Below, one piece after another: positions 1 to 64,000 of a stretch of DNA of 64,000 nucleotides; within the stretch, counting starts at the first letter, position 1, and each line of letters opens with the position of its first letter. The DNA is taken from positions 17,741,290 to 17,805,289 of the forward strand of contig OX031061.1 in the NCBI GenBank assembly GCA_943736015.1, in the 5' to 3' direction. The translations under genes were made by a program, and so were the position numbers. The notes beneath the pieces were generated by a model that saw only the letters and a list, made by a program, of their open reading frames with translations, ran no database searches and was not told the DNA's origin. Source of the stretch: Tridacna crocea (taxonomy: Eukaryota; Mollusca; Bivalvia; Cardiida; Cardiidae).

Positions 1-437
1 TTGTTGTTTGGTAATGAGTTAAAGTAAGGGTAGTCCACTGCAGTCTAAGCGATTACTTGATTGATCTGTAACTAGGGCTCTTTATCATCTCACAACATAC
101 ATCATCTGATGGGGGCCTATTATTCTACAAACAAAAACATGGTACTTGTACATCGACTGCCACAAATAATTTTCATATACACTGCGGTCAACACTTAATG
201 AGCCATGCTTTGTGAAAAGGGACCTCAATGCATCTTGTAAAATCGTTGACTTGCCTCCGCCTCCCCTGGCTATTAGTCAGTTTTCTGCATTTCCAGGTGC
301 CATGCTACTGCACAGTTTAGTTGAGCGTGCTACAAAGATGTGTTATACCCCTTTTTTGCCCGAGAATAGGTAAAGTTTTGTTGCTAGATGTATAAATCAA
401 GATCAGACTTTCCCTCATTCACAGACAAATAAATCTT

Positions 438-640
438 GGTCCATATTCATCAACCATTCTTAAGAATATTTTTTGTCTTATTCTCAATCAAAAATTTTCC
501 AAATTTTAAAGTAACATAACTTCTGATTGGCTAAACCATTTGGTTTAGCCAATCAGAAGTTCTGTTACTTTCAAACAGAGAAAATTCTGGAGTGTAACAT
601 TGAGCATGTTCATAGGAAGGGTTGGTGAATACATGCCCTG
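438..640. repeat. Foldback MITE, TTCACCAACC family, copy 1
   Basis: Inverted ends read TTCATCAACCATTCTTAAG and its complement. The centre is a perfect hairpin, GGCTAAACCATTTGGTTTAGCC. A second copy is at 1747-1945. Confidence 0.75.
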
Positions 641-724
641 AGCTATTCTAAAACAGCCATGAAATTGCCTTAAACCAGTTCTGTCCGGAGATGGTAAAAT
701 CATTCCAGAGATATTGTACCATAG

Positions 725-945
725 TAATACCCTTTACCATACAATCCCTTATTTTGACGCCCCTGAGAAAGAAGCCTTTAGAAAACATTGTGGGAAAAGA
801 AAAAAATGCTGGTAACCAGCATTTTCTCGTTTTCCCACAAAGTTTTCTACCCTTCACAAAACAGATTTCAAATTTTCACTTTTGTCGTCTGCAGATGCTG
901 TCGAATTGGACAAACCTAAAATTTTGTTGTTTGGTTATGAGTTAA
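725..945 (+). repeat. TTAA palindromic MITE, plus
   Basis: ACCCTTTACCATACAATCCC start, full hairpin core and a GTTAA end. It shares its right TTAA with a truncated copy at 942-1112. Confidence 0.8.
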
Positions 946-1112
946 CCCTTTATCAAATGACAAAATTTTAGCATAGTCCGAAGTAAAAGCATTTTCAATA
1001 GACAATACTAATGTAGGTAACTCAAAATATGAAATGTCTTTCATGGAGTAGAAAACTTATTATTGGGAAAAGAAGAAAATAGTACTTTTCCCATAGTGTT
1101 TTCAAAAGGCAC
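942..1112 (-). repeat. TTAA palindromic MITE, minus, truncated
   Basis: It starts TTAACCCTTTATCAAATGAC and stops just after the hairpin region. Confidence 0.6.
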
Positions 1113-1361
1113 CTTAAAACAGGATCCTGTTGCAAGATAGGATCTTGTTCCAGGATCCTGTTCCCACACATCAAAAGGGATCAGACCACAGGATCCTGTT
1201 GCAGTCACTGTCATTTAGGGGCGGGATTTTGGGTTCAGGCTGGGTCCAAATGGAAGATCGGGGACAGCAAAACAAGACAACAAAGACACAATGTATAATA
1301 TAATTCAAAAACTTAAGTTCCAGATGGCTAATTTTACTTAAATACAGCTAAAATAAGTTAT

Positions 1362-1590
1362 TTAACCCTTTCCAAAACATTCCCTGGTTTTTATGACCCT
1401 GAAAAAGAAGGCTTTTGAAAACACAGTGTGAAATGGAGAAAATGCAGGTAACCAGCATTTTCTCCTTTTCCAACAATGTTTTCTACCCATCCCAAAACCA
1501 ATTTCAATTTTTGAGTTGCATCTATGTTGTTGTCTGCATATGGTTTCAATCTTGACAAGTTTGAAATTTTGTTGTTTGGTAAAGATTTAT
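1362..1590 (+). repeat. TTAA palindromic MITE, plus
   Basis: TTAACCCTTTCC start, GAGAAAATGC/GCATTTTCTCC hairpin, right end decayed to GATTTAT. Confidence 0.8.
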
Positions 1591-1746
1591 AGAAAACACA
1601 TTTTCAGTCCCCTCACAGAACCCACTGAAAGTCATATGAAGACATTTTGGATCACACTATCTTTCCCTATATAACAATTGAACTATGATCACACTGAATA
1701 GTCTTTTAAGCAGTCAGATCATAATCCACATGCAGCAAGAGCACCT

Positions 1747-1945
1747 GGGTCTGTATTCACCAACCATTCTTAAGAACAGTCTTAGTCTTATTCTTCAGAA
1801 TTTTGTCAATGTGAAAGTAACAGAGCTTTTGATAGGCTAAACGAAATGGTTTAGCCAATCAGAAGTTCTGTTACTTTCACAGTCAGGAAATGTTGAAGAA
1901 TAAGACCAAGAACATTCTTAAGAATGGTTGGTGAATACGGGCCCT
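1747..1945. repeat. Foldback MITE, TTCACCAACC family, copy 2
   Basis: The ends TTCACCAACCATTCTTAAGA and its reverse complement are intact. The central GGCTAAACGAAATGGTTTAG hairpin is slightly diverged. A weak third relative lies around 39157-39340. Confidence 0.8.
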
Positions 1946-2009
1946 GATGTTATTACCCCTAGTATGTCAAAACAGGGCTCCAGATAGAGGGGGTGATTTT
2001 GATTTCAAG

Positions 2010-2138
2010 TCTTACGAACGAAGTCCGTAACAAAGAAACAAATGAATAAATGCATGGCAGAAATAAGGATCGGAGCGGGATTCGAACTCCGAACTCCCGG
2101 ACGCAAAGCCAATACCCTAACCACTGAGCCAAAGAGAT
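2010..2138 (-). repeat. Inverted 129-bp LTR fragment (fold-back arm)
   Basis: It is the reverse complement of 2139-2267, meeting it at the palindrome AGAGATATCTCT. Its outer end is exactly the LTR 3' end (TCTTACG). Confidence 0.85.
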
Positions 2139-2267
2139 ATCTCTTTGGCTCAGTGGTTAGGGTATTGGCTTTGCGTCCGGGAGTTCGGAGTTCGAATCCC
2201 GCTCCGATCCTTATTTCTGCCATGCATTTATTCATTTGTTTCTTTGTTACGGACTTCGTTCGTAAGA

Positions 2268-2285
2268 TGGGGGCTCGTCCGGGAT
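2268..2285 (+). other. Primer binding site, tRNA-Pro type
   Basis: TGGGGGCTCGTCCGGGAT starts at the base after the LTR and is complementary to the last 18 bases of tRNA-Pro. The same site recurs at 2592-2609. Confidence 0.85.
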
Positions 2286-2373
2286 TCGCCATTGAGCCAT
2301 TAATCCCATTTGTTGTCCAAAAATCGGACTTCCTGCCTAATAAGGCTTTGAGTCATCAATAAATGATGACTTT

Positions 2374-2384
2374 AAGAGGGGGTG
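2374..2384 (+). other. Polypurine tract of the TRIM
   Basis: AAGAGGGGG followed by TG lies directly before the LTR start TGTTACG; the same tract recurs at 2698-2708. This is the plus-strand primer position expected of LTR elements. Confidence 0.7.
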
Positions 2385-2591
2385 TGTTACGAGAGACCAC
2401 TCCTTCCTGCATGGCATACTCCCGATTTAAAATACAATACCTGGCTACTGCGTCAGAGAGATATCTCTTTGGCTCAGTGGTTAGGGTATTGGCTTTGCGT
2501 CCGGGAGTTCGGAGTTCGAATCCCGCTCCGATCCATATTTCTGCCATGCATTTATTCATTTGTTTCTTTGTTACGGACATCGTTCGTAAGA
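2385..2591 (+). repeat. TRIM LTR, 207 bp, complete
   Basis: The LTR begins TGTTACGAGAG and ends TTCGTAAGA. A box TGGCTCAGTGG is at 2470-2480 and B box AGTTCGAATCC at 2513-2523, with tRNA-like spacing and an anticodon-like TGC loop. A hairpin TTACGGAC/GTTCGTAA forms the 3' end. Confidence 0.85.
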
Positions 2592-2609
2592 TGGGGGCTC
2601 GTCCGGGAT
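2592..2609 (+). other. Primer binding site, tRNA-Pro type, second unit
   Basis: The 18 bases are identical to 2268-2285 and again start directly after an LTR end. Confidence 0.85.
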
Positions 2610-2708
2610 TGGCCATTGAGCCATTAATCCCATTTGTTGTCCAAAAATCGGACTTCCTGCCTAATAAGGCTTTGAGTCATCAATAAATGATGACTTCAAG
2701 AGGGGGTG

Positions 2709-2915
2709 TGTTACGAGAGACCACTCCTTCCTGCATGGCATACTCCCGATTTAAAATACAATACCTGGCTACTGCGTCAGAGAGATATCTCTTTGGCTCA
2801 GTGGTTAGGGTATTGGCTTTGCGTCCGGGAGTTCGGAGTTCGAATCCCGCTCCGATCCTTATTTCTGCCATGCATTTATTCATTTGTTTCTTTGTTACGG
2901 ACTTCGTTCGTAAGA
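2709..2915 (+). repeat. TRIM LTR, 207 bp, complete, 3'-most
   Basis: It has the same length and boxes as the LTR at 2385-2591, with only a handful of substitutions. It is followed by the target duplication CAAG. Confidence 0.85.
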
Positions 2916-3074
2916 CAAGATAAATAACATTTATCATTCTCTACTAAACCCTTTGTTGTGGGTACTCATAAGAATCGCCTCATTGAGACGATTCTAATGA
3001 GCACCCACAACATAGGGTTTCAAAGAGAAATAATGGATTTAGAAGGCCATCACTTCCTCTTATCTGGAGCTCTA

Positions 3075-3302
3075 TTAACCATTTCCCAAATGACAAATTT
3101 TAGACTCTCCCAAACTGAGAGAGTTTGAAGACAACAATTTGAACTTTCATAACAATGGCAGAAAATTATCCGTAGGGGCAGAAAACACTGTGGGTAAAGG
3201 AGAAATTGCTCATTACAAGCAATTTCTCCTTTTCCCACAGTGTTTTCTAAAGACTTATAGTGAAGACACATAAAAACCAGGGCTTGTTTGGGAAAGGGTT
3301 AA
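3075..3302 (-). repeat. TTAA palindromic MITE, subfamily B
   Basis: The core is GAGAAATTGC/GCAATTTCTCC instead of GAGAAAATGC. Both TTAA ends are present. It abuts the hAT-like MITE ending at 3072. Confidence 0.8.
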
Positions 3303-3306
3303 AAGT

Positions 3307-3421
3307 TTAACTCTTTACAAGACAATCCCAAATGTTCACAACTGTAAGAAAGAAGTCTTTTGAAAACATTGTAGAAAAAGGAGAAATGCTAGTAACTAGC
3401 ATTTTCTCCTTTTCTCACAAT
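3307..3421 (+). repeat. TTAA palindromic MITE, plus, truncated
   Basis: TTAACTCTTTACAAGACAATCCC start, cut off at the end of the hairpin. Confidence 0.65.
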
Positions 3422-3693
3422 GAACAAGAGAGTAAAAAGTCTTACACCTTGTCCAGAAAGTAATTCACAGTCTAAAATTATTCTTAATCCTTGGGAGAAA
3501 TTCAGGGTACAAAAATAATTACTCTGCAGAAATAAAATAAAAAAACATGAACTTATCCATCAATTTAACCACTATAATCAATATTTTTCAAGCCTCTCTT
3601 GAAAAAATATGCAAGGAATTCAAACCATATATTGAATGATATCAACTATAATGAAAATAAAGCCAAGATTTAAAATAACCCAAAATTAAGTCA

Positions 3694-3835
3694 TTAGTTC
3701 ACACTATCCGATGCCTGTTTATGTGCAATGTACAAAAAGCCTATGCTTGAGAGAGCACTGACCAGAAATATTACATCAAACCATCTGTGATAGAAGTTGA
3801 ACTGTAGGTCCCCTAAAACCTCTGTGATTATGGTC
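3694..3835 (-). CDS. GPR89: GPR89 coding exon 14 (terminal)
   Basis: It codes for the C-terminus, [20 protein letters not shown] through [13 protein letters not shown], then a TAA stop at 3694-3696. The family usually ends shortly after AHKQA, so the protein is full length. Confidence 0.95.
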
Positions 3836-6800
3836 CTGAAATACACGAGTAGATTCATTACTTCTTTATTAGAAAATAAATTTCTATATTCAAAAAATGA
3901 AAACAACTGCTGATGACAAAGGAAATGCAGCAAAAATAATAGTTTTGATCTTTAAAAGTGTTTTCGAAAGCCTTCTTTCAATGGTTGTAGAAGTTCATAC
4001 TTATCTGGTGAAGACATATCAGATAATATCACTCCTTTATACAAAATCTAGAAGATATAGAAAAGAAAAATGTAAACCTAGCTCTATGAAAGCTTACTTT
4101 ATATCTAGTCAGGAATTAGCGTTATACCATAAAGCTAATTTTTAGACCTGTCTGCTATGACAAATTACCATCCTACAGGATAAATATCACTACACAGTGT
4201 GTAACCAGAGCTCCAGATAAGATGGTATTCAAAATCCTTTATTTCTCTTCCAAGCCCTATGTTGTGGATACTCATTAGAATTGTCTCGATGAAACGATTC
4301 TAATGAGTGCCCACAACATAGGGTTTAGTGGAGAATAATTAACATTTTCAATTTTGAAATCAAAATGACTCCCTCTATCTGGAGATCTTTTGTAATTTTG
4401 GTAAGGGGATTTATGGAAGACTCACCTATATTCTAAAGGCATATTCATCCTCATGAGTAATACTGATGATACAAAGTACATCCCCTGAAAAAGAGTTTGA
4501 AGCCATAAAGTACAAAAGGTGTAATATCAATATAACAAAGATAAGTTTGATAAAATATTTCGAAGTCTTAAAAGCACAAGCTTGCTGAAATAAGTCTAAG
4601 CCTTGCAAGGGTACGTTGGCAAAACTAAGCTTGAGACTTACAGGCATTAGATTGCAGAACTAGGGCTGTAATCTAAGAAAATGTAGAAGAAAGTCTCACA
4701 AAGATGAGTCTGTTGAAATACGTCTTGCAAGGACAAATTTGCTGAATTAAGTCTTACAAGGATAACTTTACTGAGATGAGTATTACAAGTATACGTTTGC
4801 TGAGATAAGTCTAAGTCTTACAAGGATAAGTGTGCAGTGGACCTTTGTGTAGACTGAACTAGTTTGTGTCTAAAATCTATACATACCATAAGTTGGGCTA
4901 TGCACATTACAATGATGTTTGACGACTTACTACTGGCTATTGCATAGAAAAACTGAAAGTAAACAAACAAATGCATTATACATACTGCATCAAGCTTCCA
5001 GTAAAGCTTTTGAAATAAAAACAAAATCAATTTTCTGGATTGTAATACTGAACGTAAGTTATTTCTCCACAACTTGGGATACTCACTACTCAAATTCTAA
5101 ACAATAGTCAGCACAACCATTTGTTTCAAGCATTTCTACATAAAGTCTTGTACAACTGTACATGTATTTGTCAAACCTTTGTTTATGTAGTTTTCTACAT
5201 CAATAATGCTATGGTTAGTACTCTACAGGAGAAATTGTTTAAATAGTTCGGCAAATGTTTAATCAAACTATCAAGTTTGTCTGTTACACTTTACCAAAGG
5301 AAATAAATTCTCACTTGTCCATATGGAAAGAATTTTCAGATGACGAATGTGGCTCAATGATGAAATTGTTTATGAAAGGATGGGGGCAATTGAGGGAGCA
5401 GCAGGAAGAAATGGCTTTCACCAATGTCTCATTCCAAAAATATTTTTAAAAGCCTTCTTCAGAAAGGATCAAAACAGTTTGAATGAAATTTAGCGATAAT
5501 AATCAACAGAAGAAAATGCATGAAGAAAAATCATGTCATTCAGAAATAATATATTACTAGTATATAATTGTTGAATGACTCTAAAGACATGTGTTATATA
5601 AACATTACCCTTGTTAGTGTTATAAGAAGACCTCTTATTGATGTTACAATAATAATTCCAACTAAAATAAAAGAAATCTGCTGGGACCAGAACTTGACCT
5701 GAAATAAACAAATTGTGACAAAGTGTCAAACAATATGATTCCTAGTTTTAATACTCTGGGGAAGAAGGTATTTGAAAACATTGTAGGTAAAAGAAGAAAA
5801 TGCTGGATGCAAGTCTCTTTTCTCCACTTTTTTTTTCAAAAAGTAAGAGCTGAAAAAAGGTCAAACAGAGATAATTCCGCAGGTAATTGCAGCAGAGTCA
5901 TGGAAATTCTACATGCATAACTTCATATACATGTATATAGGAACACTGTGTGTACATTTGAGTTCAGTACCTGAAAAAATGATGCAGTATTTTGCGGGAC
6001 AAATTTGTGTCTACATCAATACGGACAAGACAGACAGCCATGGCGATTCCAGTATAACCCCATCCACTTTGTTGTGGGGGTATAACAACACTGATATAAT
6101 GATCTGTCCTTCCTAAGTGTTTACCTATTTACAACAAAATTTTGGACCTGTCTAAATCAAAAGTATGTGCAGATAACAAACCATGTTTTGCTTAAGTTGT
6201 AGGATTTGTCCTGGAAAGTCTATATAAAATTGTGGGAAAAGGAATTTATGCTGGCTACCAACATTTTCTCCTCTACCCACAATATTTTCAAAAGCCTTCT
6301 TCCTCAGAGTTAGGTAAAGGGTTTATAACATTCTGAACATTATTTCAGTCAAATCATGCTCCATGTGTTCCTGGAATTTCTTTTAGCAGTGCTTCGAGCA
6401 ATACGCATTCCATGTCACTGAGTGCTTTGCCACATAAACATCATTAACCCTTTCCCAAACGGCAAATTTTGGACCAGACCAAGTTGAAAGCATTTTTTAG
6501 ATGACAAATTAACACTTGCTACAAAGATGATTTTTTATATATGATAGGGTAGAAAACAATGTGGGAAAAGGAGAAAATGCTACTTACCAGCATTTTCTCC
6601 TTTTCCCCACATTGTTTTCAAAAGACTTCTATTCCTGACCCGTAAAAACCATGGATTGTTTGGTAACGGGTTAAGACCATGTGAAGCTTGAGATCACTGA
6701 CTATCATCAATACTCTAAAACAACTTGGTATAACTAAGAGGGTTGCAGAATTGTGTAAAATGCTCCTTGAAAGAACATAATTACTGGTATGGATGAGTAA

Positions 6801-9800
6801 TTTGTACTCTATTCATTTTTACAAAATTAAAGCATTTTATCCCCTTAACCCTTTACCATAAAGCAAAATTATATACTCGTCTACATTGAGGAAACTCACA
6901 GAGGAAAATTGACATGTTTTAAAATAATCATACTTATTCTTGAATAGGTAGAAAACTTTGTTGGAAAATGAGAAAATGCTAGTACATGTAATACAAGCAT
7001 TTTGTCTTTTTCCCACAATGTTTTCAAAAGCCTTCTTTCTCAAGGTTTTTTAAGAGGCGGGATTGTGTGGTAAACGGTTGAACACAATCAACAAAAACAG
7101 AAAAAAAACATATACATACATCTAATTGTATTCCTAGATAATTTACGGCGATTTCTATTCCACGAGTGACAGGGTCTGTCTTCCCGACTCTGTCAAATAC
7201 TATGTTCACTGTTGACTGAAATTACAACCAAAGAAGGAAACAAGAGTTTAAAACATACGAAAACAAAGAAAAATGACTAAGTAACTATACTGGCATGGAG
7301 AAAATTTACTCAAGGAATGTACTAAAATTTTGCACAAAAAAAATCCAGAAAGGTTATTTTCTGTTTCTTGAAGCAAATTTGCAGCAGCCTTCAATAACTT
7401 TTACCAGATGCCAACATTTTAGACATGTCCAAATCAAAACCATTGGCAGACAATAAAATAAATGTGACTCAAAAATTAAGGTTTGTTTTTGAATGGATGA
7501 AAACATTAAGAGAAAATGCTGATTACCAAAACTTTCTCCTTTTCTCAAAGTATTTTCATCTATAGGGTCTTTAAGTCTGAATTGTGTTAAAGATGGTTTA
7601 AACTGGCAAAAGATATCTTGTGATGATTAATTTCTAATACCATAACATTTCAAAAGTGAGCTTATGCAAAACAAACCAAGTCTTCATGATAACATTTACA
7701 ACGTGATACAAAAAATTGCTCCGATTTTGAAATACGAAAAAAGGTAGGTTAAACCTGTACCAAACAATCCCTGGTTTTTACGACCGAGACAAAGAAGCCG
7801 TTTGAAAATATTGTGGAAAAAGGAGAAAATGCTGGTAACCAGCATTTTCTCCTTTTCACGCAATATTTTCTACTCTCCCACAGTCAAGTTTCAATTTTTT
7901 AGTCACGTTGATTTTTGTCCTCTGCAAAATTAATGCTTTCAATCTGGACAAGGCTAAAATTTTGTGATTTAGTAAAGACTTAAACCATTACTTACAATAA
8001 ATATTTTCCACAGACAGTAGCCTGAGAAAAAGTATCCAAGGAAGTTAAAGTATTTTCCTTTGAAAGTTTTGGAAAATTCCATCCTTTCTTGGGTATTATG
8101 CAAATCAACCACCTCCAGGAACAACTGTCGACTAAGTTCCTCTAAAGCCAATGTCTCTTGTTTCAACTGAACCATATCTAAGATTACTGTAAGGAAGGGT
8201 CATGATGTGCTTCTAATTTTGATTCTGATCTACTGTAGTTATTGGTTTTATAAAAAAGAATGAGAAACACCTTTTTCACAGCAAAGGAAGTTCCCTACAG
8301 GGTTGCAGCTAGGATTTTACTTTTTCTAGTTTTAGTAATAGCTACCTTGACACTTATAAATATGTGCATTAACTGCCAATCAAGACCAATAAACAACATG
8401 CAAAGTTTAACAGTAAAAAGACTGATTGTATGGTGTTTAAGCCATTACCACACAATCCCTACTTTTGATGCCCCTGAGAAAGAAGCCTTTAGAGAACATT
8501 GTGGGAAAAGGAGAAAATGCTGGTAACCAGCATTTTCTCCTCTTCCCACAATGCTTTCTACCCTTCAGAAAACAAATTTCAAATTTTCAGTCACTTTTAT
8601 TTTGTCGTCTGCTTTTGATTTGGACAAACTTAAAATATTGTTGTTTGGTAATGAGTTAATGCTGTTTTCAACATTATTTCACTAATATCATGGCTGTCCA
8701 TGCTGGAGTCTCTTTTACCGGTACATATTCTTTTCAAGCCAGTGGCTGCTTTCCCATATAACTACTGCTGAAACAATGGTAAGCAGTGAGAGAAGGCTGA
8801 ATTCTGTTGCAATGACTATCATCAATCCTCGGAAAGAAATTGGCCAAACCTGGGATAAAACCAGCCACCATTGTTCTCAGGTCTTGTAAGTTACCAACTG
8901 AACTACCTGGGCTTAACAACTGTATTCAGAATGGTTTACTTGTCTAAAATATTATTATAATTCCACAAGGATACTTTCCGAGGATCCCCCCGAGGTCACT
9001 GTCTTCAACATTCCCCATAGCCCTCCACCAATATTCTGACTGGCTTGTCGTAGACTCTCTCTCTTTGCTAAAGCCAACCTGTATGATTACAGAAGCAAAC
9101 TTATGTGCACACAAGCAGACACAGTAACTCCAATGATCACTAGTGGACTATACCTTTATCTGACCAGATTTTTCTCTAATGTATATGAGTATATACCTGT
9201 TTGTGTTGGAGTTCTCCTGTCTGGCTTTCTCACACCAGTGCTGACACAAGTTTCTTTCAAAGACAATATCTATTCTCACATGCATCAGAAGTGAGAGGCT
9301 AAAATTTGCTGGAGAGAAAGTCTGCCCCAACCGGTTAGTGGAATTCCAGGCACTGAGTCATAAATCAGATTTACCAACCAGAGCACTAGGCCAGGCATGT
9401 ACAGAAATCTAATTTTCCGAAAATGATAAACATAAATCATTTTTTGTTCCTACATGATGTACACACATACTGACAAGGGTGATTCTACATGCCTCCAGCC
9501 TCCTGGAAAGGCAATAGCATAAATAATTTCTTCATATGTACCAATTTTGAAGTTGTTGTCTGCAGTTTTTTTTTTTAAATTAAAAATAGTACAAAGATTG
9601 TTCTTTCAGAAAGGCATAGGTTACTAACAATCCTAGGTTTAAACAGCCCCGTAGAAGAAGACTTTTGAAAATATTGTGGAAAGAGGTGAAAATCCTGGGA
9701 ACTAGCATTTTCTCCTTTTCTCACATTTTCAACCTTAAAGAGGGCTTAACCTTATTTGTACAAACTTTGAATATGGAAGACACTTAACCCTTTCCCCAAT

Positions 9801-12800
9801 GATAAATTCTAGACTCTTCCTAATTCAAAGAGTTTGCAGACGACAACTTTAAATTTGATATAAATGGCAGAAAGTTCTCCAAAAGGGTAGAAAACACTGT
9901 GGGAAAAGGAGAAATTGCCCGTTACAAGCAATTTCTCCTTTTCCCGAAGTGTTTTCTAATGGCTTGTACTCCAGACACATGAAAACCAGGGCTTGTTTGG
10001 GAAAGAGTTAAATGTATCATTTGGGAAAGGCTTATTCTACTAAGGGTAACTGGATAATTCTGTGATAACTATAAGTCTATAGCCTACTGCCTAACTCTTT
10101 ACAAAACTAGAAAATCTTGGATTTGTCGAAACTGAAAGTATTTGCCGACAATCAATTCAACATGACTAAAATGAAGGACTTTGTCTATGATAGGGTAGAA
10201 AACTTTGTGGGAAAAGGAGAAAATGCTGGCTACCAGCATTTTCTCCTTTTCCAACAATGTTTTCATGTGGGCTTTTTCTTAGGGTCTTAAAAAACTTCAG
10301 ATTATGAGATAAAGGGTCGATGACTTAGTGATGCGAGTCTAAAAACCTACCAGCATTTTCTCCTTTTCCAACAATGTTTTCATAGGCACTCTTTCTTAGT
10401 GTCATAAAAAAATTCAGATTATGAGATAAAGGGTCGATGACTTAGTGATGTGAGTCGAAACACCTACCTCTTCTTTTTCATGATAATCATATCCTGAGTT
10501 TGAGAAAGTCTCTTCTCAATGCTCTGTATTTCTGTATCTGAAACATGCCTTAAAATAAAAGCAGTAAAACATGTCAGAATTCTCTTTTTTGTTGGATTGT
10601 ATTGGAGTTCTAAACCATTTTAACAGCTTAGGTCATGTCAAGAAGGTCAGGTCACCTATGCATGTATTTCCTGAATTTTTCACACCAGTACTGGCACAAC
10701 TTTCTTTCAAAGTGACTGACTACTTTTCTCATATCCAAAAGAGGTGAGACGAAAAATCTCCTGAAAGAAAGTATTGAGCCAAATATCACCAGATCACGAG
10801 TCTGATACACTAAACACTAAGATACCTGGCCCGGCAGAATTCTCTGTCTTCATAAACGCTTGAAACTACTATTTGAGACAATTATTTCATTTATAAATTA
10901 CAACAAATATGACATGGTAGATCTGTAACCATTTACTAGAGGACAAAATTATAGACCTGTCCAAACTGAAAGCACTTGCAGAGGGCAAATCAACTGTCTT
11001 ACTCAAAACATTTAATTTCTATTTCAAAGCATAGAAAACATATGTTTTCATAACCTTTCTTCCTTAGGGTTGTTAAAAGTCAGGTTTGTGTGGTAAAGAG
11101 TTAAATTTTTATCTCCAACAGATTAACTTTTTTACTATGATTGATTAACAAAGCATACCGATACCTTATAAAGACAAACATTGAAGTATATGGGTAATTC
11201 ACTGCACCAAATCCAGATAAAATAGCCATGAGTGTGACCCCAATGATACCCACTCGGCCAATACATTGCTCTATTGAAAATATACCTAGAACAAAACGAA
11301 AAAAAAAAAACCAGTAATTACTACCTTTCTATTCATGATGCCATATACATGTATACTCGTTTTCAGTCAGTGTTTCACCCACTTCATCGTATGCTATGCA
11401 ACTAGGATCATTCTTGCATCTTCATATCAAATGTTGCCCCTCATAGCTGAATGTTTGCACAGGTTACAATGAATAGAAAATGCATTTGACGTTTTGGAGG
11501 CTCTAAACCGATCCCTGTTGTGTTTCTAGTTTTAAATGAGGACAAACCTCTTGTTTTGTTCTATCTCTTAACCCTTTAATAGATGACAAGTTTCTATCTT
11601 TGTACAAACTGAAAGCAGTTGCAGATGACAGTTTCAATCTGGATCAAATGCTGCAATTGTTCTTTGATAGAGTTGAAAATGAGATGACAGGGAACTTTCA
11701 TCCTGAAATACAAACATGTACATGTAGTGAAAACTTACAACCCTGCAATTTCACTGATAATTATATTCTAAGCTTTGCAATGAAATCACATGGTCATTAT
11801 CCTTAACAAGAAATTTACAAAATGGATTATATAAAATGTAAAAGAAGCTTTATAAGCCCCTGCAGGCACTTGACAGCTTTGAACATGTTGTTGGACAAAG
11901 AGCAACGGCTTGTAATGCAATTGCTCTGACTTCCAGAAGTAGGGTGGAGTAAGGGGGCAGGTAAGACATTATTCTGTAAGACCAGTGTCCATAAATAAAT
12001 CTACACTTACATGGACATACATCAGTACAACCCTTTACAACACAATCCTGTGTTTCATCAACACTGTTGAAAAAGGCTTATGATAAGGTTGTGGGAAAAG
12101 AGAAAGTGCTGGTAACCAGCATTTTCTCACAACTTTTTCACCAATTTCCAAAACCAAATTCTCTTAGGACACTTTCAGTTCATCTTCTGCAGATGCTTTC
12201 AATTTGCTTGAGTTTAATGTTTTGACATTTGGTAAATGTTAAAAACAAAATGGATTATTTCTTTACCATGTTTAGGACTGAGAATGGGAAATGGGTCTCC
12301 TATCTTCCAGAAAAAGTACAGAAAAACACCCCAACATCCAAAAGCCAAGGCACCTCTGATGTGCCTTTTCTGTGGAACTGAAATAAAAAAAACAAAAATC
12401 GTCCACTCATAATCTGCTTCAGACAGGTTTCTTCCAGCTCATAGCAGTTTTGAAAGCATTGTAGCAACAAGACAGACAGCTGGTAATGAGCTATTTCTCC
12501 ATTTGCCACAATGTATTTGCACATACATTTAACCTTAGTTCAAACTGATTAAACAGGTATAAGGACACTCTAAAGCAATACGCAGCAAACTTGCTTAAAA
12601 CAAAAGCTAACATGATGTTAAAAGTACACTTCTTGTAAAAGAAATACATTAGTTAGAAAGCAGAAGTGCTTTAATTTAGATAATCTGAGACTTTGTAGTC
12701 CAGAGCTGACTGACTTATAGCTGAATACTTGACAAATTCTAGAATTTTACATTTCATGATAACTGATATACATGTAGACAGTCAGATTTAATAACAAAGT

Positions 12801-15800
12801 TCACATATTTCCTTAACCGTTTACCCCATGAGGCATTTCTATGGTATCTCTAATTGTCCCTAAATAACAACAAGGATGAGGCCGTTTCTTATGTGTATAT
12901 AACACCTTTTGATAGCATAGAAAACATTGTGACAAAAGGTGAAATTGCTCGTCACAAGCAATTTCACCATCTGCCACAATGTTTTCCAAAGGCTCCTACA
13001 AGCAATGTATAGAAATGAGTATCTATGGAGTAAAGGGTTAACAAACCATGAAGTTGACAAGAACATAATTTACATTCTTGTCTTTTATTTCCTTCTGGGG
13101 AGGTCTGCTGGCAAAAAGCAAACATACACACACAAAAATTAGGTTTCAAAAAAGCAAATACAATGTGTTTCTACATACCCAGTCTAATATTGCTTAACAC
13201 AAAATATGCAATGTAGAAAGGCAATATCACAATCAGTAAGAACAATATTACAAACAGGTTCAACTTCCAGTGAAAGAATCTTGAACTGGAAAAGAAAAGA
13301 AAATAACAATATTGAGTGCTAAGTTAAGAACAATTTAGAGAGCTCAAGATACAAACATACTTGTAGGGATGATCATATGCAAAGATAGAATTAAGAAATT
13401 ATCTTCTTTCTATCGTAGTTCATCGTTCAATAAATCACAGTTGTGAGTTATGAGGCACAATAAATAATCCATGAAGGTGATAGCCTGAGTGTTTTGTTCA
13501 TTGTGTCTCATAACTCACAATGTAGTTAATGAATGATAAACCATGATAGAAAGATTATTTCAATTCTAATATTACCAGCTCTTCATGGAAGGAAAACAAG
13601 TTCACACTTAGAGTAAAAACATGGATGCAGATTATATTCCACTGAATTACTTATCTTTTTAATAGACAATGCCGTCACTCTATATAGAATGACGTACATT
13701 TTACCAACCTTTTGTTGCACTGTGTTTATAGAGGCAAACTTGTGTGTCATGTTAGAATGCACCGTAAGTTCTTCATTCAATCAGTTTTTGTGGGTACTTA
13801 TCCAAACTGTCTTCACAACAAACTTACAAAGTGTAGTTGTGTACTTAGCCACTTACCACAACCACACAATTCCCATTTCTAACATACCTGAAAACATTGT
13901 GGGAAAAGGACAGAATGCTGGGAATACCCATAATCTTTTCTACTCTATTAGAAACAATCGATCCCATTGGCCACACTTAATTGTCATCTACAAATCGTTG
14001 GTTTACATCAAAAACCTCGTAACTACAGCTTGAAACAAGCTGTAGTTACAAGGTTTTTGAAGTAAACCGACAAAATCCTTTCCATTTGAACAAGTCCAAA
14101 GTATAGCTGCCTGGTAAAGAGTTAACTTCTCATCACTCCTTAATATTTTAGGCTCATCAAAATTGAAAGGCATTGTAACGTGCAACGACCTGGTAACCCA
14201 TCCAGGCACTAACCTAATGCACGTTGCTTAACTGTCACGGAGAGAACTACACCAAACCGCATCGCTGTAAAAGCTAGCTCAAAAAGGTAGCTCAACAGCA
14301 AGGCTGGTTTTAAGTGCTTATATATCTAACCTCTCTCCGTGACATTACTCCCCCCTTCGACAAGTCTCGACCCCGAGACTGATATACAAGCATGTATATA
14401 CAAATAAACCAGGGGAATATACATGGGCAAGGCAACTCCAGTCCGGCAGTTGTCATTATCCCACCACTGCCACCAAATGTAACGTGCAACGACCTGGTCA
14501 CCCATCCAGGTACTAACCTAATGCACGTTGCTTAACTGTCACGGAGAGAAACGCACTAAACCGCATCGCTGTAACAGCTAGCTCAACAGCAAGGCAGGTT
14601 TCAAGTGCTTATATATATCTAACCTCTCTCCGTGACATTATTGCAGAAAACAAATAAGGACTGCCTCAAATGATAAAATTTATCTCTCAAAATATGATAT
14701 CCACTTCTTGAGAATTGTAACTTTTAATCATAATAAAGTACACCAGCTTTTGGTGGAACAACCGCCTTCTTCTAGTGTGATCCTATGATACAATTCCTGC
14801 AGTAATGCCTGCAGGCATTGTATCACAGGATAACACTAGAAGAAGGCGGTTGTACTGCCGAAAGCTTGTGTACATTATTTCTCAAAAGATAGAGCAAGCA
14901 TTTTCTCCTTTTCTCACAATGTTTTTAAAAGCTTTACCCATTATGGTTGTTAAAACTTGGGGCTGCCTGGTAAAGGCTTAAACAAACAAACAGCTTACCT
15001 TGAATCCATAAATCCAATGATTTCAAATATAATCAAAATAAACATGGTGCAGGAGAGAGCAAAGTTTGTTGAAAAGGCCAATAAGACACCAGAGTGATGT
15101 ACCTACAAAATACAACAGCAAATCTTTCATGCTACGAAATCAAAAACAACTCTCACTTATCACTGTCACACAGTGGAAACAAGCAGACAAATATTTTCGT
15201 CTTGCTGCAGACATTTCATAGAAATAATGGTTTGAGGTAATGGGAGAAATCAATTAATGCTTTACCAAACAATCCCTGCTTTTTATGGACCTAAGATAGA
15301 AGCCTATTGAAAACATTGTGGGAAAAGGAGAAAATGCTGGTAAACAGCATTTTCTCCTTTTGCCAAAATGTTTTCTACTCTCCCAATGTCAAAATTCAAC
15401 TTTCATGTGAAGTTTATCTTGTCGTCAGCAAATGCTTTCACTTTTGACCAGTCTAAGATTTTGTCATTTGGTAAAGAGTTAAGAGAAGCAGTTTCTCCTT
15501 ATCCCTTTGGCAAACAGCAATAATTGAAGCCTGTCCAAATTGAAAGAATTTGTAGACAATAAATAGAACATGGTTCAGAAGTTCAGTTTTGTCTCTGGAT
15601 GGGAAGGAAATATTTTTCGGAAAATGCAATGTCTCTTTTTCCCATCATGTTTTCAAAAGGTTTCTTTTTCACGGCTGCTAAAACATGGGATTGTTTGGTA
15701 AAAAGCTGGTACTGATCAGGTAACAGAATGTTTTAAGAGTCGACTGCTGCATTTGAACTATGTTTCAAAAAAGGCGCTTTAATGCATCTCAGCAATATCT

Positions 15801-18417
15801 TATATCAAGCAAGTCACAATATACATGTACAAATGGATCTAAAAAAATCCATTTTGTCTGACAGCAGTCATGAGGTAGACTGGTCCTTGAATATGCAGAA
15901 AACTGATGATAGGAAAAAGGTTTTAACTGTGTAGACAGGTGTGGTTTGATACTTTCTGAAGATGCAGTAAACCTCCCTTTCACAGAGCTCATTTTTGTGG
16001 GTGTCAGAGAGTAATCAGATGGATATTAATACTCGTTTTGAGCCATGCTCTGGCAAAAAGGGGGCTTAATGCATCTCTGTGATCCATAGTAGCACGAAAG
16101 CCATCATATATTTATCATCAATTTATGGATCCATAATTTCCACTTTTTTAACCCACTACCAAACGACAATATTTTAGACTGGTCCAAATTGAAAGCATTT
16201 GCAGACGACAAGATAAAAGTGACTGTAAATTTGAAATCTGTTTTGTGAAGGGTAGAAAACACTGTGGGAAAAGGAGAAACTGCTGGTTACTAGCATTTTC
16301 TCCTTTTCCCACAGTGTTTTCTAACGGCTTCTTTCTCTGGGGTGTCAGAAGTAGGGATTGTGTGGTAATGGGTTAAACAACCAACTTTATCATGAGGTAA
16401 ACTATTCCTCCAACCTACAGAAACTGACTAATAGTAAGAAGTTTCAGCCAAACTCAGCCCAGGCGGATCGTGCAGGCTGGCATGGTTTGATACTTTTTGC
16501 AGATGCATTAAGCCCTTTTCCACAGAGCATGACTCATTTCTGGATAGCAGCATTTTTTCTGTTAATAGAATGTTTCAAAATGTCCTCTTTTTCAGGTTTT
16601 TGATTGTTTTGTAAAGGACTGAGAGTATCAGTACAAAAAAAAATTATTAGAAAGTGACTGTTATTGAGAAATTAAGAGTGCAATGAAGGCCCTGCATTGC
16701 TCCAGTACCTAATAAATTGCACGTAGCATCATTCTATATGCCAAACATAACAGTTCTCGGTTAACTGGTTAGGAAAAATTGCATAGTTTTCTCTATAAAA
16801 GCATCTACGAAAATTGTGGACTGAGATGGCGCTATTCTTTACCCATGCACCTACAAACATATGCACTGTGGGCTATGACATAAGCTAGCAAACCTTCAGC
16901 CATGGAGCGAAATCTCATGAAATTGTAAACTGATATTTACCTCATAGTTCTTGTACAGTATCTTCAGGAAAAACAGCCAACCCCCTCCAAAGAAAAGAGC
17001 CTGAGGAAAAGAAAAAGTTATATATATATACTAATTCATACCTTTCTCCCTTCAACCCTTTACCAAACAATCCCTGGTTTTCACTACGCTGAAGAAGCAG
17101 CATTTTGAAAACATTGTGGGAAAAGGAAAAAATTCTGGTAACCAGCATTTTCTCCTTTTTCCCCCACAATGTTTAATACACTTCCAAAAACAAAATTCAA
17201 TTTCAGACTGGTCCAAATTGGAAGCACGTGCAAACAACAAAATAAATAATGTCATATAATGATTTCTGTATTTGATAGGGTAGAAAATATTATTGGAAAA
17301 GGAGAAAATGTTAGTTACCAGCTTTTATCTCCCTTTCTAACAATGTTTTCAAAAGGCTTCTTTTTTCAGGTCATCAAAAGTTGGGACTGTGTGGTAAAGA
17401 GTTAAGGCATCTCACTAGAAACTTTTGTCCTTGAAATTGCTGCATTATATAAAACAGTTAATTAAAACTGTTCAAATACATAAATAAAATTTTCTTGTTT
17501 CACTGTGCTTTTCTTTGGATTTCAAGATCAAAGATTTGTTAGAGCAGATTTAATTTTACCTGTCTCTTTTCTTTTTCCAGTGTCAACAACCCTCTAAAAT
17601 AAGGACTTTTGTTATGGCATTAAATTGATGATAGATAATTGAATCAATTTTTTTTTACTCATCTCTTGAAAAATACGTAAGACTACAAAACACATACATT
17701 GTAATTATATTGTTCCCCTAATTCAGAGCTGATCATCTCTTAGCCATCTATATGTATCTATTATGACTTAATCACATAACATTCTGCAAATAACATTAGT
17801 ACACAGGTCAAAGTTCAACACTTAGCTATATTGTTCTGGTCACAGAGATATAGCTTGTGATATTCCATATTTTGCCTATCAGTTTGCAAATATTGGTCTG
17901 TGAGTCCATATTTTGTTTTGTCAGTTAGTTTGTAGGTCTGTGAAGGTCTGTGTTTTCTCAATCACCCAGCAATTCTGACACATTATCACACAAACGTATC
18001 AGATTTGTGGCAATTATAAAAGCAACCGGTGACAGTCAATGATCTGATGACTGACAGCATGTTCTAGGCACAAAAAGAAATAACATAAAATTCCATAACC
18101 CCACACCTTTTCCCCTAGGTGTTTTACACTAAATAATGAAATCAGAACTCGGAAGTGGCTGTATGGTCCAAAAACAAACCAGGGAGTGTAATTTAAATCT
18201 AAATCGTTCCTACAGAAAGCTCAGTGGTTAGGGTAATCACTCTGTATGCAAAATGTCCCGGCTGTGAGTCCCGTAACATCCGCACTTTCTCCCCATTTAC
18301 CACGATTATGACGATAGATCAGAGATTTGCTTAACTGAACAAAACTACACAGATCATTACGATCCAGATATTCACCTGGAGACAAAACATGATACACGAG
18401 TCGACTATAAATGACAT
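3694..18417 (-). CDS. GPR89: Golgi pH regulator GPR89 (GPHR), complete gene, 14 coding exons
   Basis: Reading the minus strand through GT-AG splice sites gives one open frame of 457 residues; vertebrate GPR89 has about 455. Coding exons: 18376-18417, 16941-17000, 14999-15102, 13179-13285, 12267-12377, 11165-11285, 10468-10548, 8975-9078, 7996-8186, 7120-7215, 5609-5698, 4887-4952, 4426-4484, 3694-3835. Family-diagnostic stretches are easy to see: [38 protein letters not shown], and [20 protein letters not shown] near the C-terminus. About nine hydrophobic segments fit a polytopic Golgi membrane protein. In vertebrates the protein is an anion channel needed for Golgi acidification; plant homologues (GTG1/2) have been linked to abscisic acid. 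The start was chosen because MSFIVDS matches the family N-terminus. The gene lies head to head with USP25/28. Its introns are packed with MITEs, two of which sit beside splice donors. No clear AATAAA is visible just past the stop. Confidence 0.95.
4206..4386. repeat. hAT-like palindromic MITE, CAGAGCTCC family
   Basis: CAGAGCTCCAGATAAGA start and TATCTGGAG end. The core hairpin is TGTGGATACTCATTAGAATY and its complement. It lies in GPR89 intron 13. Confidence 0.75.
4426..4484 (-). CDS. GPR89: GPR89 coding exon 13
   Basis: The exon codes for [20 protein letters not shown], matching vertebrate [20 protein letters not shown] at 18 of 20 positions. The donor is GTGAGT. Confidence 0.95.
4887..4952 (-). 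CDS. GPR89: GPR89 coding exon 12
   Basis: Twenty-two codons (residues 370-391) include [15 protein letters not shown], the signature loop and start of a late membrane helix. The donor is GTATGT. Confidence 0.94.
5609..5698 (-). CDS. GPR89: GPR89 coding exon 11
   Basis: Residues 340-369 read [20 protein letters not shown] and then [10 protein letters not shown], a conserved membrane segment. Both splice sites are canonical and the phase is 0 throughout. Confidence 0.94.
6120..6328 (-). repeat. TTAA palindromic MITE, minus, decayed ends
   Basis: The ACAAAATTTTGGACCTGTC arm, hairpin and CTTCTTCCTCAG arm are present, in GPR89 intron 10. Confidence 0.65.
6444..6674 (-). repeat. TTAA palindromic MITE, minus, full length
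   Basis: Both TTAA ends are intact, with TTAACCCTTTCCCAAACGGC start and an AACGGGTTAA end. GPR89 intron 10. Confidence 0.85.
6845..7082 (-). repeat. TTAA palindromic MITE, minus
   Basis: TTAACCCTTTACCATAAAGC start; hairpin slightly expanded; right end decayed to GTTGAA. It ends 38 bp from GPR89 exon 10. Confidence 0.8.
7120..7215 (-). CDS. GPR89: GPR89 coding exon 10
   Basis: Thirty-two codons in phase 0 (residues 308-339) contain [20 protein letters not shown] and end NYLGIQLD. The match to vertebrates is nearly exact. Confidence 0.95.
7386..7594 (-). repeat. TTAA palindromic MITE, minus, diverged
   Basis: Arms CAACATTTTAGACATGTCC and a shortened hairpin AGAGAAAATGC/ACTTTCTCC are recognisable in GPR89 intron 9. 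Confidence 0.5.
7749..7983 (+). repeat. TTAA palindromic MITE, plus, at a splice donor
   Basis: TTAAACCTGTACCAAACAATC start, hairpin core and a GACTTAA end. The end lies 12 bp inside intron 9 of GPR89, six bases past the GTAAGT donor. Confidence 0.85.
7996..8186 (-). CDS. GPR89: GPR89 coding exon 9
   Basis: Residues 244-307 include [13 protein letters not shown] and [16 protein letters not shown], the most conserved part of the family. The donor GTAAGT is followed after six bases by the terminal TTAA of a MITE at 7749-7983. Confidence 0.95.
8437..8659 (+). repeat. TTAA palindromic MITE, plus, full length
   Basis: TTAAGCCATTACCACACAATC start and ATGAGTTAA end, in GPR89 intron 8. Confidence 0.85.
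8710..8925 (-). repeat. tRNA-derived SINE-like sequence
   Basis: On the minus strand GGTAGTTCAGTTGGTAAC resembles a Pol III A box near the 5' end, followed by a diverged B-box region. No clear target duplication is seen. It lies in GPR89 intron 8. Confidence 0.4.
8975..9078 (-). CDS. GPR89: GPR89 coding exon 8
   Basis: The translation ends [18 protein letters not shown], matching the vertebrate FWGMIKSVTTSASGSE segment of the hydrophilic loop. The CAG acceptor and GTATCC donor give phases 2 in and 1 out. Confidence 0.9.
9170..9405. repeat. SINE-like repeat, copy 1 of a pair
   Basis: CACACCAGTGCTGACACAAG and a tRNA-like tail are shared with a second copy at about 10675-10835. Both lie in GPR89 intron 7 or its flank. 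Confidence 0.4.
9784..10011 (-). repeat. TTAA palindromic MITE, subfamily B
   Basis: TTAACCCTTTCCCCAATGAT start, GAGAAATTGC hairpin and a GAGTTAA end; both TTAA present. GPR89 intron 7. Confidence 0.85.
10091..10320 (-). repeat. TTAA palindromic MITE, minus, partly duplicated
   Basis: The whole hairpin is present. The right half belongs to a 117-bp tandem duplication running to GPR89 exon 7. Confidence 0.75.
10231..10464. repeat. 117-bp tandem duplication next to GPR89 exon 7
   Basis: ACCAGCATTTTCTCC recurs at 10232 and 10349, and the whole 117-bp unit is repeated. Each unit ends in ACCTACC, so a second GTAGGT-type splice donor lies 117 bp into the intron. Confidence 0.75.
10468..10548 (-). 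CDS. GPR89: GPR89 coding exon 7
   Basis: It codes for a charged helix, [20 protein letters not shown] followed by IIMKKKR, in the large loop of the protein. The donor GTAGGTG lies at the edge of a 117-bp tandem duplication in the next intron. Confidence 0.92.
10928..11105 (-). repeat. TTAA palindromic MITE, minus, hairpin deleted
   Basis: Both arms and the GAGTTAA end remain but most of the central hairpin is missing. GPR89 intron 6. Confidence 0.55.
11165..11285 (-). CDS. GPR89: GPR89 coding exon 6
   Basis: The translation [20 protein letters not shown] and then [13 protein letters not shown] match the vertebrate family closely. The donor is GTATCG; a second GTATGC five bases on would break the frame. 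Confidence 0.92.
12030..12242 (+). repeat. TTAA palindromic MITE, plus
   Basis: ACCCTTTACAACACAATCC start, hairpin core and a TTTGGTAAATGTTAA end, in GPR89 intron 5. Confidence 0.75.
12267..12377 (-). CDS. GPR89: GPR89 coding exon 5
   Basis: It codes for a membrane segment and then [18 protein letters not shown], almost identical to vertebrates. The start of the exon ([16 protein letters not shown]) is about three residues longer and more diverged than in human. Confidence 0.92.
12813..13041 (-). repeat. TTAA palindromic MITE, subfamily C, copy 1
   Basis: The core is AGGTGAAATTGC/GCAATTTCACC with arms unlike the main family (TTTCTATGGTATCTCTAATT). Both TTAA ends are present. Its sister copy is at 37035-37263. 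GPR89 intron 4. Confidence 0.85.
13179..13285 (-). CDS. GPR89: GPR89 coding exon 4
   Basis: The translation contains RFFHWKLNL followed by a hydrophobic helix and SNIRL, matching vertebrate RYFHWKMNL and SNIRL. It runs from phase 2 to phase 1, with donor GTATGT. Confidence 0.93.
13399..13557. repeat. Foldback element, unrelated to the TTAA MITEs
   Basis: ATCTTTCTATC and CACAATGTGAGTTATGAG-like arms repeat in inverted orientation over about 160 bp, in GPR89 intron 3. Only one copy was noticed. Confidence 0.6.
14002..14080. repeat. Short perfect hairpin
   Basis: AACCTCGTAACTACAGCTTG and its complement pair almost perfectly around AAAC. It is inserted in a diverged TTAA MITE (13845-14125). Confidence 0.65.
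14174..14344 (-). repeat. 5S-type TRIM LTR, 3' copy (171 bp)
   Basis: It matches the other LTR except for an 11-bp local duplication (GAGCTACCTTTTT region) and some substitutions; the C-box reads TGGATGGGTTACC here. The divergence between LTRs implies the insertion is not recent. Confidence 0.85.
14345..14357 (-). other. Polypurine tract of the 5S-type TRIM
   Basis: AAGGGGGGAGTAA on the minus strand lies directly before the LTR start TGTCACGG. Confidence 0.7.
14458..14475 (-). other. Primer binding site, tRNA-Leu type
   Basis: TGGTGGCAGTGGTGGGAT starts two bases after the LTR end and matches the complement of the tRNA-Leu 3' end (ATCCCACCGCTGCCACCA) at 17 of 18 positions. Confidence 0.7.
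14478..14637 (-). repeat. 5S-type TRIM LTR, 5' copy (160 bp)
   Basis: The 5S-like segment is at about 14483-14537 on the minus strand: GTTAAGCAACGT, then GGTTAGTACC, then TGGATGGGTGACC. The distance from the first to the last block is 41 nt against 42 in animal 5S rRNA. Confidence 0.85.
14693..14879. mobile_element. 187-bp hairpin insertion with 8-bp target duplication
   Basis: TCTCAAAA flanks it at 14685-14692 and 14880-14887. Inside, ACAACCGCCTTCTTCTAGTG and its complement form a long hairpin (14738-14873). The 8-bp duplication suggests a hAT-type transposase. Confidence 0.65.
14999..15102 (-). CDS. GPR89: GPR89 coding exon 3
   Basis: The exon codes for a membrane segment including [20 protein letters not shown], close to the vertebrate FAFSCTMFELIIFEILG. 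The acceptor is TTTGTAG and the donor GTAAGC; it ends in phase 2. Confidence 0.93.
15254..15482 (+). repeat. TTAA palindromic MITE, plus, full length
   Basis: TTAATGCTTTACCAAACAATC start and AAGAGTTAA end, in GPR89 intron 2. Confidence 0.85.
15479..15712 (-). repeat. TTAA palindromic MITE, minus, diverged
   Basis: It shares the TTAA of the preceding copy. Arms GACAATAAATAGAACATGG and TTTCTTTTTCACGG are recognisable; the hairpin is decayed. Confidence 0.55.
16148..16376 (-). repeat. TTAA palindromic MITE, minus, full length
   Basis: TTAACCCACTACCAAACGAC start and ATGGGTTAA end, with the hairpin almost perfect. GPR89 intron 2. Confidence 0.85.
16941..17000 (-). CDS. GPR89: GPR89 coding exon 2
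   Basis: Twenty codons in phase 0 give [20 protein letters not shown], the first membrane segment. A CCTCAG acceptor precedes it and a GTAAAT donor follows. Confidence 0.92.
17052..17405. repeat. Two truncated TTAA MITEs joined
   Basis: A plus copy (from 17052) loses its right arm at about 17200, where a minus-oriented right arm and full hairpin follow to GAGTTAA at 17405. It lies 51 bp upstream of GPR89 exon 2. Confidence 0.7.
18205..18300. repeat. tRNA-like fragment in GPR89 intron 1
   Basis: AGCTCAGTGGTTAGGGTAATC resembles a Pol III A box and GCTGTGAGTCCCG a decayed B box. It is related in form to the tRNA-like part of the TRIM LTR but not clearly the same. Confidence 0.35.
18376..18417 (-). 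CDS. GPR89: GPR89 coding exon 1
   Basis: It codes for residues 1-14 ([14 protein letters not shown]) and ends in phase 0 at CTCCAG before a GTGAAT donor. It matches the vertebrate N-terminus MSFLIDSSIM. Confidence 0.9.
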
Positions 18418-18499
18418 TTTCGGTGTTTTCTGCAGAGAAAGAAATTTTACAGCTGATAAACAAAAAAGCTTGTAAGCAAAAATATATTTGAGTATGTTT

Positions 18500-18545
18500 A
18501 GAAACGCAACCGGAAACACTTTTTACGCCATCTTGGATGATGCTG
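18500..18545 (-). promoter_or_regulatory. Candidate GPR89 core promoter (ETS and YY1-type motifs)
   Basis: About 90-120 bp upstream of the GPR89 start codon there is a CCGGAAA ETS-type site at 18510-18516. Read on the gene's own strand, CCAAGATGGCGT lies at 18525-18536 and matches the YY1 core AAGATGGC. YY1 sites in this orientation often sit just downstream of start sites of housekeeping genes. There is no obvious TATA box. The assignment is by motif only. Confidence 0.45.
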
Positions 18546-18914
18546 GCTTATTGCATCAAAGTACCGCGGGTACGTCAAGGATTTGGGTAACTAACAAGTT
18601 CGGTAAATCTGTAGATTGAAGGTTTCAGAATCAAGACTGATCGTAGTTATAGTGCCATGCCATGCCGTTTTCCCCTTCCAATTCCTGACTTAGAATTTTC
18701 AACATGTAACTAATAATTTCACAGAATTGAAAAAAAAGTATTTGTAAAATTGGTTTCTACCTTTTCACACAGGGTAGTACTAAGTTATTTGGTTATGAAC
18801 AAAACGGTGAAGAAATTGTAGATATAGATCTAGTAAATTTTGAAAAGAATTTTCCAAGATTTCCAGTGTGAGTTAAAATGCACTTTAAAGAGGCAAGCTC
18901 TGAGCAAGGAGGGT

Positions 18915-19131
18915 TTAACTCTTTACCAAGTGACAAAATTTTAGGTTGGTCCAAATTCAAAGCATTTACAGACAATCAAATAAATGTGACTAAAAAACTG
19001 AAACTTGACTTTGGAAAAGTGGAAAAGGAGAAAATGCTGGTTACCAGAATTTTTCTCCATTTCCCACAATGTTTTGGGAAGGCTTCTTCCTCTGGGTCGT
19101 AAAAACTACGGATTGTTTGGTAAATGGTTAA
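18915..19131 (-). repeat. TTAA palindromic MITE, minus, full length
   Basis: TTAACTCTTTACCAAGTGAC start and AATGGTTAA end, in the divergent intergenic region. Confidence 0.85.
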
Positions 19132-19241
19132 ACAACTTTTAAAAACATATAGATTCAGATCAGCCTGAACAGTCTGCTTTTGGTTTTCTGTGCATATTCT
19201 GCATGTCAAAGAACATGTCTTCCTCATGATTAAATTGCCTC

Positions 19242-19327
19242 TTAACCCATATCCAAACAATCCCTGATTTTTACTACCCAAAGGAAAAAGCATTCTGAAA
19301 ACATTGTGGGAAAAATAAAATTAATGG

Positions 19328-19364
<37 letters not shown>

Positions 19365-19510
19365 CGGGTAACCAGCATTTTCTCCTTTTCCCTCAATGTT
19401 TTCTACTCTTTTAGATTAAAATTTCAGTTTTTGAGTCATATTTATTATGTCATCGGCAATGCTTTTGAATTGGGACAAGTCTAAAATTTTGTCCTTTGGT
19501 AAAGTTTTAA
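19242..19510 (+). repeat. TTAA palindromic MITE with a 35-A tract in its hairpin
   Basis: TTAACCCATATCC start, GTTTTAA end. A run of 35 A (19328-19362) replaces part of the left hairpin arm, which could be slippage or a sequencing artefact. Confidence 0.8.
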
Positions 19511-20420
19511 GCAAAATCGATTTGATGGATCCATGATCACGTGCCGATCATTGAATCTCGGAGGTGCATTAAAATCCTATTCCAAGAGAGCTACCCATTT
19601 TGTTTAAGAAGAAACTTGAATTTTAAATCTTTTACCTGCTTAACCTTTATAGCTATAACATATGGAGTAACTCAGCCCTTTTGAGGATATTTTTCAAAAT
19701 TCAACAACAGTTACACCACGAATCAGTCATGGTGCAGTTATCCCCCGTTACAAAAAGCATCATATTAAATGTTCTGGGTTAGAGCCTTGAACAGTGGGCC
19801 TGGGTCTCTGGGAAGCGAGTGGAACCTTTTTCGTTTTTGTTTGAGTCGTATTTAATTATTATGTCATCGGCAATGCTTTTGAATTGAGACAAGTCTAAAA
19901 TTCTCCTTTAAATTAAATATAAATGGGCATTCTCCTTTAAATTAAATTAAGTATAATCGCAAGATCTGGAAATCGCCTTTACTATACTGTTCTCAAAATT
20001 TGGGCCGAATCTTCTTCTACCTTGGGCCTAATCTTCACGTAGGAGGTCCGAATCTTTTTGGGTCCGAATCTTCTCAAGATTTCGTGTTAGGCCGAATCGT
20101 CTTGGGTCCGAATCTTACTCCACCCTTTTGTTTCCTTTCGTTAGTTTACTTCCTTTTTGATCATAATGAATAGAAACTTGGAATCCCCGAATATCATTTA
20201 TAACGCCTTGTATGATTGGTTGATACCCTACAGGCTATTGTTGTTCATAATTAATAATTCTAACCGAAATGCAGAATGATCGTTAACTTCTGGTCAATTT
20301 ATACAAAAGTGTTATAACTTTTCTGTCATTGATGTGTTATAACACGCACATCACACAGACAATTGTGCTTTTCTTACCCTTGACCTGTAAATATCGGATG
20401 AACTGACAGCTCTATTGTAG

Positions 20421-20427
20421 CCAATCA
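20421..20427 (+). promoter_or_regulatory. CCAAT box upstream of USP25/28
   Basis: GCCAATCAG matches an NF-Y site 280 bp upstream of the USP25/28 start codon. Downstream of it the frame is open into the first exon but has no earlier ATG, which supports a 5' UTR here. Confidence 0.35.
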
Positions 20428-20708
20428 GAGTGCCGGTTTCATTCGGAGGACTAATCCAACTTGGCTGTCAACATGGTGGATGTTTCGCGAAACCACCTTT
20501 CTTAAACCCTAATACTTTCTTATTGTGGAAGATAGAATTTTGCAAAGTGACAAACTTTCAGCGAGCTCCCATCTTTGACTTTCTACCTATTTACGTGGTA
20601 TATGAAGACTTGACTGGATATCGCGATTTTAGGTCCAACCAATTTGTTCAAACTCCAGGGCCAAGCCAAAGAGGAAATATACGGAGTCTGTGTCATGGTG
20701 CATTAAAA

Positions 20709-20747
20709 ATGACTGTTGAGCAACCGGCTCTTCCTAGATATGCACAG
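20709..20747 (+). CDS. USP25/28: USP25/28 coding exon 1
   Basis: Thirteen codons read [13 protein letters not shown] and end in phase 0 before GTGATC. MTVEQ is the start of vertebrate USP25, and joining to exon 2 restores the family spacing. The donor is weak at +3 to +6, so the exact 3' edge is slightly uncertain. Confidence 0.8.
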
Positions 20748-23700
20748 GTGATCTTGATGTCTCTTCCTCTGTGTTCATAAGCAGGACGTTAAAAGTAAAA
20801 ACAATAACCCAGGGAACGAGTTCGTCCAAAGTTAGTCCACGTAAAGGGGATGCGGTCAAAACGTACCCAAACCAAAACGTACCCAAAAAATAAGTCAAAA
20901 CGTACCCAAAAAATAAGTCAAAACGTACCCAAAATTTAAGTCAAAACGTACCCAAAGTAAATTTTCATTGAAATAATTTCAGTGTTAGTTAAAGATTAAA
21001 AACTTCATGTATCTTACCTCTGAAGGATGTTTTAACTCCTGACTCACTTTATATCCTTTTAATTCTTTAAAAATGAAGATGGTTTCAATCCCACGTTACA
21101 TTCAATTATGGGTGATGTGTTTATGTCAGGACTAATCAGGTGTAACAAACTAGTTGTCATTAACAGTTTTATTTTCATAAAAGAAGATTTACAAACATTT
21201 GTACACAATGCTACATAACTTATTAATTATATTCACCACCCATCCCATTTTCAAAGTTAACAAATGATAGGTTAGATCAAGTCAATTTAAGTTTAAAATG
21301 AAAATGCTCAATGATATTTAGTTGAACATTTTTTTTTTTTTCAACCACAAAAAGCACAGGTTACATTTAATTACACAATCTGTAGTATTTATAATCCTTC
21401 TGAAAAATGGCTTTTTACAACATTGTAACAACTTCCTCCCGTTTCTCACAATGTTTTTTACCCTTCAAAGCCTTATATTATAACGGTTGTTTGCAAATGT
21501 TTTCAATCTGGGAGAGTCCAAGATTTTATTGATTGGTAAAGAGTTAAGTTTACAATATTTTCAGTGAAGAATGTCTTCTAATATTCACCCTCTAAATGTT
21601 AATATTTTAATTAACTGAAAAATTGGGTAAATTTTTGTACTTGTAATGATAAGAAGGTGTAACCGTGTCACCACTCATAGACAACAAAATCTTTAAAAGA
21701 TTTTACTTATCCATATTTAGGGAATTTCCTGATGATAAAAATGTTACAAAGAAGAACTTTCAAAGGGAAGAAAATGAAAATATAACAAAAATTTCCATCA
21801 GATCATTTAATGAATTTAAAAAAAAAGAAATAAAAAATAAACCCTTCAGTTTTTCATCTAAAGCAAACTGTCAGATCATCAATATTTACAATGCATTCAA
21901 ATATATAATAGGCAATATACAGCAGCTTTAATACCACTGTGAATAATTCCTTTATTCACCACATAATTATAGTTTATTACAACTCTTTTTGGGTGTGAAA
22001 ATTGCACCTTTTGTTATCCAAACAATGTAATTAACATCTCATTTTTATAAAAGTGCTAATTCCTATGAAGATTTTTTCCCGATTTTTTTTAAGGTTAAGA
22101 TGTTTATTAATAATGATGGATAACGATATCAAGGTATCTGATGCTTTTTCCCTAATGTTAATTGTATTTGCCTAAAAGGAGAGATACATATACACTGTAA
22201 TTTTATCATGAAGCGTTTAATAGACTTAGCTACATGTTCTGTGATATGCTTCGTTATTTGTTTTCATCATGTAAGGCAAATTTGAATTAAAGCAGAATTG
22301 AAAATTATCATCATCAAGATGGTTAAAACAATATTGCTATCAATTTGTGGAAAGATGGAAGATAAAAACACTATAAAAATCATGGGTACATTTTGACTTC
22401 ACATTGGGTACGTTTTGACTCCACTTGGGTACGTTTTGACTTCAGTTGGGTACGTTTTGACTCCACTTGGGTACGTTTTGACTTGGGTACGTTTTGGTTT
22501 GGGTACGTTTTGACTGTAAACCACGTAAAGCCCTAACTTTGATCCGGACTGGGCCTCCATTACAGCATTTACCCCCATTCCCATATTGTTTTCTGCCATC
22601 CCAAAGATCAGTTCTAATTTTAGATTCACCTTCAGTTTGCAAACAAACTTACTTAGGACAAGTCCAAAACTTTGTCATCTGGTAACGGCAAACAACCAAC
22701 TCTTTACCACACAATGCGGAGATTTGACACCCTTTGAGAAAAGACCTTTTGAAAACAATGTGGAAGAAGGAGAGATCTACTTCCCTTGTTGATGTTGGTC
22801 AAACTTGCCAATTTACTTTCCTAATTGGAAAATTTCTAGCTTTCGATGTTTACATGCTAGTCTGTTGTACTTGCCCTCTCCACTAGGGGTGAAACAATAT
22901 GGTAAAAAGTGTATTGCAATATGTATTGCAATATGCTTTATATGCTGACATTTAGTATATCTGACCACTTGTAGTCACTTTCAGGGTAGCATATGCTCAA
23001 AAGAGGATAAAGAAAAGTAGTACAATTGCTTGGAACTCTTCCATTCTTTCAAGATAATGAACTAAAAAACAATTCTTTTTGCATGAACAAATGAAAACAA
23101 ACTTAAATTGACTAGTCTTTAATACCAACTAGACTGAAATGACAAAGAAATTAATAATTGTCCATAGAAACAAGTAAGTGACTCGGTGACATGTCAAGTC
23201 ATGTTCTTTTTCAAAAATATTAGTATGTCAACCTTTTCAGGACCCAGAGAAGCCCTCTGTGCTGATAAAATGTCACCAGCAGTACTTAACACTCGCTCAG
23301 AGAGCGCACTTGTTTACGTATAAAACCCAGCCCTACTATGCAGAACTTTGGGAGCTCAACAGAGAAGACAGTGCAATGCACTAACTTACTCAGTTGCTCA
23401 CACTAATACTTTCCAACTTATCTATCGCAAAAAAACGTAAAATAAGTATGAGCAAAGTTATAAGAAATGAACAACAAACAAACTCCGTTGATCCAAAAGC
23501 TGTAATACGGTCAACGGTTATTTAGAGTTCGTGTCGTGAATTTGAGGTGGTCATAATTTTACCCTAACACTGGTGACACTGCCTGTGGAAAAATTAAACA
23601 ACTTTCCCTTTTGGAAATCTTTTAGTAAGTTGAAAAATGATTGATTTCTGAAAGAACTTTTGGGAAAACAGGACTATCTAACGCAATTAAGAGAAGTCGA

Positions 23701-26700
23701 CATATTACAGAAATACCGATTACGGTAAAATTTGAACCGGGTTCGGTTTTTTCTTCGAACAGACCGCGGTTAATCGGTATATGGGTAAACCGTTTCACCA
23801 CTACTCTGCACTATAGAATAGAACAGAATGGAGTTATGGGCATTTTCCAAAATATTGTGGGAATCCTATCGTGGCACAGCCTAAGGCGCAACTCTGAACT
23901 AGGTATCTTTCCTTGTCCTGTAATGATTTTCATATTAGTCAAGAAGAAGAGGCACTAATTTAAACCAAATGGTTCTTTTTTTATAGATACATGTACTGGA
24001 CTTGAAAATTGTTTTAAGAACAACTTGTTCTGTTGGATGAGTGAATGAAAAAACTCACCACTTTCTTCCTCCAGAGCGTGTTTCAGCACTTTTGATGCAA
24101 TGATCTCTTTGCTGACCCACTAAAATTTGTTGTGTGCACTTATTCTGATACAAGCAAACAGTTTCTGTTCAATTAAAACAATAGTTTAAAATCTACCACA
24201 TTATGTTGAGACGAAATTTGAAGGGGCAAAATAACATTCATATGGAGAGAGATTACATACACCAAGATTATTTACATAGTGAGTTTGTGATATGAAGCCC
24301 AGTGACCACAAGTGTTTTTACTGATAATTATGAATAAAGACTAAGTCTGCCTGTACTGCACAAAATAAGATTTGAAGAACACAAGTTGTGACCAAATGAC
24401 ACTGTCACACATTTCACGCTCTGTTTGGTAATAATTGACATAGGTGCAGAATACAGATAGGACTAAGCCTTGGAAGGTCGTTGCCAAACAACAAAATTTA
24501 AGACTGGTCCCTATTGAAAGTACTTGCATACTACAAAATAAACATAACTAAAAAAATGAAACTAGGGTCCAGCAGGGTAGAAAACATTGTGGGAAAAGGA
24601 AAAAATGCTGGTTACCAACATTTTCTACTTTTCCCACAATGTTTTCAAAAGGCTTCTATATCGGGGTTGTAAAAACCAGGTATTGCATGGTAAAGTGTTA
24701 AACATGAACGTTTATCATGTTCTAGATGCTTTGGAAAACAGAGAAGCAGATGAGAATGTGAACATATATGAATTTAAGTAGCTTTAAAAAGTGAGCCACA
24801 AGATTTTTTTATGACCCGAAAAATTACTGATAGGGGTCACAAATGATTTTCAGAAATTTGAAGCTGGCAGAAACACAGGCTTAAACTCTTCCCTCATTTG
24901 GATTTATTTGTGCTACAGACAGTGTTTTTTCACAATGATTTCATTCAGACAGTCAGAAAAATGAGAAAAGTTTTCTAAACCATACATCAAAAAGCTTTGT
25001 ATTTCTGATAATCTTTTCAGGTAGTGCAGATGAACTAGAAATGTAAGATAGCAACTGAAACACTTATTTTTGACACTGAAAAGTTATTAGACTTCACTAA
25101 ATGCATAAAAATGCTTTTTTCATTGGTAGAAAACTACCATCTTGCATTTGGAACATGTTTTTATTTTGTTATTTCAGTTTTATTGTACTTAAGGTATAAG
25201 ATAACATATCAGATTAACATAAAACCCCAAAATGTGTTTATCAGAATACATTCCATGATGAATGACAGCAAATTATAATGTACATGTACGTCTACTATTT
25301 TTCTGGCGTGCAATGGTGCTTAGACTCCAGTTCACTGGTCAGAAAGAATAAAATTTTCAAGCCCTGGATTTATTTAAGTGTACATTATTATCAATATAAT
25401 TGTTACTACGGTATCTCTTGTCAACAATTAATGTTTTAATATTACTAACTCATGTCAAAAATTTGTTAGATTTTATGTCTTTCTTGTGATTTCCACAGAC
25501 AAAGCAGAGTGATGACCATACATATGCCCAGGTTAAAGAAATAACAGGAATTGAAGATAAAACTTTGATCAACCAAGCCATCAATGCATGTAGGAACAAT
25601 GAAGGGAAATATGATGTGTCAGAGGTCGTGGATAAACTTCTCTTAGAAAACAGTCCACAGCAATCTAAACAGAAAAAAACACAGGTATGTCACATGATCT
25701 ACAGCTTTTCTTCATGCTTTGCTAAAACTGCCAGCCTGAGTCAGTATTCAACCACTCTTAACCCTTTACCACACAATGATGACTTTCAATGATTCTTTGA
25801 AAGAAGCTTTTCGAAAACATTGTGGGAAAAGGAGAAAATGCTGGTAACCAGCATTTTCTCCTTGTCCCACATTGTTTTCTACTCTTCACAAAACAAATTT
25901 CAAATTTTTAGTCACTTTTATTTTGTTGTCTGCTAATGCTTTCAATTTGGACAAGCTGAAAATTTTGTCATTTGGTAAAGAGTTAAACCCCCTTTTCGAA
26001 GAGCATGGCTCAAATCTTTTTCTTGTCATGAGGTCCTGTCCAAGTCACAAGTAGCTGGACAGAATGAGCAATATCTGTGAATGATGGTTCTCCTATTTAA
26101 CTCTTTACCACACGACAAAATTTTAGACTGGTTCAAATTGAAAGCATTTGCAGACGACAAAATAAAGGTGACTGAAAAATTAAAATTTGATCTGGGAAGG
26201 GTAGAAAACACTGTGGGAAAAGGAGAAAATGCTGGTTACCAGCATTTTCTCCTTTTCCTACAGTGTTTTCAAAAGGCTTCTTTCTCTGGGGTGTCAAAAG
26301 TAGGGATTGTGTGGTAATGGGTTAAAATGGCTACCCTCAGATATCAACAGATTATTGTCCAGTGCTACTGAACAAAGCCCAGAAGACCTTTTGTCTGTGT
26401 GTAGGTTATGTCCTTCTGTCTTTATTTCTTTCTTGTATATACAGTAAAGTCTACATTTATTCATAATTATTTTCACATGTTTGATGCATATTTTATATGA
26501 AAGAAACCTTACCATTACTTGAGTTTTATCACATAGTCACCTCCCTTGTTTTCAGTGTAATATACCCATTACGAATTTTCTTATCTTATACACGGTTGAT
26601 ATCACTTTTGTGTGACATCATTTTTGACGTCATTTTGTACACATTTCATACAAGTGGATGGGTGTCATGGAAAATACCGCGGGTGCATTTATGTTTTGCA

Positions 26701-29700
26701 TCATCTGATCTATAGTTTGCCAGATATCCTTATGTGATAAAAAGAATCTGACATTCGTGGGCATTTTAGGTAAGATTTTATTAAACTCGTCAAGTAAAAT
26801 GTTATTAAGCAAGCTATTCAGCGAGTCGGAAATGTCATTTTAGTCTCTTAGCCGGATAAAGGTTAAGTCTGTTAACTCTTTACCAAACAATCCCTGGTTT
26901 TTACAACCCTGAGGAAGAAGCCATCGGAAAACATTGTTGGAAAAGGAGAAAATGCTGGTAAGCAGCATTTTTTCCTTTTCCCACAATGTTCTCAACTCTT
27001 CTAAAATTTAGTTTCAATTTTTGAGTCATGTTTATTTTGTCGTCTGCCAATGCTTTCAATTTGGACAAGTCTAAACTTTTGTCATTTGGTAAAGAGTTAC
27101 TTTTGGTTAAATGTGTCTCAAATAATGAAATCAGAGAACTAGTTCTTTAGCAAATTTGAGCAAAAAAAGAGACACAATGTTTTCTTTTGAACTGGGCCTA
27201 GACAAGTGAGTTCATTGCCGACATGGCTCTTCAATGTTTTCTGTATCTATTTCAGCAGCATATGGCAATTACGTATCCCAAAGATACGACAGATTCAGTT
27301 GATGCTGTTGCTGGCACTCAGCCTCAAGTTCAAGACACTAAAAGTCCTAAAGGTATTACCAAGCCATATTTCATTGAAATCAAAGAATGCCAGTTAACAC
27401 TTTACCACACAATGACGACCCTGAGGTAGAAGCCTTTTGAAAACATTATGGGAAAAGGAGAAAATGTTGTTAACCAGCCTTTTCTCCTTTCCCAGAATGT
27501 TTTCTACCCTTCCCATTTCAAATTTCAATTTTTCAGTCACATTGATTTTGTCGTCTGCAAATGCTTTCAATTTGGGCCATTCTATAAATTTGTCTTTCGA
27601 TAAAGAGTTGAGTAAGATAAAATGAAATGCGTAAAAAGGCGCTTATTTTCCCCTTTTTAGCTCACCTGAGCACATAGTGCTCAGGAAGAGCTATTGAAAT
27701 CGGTCGTTGTTGGTTGTCTGTCTGTAAACAATTACTAAAAAATCTTCTCCTCTGAAACCGCCCATCAGATTTCAGGGAAACTTCACAGAAATGATTCTTA
27801 GGTGACGCACTTTCAAAATATTTCAAAGATTTGAATTACATGAAGAACTCTGGTTGCCATGGCAACCGAAAGAAAAAAACTTTAAAAATCATCTTGTCCA
27901 AAACCGTAAGGGCTAGAGCTTTCATATTTGGCATGTGGCATCATCTAGTGGCCCTCTACCAAAATACTTCAAATTATGGCCCTAGTATTAAAATGGCCCT
28001 ATGTTGTGGGTTCTCGGATTTCACATAAAGATAAAGAAGGAAATTTTTAAAAATCTTCTTGTCCCAAACCTTAAGGGCTAGAGCTTTCATATTTGGCATG
28101 TAGCATCATCTAGTGGCCCTCTACTAAAAAAACTTCAAATTATGGGCGTAGTATTGAAAATGGCCCTATGTTGTGGGTTCTCGGATTTCACAAAGAAATA
28201 AAGAAGGAAATCTTTAAAAATCCTCTTGTCCCAAACTGTAAGGGCTAGAGCTTTCATATTTAGCATGCAGCATCATCTAGTGGCCCTCTATTAAATCACT
28301 TCAAATTATGGCCCTGGTATAAAAATTAGCCCTTTGTTGTTGGTCTTGGGTTTTACATAGATATAAGGAAGGAAATTATTAAAAATCTTCTTGTCCCAAA
28401 TGGTAATGGCCAGAGCTTTCATGGCTGCACCACTCGTGAAAATATTACCTATGATGTTCACTTGATGAAATAAATTTCGGTCTTTCACGAAAAAAACAAA
28501 TATCCTCTATATCTACATGTATGTACTAATATCTTACAGTTATTGACCTGACAAGTGACTCCAATGAATCAGAAGATATACAGAAAGCCATTGCTGCCAG
28601 TTTACAAGACAGTGTGGGAGGATCAGTCCAGGAGACGTCAGGCATTTTAGGTGGTCAGGTCTCGAAAGAAGAGCAGGATATCAGCAGGTACAACTGTTAT
28701 ATTTACTCTTCACCACATAATCCTGACTTTTAATGACCCTGACAAAGAAGTCTTTTGAAAACATTGTGTGAAAAGGAGAAAATGCTGGTTACCAGCATTT
28801 TCTCCTTTTCCCACAATGTTTTCTAAAGGCTTCTTTCTCAGGGTAGTCAAATGTAGGGATTGTGTGGTAAAGGATGAATTGAATCAAGATACAGCCTTAC
28901 AGGTACAGGAAACAAACTTTATTAAAACCTGAGAGTATGTAGAATGGATCAGCCGTGCAAAATATAAATAATCAATATACATAGTGTAAGGGATAGAAAA
29001 ACTGAAAACAACAATAGCAATTGCTTTGAAGGCCTCCAAAACATGAAATGTATCTTCTATCTATAGTAATCTGTGCAATCTTGCAGCCATTAGGAGCAAC
29101 AGTTGACATGTAAATACAAAAATGATTATATATCAACAAAAGAAGGATGAAGTCGGTTAAGACTGGCTAAAATATGGTTGAAAACAAGTATGTATGCAAT
29201 TCCATGCATTACATACAAAGTATGTAACAAAAACAAATGAACAAATGCATGGCAGAAATAAGGGACTGGGCAGGATTCGAACCCTAGAACACCGGGACGA
29301 AAGGCCAATACCTTAACCCATTACCACAGAATTCCTACTTTTGACGCCCCTGAGAAAGAAGCATTTAGAAAACATTGTGGGAAAAGGAGAAAATGCTGAT
29401 AACCAGCATTTTCTCCTTTTCCCACAATGTTTTCCACCCTTCACAAAACAAATTTCAAATCTTCAGTCACTTTTATTGTGTCATCTGCAAATGCTTTCAA
29501 TTTGGACCAGTCTGAAATATTGTCATGTGGTAATGGGTTAACCATACCTGAGTTAAAGAGATATCTCCCCAAAGCAGTTGTTAAGTATTGTATTTAAATT
29601 TTGATTAAGCCATGCATGAAGGAGTGGTTTCCCGTTACACATGTTTTAACAAACCAGAAGAAGAAGGCTTTTGAAAACATTATGGGAAAAGGAGAAAATG

Positions 29701-32700
29701 CTGGTAACCAAACAATCTGATGTTTTAACAACCCAGAGGAAGGAGGGTTTTAAAAATGTTGGAAAAGGAGAAAATGCTCATAACCAGCTATTTTTGGTGT
29801 TCTCACAATCCTTTTTATTATTTCAGAAGCAGTTTTCTTAAGTTAACCCTTTACCACTCAATGACAACTTCTAAACTTCTAACGACCCTAAGAAAGAAGA
29901 AAATGTAACCAGCATTTTCTCCTTTTTTCCACAATGTTTTCTACCCTAATAGCACCAGTTGAGCCACATTGAAATTGTCATCTGCAAATGGTTTCAATTT
30001 GGACAAGGGTAATTTTTTTGTGTCTGGTAAAGGGTTTAGCCACTTAGCTATGTATGGTGTACATGTTGTTTACATTACAGAGTGCTTGAACAGAGTTTGA
30101 TAGAAAGTAAAGCAGGAACAAAAAGGAAGCGCGGTGACATCTGGTTTGTGGATCCCCTCAATCCACATGAACGGAAGAGGCATGAAAACTGGCCAGTAGG
30201 ATTGAAAAATGTTGGAAATACCTGTTGGTTCAGTGCTGTCATTCAGGTAAGACTGGAAAAGGAGTTTCGATATTGTATTTTAGCCATGGTCTGGAAAAAT
30301 TGTATTTAACCCTTTACCACACAATCTTGACTTTTAAGGACCCTGAGAAAGACACCTTTTGAAAACATTGTGGGAAAAGGAGAAAAAGCTGGTTACCAGC
30401 ATTTTCTCCTTTTCCCACAATATTTTCTACCCTGTCAAAGTCAGAAATCATAAATTACTAAGATTTATTTTGTTGCCTACAGATGCTTTGAATTTGGTCC
30501 TGTCCAAAAATTTGTTGTTTGATAAAGAGTTAATGCATCCCTTTGATGCATTTTCCATTTACCAAACAATCTCTGGTTTTTACAATCATGCCATTGAAGC
30601 CTTTTAAAAGCAGAGGGAAAAGGAGAAAATGCTGGGAACCAGCCTTTTATCCTTTTCCCAAAATGTTTTCTTCCGTACTGGAGACAAATTTCAATTTTCC
30701 AGTCAGGTTTGTTTTGTCATCTGCAAGTTCTTTGAATTTCAACCAGTCTAAAATTTTCTCATGTGGTAAAGATTTTGGACCGAACAACAATTTTATTCTC
30801 AATCTGAAATTGTATGTTGGCTAGAATATCTTGTAAAAATGTACAATGTACATCCAAGATCAGATTGCATGATTATTACTCTCAAGTCTGATCTTGATGT
30901 GAACGTTCTTCAGAAGCACTGACTTGTGTTGTTACCATGTAGATTTAATGTTGTTTTTGTGTTTTGTACTATAAACAGTCCCTGTTTCTACTGAGGAGAT
31001 TTAGACATCTTGTACTCAATTACAAAGCTGGTAAAGAACTCAACCAAGCCAGTATACAAGTAAGCAGATTATACATACAGATATCATATTTTAATCTTTC
31101 ACCGTAAGTCATGGCCATTTTCATGGCTTCATGGAGCCTTGCAAGCTGCTGACTTCATACTCTGAGAAAAATATAAACCTACCATAGGATAAGGTTAAAT
31201 TGGTTTTCTATAAAAACGAAATTGACTAACTTGCAACCTCAACTTTTATAACGAATTTGATCTTCTTATATTGATATGTCCTTGAGCAAGACACTGCATA
31301 ATCTTCTGCGTAGTAAACTAAGAATGAAGAGAATTGTTAAAGTACTTAGAATTGTGTACAGTCACTGCAGGCTCTATTAGTCCTTTACCACACAATTCCA
31401 ACTTTTGATGACTGAGAAAGAAAGCTTTTGAAAAGATCGTTGGAAACGAAAAAAAAGGGCTTGCATTTTTTAATTTTTGAAACACATTTATTTTGTTCTG
31501 TGCAAATGCTTTAAATTTAGACATGTCAAGTTTTGTTCCTTGGTTAAAGGTTAAAAGATTGTCTATGTGATGAAGTGAATTAACAAGATTTCTCAAAGAT
31601 TTAAATTATGGAATAAAATGATTTCTTAATTGTATGTGTACTTTAATGATTTAGCTGTAGTTCAACAAATCATTTCTAACTTAAATCAGTTGTGTAGATT
31701 TTGAGAAATTATTTTTAGATTATATATAAATTGCAAGAAAATAAATGAATGCATTGAGTGAATTATGAATACCCTGTAATTAATGTGTGCTTCACTTTTT
31801 AGGAACGACGCAATCTACGCTTCATGCAAGAACTACGGCATTTGTTTGCACTGATGATTGGTACTAAGAGAAAATATGTTGACCCCTCAAAGGCTGTAGA
31901 TATATTGAAAGAAGCTTTTTCCACACATACTGTCAATAATTCTGGGGTTACTGATAGTCAGCAGGTATGATAAATCTTGTTAAAGTAACTTTGCAAATTT
32001 TTATTGTAAAATACCAGGTGATGGTCTGACAATGTGGATGATAGCAAAAATTGTCCTTATTTAACCCCTTACATGATGATACAATTCAAGAATTGTCAAA
32101 AATGAAACAAATTGCAGATGATCAGAGAGATGTGGCTCATGCAGTGGGACGAATTTGTAAAGGATGAAAAGCATAGTGAGAAAAGGAGAAAGAGCTTCCC
32201 ACTCGGAGTTGTTAAAATTTGAGGTAGTTTTGAAAAGCTTTAATGCCTTACCAAAGAATCCTGGAAAGAAGCCTTCTGAAAACATTGTGGGAAAAGGAGA
32301 AAATGCTGGTAGCCAGCATTTCACCTTTTCCTTTTATGTTTTCTACCCTTCCCGAAACAAACTTCAATTTCTGAGTCCCATTAGTTTTTTTGTATACAAA
32401 TGCTTCCAACATGCACACATTTAAAATTATGTTGTTTGTTAAAGAGTTTATACATAAATATTCCTTGCTAGAATATTGCTGTGATACTACTGAAATAATG
32501 TTAGCATGTAAAGATACACCAATCAAAAATATATAAAATATACCATTAAAATAAAAATAAGCAATGCTCTGATAGAACAGGGTTAAACACTTCTCTGTGA
32601 ACCAAGTAAATCATCACACAGTTGTGGATATGTAAAATCCATTTTGTCAGCATAGGACTGAACCATGAGATTTTTTTGGTTCATTGACATGAAGAAAATT

Positions 32701-35700
32701 AACCATAAGAAAAAAAAAAATATGGAACCAGGTCAGCTTGTGTGGACTGTGCAGGTTGACCAAGGTCAATACTTTGTGTAGATCCATTAAACCTGCCTTT
32801 TCATAGAGCATAGTTTTAATTTTCAGTTGCGTTTTAGTTTCCAGTTTGTAAATAAGGTAGAGTTCAGAAATATGTTTTTGTTTTTTCAAAAGTCCTTTAT
32901 TGTAGTTTTTAATTAGCTGAAAGTCATAGGCTGCTGTACAGAACTTTTGCATTTGAAACAATTTTGATAAAGATCAGACTGCTTGGAACATAATACCTGA
33001 TCTAAGACTAACCAGCACAGATTTGTTTAAACATACAGGTGTTTACTTTCAGGATGTGAGTGAGTTCCAACACAAACTTTTAGAATGGCTAGAAGATGCT
33101 TTTAAATCTGAGTCTAGTCCCACATCTCCTGAGGAACAGTAAGTATAACAACTGTTTAACCCTTTACCACACGATCTCGACTTTTAATGACCCAGGGAAA
33201 GAAGCTTTCTGAAAACATTGTGGGAAAATGCTGGAAACCAGCATTTTCTCCTTTTCCTACAATGTTTTCTTCACTTTTCAAAATAGATTTCAAATTTTCA
33301 GTCACTTTTACTTCGTCATCTACAAGTGCTCTCAATTTGGACCAATCTAAGATTTTGTTGTATGGTAAAAAGTTAATCCTGTCATTATTTCTCATTCTTT
33401 TTTAACACATTACCAAACAACAATATTTTAGACTGGCCCAAATTGAAAGCATTTGCAGACGACAAAATAAAAGTGACTGAAAATTTGAAATTTGTTTTGT
33501 GAAGGGTAGAAAACAAAACATTGTGGGAAAAGGAGAAAATGCTGGTTACCAGCATTTTCTCTTTTTCCAAAAATGTTTTCTAAAGGCTTCTTTCTCAGGG
33601 ATGTCAAAAGTAGGGATTGTGTGGTAATGGGTTAAAGAATTTCAATCAGGCTGAAGAGGATCAACATAGTTTTGAACAGAATTGTCACTTCTTAGCAAAC
33701 CCTTTGAATCTTTACACAATTTTAACTTTTGTAAACTTAAAGCAAGTTCAGAAAAAAAAAATTACTTATGGCTCCTATGATGGCATTCCTCCTTTAAACA
33801 ATAGAGAATGTTGTTAGGAAAAAAAAAAAAATTTCAGCAATTTCTCCTTTTCCTACAGAGTTTTTTAAAAGTGTTTATTTTCAGGGTTTTTACAATTCAG
33901 GATTTTGTGGTATAGGGTTTAACTCTTTACCAAACAACAAAATTTTGTACTCGGCCTAATTGAAAGCATTTACTGACAACAAATTACAGGTTTTTCAAAC
34001 AATGATTTCTGTCTTTGATAGGGGAGAAAACATTGTGGAAAAAGGAGAAAATGCTGGTTACCAGCATTTTCTCCTTTTCCCACAATGTTTTCAAAAGGCC
34101 TCTTTCTCAGGGTCATGTAAATTCGGGATTGTTTGGTCAAGGGTTAAGCATTTTGAGGTGGGTTTGAGGTGAGGAGGAGATGTAAGTTTTTATTAAACAT
34201 TTCATTCCAGGTCTAGTAATGAAACTGATAAATCAAGAATCTCTAAAAATCCAATGGCGGACCTGTTTTATGGTCAGTTTAGAGCAGATGGTATCAATGA
34301 AGGTATACTGCTTTGTACTTTTTGTATTGCAATGTTAGGCTTACAGCCACATCAAACAGTCTTATCATTTTATGATCCTGAGTGTAAACGTCGTTGAAAT
34401 CATAATGGAAGAAGGCACAAACACTGGTACTCTGCATTTTCTTCTTTATAACAATGTTTTTTATCCTTTCCAATAAATATTCTACATTCTTTCAACATAG
34501 ACAAGGGTAAAGTTTTGTCATTTGGTAAAAAGATAATCTGTTGAGTGGTAAATAGATTATATATTTTCAGTCATTAATCAGACACAGCTTAGTGCCTATA
34601 TTCATTCAGTCAGCTCAGCAATGTCTCCTTTACAAGCTTTTGGACTAAACTGAAATCTGACTGAAGATCAAAGATCAGATTTACATGTCATGCACACTGA
34701 TCTTGATTAAAGTTTTTTTTACAAGAGCCAATTTATTAGCAGCATCTTAAGATTTAGTTTACAAACAAAGTCAAGCTTATCTTAAGTGGCCACTTAAAAC
34801 AAGGCAAAATCTATTGTAGGTCTGTATTTTACACTTGTTCACGGTGTGTGTTGTGCTACTATCAGTTGTATTTCAGTTGCAAAAACTCATGAATAGTGGT
34901 GTTATATGAATATTTCAAGAGATGTATCAGCATGATTCTGTATGCATTATTTGTGAAAATTAACTCTTAAAGCAGGAAATAAAGAAATTTCCCCAGTCAG
35001 AAGCTAAAAATGTAATTCAATGAAAGTCAGAAATTTCTTTATTGTATAGGTTTAGCTAAACACGCATCCATCTTCAAAAGCCTCAGGATTTTACATTGCA
35101 TTGACAGAGTTAAACAGGATTCAGATAATTTGCAAATGTCTCTGTTTTCCCTTTTGATATTATGTTTTTATACAGAGATTGATACCTTTCATTTGACTCA
35201 TTGATATTGTCTAAGTATGTTTTCATACAGCCAGAGTTTGATACCTTTCATTTTACTCATTGATATTTTCTATTTTATTTTACATGAAAACAGGTAAAGG
35301 TTTTAGTAAAGAAGAAAACTTTGGTCAGTTTCCATTACAAGTGGAAGGTTTTCGAGACATTCATGAGAGTTTAGAAGGCGCCACTGCTCACAGAGAAATT
35401 GAATCTGTAAACAATGATTCAACTCAGAAATCAGGGCAAGAGGTGAGGCACTTAGGACCGTCATTACCATATTTCCATATTGAAACTCGCTTTTTAAATA
35501 TTTCTCTTTATCAGATGGGCATCATTCACTTTTAATTGAAAATTTAAATCTTGCCTGTATTAAGAGTATTTAATGAGGAAGAGTTAAATGTGTCTTACCT
35601 CTTTACCAAACATCAAAGTTTTAGACTAGTCCAAATTTAAAGTGCTTGCAGATGACAAAATGATTTTAACTATAAAGACTAATTTTGTCTTCTATAGAGA

Positions 35701-38700
35701 AGAAAACAATGTGGAAAAAGGATAAAATACTGGTTACTAGCATTTTCTCCATTTTCCCACAATGTTTTTTATAGACGTCTTCCTCAGGGTCAGGATTGTG
35801 TGGTATAGAGTTAAATAATGAGACCTGTGTATAAAAGAGTAGAAAACATTGAAATATCGTGGAAAAGAATTACCAGCACTTTCTCCTTTTCCCACTGTGT
35901 CTTTAAATGTTTCTCTAAGAAGTAACAATGTAATAGACAACAAAAAATGTCTACAGGTTTCCTTTCTTCCCCACTTTCTTGCTTAATGAAAGAGGATGGC
36001 TCGGTGGTAAAGCAGTGGATTCCTAACCTGGAGGCAATGAGTTCAAGTGCCTCTGGATCCAATAGGTTTTTCGTAGGAGTTTCCTTTGGCAAGACATTTC
36101 AGAGCCTAAGCCTAGTAGGGGTAAAACCCAGTAAATACTTGAATATGTGAGCTGTTGCCAAGATATGAATGAATTAATGTTGAAATTGACATTAGACAAC
36201 ATTCAATCAGTCAATAAATCCACAGAACTTTCAACAAGAAGGTCAGAGCTTTTACCCTTTGAAGTGCCTTTGACAAACAATAGTTTGCAGCAAGTTTAGA
36301 ATAAGATCAGACCGAACAAATTGTGCTTTGTAACCTTTTATCTGCACTGACTGCTTAACTCTTTACCAAACGACAAAATTTTGGGCTTGTTCGAATTGAA
36401 AGCACTTGCAGACGACAAAATAAACGTAACTCAAAAATTGAAATTTGTTTCCAGCTGGGTAGAAAACATTGTGGGTAAAGGAGAAAATGCTGGTTTCCAG
36501 CATTTTCTCCTATTCCCACAATGTTTTTAAAAGGCTTTTGTCTTAGGATCATTAAAAGCCGGGATTGTGTGGTTAAGAGTTAAAGCTGAAAGAGCAACCC
36601 TATAATTTCAACTGTTCAGGTCTACCTAGAGATCTTAACCCAACTATGTCATAGAATTGAAAGCATTTGCAGTCAACAACTTAAATGTGGCTCAAATCAC
36701 AGAACATATCTCTTATAAGGTAGAAAATGTTGTGGTGAAAGGAAAAAATGTTCTGTCAAATTTGTCATCAGGTGTGTTAAAACAAGGAATTGTGTATTAA
36801 CCCTCAAGCTGCTGAGAATGACTCACTGACCTTTTGTGGACAGTGTATATCAAGATCAGACTGCATAAAACATGAAGTCTGATCTTGGATCTACACTATC
36901 TGATAAGGAGATATTATTCCCAAAAACGTACCTTCAAAATAGCAATATCTGGGTTTTTACTATGGAATTTAAAGTTCTATTTTAGTTATTCATTAGGATT
37001 AGGGTTAACTGAATGTGTTTATTAACTGTGAGAGTTAACCCTTTACCCCATAGGGCATTTCTATGGTATCTCTAATTGACCCTAAATAACAGCAAGGATG
37101 AAACCGTTTCTTATGTGTACATGACACCTTTTGATAGCATAGAAAAAATTGTGACAAAAGGTGAAATTGCTCGTCACAAGCAATTTCACCTTTTGCCACA
37201 ATGTTTTCCAAAGGCTCCTGCAAGCAATGCGTAGAAATGAGTATTTGTGGAGTAAAGGGTTAAAGGGAAATGTCAAAATTTGTTTTACAGTTGTGGTTCA
37301 CCCGCTTACCTCCTGTGTTAACCTTTGAACTTTCAAGATTCCAGTTTAGCCAGCAGCTTGGGCGTCCTGAAAAGATTCACCATAAAATAGAATTCCCGCA
37401 AGTTATTTATATGGATAGGTTTGTACCTGGGTTTATTCTATTGTAGAATTCTTCTAGCTAGAGAAATTTTAGCATCACAGAAAGATTAGGCTGAAAGGAA
37501 ACAATATAATTGAGCTAGGCTGTGCGAGAAGAGGATTTAACCCATTACCTTGCAATCAGTACATTTGATGACCCTGAGAAAGTAGTATTTGGAAAGCATT
37601 GTGGGAAAAGGAGATCATGCTGGTAACCAGCATTTTCTACTTTTTTCACAATGTTTCCTACCCTTCACAAATACAGCTTTCAAATTTTCAGCCACCTTTT
37701 ATTTTGTTGTCTGCAAATGCTTTTGATTTGGACAAGCCTAATATTTTGTCGTTTGGTAATGAGCTAATGCACCTCCATGATCTACCATACCAAACAAGTT
37801 ATTAAATACTTATGGATCCATAGAATTGTTTTGTCTCAAAACCATATGAATTATTTAGAATGTCCATGGACATGCACGAAATTTACCCACAGCAAAAGGT
37901 TTGATGGGGGAAATTTGGACTGGTTTAACTCATTACCAAATTTCAAAATCTTGGACTGGTCCAAATTGAGAGCATTTACAGATGACAAACTAAAAGTGAC
38001 TTAAAATTCGAAATTTGTTTTGTGAAGGGTAGAAAACACTGTGGGAAAAGGAGAAAGTGTTGGTACCAGCATTTTCTGCTTTTTCCACAAGGTTTTCCAA
38101 AGGCTTCTTTCTCAGGGTCGTCAAAAGTAGGGATTGTGTGGTAATTGGTTGATACTTTTCAGCTTATTGTCCTTTTTTTCTTTCATTTTTTTTTTTTGCA
38201 TATCAAAGCATATGAGCTTTTTTCTGACAGATAGATAAAGATAAATATGATGAATAGATATTCTTATATTTTTAGATATATGGATTGTAATATATAGATT
38301 GAAAAGCTATGTTTTATTGTAGATATATGGATTGTAATCGTACAGAAACCAGGTTGAGAAGAGAACAAGCAAAAAAGTTGAAAGAAGAACTAGCATTTTT
38401 ACAAGCAAAACTAGATAAGTAAGTATGAGTGTATTGTACAAAATGAATCTGTGTTCATTCACAAATGAATGTGTGTTCTTGATCCAAGCTCTTGCTGTAG
38501 GTACTTGTACTATTGTCGGCCACCAAAAGCTGAGGGATATAGCTTTAGCGTTGTCCATCCAGGTGAATATCTCCAAAACCATTTGATGAAATTTTGTGAA
38601 AATTAACATATGTGTAAATGAATCCATTTTACTGAGCCTTTTTTTTTTTTTTTTTTTTATTCGATGCGAAATGGCCGACTGGGAGGTCTTTTTCGGAGGG

Positions 38701-41700
38701 GATATCATTTCAACAAAATTGCTTGTTGTCTTTATATATTAATATATTATAGATATTATCTTAATTGCGACACTTTTTAGGCTCAGGTGAGTAGAAAAAG
38801 AAAAACACACAATGTTGATGAAAGATTAACTCTTTACCTAAAGACAAAATTGTACACTTGTCCAAATTGAATTATTTGCAGACGACAAAATAAATATGGC
38901 TGAAAATTAAAGTTTGCTTTTGGAAGGGTAGAAAACATTGTGGGAAAACGAAAAAATGCTGGTCACCAGCATTTTCTCCTTTTCCCTCAATGGTTTTTTC
39001 AGAAGGCTTCTTTCTCAGGGTTGTTAATAGTGGGGATTGTGTGGTAAAGAGTTAGACTGATTATTGTGGGCAGTCTGGTCTTTATATGCTGACCACAAAA
39101 GCAAGTGATGTATTTTTTTGACATGGTTTAAACATTATTTTACTAAAAATGATCCAGGGCCTGTATTCACCAATAATTTCAAGTTTCATTCTTAGTTTTT
39201 CTGTAGATTTAGAAAGGAAGGCAATTTTCATTTGGGTTAACTAGTGTTTAACTCAGAGGTTGTGCTACATTTACAATTAGATAATTCTTAAGAATATGAC
39301 AGAATGTTCTTCAGAGTGATGAATATGGAGTATTTCATAAATGTGCAATTACTATTGCCCATTTCAGATTTATTAACTATGGTTCAGGCGTGAAGCGTTT
39401 CCCTCTCCAAGATGTTTTACTGTATGCATTAGAGTTTGCTAAGTCTCGCCCAGAACCACCTAGACGTCATGTTAACCCCTCACACGATGTAGATATGGAA
39501 ATGCCCTCACCCAACACTAGGTAAGATACCTTTACTGAACTTACTCTTTAACAGTGGAACCCAGTACACAGGAATTTTCAGATATGGGTAATGAGTTTGA
39601 TTCCCACCCTGGCAGAACTCTTTCAAGGACTGATGACAGCAGTTGCTGAAAGATTAATTCTTTTCTTACATCTGAAGATTACTTTGGCAACATAAGTATG
39701 GAAAGGCAGCCAGTTTATGGAAGGAGTGTTGTGGACACTACTGATGAAAGAATGTTAAAAACATTGATCTTAACTAAAGAAAGATACTGTGGATTCATAT
39801 AATTTCATTGGTATGAAATTTCGTGGATTTTTCAAATTCGGCATTTTCGTTGGACAGTAAATTTGTTGATATTCCATTTCCAAAAGAATTTTTTTTTGTT
39901 AGAAAAAAACCTAAACTGTCTATTAATCAAGCGTGTGAAAGAAAAAAAAAAGATAACATATGACGGGACTCGATCGATGACAAGTATACAGGTATTGTAC
40001 CGAGTGTAAAGGTGTAAAGTTATGGCACTTATCTGATAATATGATAGCCGGTCTCGAGTCTATCAATTAAGACATGCGTAATTATTTACAATTTACACCA
40101 TTATTATTTGATCCTGTAGTCACAGTTTACAGTCAAATTTCAAGCCATAAAAGATAACAACATTTTCAGAATCGTCTGCTTTGAAACTGCTGACTTCCAA
40201 AGCTACCCTTCCCATATGTTTGGGTCACTTAGGAAAACAAGACTGCTTACCGCATGTTCGCCGATATATTGTGACAGAAGGAAAGAGATCTTTTGTTTAG
40301 AGCTCGAGTCGTTTATTATTACTGAAATGATACATTTTACCTTGTTGTCCAAAAGTGTGTCCGAAATAGTACGTGTAAACTCCGATCGGAGTAGATCTAT
40401 GACGTAACGTGTAGGTCATTCGAGCAAGAGGGTTGTAAAACAAATGTTTGTTGTACTAATTTACGACTGTTTTACCCCATGAAATCTATGGTCACATTGA
40501 GTTTAGAAATGGCTGTTTCAAAAACACCTGGGCAGTCATGTCACATGTTTTGTGTAGTCAGCAGAAAATTAGTTTGGCTGTTTGCAAAAAACTAAATACT
40601 CTCAGCCGAAATGCAACAGTAAAAAATAAACCTGGATTACTTGAATCAACTCGATGCGTGTAGGTAATTCTTAAACAGTGTTTATGCCGTCGTTGCTGGG
40701 ATAACAAAAAAAGAAATGGAGTTAAGGCACTGAAAAAAATCACTACATTTACTCGGTAATTGTTAAGTCTCAACGAAATCTTTATAGGAACAAATAATCT
40801 AAGGTGTAAATAACTTTCTGTTGGATAGTGTGTACATTTTAACTTTGGCGTCGGCATGTTTGTTATCAATGAAGCGGAACCCAACTTAGTTGAAGATGGC
40901 CTATCTTTCGTCGGGAACTTGAATTCGTGGACTTACCCACCCACGAAATCAACGAAAATTAATACTCAATGAATATTAATGGTTTCACAGTACCTTACAA
41001 CCTTGTATTGAATTATACAAGTTAAAGATAATGGTTTCCAGCTTTTTCTTATTTACCCAGGGGTCTTTGGTGAAGGGTTGATACAGGTAACCATCATTTT
41101 CCCCTTTGAAATTTTGTCATCAGTGAAGTTAAATCATGTCCACAAAACCCAGACTTTCAGCAAACCTGATAGAGGAAGGATTATGAAAACATTGTTGCAA
41201 AAAGAGAAAATGCCAGTAATCGGCATTATCTTCTTTTCCTACAATGTTATCTGCCCTTCCAAATACAACTCCTATCATTTGGGCCACAATCAATTTGTCG
41301 TTTGCAAATGCTTTCAATTTGGATTTTTTGTCTTATAAGGAGTTTACATGATGTATTTACAGTGGCATGATGGTGGATTCCCCTGTGAAATCACCTCCAG
41401 ATATTGCAATGGCTAGGATCACCTCCCCTCAACCACAACCATCTCCAGAAAAGAAACCAGCAACTGTCTCTACAGTTTCAAATTCTCCAACCCTTCCTGT
41501 CACTGATGTCACTATGAGCCCTGTCTCGGGCTCCGAGTCAGCTCCGGACGAATCCATGGTGACAGAACCTACCAATCAAAAGCCTTCTGCATTAGGAACG
41601 CCTCTTGAAACGCCATATCCACGCCATATTTCTGAGGGAGAAATGCAAGTTCTTCAAGACTGTCTCCATAGGTGGCGGACAGAGGTTGAACATGATGTGA

Positions 41701-44700
41701 GAGGTATGTTTCATGCCAGTAACTATTTTGATTACATTGTAGAACCCTAGCACTTTAAAGCCTTGACTAGTCATTGAAAATTTACATTTTTCCAAATTAT
41801 TGATCTGTGCCATTCAGAGCTCCAGATACAAAGAGTGATTTTGATTTTAAGACTGAAAATGTTTATTATTCTTCTCTAAACCTTATGTTGTGGGTACTCA
41901 CTAGAACTACTCATCGAGAAGAATCTAATGAGTATTCACAACATAGAGTTTCAAAGAGATAATGGGTTTAGAATACCATCACTCCTCCTATCTTGAGCTC
42001 TGGTGCCATGTGCAAAAGCCATCAAATGTGAAATTGGCAGTGAAAGAGTTCATGTCTTGTCTGCAGATGCTTTTACCTAGTTAGAGTCAAGTTTATTGTT
42101 TTTTGATGAAGATTTAGTTTATTTATATAAAAAAAGTTCTATCCCTTGAAATTCTGTGTAAATGATTGCTCTTTAAAAACATGATGTGACCTGTCATCAA
42201 AAATGGACCATCTTGGAATTTCATGCATCATTTAGATGCTAAAACACTAAAACAAATCAAAGATAGTACATGTCAGTTTAAGTTAATAGTTAAAAAATAA
42301 TTGTATAATAAAGTAGAATGATCACTTTTCATGCAGGAAATATCATAAGAGCAAAAAGTGTCAACCGTGGTCAGACTGAGTTGATACTTTTCACAGTTCC
42401 TAGAAGGTCCCTTTTTTGTGTGACAGGTCACATATGATTTGGTGCAACTTAAGCTGTTTGTACTTGAAAAGGTTGACCAAGCTCATCACTGGATTTCAAT
42501 CTGAACCCTTAATGTGAGAGACGGATACCATTTCTGCTTCGCTATCACCCTCTTGCATAACATTACAGTAGGTCCAACTGAAAGTTTTGTATTAGTTGTA
42601 AATGTGCCCAGTATGACCTCTTATGTCAACGGGCCTTAAAGCTTCATGGATTCATTCATTCATTCACTATCACCCATATAGTTGTAAACAGAACTCTGGG
42701 AAAAAATAGCTGCATAGGCCGCATTGGTTAATACATTTTATAGGTGCATTAAACTACTTTTTCAAAGTGCATGACTTAAATCATATATGAATATTTTGTC
42801 TGTTACAGAGTTACAGGAAAATATCAGTGGCCTTGAAGGTTCCATCAACCAGATGTATGGAGATGAAAAAATGAAAAAGGTACTTACTTTATTTTTCGGG
42901 TCATAATTTGACTTGTTGCCTCTTGCTAATGACTTCTGTACCCTTTACCAAAATTTATACAGGTGGGGGTATCAAGTGACCTTCAGTTACAGCTCTTGTT
43001 TCAACAATAGTTGTATGGAAAAGTAGCCATTGGAAGTAGTTGTATGGAAAAGTAGCCATTGGAAGGAATATTGTGTGGAGTACTAGTAAAAGAAAATCTA
43101 GGAACACATGGATAGGTGCATTGGCAGCCACAATACAACTGAAGTGATATTGGAAAGAGTTTTAAACACCATACAACAATCTGTTGATCCTTATCTAATG
43201 AAGTTGAAAAATAAAAATGGACCTAAATCCTTATCATATCCCTACAAAATAGGAAATAAACTTGTATGTCCGTTTGTCCGTCCGCCTGTGTGCCCGTCTG
43301 TGTACAACATACTGTCAAAGCGCTGGTGGGGGTATAAAGTCATATTCATTGACATCTCTTGTTTCACTCAATTTTACAAAGCCATTTAAAATAAAAGTTA
43401 TGAATTTTACAACCAGTGTAACCAGAGCTTCAAATAGAGGGAGTGATTTTTTTTTATTTTAAAATTAGATGATATAATTATTCTTCACTAAACCCTTTGT
43501 TATGGGTACTTTATTATTAGAATCATCTCATAGGATTTGGAAAAGAAATAATGGATTTAGAATACCATCGCTCCGTCTTATCTGAAGCTCTGGTGTAACA
43601 AAGGAATCAAAAATGTACTTAAACTATGCAAAACCACAAAAATTTATTATTCTCTGCAGCATGCATATCACCTACATGCTGTGTTAGTGCATGAAGGTCA
43701 GGCGGCATCAGGGCATTACTGGGCCTACGTGCTCGACACAAACAAGGAGAAATGGCTGAAGTTCAATGACATCACTGTGACTGAGGCCACATGGGAAGAG
43801 TTAGAGAAGGAAAGTGTGGGTGGCTACCACAATGCCAGTGCTTACTGCCTCATGTACATCAATAAAACTTGTTTTACTCCAGATAATGGTATGATTATTT
43901 TGCGTCGATGAGCAATTTTTCTTTTAATCTCAAAATTCATGATTTGTATTATTTTGTTAGAAAAATTCATGTGTTGTTTATAACCACAGTATGTAGTGAC
44001 AAAAGAAAGCTGTTTAACTCTTTACCAAATGACGAAAAAGTAGATTGTTCTAGACTGAAACCATTTGCAGAGGACAAATTAAATGTCCAAATTAGGCAGC
44101 CTGTCTTTGAAAGTGTAGAAAAACATCGTGGAAAAAAGAGAAAATGCTGGTTACCAGCATTTTCTCTTTTTCCCACGATGTTTTTAAAAGCTTTTTTCTT
44201 CAGGGTCTTTTTAAACCCCGGATTGTTTAGTAACTGGTTTATGATACAAATTTTTATTTGTCCACAATGGAGGCATTTGCAAAAGATATTGAGTTTAAAA
44301 AGGCAACAATCCTTGAGGGAAAGAGCAGAAAATACTGGTCTCCATTATTTTCTCCTTTTATAGTGGTGTTTCCTAAAGCCCTGTTATAGTTGCTTGAACT
44401 CCTGATTGTGTGATGAAGGGTTAAATACTTAGATAAGTTACAAGGCAAATCAGTGTGGACAATATGTATGAAGAAATTCTCTCTCTGGAAAGAAAAATTT
44501 TTGTTTGCAGTATTGTAAAGGTTTTTGTACATTTTTGTACCAGGTGAATGTATCAGCTGAATTGATATGATTCCTGATACAATTCTCATTTTGAATTACA
44601 AGGCTAGCTATCTCCGTCACCAAGATAATCTGTCCTGGCCTGTCAAATGTAAGTCAATGTAAGTTGTAGTGACCATGGCTGTGAGGTAGATTGTTGGCCT

Positions 44701-47700
44701 TATAACCATTAGGTCCTGAGTTTGATACCCGGGAGCTGGTATCAACTTTAGGATTTTTCATTGGCCCACATGTGCGATGCGAGTACTGGTGTAGTTCCCT
44801 GGAAGCAGAATTGTGAGAGATTAGTATAATTTGTTAGAACTTGTTTCTCAATCGTTGTAAAATAAAATTGTTTAAATTAAACTGAATATAAGTCATGAAA
44901 TGGATTAGAACAAGTCTTAAAACCATTGGAGCCTTGATCTGGGAAAAAGGAGCTTAATACAGTTGTGAAAAGTATTGATGCTGGTCAACACTGGCTGACC
45001 TAGGCCGAAACGTTATACTTTTGGTCAAAGGACCAGTATACCTCACAATACGTCAGGTTGTTGCACAAAACAGATCTGGGGAATGAAGAATGACTATCTT
45101 GGTATCCTGTATCATGAGGATGCTTTAAGCTCCCTTTTGCCATTGCATGGTTCATTTGTAAATATAGTCTATGGAATAAAGATTACAGAGCTCCAGATTA
45201 GAGGGAGTGATGAATTCTAAATCCATTATTTCTCTTCCAAACCCTATGTTGTGGGTACTCATTAGAATCGTCTTGAGATACCTGAGATAAGGTAAATATG
45301 TAATTTCTAAGACTCATGCTTGCATTTTACCCATATGTTCCATTTCCTTCTCCTGCATTATTTTTTACATATTTGGGTTGTTACAGAGGAAACAGATCCC
45401 AAGATGACCTGTGACCTTGAAAACCTTCCTGATGACCTTAAAGAGGTTGTGACTTTTGACAACAGACTGTTCAGTGAGGAGATAGAGAAGTGGGATAAGG
45501 AACAAGCCAGGAAAGCTGCAGGGGGCGGGGATACGGGTGTGACTGTGATAGATGATACAAAACCTGCAAAACCTGGTAACTATCTTTCTTATTCAGTGGG
45601 AATGTTTTTGTAATATGCAACAACCTGGTCACCCATCCAGGCACTAAAATAGGTATTTATGGTACCCATATCACATAATGCCAGTGATCAGAGACTGGAG
45701 ACACACATGATAATGCGACTAAATGCTCCAACTTTTGGTTGTTAGTAAATGGTGTGTGGTTGATGGAGTAGCATTGGTTGGTGTGTATGGATATATAGTG
45801 TCTAATTAGACATGGCTTTAATTTGCCTGGTAACAGTCGCCCATAATAGTTAGACACACCATCAGATATAATCAAATTCAAGGTTATACTAAGTATCTCA
45901 TCAGTAACTTCTGATGGCTATCCTTAAATTTGTAATAGTCTGTCATTAGAAGTGTGATTAACAATAAGCATGTTGACCCCACAGACCTCAAACTGAAGTG
46001 CAGAAGCAGTGACCAATGTTGTTGTGAAAGTGTTATGTTTTTGTTTTAAACCAGATGGTTAACTGAAAGCATCAAATTAACCATATATCAAATATGGCAG
46101 ATAAAGGGGTCATTAGACAATTGTTACACATAATAAACCCTTAAAATTTTCTGTGTCATCTTTGTTTATATCTAGTATCTAAATAATGTGAACAACTAGG
46201 AATGCTTGAATTATCCCCCCCCCCCCAAAAGTCTGATTTTTCGTTTTCATTCTGAATACCAAATTACCAATGTAGTTGTAAATTGATAAATGGATGTATG
46301 ATCGAGTACTCATTAATTAAGTAATTGTTCTCATCCCTAAGAATAATGCCAAAATCAGAGTACAACACTATGCAGTCAACAAGTTAATAGTTCAAATTAT
46401 CAATAAACTTGTTCTGATGATTCTGTGAAAATGATAATGGTTTCATTGAAAAGAATATGCTTTACATTTTAGACTAGAAATATTCATATGTTTTCAAAGA
46501 TGGAGGAATTTTTCATTAATATCAATTTCTACACATTTGATAATCATATAGCATTAAAATTCTGATAATTGCATTGGAAAAGAGTTTACAATGTCAAGGC
46601 TTATCAACTTTTTTGCAAATTTTTTGCAGCACTGGTAACTGGGAGCTCAAGTTCTGTTTCAACCCAAACTACTCAGTCAAAGCCTTGGAACCCAGCCTCC
46701 ATACATGCTCACATTTCCTTTGCCGAGAGTTGGGCTGCACTGAAGTTAGCAGCCGACTCTGAAGCATTTGCAAAGAATAGTTTAGAGGAAGCTCTGAATA
46801 TTGTAAGAATTTAAACCTGTGATTTATAACCAAAGTTTGGATGTTGTAAAAAATTAGCCCATTACCACACAAGCTCTACTTTTGATGCCTCCGAGACAGC
46901 AGCCTTTAGAAAATATTTTGGGAAAAGGAGAAAATGCTGGTAACAAGCATTTTCTCCTTTTCCCAAAATGTTTTGTACCATTCACAAAACAAATTTCAAT
47001 TTTTCAGTCACTTTTATTTTGTCGTCTGCAAATGCATTTATTTGGACAAACCTGAATTTTTGTCATTTGGTAATGAGTTAATGAAAAAGCAATATCTTTC
47101 CAACCTGATCTTTAGCTTTAAAACCATTGTAAAGTTTTTCTGCATCATACAGGTTGATATTATTCAATAGAAGGAACATAACTGAGGTTTGCTGGACCAG
47201 TCATTGAAATGTGCAAGTTATTCCCTTGCCATACATAAATATGTAGGGCTTACCCTTGAATTATTCTTGTCGACTTTAACCTTTAATTTAATTTCTATTT
47301 GACAGAAACATTTTCTCTTACTCTAAAGTAATTGTTGTTGAAATTTGTCACAAACATACCCAATTTCTGTATGTAGCTAAGAAAGAAGTAAAAAGTTTTG
47401 TTTGTGTTAATCTTTGTGGTAATAAGAAAGCTTTCAGCGTCTTGTAAAATTTTACTGAACAATTGGGGGTAAAAGAAAAAAATGCTTGTTACTGGCATTA
47501 TCTTCTTTTCTGACATATTTTTTCTGGCTCTTAACCCTTTACCACACAATCCCTACTTTTGACGCCCCTGAGAAAGAGGCCTTTTGAAAACACTGTGGGA
47601 AAAGGAGAAAATGCTGGTAACCAGCATTTTCTCCTTTTCCCACAGTGTTTTCTACCCTTTCCAAATTAAATTTCCATTTTTCAGTCGCATTTATTTTGTC

Positions 47701-50700
47701 ATCTGCAAATGCTTTCAATTTGGACCAGTCTAAAATTTTCTCGTGTGGTAAAAAGTTAAATGACAAATTTCACCATTTGACCATTATTTATTTTATTATC
47801 TGAACATGTTTTGGATTGGACATGCTGAAATTTTGCTGTTTAGCAAAAGGCTAATCACATTCTTCACCCTAGGGAAAGGACTTTTGAAAAAATTCTGGGA
47901 AAGGAAGAAGATTCTGAATTCCAGCATTTTTTCCTTTTCCCAAAGTATATTCTACCCTTTTAAAGAGAACTATTATAATTTGTGCTACATTTTATTTGTC
48001 ATCTTTCATATGCTTTATGCTTCCATCATGGATCAGTCTGAAAAATTGTCATTTTGTAAAGTGTCTATCTTTATTCATCAGGCTATGAACTTGGAGTACA
48101 AACGCATACAAGGGATCATTAATAAGTTTCCGACATCATTCCCTCTACTAGATCCTCGTCTCCAGCACATTGTAACCTATATAGTTCATTGTCGGTGTTC
48201 AGAAGATATACTAAAGATTATTTTATTGGAACAGTTTGCTGAAATATTCTGGGAGGAGAATGAAAGGTATAAACCTTTGTTTGTCTTAACTTATTTACTA
48301 GAATGATGTGCCATTCTGCTCTCTGTGATTTTTAGCTCCACTGGCCGAAGGCCAGCGGGCTATTGTCATGGCGTTGTGTCCGTCGTGCGTCCGTCCGTCC
48401 GTCCGTCCGTTCGTCCGTCCGTCCGTTCGTCCGTGCGTGCGTCCGTAAACTTTTTCTTTAAAAAACTTCTCCTCAGAAACTGTTGACTGGATTTTTACCA
48501 AATTTCACAGGAATGTTCCTTAGGTGGTCCTCTTTCAAATTCCTTCAAATAATTGTGTTCCATGAATAATTCTGGTTGCCATGGCAACCAAAGTAAAAAA
48601 CCTTTAAAAATCTTCTCCTCCCAAACCGCTAATTGGATAGCATTATTTTTTTGCAGGAATGTTCCTTAGATATAGGTCTACAGAATTCCTTAAAAAAAAA
48701 AAGATCCGTCAAAAAACATGGCTTTTATGGGAGACTCATTTTCCTTTTATGGTATAAAGTAAAATCTTTGAAAAATTTCTTCTCTCAAACTACTTGTTTT
48801 GATTTCATTGTTGTATTGAAGGTTAGTTCCAATGGTGGTAAGTCTTTACCATACAATCCTGACTTTTAAGGACCCTAAAGAAGAAGTCTTTGGAAAACAC
48901 TCTTGGAAAAGGAGAAAATGCTGGTAATCAGCATTTTCTCCTTTTACCTCAGTGTTTTCTACTCTATGAAAGAGAGAAATCATCATTTCATCAATGTTTA
49001 ATTTGTTGTCTGCAAATGCTCTCAGTTTGGTCACATCCCAAGTTTTGTCGTTTGGTAAAGAGTTAAAGATGGTTGCTTTACATAATCTGTAATCCTTTTC
49101 ATATAAAGCAAGGGAAACTCTGCACTTTGATTAGTTCTGGTAAAGGTTTGTTGACCTCCTGGTGACCTGGTAGAAAGAGGGACAGGGCTTTACTGTTGTG
49201 ATAAGGCATTTTGTTCTCCAATCAAACTGATCACTGACAAAGAAGAGTTTAGAAAACATTGTGGGAAAAAGAGAAAATGCTGGTAACCTTTTCCCACAAT
49301 GTTATCTACCCTTCACAAAACAACTGTCAAATTTTCAGTCACTTTTATTTTTTCATCTACAAATGCTTTCCATTTGGACAACCATAGAATGTTGTGATTT
49401 GGTAATGAGTTAACTAAACTAGAAGACAAAATTTTTATAACTGGCCATAATTGAAAGATGTTGCAGACAACATAATAAATCTTCAAATTAGTAAAACTTG
49501 TATCAAAAAGGGTAGAAATTATTGTGTCAAACTAAGAAAATGCAGGTAACTTTTATTTTCTTCTTTTCTCACAATGATTTTCATAGCCTTTTTTCTTTAG
49601 TGACCTAAAATGCAGGAATGAATGGTAATTGTAAAAAGACTTCTCTTCACCGGTACAGAAAAATCAGGCCTGTGGAGCGATACAGGCGCTCAAGCGCCTC
49701 TAGTTTAAATTCATTACCACACAATCCCGAGTTTTGATGCCCTTGAAGAAAAGCCATTGGAAAACATTGTGGGAAAAGGAGAAAATGCTGGTAACCAGCA
49801 TTTTCTCCTTTTCCCACAATGTTATCTACCCTTCTCGAAACAAATTTCGAATTTTTACATTCTCTTTTACATTGTATTTTTCATCGGAAATGCTTTTGAT
49901 TTGGACAAACCTAAAATTGTCATATGGTGATCGGTTAATTACTAGCTTGGCTGTTTATGAAAAAACATGGAGGAATTACCATGGCCCTTGTGTCATTGTC
50001 ATCATCTGCACAGTGGTTATCTGCATTGTTATCAGTATAGTCATGCAAACACTCTCATATTTTCAAAAACTTTTACATTCCTTGTTCTGCAACACACGAA
50101 AAAGGGGCATTCGGAGATTTGCGTTAAGAGTCTTTGCAGATCAGTCTGCGCATTCCGTGCAAACTGATCCAAGACTACACTATAAGAGTACTTTATGATT
50201 TGGTACCACAGTACAAGTGTGCAAAAGAGAAAATTGCATAAAAATGGGAAGTGTCGTCTCAGATTAGCCTAAGCTGACTGTGTAGGCTGAGCACAGATTA
50301 CTTTTTCAGCAAAATGTCTGAATGCTCCTTAGCACATGTTGCAGGCCCTATAATATTGCTGTTATTACTAAAAATATATACTTCACAGAATTAGAAAAGT
50401 TGTTAACTATCAAAAGGAGTACCTTTACAACTAAGGGAGATAACGATCAGTCTTCTTTTCCTTTAATTTTCACTGAAAATCAAGCAAATGCACTAGAACC
50501 CTGGCACCAACATGCTGTGCTATTGTTTCTAGTAGTTTAACCCTTAACCACATGGCAAAATTTTAGACCTATCCAAATGGAAAGCATTTGTAATAAATTA
50601 GATGTGAATCAAAATTGAAATTTGTTTTGGGAAGGGTAGAAAACATTGTGGGAAAAGGAGAAAATGCTGGTTACCAGCATTTTCACCTTTTCCCATGGTG

Positions 50701-53700
50701 TTTTTAAAAGGCTTCTTTTTCAGGGTTGTTAAAAGTTATGATTTTGTGGTATAGGGTTAATATTAAGTGCTTCAAACTATAAACTATAAAATGAAAATGA
50801 TGAATTTGTCATCCACCCTATCAAACTCCAATTGCTTTATTATGCCCCCCTTTCGAAGAAATGGGGGTATATTGCTTTGCACTTGTCGGTCGGTCCGTCG
50901 GTCGGTCGGTCGGTCTGTAGACCAAGTTTGTTCGGAGCATAACTCAAAAACTATTTCAGGTATCATCTTGAAACTTCATAGGTGGATAGATCTCATTAAG
51001 GAGAAGTGCAGTGCACAAGAACCATAACTCTGCCCATCATATTTTTGGAGTTATTGGCCTTTGTTGATTTTCATAGTTAATTTTTGTCCGGAGCATAACT
51101 CAAAAAGTATTTCAGGTATCATCTTGAAACTACATAGGTGGATAGATCTCATTAAGGAGAAGTGCACTGCACAAGAACAACAACTCTGCCCATCATATTT
51201 TTGGAGTTATTGCCCTTTGTTGATTTTCATACTTAATTTTTGTCTGGAGCATAACTCAAAAACTGTTTCAGGTATCACCTTGAAACCTTATATGTGAAAA
51301 GATCTTATTAAGGAGAAGTGCAGTGCACAAGAACCATAACTCTGCCCATCATATTTTTGGAGTTATTGCTCTTTGTTGATTTTCAGACTTAATTTTTGTC
51401 CGGAGCATAACTCAAAAAGTATTTCAGGTATCATCTTGAAACTACATAGGTGGATAGATCTCATTAAGGAGAAGTGCAGTGCACAAGAACAACAACTCTG
51501 CCCATCATATTTATGGAGTTATTGCCCTTTGTTGATTTTCATACTTAATTTTTGTCCGGAGCATAACTCTAAAAGTATTTCAGGTATTATCTTAAAACCT
51601 CATAGGTGGATAGATCTTACTAAGGAGAAGTGCAGTGCACAAGTACCATAACTCTGACCATCATATTTTTGGAGTTATTGCCATTTGTTGATTTTCATAG
51701 TTAATTTTTGTCTGGAGCATAACTCAAAAAGTATTTCAGGTATCACCTTGAAACCTCATAGGTGGATTAATCTTATTAAGGAGAAGTGCAGTGCACAAGA
51801 ACCATAACTCTGCCCATTATATTTTTGGAGCTTTTGCCCTTTGTTGATTTTCATAGTTAATTTTTGTCCAGAGCATAACTCAAAAGGTTTTTTAGGTATC
51901 ATCTTGAAACTTTATATGTGGATAGATCTTATTGAGGAGAAGTGCATTGCACAAGAACCATAACTCTGCCCATTATATTCTTGCAATTGCTGTCCTTTGT
52001 TGATTTTCGTACTTATTTTTTTTCCGGAGCATAACTCAAAAAGTATGTGAGGTAAAATCATGAAACTTTAAAAGTTGATAGTTCACATAAATGGGAAGTA
52101 CAGTGCCCAAGAATTGTTAATTTATCATTAATAATTTTTGAGTAATTACCCTTTGTTCGTTTTTACACTTTGAACGTAAGAGTTTATAATCACATTGGAT
52201 GCCATGGGGGGGCATACATGTTTTACAAACATCTCTTGTTTATATCCCATCTGACCATTTTACTTAGGTGGTAAATACAATGCCTGCAATGTAAAATAAA
52301 ACTAATTTCAAAACCTTTTGCCTGTGTTTATGCTTCCAGTTTGCCGATATTTGTAGACAAATACCATAATTATCACATTTGCTTTATTATTATCCCCCGC
52401 CGTAGGCGGAAGGATATAGTTTTATTATCCCCCGCTGTAGGCGGAGGTATATAGTTTTAGCGTTGTCCGTCCGTCCTTCCATCCGTCCGTCCGTCCGTGT
52501 GTCCGTCCCGGCAAATATCTCCAATACCATTGGACGGAATTTCGTGAAACTTTATACACATGTACAATGACCCATTCTCCCGAGACAGTTTTTTTGTTTT
52601 TTTGATTCGACGCAAAATGGCTGACTGAGAGCGATTTTAAGTTTCACTTAAGTAACACTTAAGTACACTTTTGATGTTTGGAGTCTTCTCTTCAAAACTA
52701 TACAAAGTTTTTACATTGAACTTGTCTCATCTGTCAACCTCCATTAGGAAATGCAGGAAAAGAAGTTTTACTTACGTTGACTGTGCAATACCACAGTTAT
52801 TTGCCCTTGTTTGTGTAATAAGGTGTCATGGAAAAAGGGGGTTTCATGTTATATTTCATTCCATTTCTTGTGAAGGCAACTCCTTCCACATTTCTTGAAG
52901 GAATTGAATGCAATTTTGACAGAATATTTTTTATCATGTGACCTATTGCATATTGTCAACATTTTGCGATTTGTAGCTGCGTCATGAAAAAAGGGGGCTT
53001 CATGTTTTATTTCATTCTATTTCTTGTGAATGCAACTCGTCCTATATTTCTTGACAGAATTGAAATGAATTTTCACAGATTGTTTCTCATCATTTGACCT
53101 ATTGCATATTCTCAAAGTTTTACTATTTGTAGCTGCGTCATGAAAAAAGGGGGCTTCATGTTTTATATCATTTTATATCTTGTGAATGCAACTCATCCCA
53201 TATTTCTGGACAGAAATGAATAGAATTTTCACAGAATGTTTCTTGTCATCTGACCTATCACATATTCTCAATGTTTTGCAGTTTGTGGCTGCGTCATGAA
53301 AAAAGGGGGCTTCATGTTTTATTTCATTCTATTTCTTGTGAAGGCAACTCCTCCCACATTTGGCAGATTTGAATGGAATTTTTACATTATCATGTGACCT
53401 AACACAATGCCTCCCACATTTCTTGGCAGATTTGGATGATCATGTGACCTACGGCATATTGTCAAGATTTTGGGATTTGTAGCAGCATCATGGAATAAGG
53501 GGGCTTCATGTTATAATTTAATTTTTCACCTGTATCTCTTTAATTACTTGACATATCTCAACAGATTTGGATGAGATTTTCACAGATCATGCAACCTAGC
53601 ACATGTTGTCAGGGTTTTGCAATTTATCACTGTATCATGGAAAAAGGGGACTTCATGTCAAATTTAATTTTTTATCAGTGTATCTCCAACTTTTACACAT

Positions 53701-56700
53701 TATTTTCATAGAACTTCATATTTTTATTGGTTGATCAAAGCCAGTGACCAATGAGTCAATTGTGCATTCGTCTCTCCATGCATCTGTCTGTTCGTAAACC
53801 TTTAAGATCACAATAATGCCATATATCCATTCAGCTACCCAGGCAGGTGCTACAAATTTCAACACTTTAGTCTCTAGCTGTCTGCTTGAAATGGCAGTAG
53901 TGTGGCGGCTTATATTGTGAGAGGGATATCTTCTAAAGTCCTTGACGAAAATTGATGAAACTAAATGCATGTTTTCTTTTCCATTACATAGTCTGTTCAT
54001 ACATTTTTTTTTCCACCACATATATGAAATCCTGAAATGAAAACAAATAAAGGAAATATACATAAAACTCCCTCTTTCCATGACATGTCATTATATATGA
54101 CATGTCGTGGAAAAGGGGTTTTTATGTATATTTCCTTTGTTTGTTTTCATTTTATGAAATGCCAAGTTCTGCAAAAAGGGTACTTAATGTATAATTCTGT
54201 AATGGACCTCTTTTATATTTTTTTATGTAATGAAATCCTGTGCCATGGAACAAGGGAGCTTAATGTATAATTTCATCATGGACCAATAACAAAAAGGCCA
54301 CATGTACATGCAAAACACAATACCTCTTATCATTTTGTATCAAAAAAGGTCTTTTTCGGCGGGGGATGTCATTTCAACGAAATTGCTTGTTAATCAATTA
54401 GTTCTTACCATATGAAATGTTAGGAATTTTTTTCTTATCATTATACTACATAACACTGTTGTTTTTTTCCCCGAAGTGTGAAAAAGTTGAAGAATCATGC
54501 AGGATTGATTGTAAAACAGATGAAGGCTGATGGAGGGGAGACCATTATTAAAGAACATGCTGTAAGTCCAGAGAGCAAGTTATCACTTAATTCTTTACCA
54601 AATAACAATATTTATACCCCCGCAAAACAAATGTTTTTGGGGTTATACTGGAATCAGCCTGTCTGTCCGTCTGTGTGTCTGTCCATGTGTCTGTTTGTGT
54701 GTCCGTCTGTGTACAAAATACTGTCAAAGCGCTTGTGGGGGTATAGAGTCACATTCAGTGACAGCTGTAGTTTAGACTTGTCCAGATTGAAAGCACTTGC
54801 AGACAACAAAATAAATGTAAGCCAAGAATTGAAATTTGTTTCAAACAGGGTGGAAAACATTGTTTTCAAAAGGCTTCCACTTCAGGGTTGTATAAACCAT
54901 GGATTGTTTTGTAAAGTGTTTACTATATACCAGATTACAAAAATATAGACTTATCGAAATTGAAAGCATTTGCTGGCAAAACAGAAGGAACAGAGATAAT
55001 GATTTCTCCTTTTCCCAGATTGTTTTCTTAAAGCTTTTTTCTCAAGGTTCTTAAATCCCAGGATTATGTGGTAGATAGTTAATTCAGTACCAAATAGTTA
55101 ATTCAGTACCAAATGATCCTAGGTTTTGATTAACATATAGAAGATTGCTTTAGAGAATATTATGGGAAAAGGAGAAAATGCTGGTAACTAGTGTCCACAA
55201 TTTTGTGACCTATTCAGACAAATTCTATTGTTTGTAATAGTTGATTATTTATCTGCTAGTACTTTTCAATGTGGACAAGTCTAGGATTTTTTTTGTCTGG
55301 GAAATAGTTTCAGATACTACAGCATTCATTTTCAGTCAAGCTTAACTTGTTTTTCGGCCATGAAAGGCGATTTTTTTTTTGTAATAGAAAATGTTCAGTT
55401 TTTGTTGTAGGATTGATTTAATTTGATGTTAAATGTTATGCTCAGACAAGTTTAATGTATAATATGGAGTGGGCATTTTTTGTTCCAGAACTTTCCCTTT
55501 CATGCCATTGAAAAAATGTTTTCTGCTTCTAATTGGGAAATCTTTCTTTCAGATCACTTTTTGGTACTTGATCAGACCTGCCTGCTGCTATTCATTGACA
55601 TCAAAATTGAACAAAATATGATTTTTTTCCCTTGGGTAGGCGTGGGGGTAGGCTATTTTTCCCTATGAAAGTTTATTCCCATACTTCTTAGATTTGTGTC
55701 TCTGTCAATGCCAATGAAGAGCATGATATACTTGTTTAACCCTTTCAATCTGGACAGGTCTGATTTAAAAATTGAAAATATGAATTACTCTTCACTGAAA
55801 CCTGTGTTGTGGGTATTCATTAGAATCATCTCGATGAGACAATTCTAATGAGTACCCACAATGTAGAGTTTTGAAGAGAAATTATGGATTTAGAAAGCCA
55901 GGACTCATTTTTATGTGGAGCTCTGTTGAAATGTCCTATGACTTCATCTATTTGCAGTATTGGCATGAAACTTACCAGATGTATAGAAAAACAGTTTGGA
56001 TGTTTATAAAAGGTGTGACAGTTTTTCTGGATGAAAAGTAAGTGCTTTGTTTGAATTTCAAAAAATGACAGCAGGCAGCAGTTTAATTTTGGATCTGCAA
56101 TTTTGAATTGGGCTGTTTTGTGATGTTAACTAATTAATTAATTGAATGGTGATCTCTTACTTTTAACCTTATCTATGGATGTAAAAACAGAAAGGAAAAG
56201 AACCTGCATTGCCAAAAGACAAAATTTTAGACTTATCCAAATTTAAAGCTTTTACAAACGATAAATTTGAAAGTGATACAAATGCATCGAAGGTGTTTGT
56301 CAGGGTAGAAAGCATCAGTAAAAAAGAAATAATACTAGAAAACAGCATTTTGTCATTTTACAACAATGTTTTCATACAGTTTTCCTGCTCTGGATCTTAA
56401 TAACTGTATAATTTTTGTGGTAAAGGGCTAAAAAGTCTTCTCCAAAAGCTGGACTATTTTTGAAATATTGTAAAATGTTGAGTGGAGTGTGTAAGCTATT
56501 TTTTGCTGAGCAGTATTGGAAGAAAACATCAAGGTTTTGTTGTAGCCCTTTCAGCCTGGCTTCTGTAGTGGTTGAGCAAAAAGTTTCACATCTCTTGTTT
56601 AACTCTCTACCTGAGTTTTAATGACCTTGAGAAAGAAAGCCTCTGAAAACATTGTGGGAAAAGGAGGAATGCTGGTTACCAGCATTTTCTCCTTTTCCCA

Positions 56701-59700
56701 CAATGTTTTCAACCTTATCAAAGACAATGTCTATCATTTGAGCCCACCCTATATTGTTATCTACAAATGCTTTGAATTTGGACAGGTCTAAATTTTGTTG
56801 TGTGGTAAAGATTTAACTTCCACTGATGAAATTTAGTCTATGAATTTTTCTTATTGTATTTGTTACTACATCCAATAGATCAAAGGATAGCCTATCAACT
56901 GATGGATAAAATGTTTGTATATTTCAGGTATGAGCTGGCTTTGCCATATTTAGTACATTCTCATTTAATATCAGAAGAACTTAGAAAGACCCGGCACAAG
57001 AATGCAGGCCTTGTAAACCCTAAAATTAGTGCTTTCTTTCTACGTCAAACTCTACTGGTAAGATTTTTGGTGTGATGATAATATGAACCAAGCTCTTTGT
57101 CTCCCTTGTGCAGTATACTAAGCTAGTCATCTCATAATTTTGGACTCGTAAAATCCATTCTGTCTTGTAACCGATTGATTGATGAGGTAGAATAGCCCAT
57201 AGACCAGCAGAAAGTTTCCAACAAGCAAATACTATCAACCTGTGTCAGCCTGCGTAGGCTGGGTGAATTGACATTGGTCAATGCTTTTTGCAGATGCATT
57301 AAACCTCCTCTTTTGCAGAGCATAGCTCAGAGTGGCTTTTTTAAATTAAAAAAAAAAAGTAGCCGTTTACCATTGTAATAGCTTGAAAGAAAAACAGACC
57401 TTTGAAAACACTGTGAAAAGAACAGTTTGCATTTTAACTTTTTCCCACAATGTTGTCTGCCCTCCTTAGCTCTAATCCTGTACTAAGGATACCATGGGCA
57501 GATCTTTAGTAGATAACTTGAATTCACAGAGTAACCTACCCACAAAGACAAAAAAAATATAGTTTCAAAACAGAAATTCTAGTTTTACATTATTTCTTAC
57601 CTTTTCCTTCTGCATATCAAACTAAATCTTGCATTTCTGAGTTTGTAGAGGAACTTTTTTTTACAGCAATGTTCCTGTATATTGGAAATGCTATATTTAA
57701 ATGTTATGATTTCAACAGCTGTTTATCATAAAGATCAGAAACAGCAGCAAAGTCAAAACAACACAATATTTAATGCTACATATCCACAAAACAAATTAGC
57801 AATGCTCTGTGAAAAAGGGGCTCAATGCATCAAAAAGTATTGACCCAGGTCATCCTGACCTGGGCTGAAACCAGTCTACCACATGATTCCGTAAGCAAAA
57901 TTGTTTTTATAGATGCACAATTACATACTAACCTGCTGGTATAATGCATCAAAGACTAACTCTTTACCAAACAACCAAATAGTAGACCTGTCCAGATTGA
58001 AAGCATTTGTAGATGATGAAATAAACGTGACTCATACATTGAAACTTGACTTTGAAAGAGTTAAAAACATTGTTGGAAAAAGGATAAAAATGCTGGTTCC
58101 CAGCATTTTCTCCTTTTCCTCAATGTATTCTTTGCTATATGGACAAAACTATCCATTTGATTATCATTTAATATATCATCTGGAAATGCTTTCAATTTGG
58201 ACTAGTCTAAAATTTTGTTTTGTGTTACAGAGTTAAAGGATCAAAGCTTCATTCTTTAATCCTTTACCAATTAATGTCAAATCTTAACAACTGTCAGGAC
58301 GAAGGCTGTTGAAAATCTTGTGGGAAAATGTTGTCTACTGTCTCAAAAATAATTCCATGAGCTCTTTTGAATAAATTTCCAAATTTATATTGCAAAGTAA
58401 ACATGTTATTTCAGTATATACATAAACTTTGAAGACAATTGATGTTTGAACTGACATTTGACAGGGTTATATTTTCTCTCAGACATAATTTTGATTTCAG
58501 TATTAAAACGACATGGTTACCCATTAATTTGAAGACATTTTATAATTTCGGCATACATAAGAAACAATTAGACAAAACTTTGAGGACCCTTGTGTCATAT
58601 ATTTAATACAAAAGATGAGGAATAGTGCCACCATCATTATATATTTACATAACACCTAACTTATTTTGAATTTTACCATACATATACTGTCATACTTTTA
58701 AAGGCACATGCATGTTCATTTTTATCTTTACTTTATCAAACTATTATCAGTCTTGTCCCTTCATAACAAATGTAATCCCTGACAGCTGCAAGGTTGCGTA
58801 GATTTTGACAGATAGAAATTGCATTTCATTTTCATGAGGCCACCAAAAAAATCACTGTTGTGAACTTTCTGGGTTTAACTCTTTACCAGACAACAAAATT
58901 ATAAACAGATCCAAATTGAAAGCATTTGCAGACAACAAAATAAATGTGACTGAAAAATTGTAAATTGTTTTGTAAAGGGTAGAAATCATTGTGGTAGTAG
59001 GAGAAGATGCTGGTTACCAGGATTTTCTCCTTTTTCCACAATGTTTTCAAAAGTCTTCTTTCTAAGGGTTGTTAAATGTCGGGACTGTGTGGTAAAAAAT
59101 TAAATGGAAGATTTCCAATGTATCATACATTACATCAGAAATATCAGTAATTTATGCTACCCAGCTGACTAAACCAATCTGCAGTCTGTCAAATCCTTAC
59201 AGTTGATTTCTTTCTAGCCATAGGATGTTTTGCCTCTGTACAATCACTTGCACCTTTTGAAAGTGTTTGTAATGGCTTATCAATAACACAATCACACTTA
59301 CATATACTTTCCAAGGTATTGACTTTAACACTTTAGTTTAACCCTTTCCCAAACGACAAACTTTTGGACTAGACCAAATTGAAAGCATTTGCAGATGACA
59401 ATTCAACTCTAGCTGAAAAGATGATTTCTGTCTATGATAGGGTAGAAAACATTGTAGGAAAGGAGAAAATGCTGGTTACCAGCATTTTCTCCTTTTCCCA
59501 CAATGTTTTCAAAAGGCTACTATTCAAGACCGGTAAAAACCAGGGATTGTTTGGGAAAGGGTTAATATCTGACAGTTACATAATCATATTAATGAAGACA
59601 TTTTTAACTTTCAGTATATAAATGACACAATTACACAAAACTTTGAAGACCAGTACGATGTGACAGACTTGTTACAACAGATGAGTACACTAGTTCTACC

Positions 59701-61916
59701 ATGTTTACAAGTGCTGGCTCAGTCTAACTTTCAGGATGATATGGCCGCTGTAGAAGACATCCGAGGCAAATGGTGCTCATTTCTTGGAAAGGAAATAGAA
59801 GGTACGCTTTTTTTTTATCTGAACCTGTTCAGCTCCTTTCATGCCTTAGGTTGACTCTGAGGCTACTGTAGATATTGATCAGACTGCGAGAAACTGCAGT
59901 CTGATCTTTATTCTACACTATGCACTGTGCTAAAATGTTGTTAAAATGTTCTTGACATCTTGAAAATGTCTGTATTGTTTGTATCTGATTCTATAGCAGA
60001 GTTCTGCCAAGGACGTGTCATTGGGGGATCGGCGCTAAAAAGCTACAGATGGCACTGAAAAAATATGTCCGAGGGGCCACCCAGAGCATTGAAAATATGA
60101 GCCATGCAACGTAGGTATGAAGATTGCATGGGACAAATTCACCGGAAGTCTGTTTTGTTCGAATCAATTTCACTTCCGTCTCAATCTCCCAGCAGAGTTG
60201 TCGTTCGTTACTCTCACCATACATGAATGTGAATGATCCGGAGTGCAAGAGAGTGTTTCCTTGTTTTCCCCAAAGTTGTTTTATGGATCGTTACGGCAAT
60301 TCTGATTGGCTTAGTACTTAATGAAAGTTGGGTTCCCTGAATTTTGAACCAATGAGTTTCGTTTTCACAAGTAAACTGACAACGGTTTCGTTTTTCGTTC
60401 TGCATCAAATGATCGCTGTTCGTGATAAACTCCGATGGCCAAAAAGAAGAATTGTAAATGTAAACTAAGCTATTTTGGTCAAACAAAACCAAAAGTGGCT
60501 AAGACAAATAGCAAGTCCAAGCCCTCTGGGCAACCTGAAACGCCGAAGTGAGATACTTTCATTTTCTTTGGCCCTTGAAGCGCTGGAAATTCTTTGTAAG
60601 TAAGAATCAATAAAACAGATAACTGCTAAATTATCATACAAAATGTTTTATTTTTATCAGGTATTCTGTCTCTAGTCTATAATTATATTCAATTTATGTC
60701 CGAACTTCAGTCATGGCCCCATGTTGTTAAAAGGAGGCCCTACTTTTTGGGCCTGGATGGGCCATTGGCCCCATAAGGTAAAACGCTTGGCAGAACTCTG
60801 CTATAGTATAAAACAAAATTTGGGTGCAATCAAATTGAAAATGTTTGCAGACAACAAATTGAATGTAGCGCAAATGATGATCATAGTCTTTGTTAGAGTA
60901 GAAAACAATGTGAGAAAAGGAGAAAAAGCTGGTTAAGAGTAATTTGACCTTTTCTGACCATGTTTTCAAAAGTCTTCTTCTTACGGGTCTTGAAAACATG
61001 GGTTTGTATAGTAAATGGTAAAGTTTTATTTCCAGGCTGTCTCTGAATTCGTTTTAATATTAATAATCCTTTCCCAAACAAGCCCTGGTTTTTACGTGTC
61101 TGCAGTAAAAGTCTTTGAAAACACTATGGAAAAAGGAGAAATTGCTCGTAACGAGCAATTTCTCCTTTTCCCACAGTATTTTCTACCCTTTTGAGAATTT
61201 TGTGCAATTTTCTGCAAATCTAAAATTGTCGTCTGCAAACTCTTTTGGTTTGGAAGGGTCCAAAATTTGTTGTTTGGGAAAGAGTTAATAGTTTTCTAAA
61301 TGGCTCAGTTTCATTAATGGCTCAGCGGGCATAATTTACTTAGAATCAAGAAATCTTGGTTCAGTTGGCTCAAGTGGAGCTGGCCCGTCGGGAATTTCCT
61401 TAGGCAAAACAATCCAAAAGCCAAGCATGGTATTGGCAAAACTGGAAAAAATAGTAAGCAAGCTATCACATGATTATGAATCCATAAAACCTAGCTTTGT
61501 CTAGCAACCTACGAAAACATGGGATACGCCCATGGTTTTACATGCAAAAACTTACCAATAGCCCAAACTGCTCTGCGAAGCTCTTGTTCATTTCCATTGA
61601 CAAGACAGCTGGTGGGGGTTCTTTCTGTTTCCCCATTACAGTTTAGTTGAGAAAATTGTTCTTCCCTCCATAAGATGATGAAGTTTAAAGTGTGTAGCTT
61701 AATTCTTCTTTTATCTGAATTTCAGATGTGAAAATTGAACAGTTACAAGACTTTTTATCCAAGTTATTTGAACCTCCCCCAGATCTGCGAATGCCTAAGA
61801 TGCCAAGCATGCGGAATGAAAGTTTTCAAAACCAAAACCTGTATAAAGAGTACCAAAATGTGATGAAGCTAGTGAACGAGTATGGTTATATTGAAAAGGC
61901 CCTGAAAACTTCCTGA
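20709..61916 (+). CDS. USP25/28: Ubiquitin carboxyl-terminal hydrolase, USP25/USP28 orthologue, complete gene, 24 coding exons
   Basis: Exons join in frame to 1147 residues: 20709-20747, 25499-25684, 27256-27352, 28540-28687, 30081-30246, 30979-31059, 31803-31964, 33053-33138, 34211-34302, 35294-35442, 37291-37418, 38323-38418, 39368-39520, 41363-41703, 42809-42879, 43660-43888, 45387-45575, 46630-46802, 48082-48266, 54477-54561, 55958-56037, 56928-57057, 59615-59801, 61726-61916. The protein is a cysteine protease that removes ubiquitin from substrates. An N-terminal UBA-like region (about 14-60) is followed by a SUMO-interacting VIDLT (108-112) and two ubiquitin-interacting helices (about 118-132 and 150-166). 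The Cys box is [16 protein letters not shown] (Cys205); the His box is GHYWAYV (His684), followed by FND (700-702). A charged helical insert splits the catalytic domain, and a long helical C-terminal region matches vertebrate USP25. Vertebrate USP25 and USP28 are about 1055-1125 residues. Invertebrates usually have one pre-duplication gene, so I do not choose between the paralogues. Intron 1 (4.75 kb) and intron 19 (6.2 kb) are the largest. Confidence 0.95.
20847..22520. mobile_element. 1.67-kb element with tandem-repeat inverted ends and 10-bp target duplication
   Basis: CCACGTAAAG flanks it exactly (20837-20846 and 22521-22530). Each end carries five to six copies of CAAAACGTACCCAA in opposite orientation, with the outermost 32 bases (from GTCAAAACG) identical. 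The AT-rich interior has no convincing transposase. Long target duplications (9-11 bp) with repeat-built ends suggest a Mutator-like or Foldback-type element. It sits in USP25/28 intron 1, 100 bp after exon 1. Confidence 0.75.
21400..21547 (+). repeat. Decayed TTAA MITE inside the 1.67-kb element
   Basis: CACAATGTTTTTTACCCTTC and TTGGTAAAGAGTTAA remain. It shows the host element is older than this MITE insertion. Confidence 0.5.
22884..23803. mobile_element. hAT transposon remnant, 920 bp
   Basis: The ends TAGGGGTGAAAC and GTTTCACCACTA are inverted repeats typical of hAT. The flanks CTCTCCAC (22876-22883) and CTCTGCAC (23804-23811) match 7 of 8 bases, the hAT target length. It retains the end of a transposase gene on the minus strand. 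USP25/28 intron 1. Confidence 0.8.
23194..23310 (-). pseudogene. hAT transposase C-terminal (dimerisation) fragment
   Basis: The minus strand reads [19 protein letters not shown] and then [15 protein letters not shown] before a stop at 23194-23196. This is the conserved hAT C-terminal dimerisation motif (SxxSERxFSxAGxI...RxxLxPExVxxLxFLxxN). The rest of the transposase is gone, so the copy is inactive. Confidence 0.8.
24479..24701 (-). repeat. TTAA palindromic MITE, minus
   Basis: The left TTAA is lost; the rest, including the hairpin and GTGTTAA end, is clear. USP25/28 intron 1. Confidence 0.75.
25499..25684 (+). CDS. USP25/28: USP25/28 coding exon 2
   Basis: Sixty-two codons form the UBA-like region: [20 protein letters not shown] lines up with vertebrate LREITGINDTQILQQALKDS. 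It ends lysine-rich, with a GTATGT donor. Confidence 0.92.
25758..25986 (+). repeat. TTAA palindromic MITE, plus, full length
   Basis: TTAACCCTTTACCACACAATG start and AAGAGTTAA end, 73 bp after USP25/28 exon 2. Confidence 0.87.
26097..26325 (-). repeat. TTAA palindromic MITE, minus, full length
   Basis: TTAACTCTTTACCACACGAC start and ATGGGTTAA end, with a very regular hairpin; a good family reference copy. Confidence 0.88.
26872..27099 (+). repeat. TTAA palindromic MITE, plus
   Basis: TTAACTCTTTACCAAACAATC start; the right end is mutated to GAGTTAC. USP25/28 intron 2. Confidence 0.85.
27256..27352 (+). CDS. USP25/28: USP25/28 coding exon 3
   Basis: This is a low-complexity linker beginning [20 protein letters not shown], with phases 0 in and 1 out. 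The acceptor is a double CAGCAG, so an isoform lacking one Gln is possible. It has little similarity outside the family. Confidence 0.85.
27394..27611 (+). repeat. TTAA palindromic MITE, plus
   Basis: TTAACACTTTACCACACAATG start, 41 bp after USP25/28 exon 3; right end decayed to GAGTTGA. Confidence 0.82.
27655..28430. repeat. Tandem-core element, about 166-bp units
   Basis: It begins with the palindrome CCTGAGCACATAGTGCTCAGG. About 3.5 units follow, each containing AAGGGCTAGAGCTTTCATATT and CATCATCTAGTGGCCCTCTA. The form is common in mollusc genomes. USP25/28 intron 3. Confidence 0.7.
28540..28687 (+). CDS. USP25/28: USP25/28 coding exon 4 (SIM and first UIM)
   Basis: VIDLTSD at residues 108-114 is a SUMO-interacting motif, and [14 protein letters not shown] is a ubiquitin-interacting helix. 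Both have direct counterparts in vertebrate USP25. Confidence 0.93.
28702..28876. repeat. Fully palindromic variant of the TTAA MITE
   Basis: Both arms are the CAATCCC-type arm: CACATAATCCTGACTTTTAA on the left and its complement-like TAGGGATTGTGTGGTAAAG on the right. The whole 175 bp folds on itself. It starts 15 bp after USP25/28 exon 4. Confidence 0.7.
29207..29639 (-). mobile_element. Solo LTR of the tRNA-type TRIM, with a MITE inside
   Basis: On the minus strand it begins TGTAACGGGAAACCACTCC and ends GTATGTAATG, with CATG on both sides (29203-29206 and 29640-29643). Removing the MITE (29313-29541) leaves 208 bp, against 207 bp for the LTRs at 2385 and 2709. The B box GGTTCGAATCC is intact. 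Confidence 0.85.
29313..29541 (+). repeat. TTAA palindromic MITE inserted in a solo LTR
   Basis: TTAACCCATTACCACAGAATT start and ATGGGTTAA end. The LTR reads AATACC-TTAA-CCA across the site where intact LTRs read AATACCCTAACCA, proving TTAA is the duplicated target. Confidence 0.9.
29843..30038 (+). repeat. TTAA palindromic MITE, plus, left hairpin arm shortened
   Basis: TTAACCCTTTACCACTCAATG start; ends GGTAAAGGGTTTA, 43 bp before USP25/28 exon 5. Confidence 0.72.
30081..30246 (+). CDS. USP25/28: USP25/28 coding exon 5 (catalytic Cys box)
   Basis: It begins with a second ubiquitin-interacting helix (VLEQSLIES) and ends with [16 protein letters not shown]. The catalytic Cys205 codon is TGT at 30223-30225. 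The phase is 0 out, with a GTAAGA donor. Confidence 0.96.
30306..30533 (+). repeat. TTAA palindromic MITE, plus, full length
   Basis: TTAACCCTTTACCACACAATC start and GAGTTAA end, 59 bp after USP25/28 exon 5. Confidence 0.87.
30551..30774 (+). repeat. TTAA palindromic MITE, plus, ends decayed
   Basis: ATTTACCAAACAATCTCTGG start and GTGGTAAAGATTTT end; it nearly abuts the previous copy. Confidence 0.72.
30979..31059 (+). CDS. USP25/28: USP25/28 coding exon 6
   Basis: It codes for [16 protein letters not shown] and then [11 protein letters not shown], matching vertebrate SLFNLLEFRRLVLNYK. The phase is 0 on both sides. Confidence 0.93.
31375..31554 (+). repeat. TTAA palindromic MITE, plus, hairpin collapsed
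   Basis: Arms CCTTTACCACACAATTCC and GACATGTCAAGTTTTGTTCC remain; the core is reduced. USP25/28 intron 6. Confidence 0.6.
31803..31964 (+). CDS. USP25/28: USP25/28 coding exon 7
   Basis: The conserved block [20 protein letters not shown] and then [15 protein letters not shown] belongs to the catalytic fingers and palm. It ends SQQ before a GTATGA donor. Confidence 0.95.
32240..32453 (+). repeat. TTAA palindromic MITE, plus
   Basis: TTTAATGCCTTACCAAAGAATC start and TTTGTTAAAGAGTTTA end, in USP25/28 intron 7. A decayed minus fragment precedes it (32061-32190). Confidence 0.72.
32640..32820. repeat. Interspersed repeat, AGATGCATTAAACC family
   Basis: It shares GATCCATTAAACCTGCCTTT and TTTCATAGAGCATAG-like segments with copies near 15780-16080, 16440-16545, 44935-45175, 57130-57325 and 57790-57890. 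I cannot classify it. Confidence 0.45.
33053..33138 (+). CDS. USP25/28: USP25/28 coding exon 8
   Basis: [20 protein letters not shown] matches vertebrate DVSEFTHKLLDWLEDAFQ. The GTAAGT donor is followed after 12 bases by the TTAA end of a MITE. Confidence 0.95.
33156..33375 (+). repeat. TTAA palindromic MITE, plus, beside USP25/28 exon 8
   Basis: TTAACCCTTTACCACACGATC start, only 18 bp after the exon; right end AAAAGTTAA. Confidence 0.87.
33402..33635 (-). repeat. TTAA palindromic MITE, minus, full length
   Basis: TTAACACATTACCAAACAAC start and ATGGGTTAA end, with a small duplication AAACAAAACATT at the hairpin edge. Confidence 0.87.
33919..34147 (-). repeat. TTAA palindromic MITE, minus, full length
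   Basis: TTAACTCTTTACCAAACAAC start and AAGGGTTAA end, 63 bp before USP25/28 exon 9. Confidence 0.88.
34211..34302 (+). CDS. USP25/28: USP25/28 coding exon 9
   Basis: The translation ends [19 protein letters not shown], matching vertebrate KNPMVELFYGRFLAVGV. Phases are 2 in and 1 out. Confidence 0.94.
34345..34536 (+). repeat. TTAA palindromic MITE, plus, diverged
   Basis: TGATCCTGAGTGTAAACG arm, broken hairpin, TTTGGTAAAAAGATAA end. USP25/28 intron 9. Confidence 0.5.
35294..35442 (+). CDS. USP25/28: USP25/28 coding exon 10
   Basis: It codes for [20 protein letters not shown] and later [15 protein letters not shown], matching vertebrate FGQYPLQVNGFKDLHECLE and SGQE. Both splice sites are canonical. 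Confidence 0.94.
35594..35814 (-). repeat. TTAA palindromic MITE, minus
   Basis: CTCTTTACCAAACATCAAAG start and TATAGAGTTAA end. A fragment of another copy follows to about 35935. Confidence 0.75.
35990..36170 (+). repeat. tRNA-derived SINE-like element
   Basis: A box TGGCTCGGTGG (35997-36007) and B box GAGTTCAAGTGCC (36040-36052) are well spaced. A unique body and AATGAATTAAT-like tail follow. USP25/28 intron 10. Confidence 0.55.
36355..36583 (-). repeat. TTAA palindromic MITE, minus, full length
   Basis: TTAACTCTTTACCAAACGAC start and AGAGTTAA end, with a near-perfect hairpin. Confidence 0.88.
36798..37014. repeat. Unrelated TTAACCC...GGGTTAA element
   Basis: The ends TTAACCCTCAAGCTGC and ATTAGGGTTAA are palindromic. 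The interior has AGATCAGACTGC and GCAGTCTGATCTT-like hairpin segments that recur near 30850, 34670, 59880 and 62290. Confidence 0.5.
37035..37263 (-). repeat. TTAA palindromic MITE, subfamily C, copy 2, beside USP25/28 exon 11
   Basis: It differs from 12813-13041 at roughly 17 of 229 positions by my alignment. Both TTAA ends are present, and it ends 27 bp before the exon, leaving a very short acceptor region. Confidence 0.87.
37291..37418 (+). CDS. USP25/28: USP25/28 coding exon 11
   Basis: [20 protein letters not shown] and then [20 protein letters not shown] are almost identical to vertebrate USP25. A subfamily-C MITE ends 27 bp before the exon. Confidence 0.96.
37537..37767 (+). repeat. 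TTAA palindromic MITE, plus
   Basis: TTAACCCATTACCTTGCAATC start; the right end is mutated to GAGCTAA. USP25/28 intron 11. Confidence 0.82.
37925..38151 (-). repeat. TTAA palindromic MITE, minus
   Basis: TTAACTCATTACCAAATTTC start; the right end is mutated to TTGGTTGA. Confidence 0.82.
38323..38418 (+). CDS. USP25/28: USP25/28 coding exon 12
   Basis: It codes for [20 protein letters not shown] and then [12 protein letters not shown], the charged helical insert within the catalytic domain that mediates self-association in this family. Confidence 0.92.
38508..38735. repeat. Short tandem-core-type element without core units
   Basis: GGGATATAGCTTTAGCGTTG and GATATCATTTCAACAAAATT are the start and end seen in the longer element at 52392-54393. 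The tandem core is missing, and a 20-base T run lies inside. Confidence 0.65.
38826..39054 (-). repeat. TTAA palindromic MITE, minus
   Basis: TTAACTCTTTACCTAAAGAC start and AAGAGTTAG end. USP25/28 intron 12. Confidence 0.82.
39368..39520 (+). CDS. USP25/28: USP25/28 coding exon 13
   Basis: [20 protein letters not shown] and LEFAKSRP match vertebrate [23 protein letters not shown]. A Pro/Ser-rich linker follows. Confidence 0.94.
39785..40992. mobile_element. 1.2-kb TIR element, TACTGTG ends
   Basis: TACTGTGGATTCATATAATT on the left and AATGGTTTCACAGTA on the right are inverted, with AATTTCGTGGATTT-type subterminal motifs at both ends. Open frames inside (for example 40558-40884 minus) match nothing I recognise. 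USP25/28 intron 13. Confidence 0.65.
41060..41346 (+). repeat. TTAA palindromic MITE, plus, diverged
   Basis: Hairpin AGAGAAAATGCCAGTAATCG and arm TGCAAATGCTTTCAATTTGG are present; ends decayed. It ends close to USP25/28 exon 14. Confidence 0.55.
41363..41703 (+). CDS. USP25/28: USP25/28 coding exon 14
   Basis: A disordered Ser/Pro/Thr-rich linker of about 85 residues is followed by [20 protein letters not shown] and RTEVEHDVR. The latter matches the second half of the USP25 insert ([24 protein letters not shown]). Confidence 0.94.
41815..42002. repeat. hAT-like palindromic MITE with target duplication
   Basis: CAGAGCTCCAG start and GAGCTCTG end, flanked by GTGCCAT (41807-41813 and 42003-42009). 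Core hairpin TGTGGGTACTCACTAGAACT. USP25/28 intron 14. Confidence 0.82.
42809..42879 (+). CDS. USP25/28: USP25/28 coding exon 15
   Basis: A short exon codes for [20 protein letters not shown] plus KMKK, matching the vertebrate helix that ends ELMYSDKSM. It ends in phase 0 and leads into the His-box exon. Confidence 0.9.
43255..43390. repeat. Short GTCC-microsatellite element
   Basis: GTCCGTTTGTCCGTCCGCC, then TACTGTCAAAGCGCTGGTGG and GACATCTCTTG. A sister copy lies at 54612-54775. USP25/28 intron 15. Confidence 0.55.
43423..43592. repeat. hAT-like palindromic MITE with target duplication
   Basis: CAGAGCTTCAAATAG start and CTGAAGCTCTG end, flanked by GTGTAAC (43416-43422 and 43593-43599). 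The central palindrome is partly deleted. It ends 67 bp before USP25/28 exon 16. Confidence 0.82.
43660..43888 (+). CDS. USP25/28: USP25/28 coding exon 16 (catalytic His box)
   Basis: [20 protein letters not shown] contains His684 (CAT at 43714-43716). [20 protein letters not shown] and [11 protein letters not shown] complete the USP domain and match vertebrates closely. Confidence 0.96.
44013..44238 (-). repeat. TTAA palindromic MITE, minus
   Basis: TTAACTCTTTACCAAATGAC start and a strong hairpin, right end decayed. A second diverged minus copy follows to 44424 (GAAGGGTTAA). Confidence 0.8.
44672..44882 (+). repeat. tRNA-derived SINE-like element
   Basis: ATGGCTGTGAGGTAGATTG (A-box region) and GAGTTTGATACCC (B-box region) are followed by a conserved-looking body and AAATAAAATTG tail. 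USP25/28 intron 16. Confidence 0.55.
45186..45278. repeat. hAT-like palindromic MITE, left half
   Basis: CAGAGCTCCAGATTAGAGGG start and the left hairpin arm TGTGGGTACTCATTAGAATC; the right half is missing. Confidence 0.65.
45387..45575 (+). CDS. USP25/28: USP25/28 coding exon 17
   Basis: It codes for [20 protein letters not shown] and [14 protein letters not shown], matching vertebrate [24 protein letters not shown]. The end is Gly-rich. Confidence 0.92.
45609..45856 (-). mobile_element. Candidate solo LTR related to the 5S-type TRIM
   Basis: On the minus strand it would start TGTCTAACTATTATGGG, with a TATA-like ACTATATATCC, and end GTTGCATATTACA. Near the end GTGCCTGGATGGGTGACCAG is the 5S-like C-box region. 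The rest does not align to the LTRs at 14.2-14.6 kb and no target duplication is clear. USP25/28 intron 17. Confidence 0.45.
46630..46802 (+). CDS. USP25/28: USP25/28 coding exon 18
   Basis: A Ser/Thr-rich stretch is followed by [20 protein letters not shown], in a poorly conserved part of the family C-terminal region. Frame and splice sites (GCAG acceptor, GTAAGA donor) support it. Confidence 0.85.
46856..47081 (+). repeat. TTAA palindromic MITE, plus
   Basis: AGCCCATTACCACACAAGC start and ATGAGTTAA end, 54 bp after USP25/28 exon 18. Confidence 0.82.
47531..47759 (+). repeat. TTAA palindromic MITE, plus, full length
   Basis: TTAACCCTTTACCACACAATC start and AAAAGTTAA end, with a perfect-looking hairpin using the CACTGTGGG variant. 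Confidence 0.88.
47835..48062 (+). repeat. TTAA palindromic MITE, plus, diverged
   Basis: AAAGGACTTTTGAAAAAATTC arm and decayed hairpin; it ends about 20 bp before USP25/28 exon 19. Confidence 0.5.
48082..48266 (+). CDS. USP25/28: USP25/28 coding exon 19
   Basis: [17 protein letters not shown] and [20 protein letters not shown], then LLEQFAE, correspond to vertebrate AIKLEYARLVKLAQE, RLHHVVVYFIQN and LLEQFGD. Confidence 0.93.
48331..48835. repeat. GTCC-microsatellite element, CTGGCCGAAGGCCAG type
   Basis: It starts with CTGGCCGAAGGCCAGCGGG, followed by a (GTCC)n run at about 48386-48440 and diverged core units (AAATCTTCTCCTCCCAAACC). USP25/28 intron 19. Confidence 0.65.
48840..49066 (+). 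repeat. TTAA palindromic MITE, plus
   Basis: GTCTTTACCATACAATCC start and AAGAGTTAA end. USP25/28 intron 19. Confidence 0.8.
49225..49411 (+). repeat. TTAA palindromic MITE, plus, right hairpin arm shortened
   Basis: AGAAAATGCTGGTAACC is followed directly by TTTTCCCACAATG. It ends GAGTTAA, shared with a decayed minus copy running to about 49635. Confidence 0.7.
49705..49938 (+). repeat. TTAA palindromic MITE, plus, full length
   Basis: TTAAATTCATTACCACACAATC start and ATCGGTTAA end. Confidence 0.85.
50537..50760 (-). repeat. TTAA palindromic MITE, minus, full length
   Basis: TTAACCCTTAACCACATGGC start and ATAGGGTTAA end. Confidence 0.86.
50842..52242. repeat. Pearl/HINE-like element with eight 155-bp core units
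   Basis: It starts TATGCCCCCCTTCGAAG with a GGTCGGTC microsatellite (50886-50917). GGAGCATAACTC then recurs at about 50936, 51091, 51247, 51404, 51559, 51715, 51871 and 52027. It ends CATGGGGGGCATACATG...CTCTTGTTTA. Microsatellite, tandem core and short inverted ends resemble pearl elements of oysters and Helentron-associated HINEs. USP25/28 intron 19. Confidence 0.75.
52392..54393. repeat. Pearl/HINE-like element, TATCCCCCGC type, degenerate 155-bp core
   Basis: It begins TATCCCCCGCCGTAGGCGG (twice) with a GTCCGTCC run and ends CGGCGGGGGATGTCATTTC. GTCATGAAAAAAGGGGGCTTC or close variants recur about every 155 bp from 52825 to 53640. USP25/28 intron 19. Confidence 0.7.
54477..54561 (+). CDS. 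USP25/28: USP25/28 coding exon 20
   Basis: It codes for [20 protein letters not shown] plus ETIIKEHA. It fits the vertebrate CHNIMKVAQAKLEMI helix in position and phase (2 in, 0 out). It follows a 6.2-kb intron full of tandem repeats, and its acceptor CCCCGAAG is not ideal. Confidence 0.85.
54589..54922 (-). repeat. TTAA MITE split by a GTCC-microsatellite element
   Basis: TTAATTCTTTACCAAATAAC start, then an insertion at about 54612-54775 (TATACCCCCGCAAAAC...GTGACAGCT), then the rest of the MITE with its hairpin deleted. It starts 28 bp after USP25/28 exon 20. Confidence 0.65.
55090..55312 (+). repeat. TTAA palindromic MITE, plus, diverged
   Basis: AGTACCAAATGATCCTAGG start, half hairpin (AGAAAATGCTGGTAAC), TTGTCTGGGAAATAG end. 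USP25/28 intron 20. Confidence 0.5.
55768..55925. repeat. hAT-like palindromic MITE next to USP25/28 exon 21
   Basis: TGTTGTGGGTATTCATTAGA and its complement form the core; the right end GTGGAGCTCTG lies 32 bp before the exon. The left end is truncated. Confidence 0.7.
55958..56037 (+). CDS. USP25/28: USP25/28 coding exon 21
   Basis: [20 protein letters not shown] and TVFLDEK match vertebrate [23 protein letters not shown]. The 3' end of a hAT-like MITE lies 32 bp upstream. Confidence 0.93.
56195..56432 (-). repeat. TTAA palindromic MITE, minus, diverged
   Basis: GACAAAATTTTAGACTTATCC arm and GTGGTAAAGGGCTAA end with a decayed hairpin. USP25/28 intron 21. Confidence 0.6.
56599..56816 (+). 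repeat. TTAA palindromic MITE, plus
   Basis: TTAACTCTCTACCTGAG start and AAGATTTAA end. USP25/28 intron 21. Confidence 0.8.
56928..57057 (+). CDS. USP25/28: USP25/28 coding exon 22
   Basis: [20 protein letters not shown] matches the vertebrate YIDSLLFLICAYQNNKELL helix. The remainder is diverged. It ends in phase 0 at GTAAGA. Confidence 0.92.
57956..58235. repeat. Variant TTAA MITE with right-type arms at both ends
   Basis: The left arm ACCAAATAGTAGACCTGTCC and right arm TTGGACTAGTCTAAAATTTTG are both the GACAAAATTTT-type arm, giving a symmetric element. Confidence 0.6.
58875..59103 (-). repeat. TTAA palindromic MITE, minus, full length
   Basis: TTAACTCTTTACCAGACAAC start and AAAAATTAA end. 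USP25/28 intron 22. Confidence 0.85.
59338..59565 (-). repeat. TTAA palindromic MITE, minus, full length
   Basis: TTAACCCTTTCCCAAACGAC start and AAGGGTTAA end, 49 bp before USP25/28 exon 23. Confidence 0.87.
59615..59801 (+). CDS. USP25/28: USP25/28 coding exon 23
   Basis: It codes for [20 protein letters not shown], matching vertebrate [20 protein letters not shown], preceded by the LVLPCLQVL helix. Confidence 0.95.
59991..60806. mobile_element. 816-bp TIR element carrying a possible first exon
   Basis: CTATAGCAGAGTTCTGCCAAG at the left and its exact complement at the right end (60786-60806) are 21-bp inverted repeats. If the element proper starts GCAGAG, it is flanked by TA. The interior is richer in CpG than its surroundings and contains a short open exon at 60435-60550. 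USP25/28 intron 23. Confidence 0.75.
60435..60550 (+). CDS. Possible first coding exon inside the 816-bp element
   Basis: ATG GCC AAA AAG opens a Lys-rich frame, [20 protein letters not shown] onward. It ends either at TGA (60549-60551) or, more interestingly, at a GTGAGA donor (GAA|GTGAGA at 60547/60548). The end coordinate is therefore approximate. I do not recognise the product; short basic first exons of this kind occur in DNA transposon genes. It is probably a leftover of a longer parent element. Confidence 0.3.
60810..61022 (-). repeat. TTAA palindromic MITE, minus, left end lost
   Basis: It begins next to the 816-bp element at ACAAAATTTGGGTGC; the hairpin is decayed and the end reads AGTAAATGG. 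Confidence 0.6.
61069..61288 (+). repeat. TTAA palindromic MITE, subfamily B, plus
   Basis: TTAATAATCCTTTCCCAAAC start, GAGAAATTGCTCGTAACGAG hairpin and AGAGTTAA end. USP25/28 intron 23. Confidence 0.82.
61726..61916 (+). CDS. USP25/28: USP25/28 coding exon 24 (terminal)
   Basis: [20 protein letters not shown] and later ends EKALKTS with a TGA stop at 61914-61916. It matches vertebrate KLTDFLPKLLD and FHEPPKLPS. The human C-terminal RTPADGR motif is absent. Confidence 0.93.
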
Positions 61917-61957
61917 GGACACAAAACATGATATTTATGGATATAAGAATACAAGGA

Positions 61958-62172
61958 TTAATCTTTCAGCAAGTGATACCCGTTTTAAAGACCCTATTGG
62001 TGAGGGCTTTTGAAAACATCATAAGAAAAGGAGAAAATGCTGGTAACCAGCATTTTCTCCTTTTCCTATGACGTTTTTTTTACACATTCATCGAAAAGTT
62101 CCAATAAATTTGTTGCCTAGTGATGCTTTGAATATAGACAATTACAAATGTGATCATCTGGTAAAGAGTTTA
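61958..62172 (+). repeat. TTAA palindromic MITE, plus, just past the USP25/28 stop
   Basis: TTAATCTTTCAGCAAGTGAT start 42 bp after the stop codon and GGTAAAGAGTTTA end. It contains the first AATAAA after the gene. Confidence 0.78.
62103..62108 (+). terminator. Candidate poly(A) signal of USP25/28 inside a MITE
   Basis: AATAAA at 62103-62108 is the first canonical signal after the stop codon. It lies inside the MITE copy at 61958-62172, so the transcript end may be supplied by the repeat. Confidence 0.35.
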
Positions 62173-62727
62173 TGCAATGAGTGTCTAAAAACCTCAACAG
62201 GTATGTTCAATTTACACTGAAGATCTACAGAATGGCAATTTTAAGGTTGTTTTAATCTAGACTGTTTCAGCAAAGTTAACAACATAGGTCAAAAGTCAGA
62301 CTGCACATTCCACGTAGTTTCTGATATTGATCTGCACTGGATGTAAATCATCTCATATAGTTATGTTATGTGCTGAAAGGATTCAGTGTTAGAGGGCTGG
62401 GTGGATGAAACTTTTTCCTGCTAGTAGACAAGGTTATTCTGATCAAAGTATGTCAAAGTGTTGTAGAATGTAGATCAAAGATCAGACTTTCTTTGCACTC
62501 TTGATATCTTTCATCTATAAAAGCACTTTATGTTGCCCATTGCATTCTGAAAGTCAAGATAAAAAAAAACATGTATAAATTCATAAACTTGAAAATGAAG
62601 AACTTTAAAATGAAGTCCTGAACTGAGCAAGTAATTATACATATTTACTGTTATAAACTGCAATAGAAGCCATTCTATTTGAAAACATTCCTGTAAAATA
62701 TGGAAAATTAGTTTTATTTATTATCTA

Positions 62728-62906
62728 AACCTTTACCACACAATTCCAGCTTTTAATGAACAAAAAAAAGCTTTTAAAAACATAACCAGGATTCTCTCAG
62801 ACTGTTTTCTTTCCTTTCATTAAAAATCTTATGTTGTAAACAACACTTTATTTGTTGTAAACCAAATACTTTCAGGTTGGAGAGGCAAAAAAGTTGTAGT
62901 GTGGTA
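62728..62906 (+). repeat. TTAA palindromic MITE, plus, hairpin deleted
   Basis: AAACCTTTACCACACAATTCC start and GTAGTGTGGTAAACC end. A free hairpin arm (GCATTTTCTCCTTTTCCCAC) follows at 62911. Confidence 0.6.
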
Positions 62907-62949
62907 AACCAGCATTTTCTCCTTTTCCCACAATGTTTCCACGGTGTAG

Positions 62950-64000
62950 GACCGGAAATGTACAGTGTTTGAGATTGTATGTCACTTGGGAGTCTGTACA
63001 GCGGTGAAATGTCACTTGGTAGTGAAAATTGCTAACACACGGTAAGTCAAGCTGGGGATTTTTCATTTATTTTGATAGCTATTATAAAACCTTCATGTCC
63101 AGTTGTTTGTTTGTTAATCATAGACCGTATCAAGAACACTCATGTGCTCTGAAAAGCTTTCCTGGAGATATGGGGATGCCTTGATCATGTAACCATACTA
63201 AAATACAGATGATTTTACCTAAAAACAACGGGGTACATGTATTTTGTTTGATTAATCATCCTTAAAAGCTTTTTTGCTTATGCCTGGCGTCCACTAGGAC
63301 GCGGAGGGGACAAGGAAGCCTCGCGGTAAAAATAAATTCATTTCGGCATACCTTCCTGTGAGAAAATATAGATTCAGTTCAAAAATGTATTTATCCCCGG
63401 TCTTCTTGCTAGCATACTTAGGATTGTCCGCGTAAACAATCCAGAATGGTACCGAATGTTCAGGTGTGAAAGCGGATCGTTTCAGGACAACCAGGAAACG
63501 TTTGGGACAACCAGTTTCAGTGCACGACACTAGGCGGAGACTGTACGGAAATGCAGAGGTTGCATTCATAATAGATAATAAGAGCGCTTGGAGCTGTCGT
63601 TTCATAGACTGACATCGACTAATTAGCAGTGTATCAGAGAAAATAACGTCGCTCTATACAAGCACGAATGAAAAGTATCACAAACTTCAGTCGCCTGTTT
63701 TTTTTTCACCGACGATTTTTTTTTTTTCTTTTTTGTCTCGGCATATTGTGTGCAGGAGAGATTAAAAACACGTACGCCCTGTGTAAAGTCAAACTGCAAG
63801 TGACAAAGCACTGATTTTAATATGTTAATAAGGGAGTAGGTTACCTAGATACGAAACTCATGAGACATTTTCCCCGTGTTCATGGAGCATACCGCAACCT
63901 CTCTGAACGTTCAGGAAAGGTTCCGAGAACCTCCTGTATCGATTCCTCTTAGTGTCCGCAAGCTGTCCGCGTCGCTGAAGCTTTCGGGAATAAACGCGGA
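62950..64000. other. 3' flanking region without a recognised gene
   Basis: From about 63280 the sequence becomes GC- and CpG-richer and begins GGCGTCCACTAGGACGCGG. The window ends with GTCCGCAAGCTGTCCGCGTC, which is loosely complementary. This may be the start of a DNA element cut by the window edge, or the 5' region of a neighbouring gene. The 103-codon minus frame at 63294-63605 has no motif I recognise. Confidence 0.4.

Follow-up and report, generated by a model that had tools for sequence, protein, structure and literature searches.

Can an LTR element of an animal be driven by a promoter rebuilt from 5S rRNA? The question arises from a 64,000-nt stretch of the Tridacna crocea genome, hereafter the window, where a first-pass annotation had described a TRIM with 5S-like blocks inside its LTRs. 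That description holds for the coordinates, for LTRs of 160 and 171 nt that begin with TG and end with CA, for the three 5S blocks, for the tRNA-Leu primer site (17/18) and for the polypurine tract. The element lies on the minus strand, with the following parts.

14174..14637, minus strand: whole TRIM copy, decayed, 464 nt
14478..14637, minus strand: 5' LTR, 160 nt, with ends TGTCACGG...CGTTACA
14174..14344, minus strand: 3' LTR, 171 nt, against a usual LTR of 158 nt in the family
14345..14477, minus strand: internal domain, 133 nt, without a long ORF
14496..14536, minus strand: 5S-like block of the 5' LTR, 41 nt, with the start of box A, IE and most of box C
14192..14232, minus strand: 5S-like block of the 3' LTR
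14608..14617, minus strand: TATA-like box of the 5' LTR, TATATATAAG, at about -31 to -22 relative to the predicted Pol III start
14317..14324, minus strand: TATA-like box of the 3' LTR, TATATAAG, read from the sequence
14573..14576, minus strand: conserved T4 site of the 5' LTR, reading TGTT in this copy, with the T4 lost
14281..14285, minus strand: T5 run of the 3' LTR, at about the predicted Pol III terminator position
14269..14272, minus strand: second T run of the 3' LTR, a T4
14458..14475, minus strand: primer binding site, 17/18 to the 3' end of clam tRNA-Leu with CCA, 2 nt past the LTR
14345..14357, minus strand: polypurine tract, AAGGGGGGAGTAA, directly before the 3' LTR

5S homology of the window element

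The window element consists of direct repeats of 160 and 171 nt with TG...CA ends around 133 nt, and its primer-site region, TGGTGGCAGTGGTGGGAT, starts 2 nt past the 5' LTR. Both LTRs contain a sequence similar to the internal control region of 5S, GTTAAGCAACGTGCATTAGGTTAGT(A/G)CCTGGATGGGT(G/T)ACC. We compared them with the clam's own 5S gene; the 47 clam 5S matches that were scored, of 19,100 candidates, fall into two clusters, on C1 (~5.22-5.27 Mb) and C3 (~72.12-72.15 Mb). The match is clear: the 5' LTR reached a Smith-Waterman score of 52 over 5S positions 29-92, against a maximum of 29 in 5,000 dinucleotide shuffles of the same LTR (mean 15.8, sd 2.1), and the 3' LTR scored 43. Within the window, blastn against 5S gave E values of 8.8e-7 for the 5' LTR and 4.6e-4 for the 3' LTR, with the match at 5S positions 50-92.

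Three stretches of 5S survive in the LTR: box A up to its 12th nt, the IE region and, from box C, TGGATGGGTGACC. The end of box C is not preserved, nor is the spacer that follows box A; this spacer, between box A and IE, has 1 nt less than its 5S counterpart. The three blocks span 41 nt in the LTR against 42 in the clam gene. The second block had been given as GGTTAGTACC, which is indeed present but carries one mismatch to the local 5S sequence, GGTTAGTACT.

The proposed check against Rfam RF00001 came out negative: the model gave no match at E<=10 in the window element and none by cmscan in 18 of the 39 other loci of the family sampled below, while it scored the clam's real 5S genes at up to 119 bits. 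The promoter has therefore been kept and the rRNA fold has not. Nothing in the window reached an Rfam gathering score; weak matches to other models, mostly miRNA models below cut-offs, we took as chance or flank palindromes. ARAGORN found no tRNA genes in the window.

The window copy is a decayed, old member of its family: its flanks, ATAA and ATGC, form no target duplication, its 5' LTR has no T4 and its 3' LTR is overlong.

A dispersed family with LTR-element anatomy

We searched the T. crocea genome (1,048,827,098 bases in 31 contigs; C1-C18 of 40-77 Mb, C19-C31 of 14-57 kb, C31 being mitochondrial) with the element and obtained at least 48 matches, a lower bound because only 40 of 777 candidates were scored; 45 of them cover all or nearly all of its length. 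The nad5 gene on C31 is 99% identical to that of T. crocea over 98%. Together with the window copy, 39 loci from these matches form a sample of 40 loci, 83 full LTRs and 43 internal domains, a non-random one made up of the copies closest to the window element. Usual sizes are 158 nt for the LTR, 133 for the internal domain and 449 for the whole element, and the 35 loci with two LTRs measure 441-464 nt. The longest ORFs starting with Met encode 38-88 aa (36 loci), and these elements of under 1000 bp carry no mobilisation proteins. Tandem arrays occur at three loci, L014, L018 and L029, with 3, 4 and 3 full LTRs and a unit of ~290 nt.

Insertion left a consistent footprint. Both outer ends were intact in the BLAST alignments of 36 of the 40 loci (L038, L039, L042 and L044 were dropped), and 27 of these 36 are flanked by exact 4-bp target duplications, against 16 of 1,260 mismatched flank pairs; duplications of 3, 5 or 6 bp were found at 0/36 loci each. 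Among the nine loci without an exact 4-bp duplication, seven agree at the first three of the four bases, the other two being L035 and the window copy. At six of those seven the base adjoining the 5' LTR is A, as is the last base of the polypurine tract, before the 3' LTR.

The primer site can be traced to the clam's own tRNAs. A tRNA-Leu 3'-end pattern has seven exact matches in the genome, five with CCCACCGCTGCCA and two with CCCACCTCTGCCA, and ARAGORN identifies all seven as tRNA-Leu, with anticodon AAG (five) or TAG (two). These two 3' ends, with CCA added, predict two primer-site variants. The site is identical at 18/18 positions to clam tRNA-Leu in 32 of the 43 internal domains, 20 of the T type and 12 of the G type. 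The LTR anatomy, the duplications, the tRNA-Leu match and the 5S homology can be read directly from the sequence, as can the TATA-to-box-A spacing and the T4 run described below, and dispersed copies across the genome have the TG...CA boundaries, the primer site, the polypurine tract and the 4-bp duplications in common. On each point on which the first-pass annotation might have failed, namely a match to the local 5S gene and repeats that behave as LTRs with full-length, duplication-flanked copies elsewhere, the genome supports it, and with it a TRIM in a mollusc with a 5S-derived promoter block in its LTRs.

Divergence K between the two LTRs of an element ranges from 0 to 0.10 (35 two-LTR loci), the youngest pair, at L032, being identical. 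At the rate given for T. maxima in the consulted part of PMC11700175 (1.1e-8 per site per generation, 10 years per generation) and with gene conversion ignored, the ages run from 0 to ~47 million years, with ~27 for the window copy. Median LTR distance is 0.038 within the same element against 0.057 between different elements, and an LTR's own partner is its nearest relative at only 11 of 36 two-LTR loci, which indicates recombination or conversion among copies.

Traces of the family extend well beyond the sampled loci. With up to two mismatches allowed, the 5S-like core is matched 444 times genome-wide and its reversed control 0 times; for the primer site plus leader, with up to one mismatch, the counts are 156 against 0. 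The figure of 444 overstates the number of insertions because the copies on C16, where by eye 10 of 12 examined core-match places have a similar 3' flank, probably multiplied from one insertion by larger duplication. Single full LTRs account for three of 16 examined core-match places, and one of these three solo LTRs has a 4-bp duplication. The clam genome thus holds a 5S-like core hundreds of times apart from its 5S genes, which calls for caution in annotation. Viral contigs scanned with a 25-nt piece of the core gave 0 matches.

We also looked for an element that could supply the missing proteins. Four atypical places among the 156 primer-site matches were examined and none is a helper, because all four match the TRIM in both LTR and internal sequence, the LTR part of the match being just 39 nt long in L098. 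The 5S block is still recognisable, with changes, in these four copies.

Within the family the 5S block is no better preserved than its surroundings. Mean identity to the majority letter across the 83 LTRs is 0.967 in the block and 0.964 in the rest. GTTAAGC, GGTTAGT and TGGATGGGTGACC are all intact in 52 LTRs, including both of L032, and at least one of the three is not intact in the other 31. Given this equal conservation and the 31/83 LTRs in which one or more of the motifs are no longer intact, there is no sign of selection on the block within the family; such variability is as expected for dead copies of one family.

Promoter geometry and a predicted Pol III transcript

How is such an element transcribed? 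We favour the reading that the clam TRIM moves as an LTR retrotransposon with helper enzymes and that its LTR promoter is a rebuilt 5S promoter used by Pol III, which the layout of its signals makes probable. The 28 clam 5S upstream sequences have an AT-rich box at about -31 to -22, sorted by eye into TATAAATAG (11), TTTAAAAG (12), AATAAATAG (3) and TTTTAACTG (2); it is TATA-like in only part of the genes. In the bivalve Donax, the consulted part of PMC6204057 places a TATA-like box near -28 of the 5S genes. A TATA-like box is present in 78 of the 83 LTRs of the clam TRIM, and its end lies 71 nt before box A in 52 of the 58 LTRs in which both motifs were readable by the pattern used (25 of 83 were not); the same distance in three clam 5S upstream sequences is 72, 73 and 72 nt. 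Transferring the 5S start to the LTR gives a predicted +1 at about LTR position 50.

A candidate terminator follows closely. A T4 run lies within LTR positions 53-70 in 80 of 83 LTRs; counted from the predicted Pol III start, it falls at +11 to +14 in 59 of the 65 measured. Beyond LTR position 70 and through the internal domain, a T4 turns up in only six of 43 units. This scarcity alone is weak evidence, because shuffled units average just 1.65 T4 runs against the 1.09 observed. Neither AATAAA nor ATTAAA was found in the 83 LTRs or the 43 internal domains; weaker polyadenylation variants occur in some LTRs (ACTAAA in eight; AGTAAA, TATAAA and AATATA in one each) and internal domains (GATAAA in three, AATACA in one). 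Taken together, the spacing of TATA-like box and box A, the position of the T4, the small number of later T4 runs and the lack of AATAAA or ATTAAA fit a Pol III unit reaching from the 5' LTR into the 3' LTR.

The 158-nt LTR can also be folded as a long hairpin (-56.3 kcal/mol, with inverted repeats 1-13/87-99 and 107-114/148-155). Of 28 pairs compared over 82 distinct LTR rows, four have changed on both sides and can still pair, in one or two rows each; one-sided changes and mismatches are commoner, and we give the fold no weight as evidence.

From these signals we infer Pol III use, its start and stop sites and mobilisation in trans, along the following route. TFIIIA, and then TFIIIC and TFIIIB, would assemble on box A, IE and box C of the 5' LTR, and the TATA-like box ~30 nt upstream of the start would, with the 5S block, direct initiation near LTR position 50-53. 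Pol III would then pass through the rest of the 5' LTR, the tRNA-Leu site and the internal domain and stop at the T4 (~+11 to +14) of the 3' LTR. The resulting RNA would be ~300 nt long, and its terminal repeat (R) would measure just ~12-14 nt. Minus-strand DNA would be primed by tRNA-Leu, and the short R would permit strand transfer. The plus strand would be primed from the polypurine tract, and a helper integrase would insert the DNA with a 4-bp duplication. In its full form, the proposal is that an animal LTR element has rebuilt the 5S promoter in its entirety, from the TATA-like box at -30 and the start through box A and IE to box C, has a T4 11-14 nt past the start, and puts its Pol III transcript, ~300 nt long and with an R of just 12-14 nt, through tRNA-primed, LTR-type reverse transcription. 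We advance this version tentatively, as one that may well prove right. It would offer a concrete design, with start, stop, R length and primer specified, for the question of how an LTR element can replicate from a Pol III transcript.

Several observations speak against the favoured reading. As a terminator a T4 is minimal, and Pol III would already run into it in the 5' LTR soon after initiation. Box C is without its last part, the box A-IE spacer is shortened and conservation of the 5S block does not exceed that of the remaining LTR. The window copy has no target duplication, and the examined primer-site matches yielded no helper. The T4 scarcity is weak, there are weak polyadenylation variants, the 5S box is only partly TATA-like and partner LTRs are nearest at only 11/36 loci.

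The strongest rival is an ordinary Pol II TRIM in which the TATA-like box drives Pol II from about LTR position 50, with the 5S block left over, harmlessly, from an earlier insertion of 5S or SINE3 sequence. The box is nearly universal in the family (78/83), the block is conserved no better than the remaining LTR, some copies have weak polyadenylation-signal variants, and according to the consulted part of PMC10853983, Asteraceae TRIMs that share part of the Cassandra internal region and have no 5S promoter do have TATA boxes. We nevertheless consider this account unlikely. None of the 83 LTRs has AATAAA or ATTAAA, the spacing from TATA-like box to box A is within 1-2 nt of that in the measured clam 5S genes, a Pol II LTR would have no use for a T4 at +11 to +14, and all three 5S motifs are intact in both of the identical LTRs of L032. 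The box in the LTR may mark Pol II, but this is only one option because it sits where bivalve 5S genes carry such a box (consulted part of PMC6204057).

A dual promoter, as the first-pass annotation suggested, with one start region serving Pol III for the short element RNA and Pol II for read-through or effects on host genes, seems to us quite improbable: the TATA-like box and the 5S block do predict starts at about the same place, and against it stands the absence of AATAAA and ATTAAA from the copies examined. Bivalve 5S genes, too, have a TATA-like box, and we know of no use of it by Pol II. That there is no LTR element at all, only a SINE3 or a tandemly duplicated 5S pseudogene resembling one, could draw on the tandem arrays with their ~290-nt unit and on the many C16 copies with similar flanks, probably spread by larger duplication, and is scarcely credible, being refuted for the family by its target duplications (27/36) and tRNA-Leu primer sites (perfect in 32/43), with the polypurine tract, the sharp TG...CA ends of dispersed copies and the silence of RF00001 also against it.

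Comparison with known TRIMs and 5S-derived elements

SINE3 elements, the SINEs headed by 5S sequence, share with the clam family a 5S-derived internal promoter. They are without LTRs, primer site or polypurine tract and are moved by LINEs (see also the consulted part of PMC10886601).

Among the open-licence PubMed Central papers listed in our searches, a scope outside which Repbase lies, there was none on a 5S-bearing LTR element from a mollusc. The comparisons below follow the consulted parts of the cited papers. Cassandra is likewise a TRIM with a 5S-derived Pol III promoter in its LTR and forms tandem arrays (PMC7215508, PMC10886601). Its transcripts are described as starting in the 5S sequence of one LTR, the 5' one, and ending in that of the other, which leaves a terminal repeat of 18 bp (PMC10886601), against the 12-14 nt predicted for the clam element; both are very short. 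Unlike the clam family, which has only the promoter part, Cassandra carries 5S RNA sequence; it measures 565-860 bp and is reported from plants, including ferns. The two are likely of independent origin.

Bivalves have TRIMs of other kinds. Helenus, a member of the proposed class TRIMp3 (PMC10886601), occurs in pteriomorphian bivalves, has the promoter of a small-RNA gene in its LTR and makes 4-bp duplications in animals; that promoter is tRNA-derived, not 5S-derived, and the bivalve primers are Lys, His, Ile, Pro, Glu or Ser, not Leu. The bivalve TRIM biv-TRIM (Satovic 2019, PMC6934838) is found among others in the cockle C. edule, also of the Cardiidae. Unlike the clam family it lacks a typical primer site; the consulted text of that paper mentions neither 'polymerase III' nor '5S rRNA', and its conserved internal 14-mer is in 0/43 of the clam internal domains.

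The closest counterpart is Ajax (Kojima 2024, PMC10886601), a TRIM known from two nemerteans, Notospermus geniculatus and Lineus longissimus, whose LTR holds part of a 5S promoter; by this description the kind of element was already known in animals, contrary to what the first-pass annotation had implied. Like the clam family, Ajax carries no more of 5S than its promoter part, made up of box A, IE and box C, has no 5S fold and uses a tRNA-Leu primer, and its length of 421-434 bp compares with mostly ~449 nt in the clam. Ajax makes 5-bp target duplications, whereas those of the clam are of 4 bp (27/36, with 5 bp at 0/36), and its hosts belong to another phylum. The clam family is not filed as Ajax because its duplications are of 4 bp and not 5. 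To judge by the promoter sequence in its LTRs, the clam family probably works like Ajax and falls under TRIMp3. Plants and nemerteans were already known to have elements of this kind; the clam TRIM apparently adds a new family to them, from a phylum new to the kind. With its promoter geometry, its T4 and its primer site, the Pol III reading is more specific here than the one given for Ajax in the consulted part of PMC10886601. Molluscs would become the third host group of elements in which a 5S-type Pol III promoter goes together with an LTR life cycle, which bears on whether such elements have arisen more than once. If the full Pol III proposal is true, the tRNA-Leu primer, the size and the promoter part shared with Ajax would point either to one old spiralian lineage or to repeated convergence on a single design.

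Target sites and multiplication of the TRIM copies

Most of the intact-ended copies of the gene-less LTR element (TRIM) are flanked by target duplications of 4 bp, and irregularities in these were found at several of the fetched genomic copies. At six loci (e.g., L026 and L019), an A replaces the fourth base of the duplication, where it adjoins the 5' LTR, and another copy, L086, carries an extra ATAA. Both the A and the ATAA look like the bases that precede the 3' LTR, and they may represent untrimmed plus-strand primer ends retained at integration. On contig C16 of the clam assembly (G000:C16, ~29.3-43.1 Mb), a similar 3' flank was recognized by eye in 10 of the 12 TRIM places fetched (L074-L085). 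A single insertion seems to have been multiplied here within a larger C16 repeat.

5S arrays of the clam genome

Three fetched stretches (L058-L060) come from the 5S arrays on two contigs:

G000:C1, 5.22-5.27 Mb, 5S array
G000:C3, 72.12-72.15 Mb, 5S array

The spacers upstream of the 5S genes in these arrays fall into at least two types, TATAAATAG-like and TTTAAAAG-like, and all three stretches contain both.

An LTR fragment, possible protease exons and other repeats in the window

Several ORFs on the forward strand between ~25490 and 45613, judged by eye, resemble exons of a USP25/28-type ubiquitin-specific protease. Directly after a likely exon, self-comparison of the window revealed a 39-nt stretch (45609-45647, reverse strand) that matches the 3'-terminal part of the TRIM LTR at 90% identity. 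This fragment takes in part of box C, the last block of the 5S internal control region, and the remainder of the LTR was not found around it in the window.

Self-comparison also showed a dispersed repeat of ~240 nt with many occurrences, as well as a tandem array with a unit of ~156 nt (50927-52170). Palindromes with 87-92% complementarity and loops of 3-6 nt lie at 13997-14071, 14732-14879 and other places, and similar palindromes close to some TRIM copies give weak Rfam miRNA matches. In the repeat table published for T. crocea, 'Small RNA' repeats account for 3.13% of the genome (PMC11700175).
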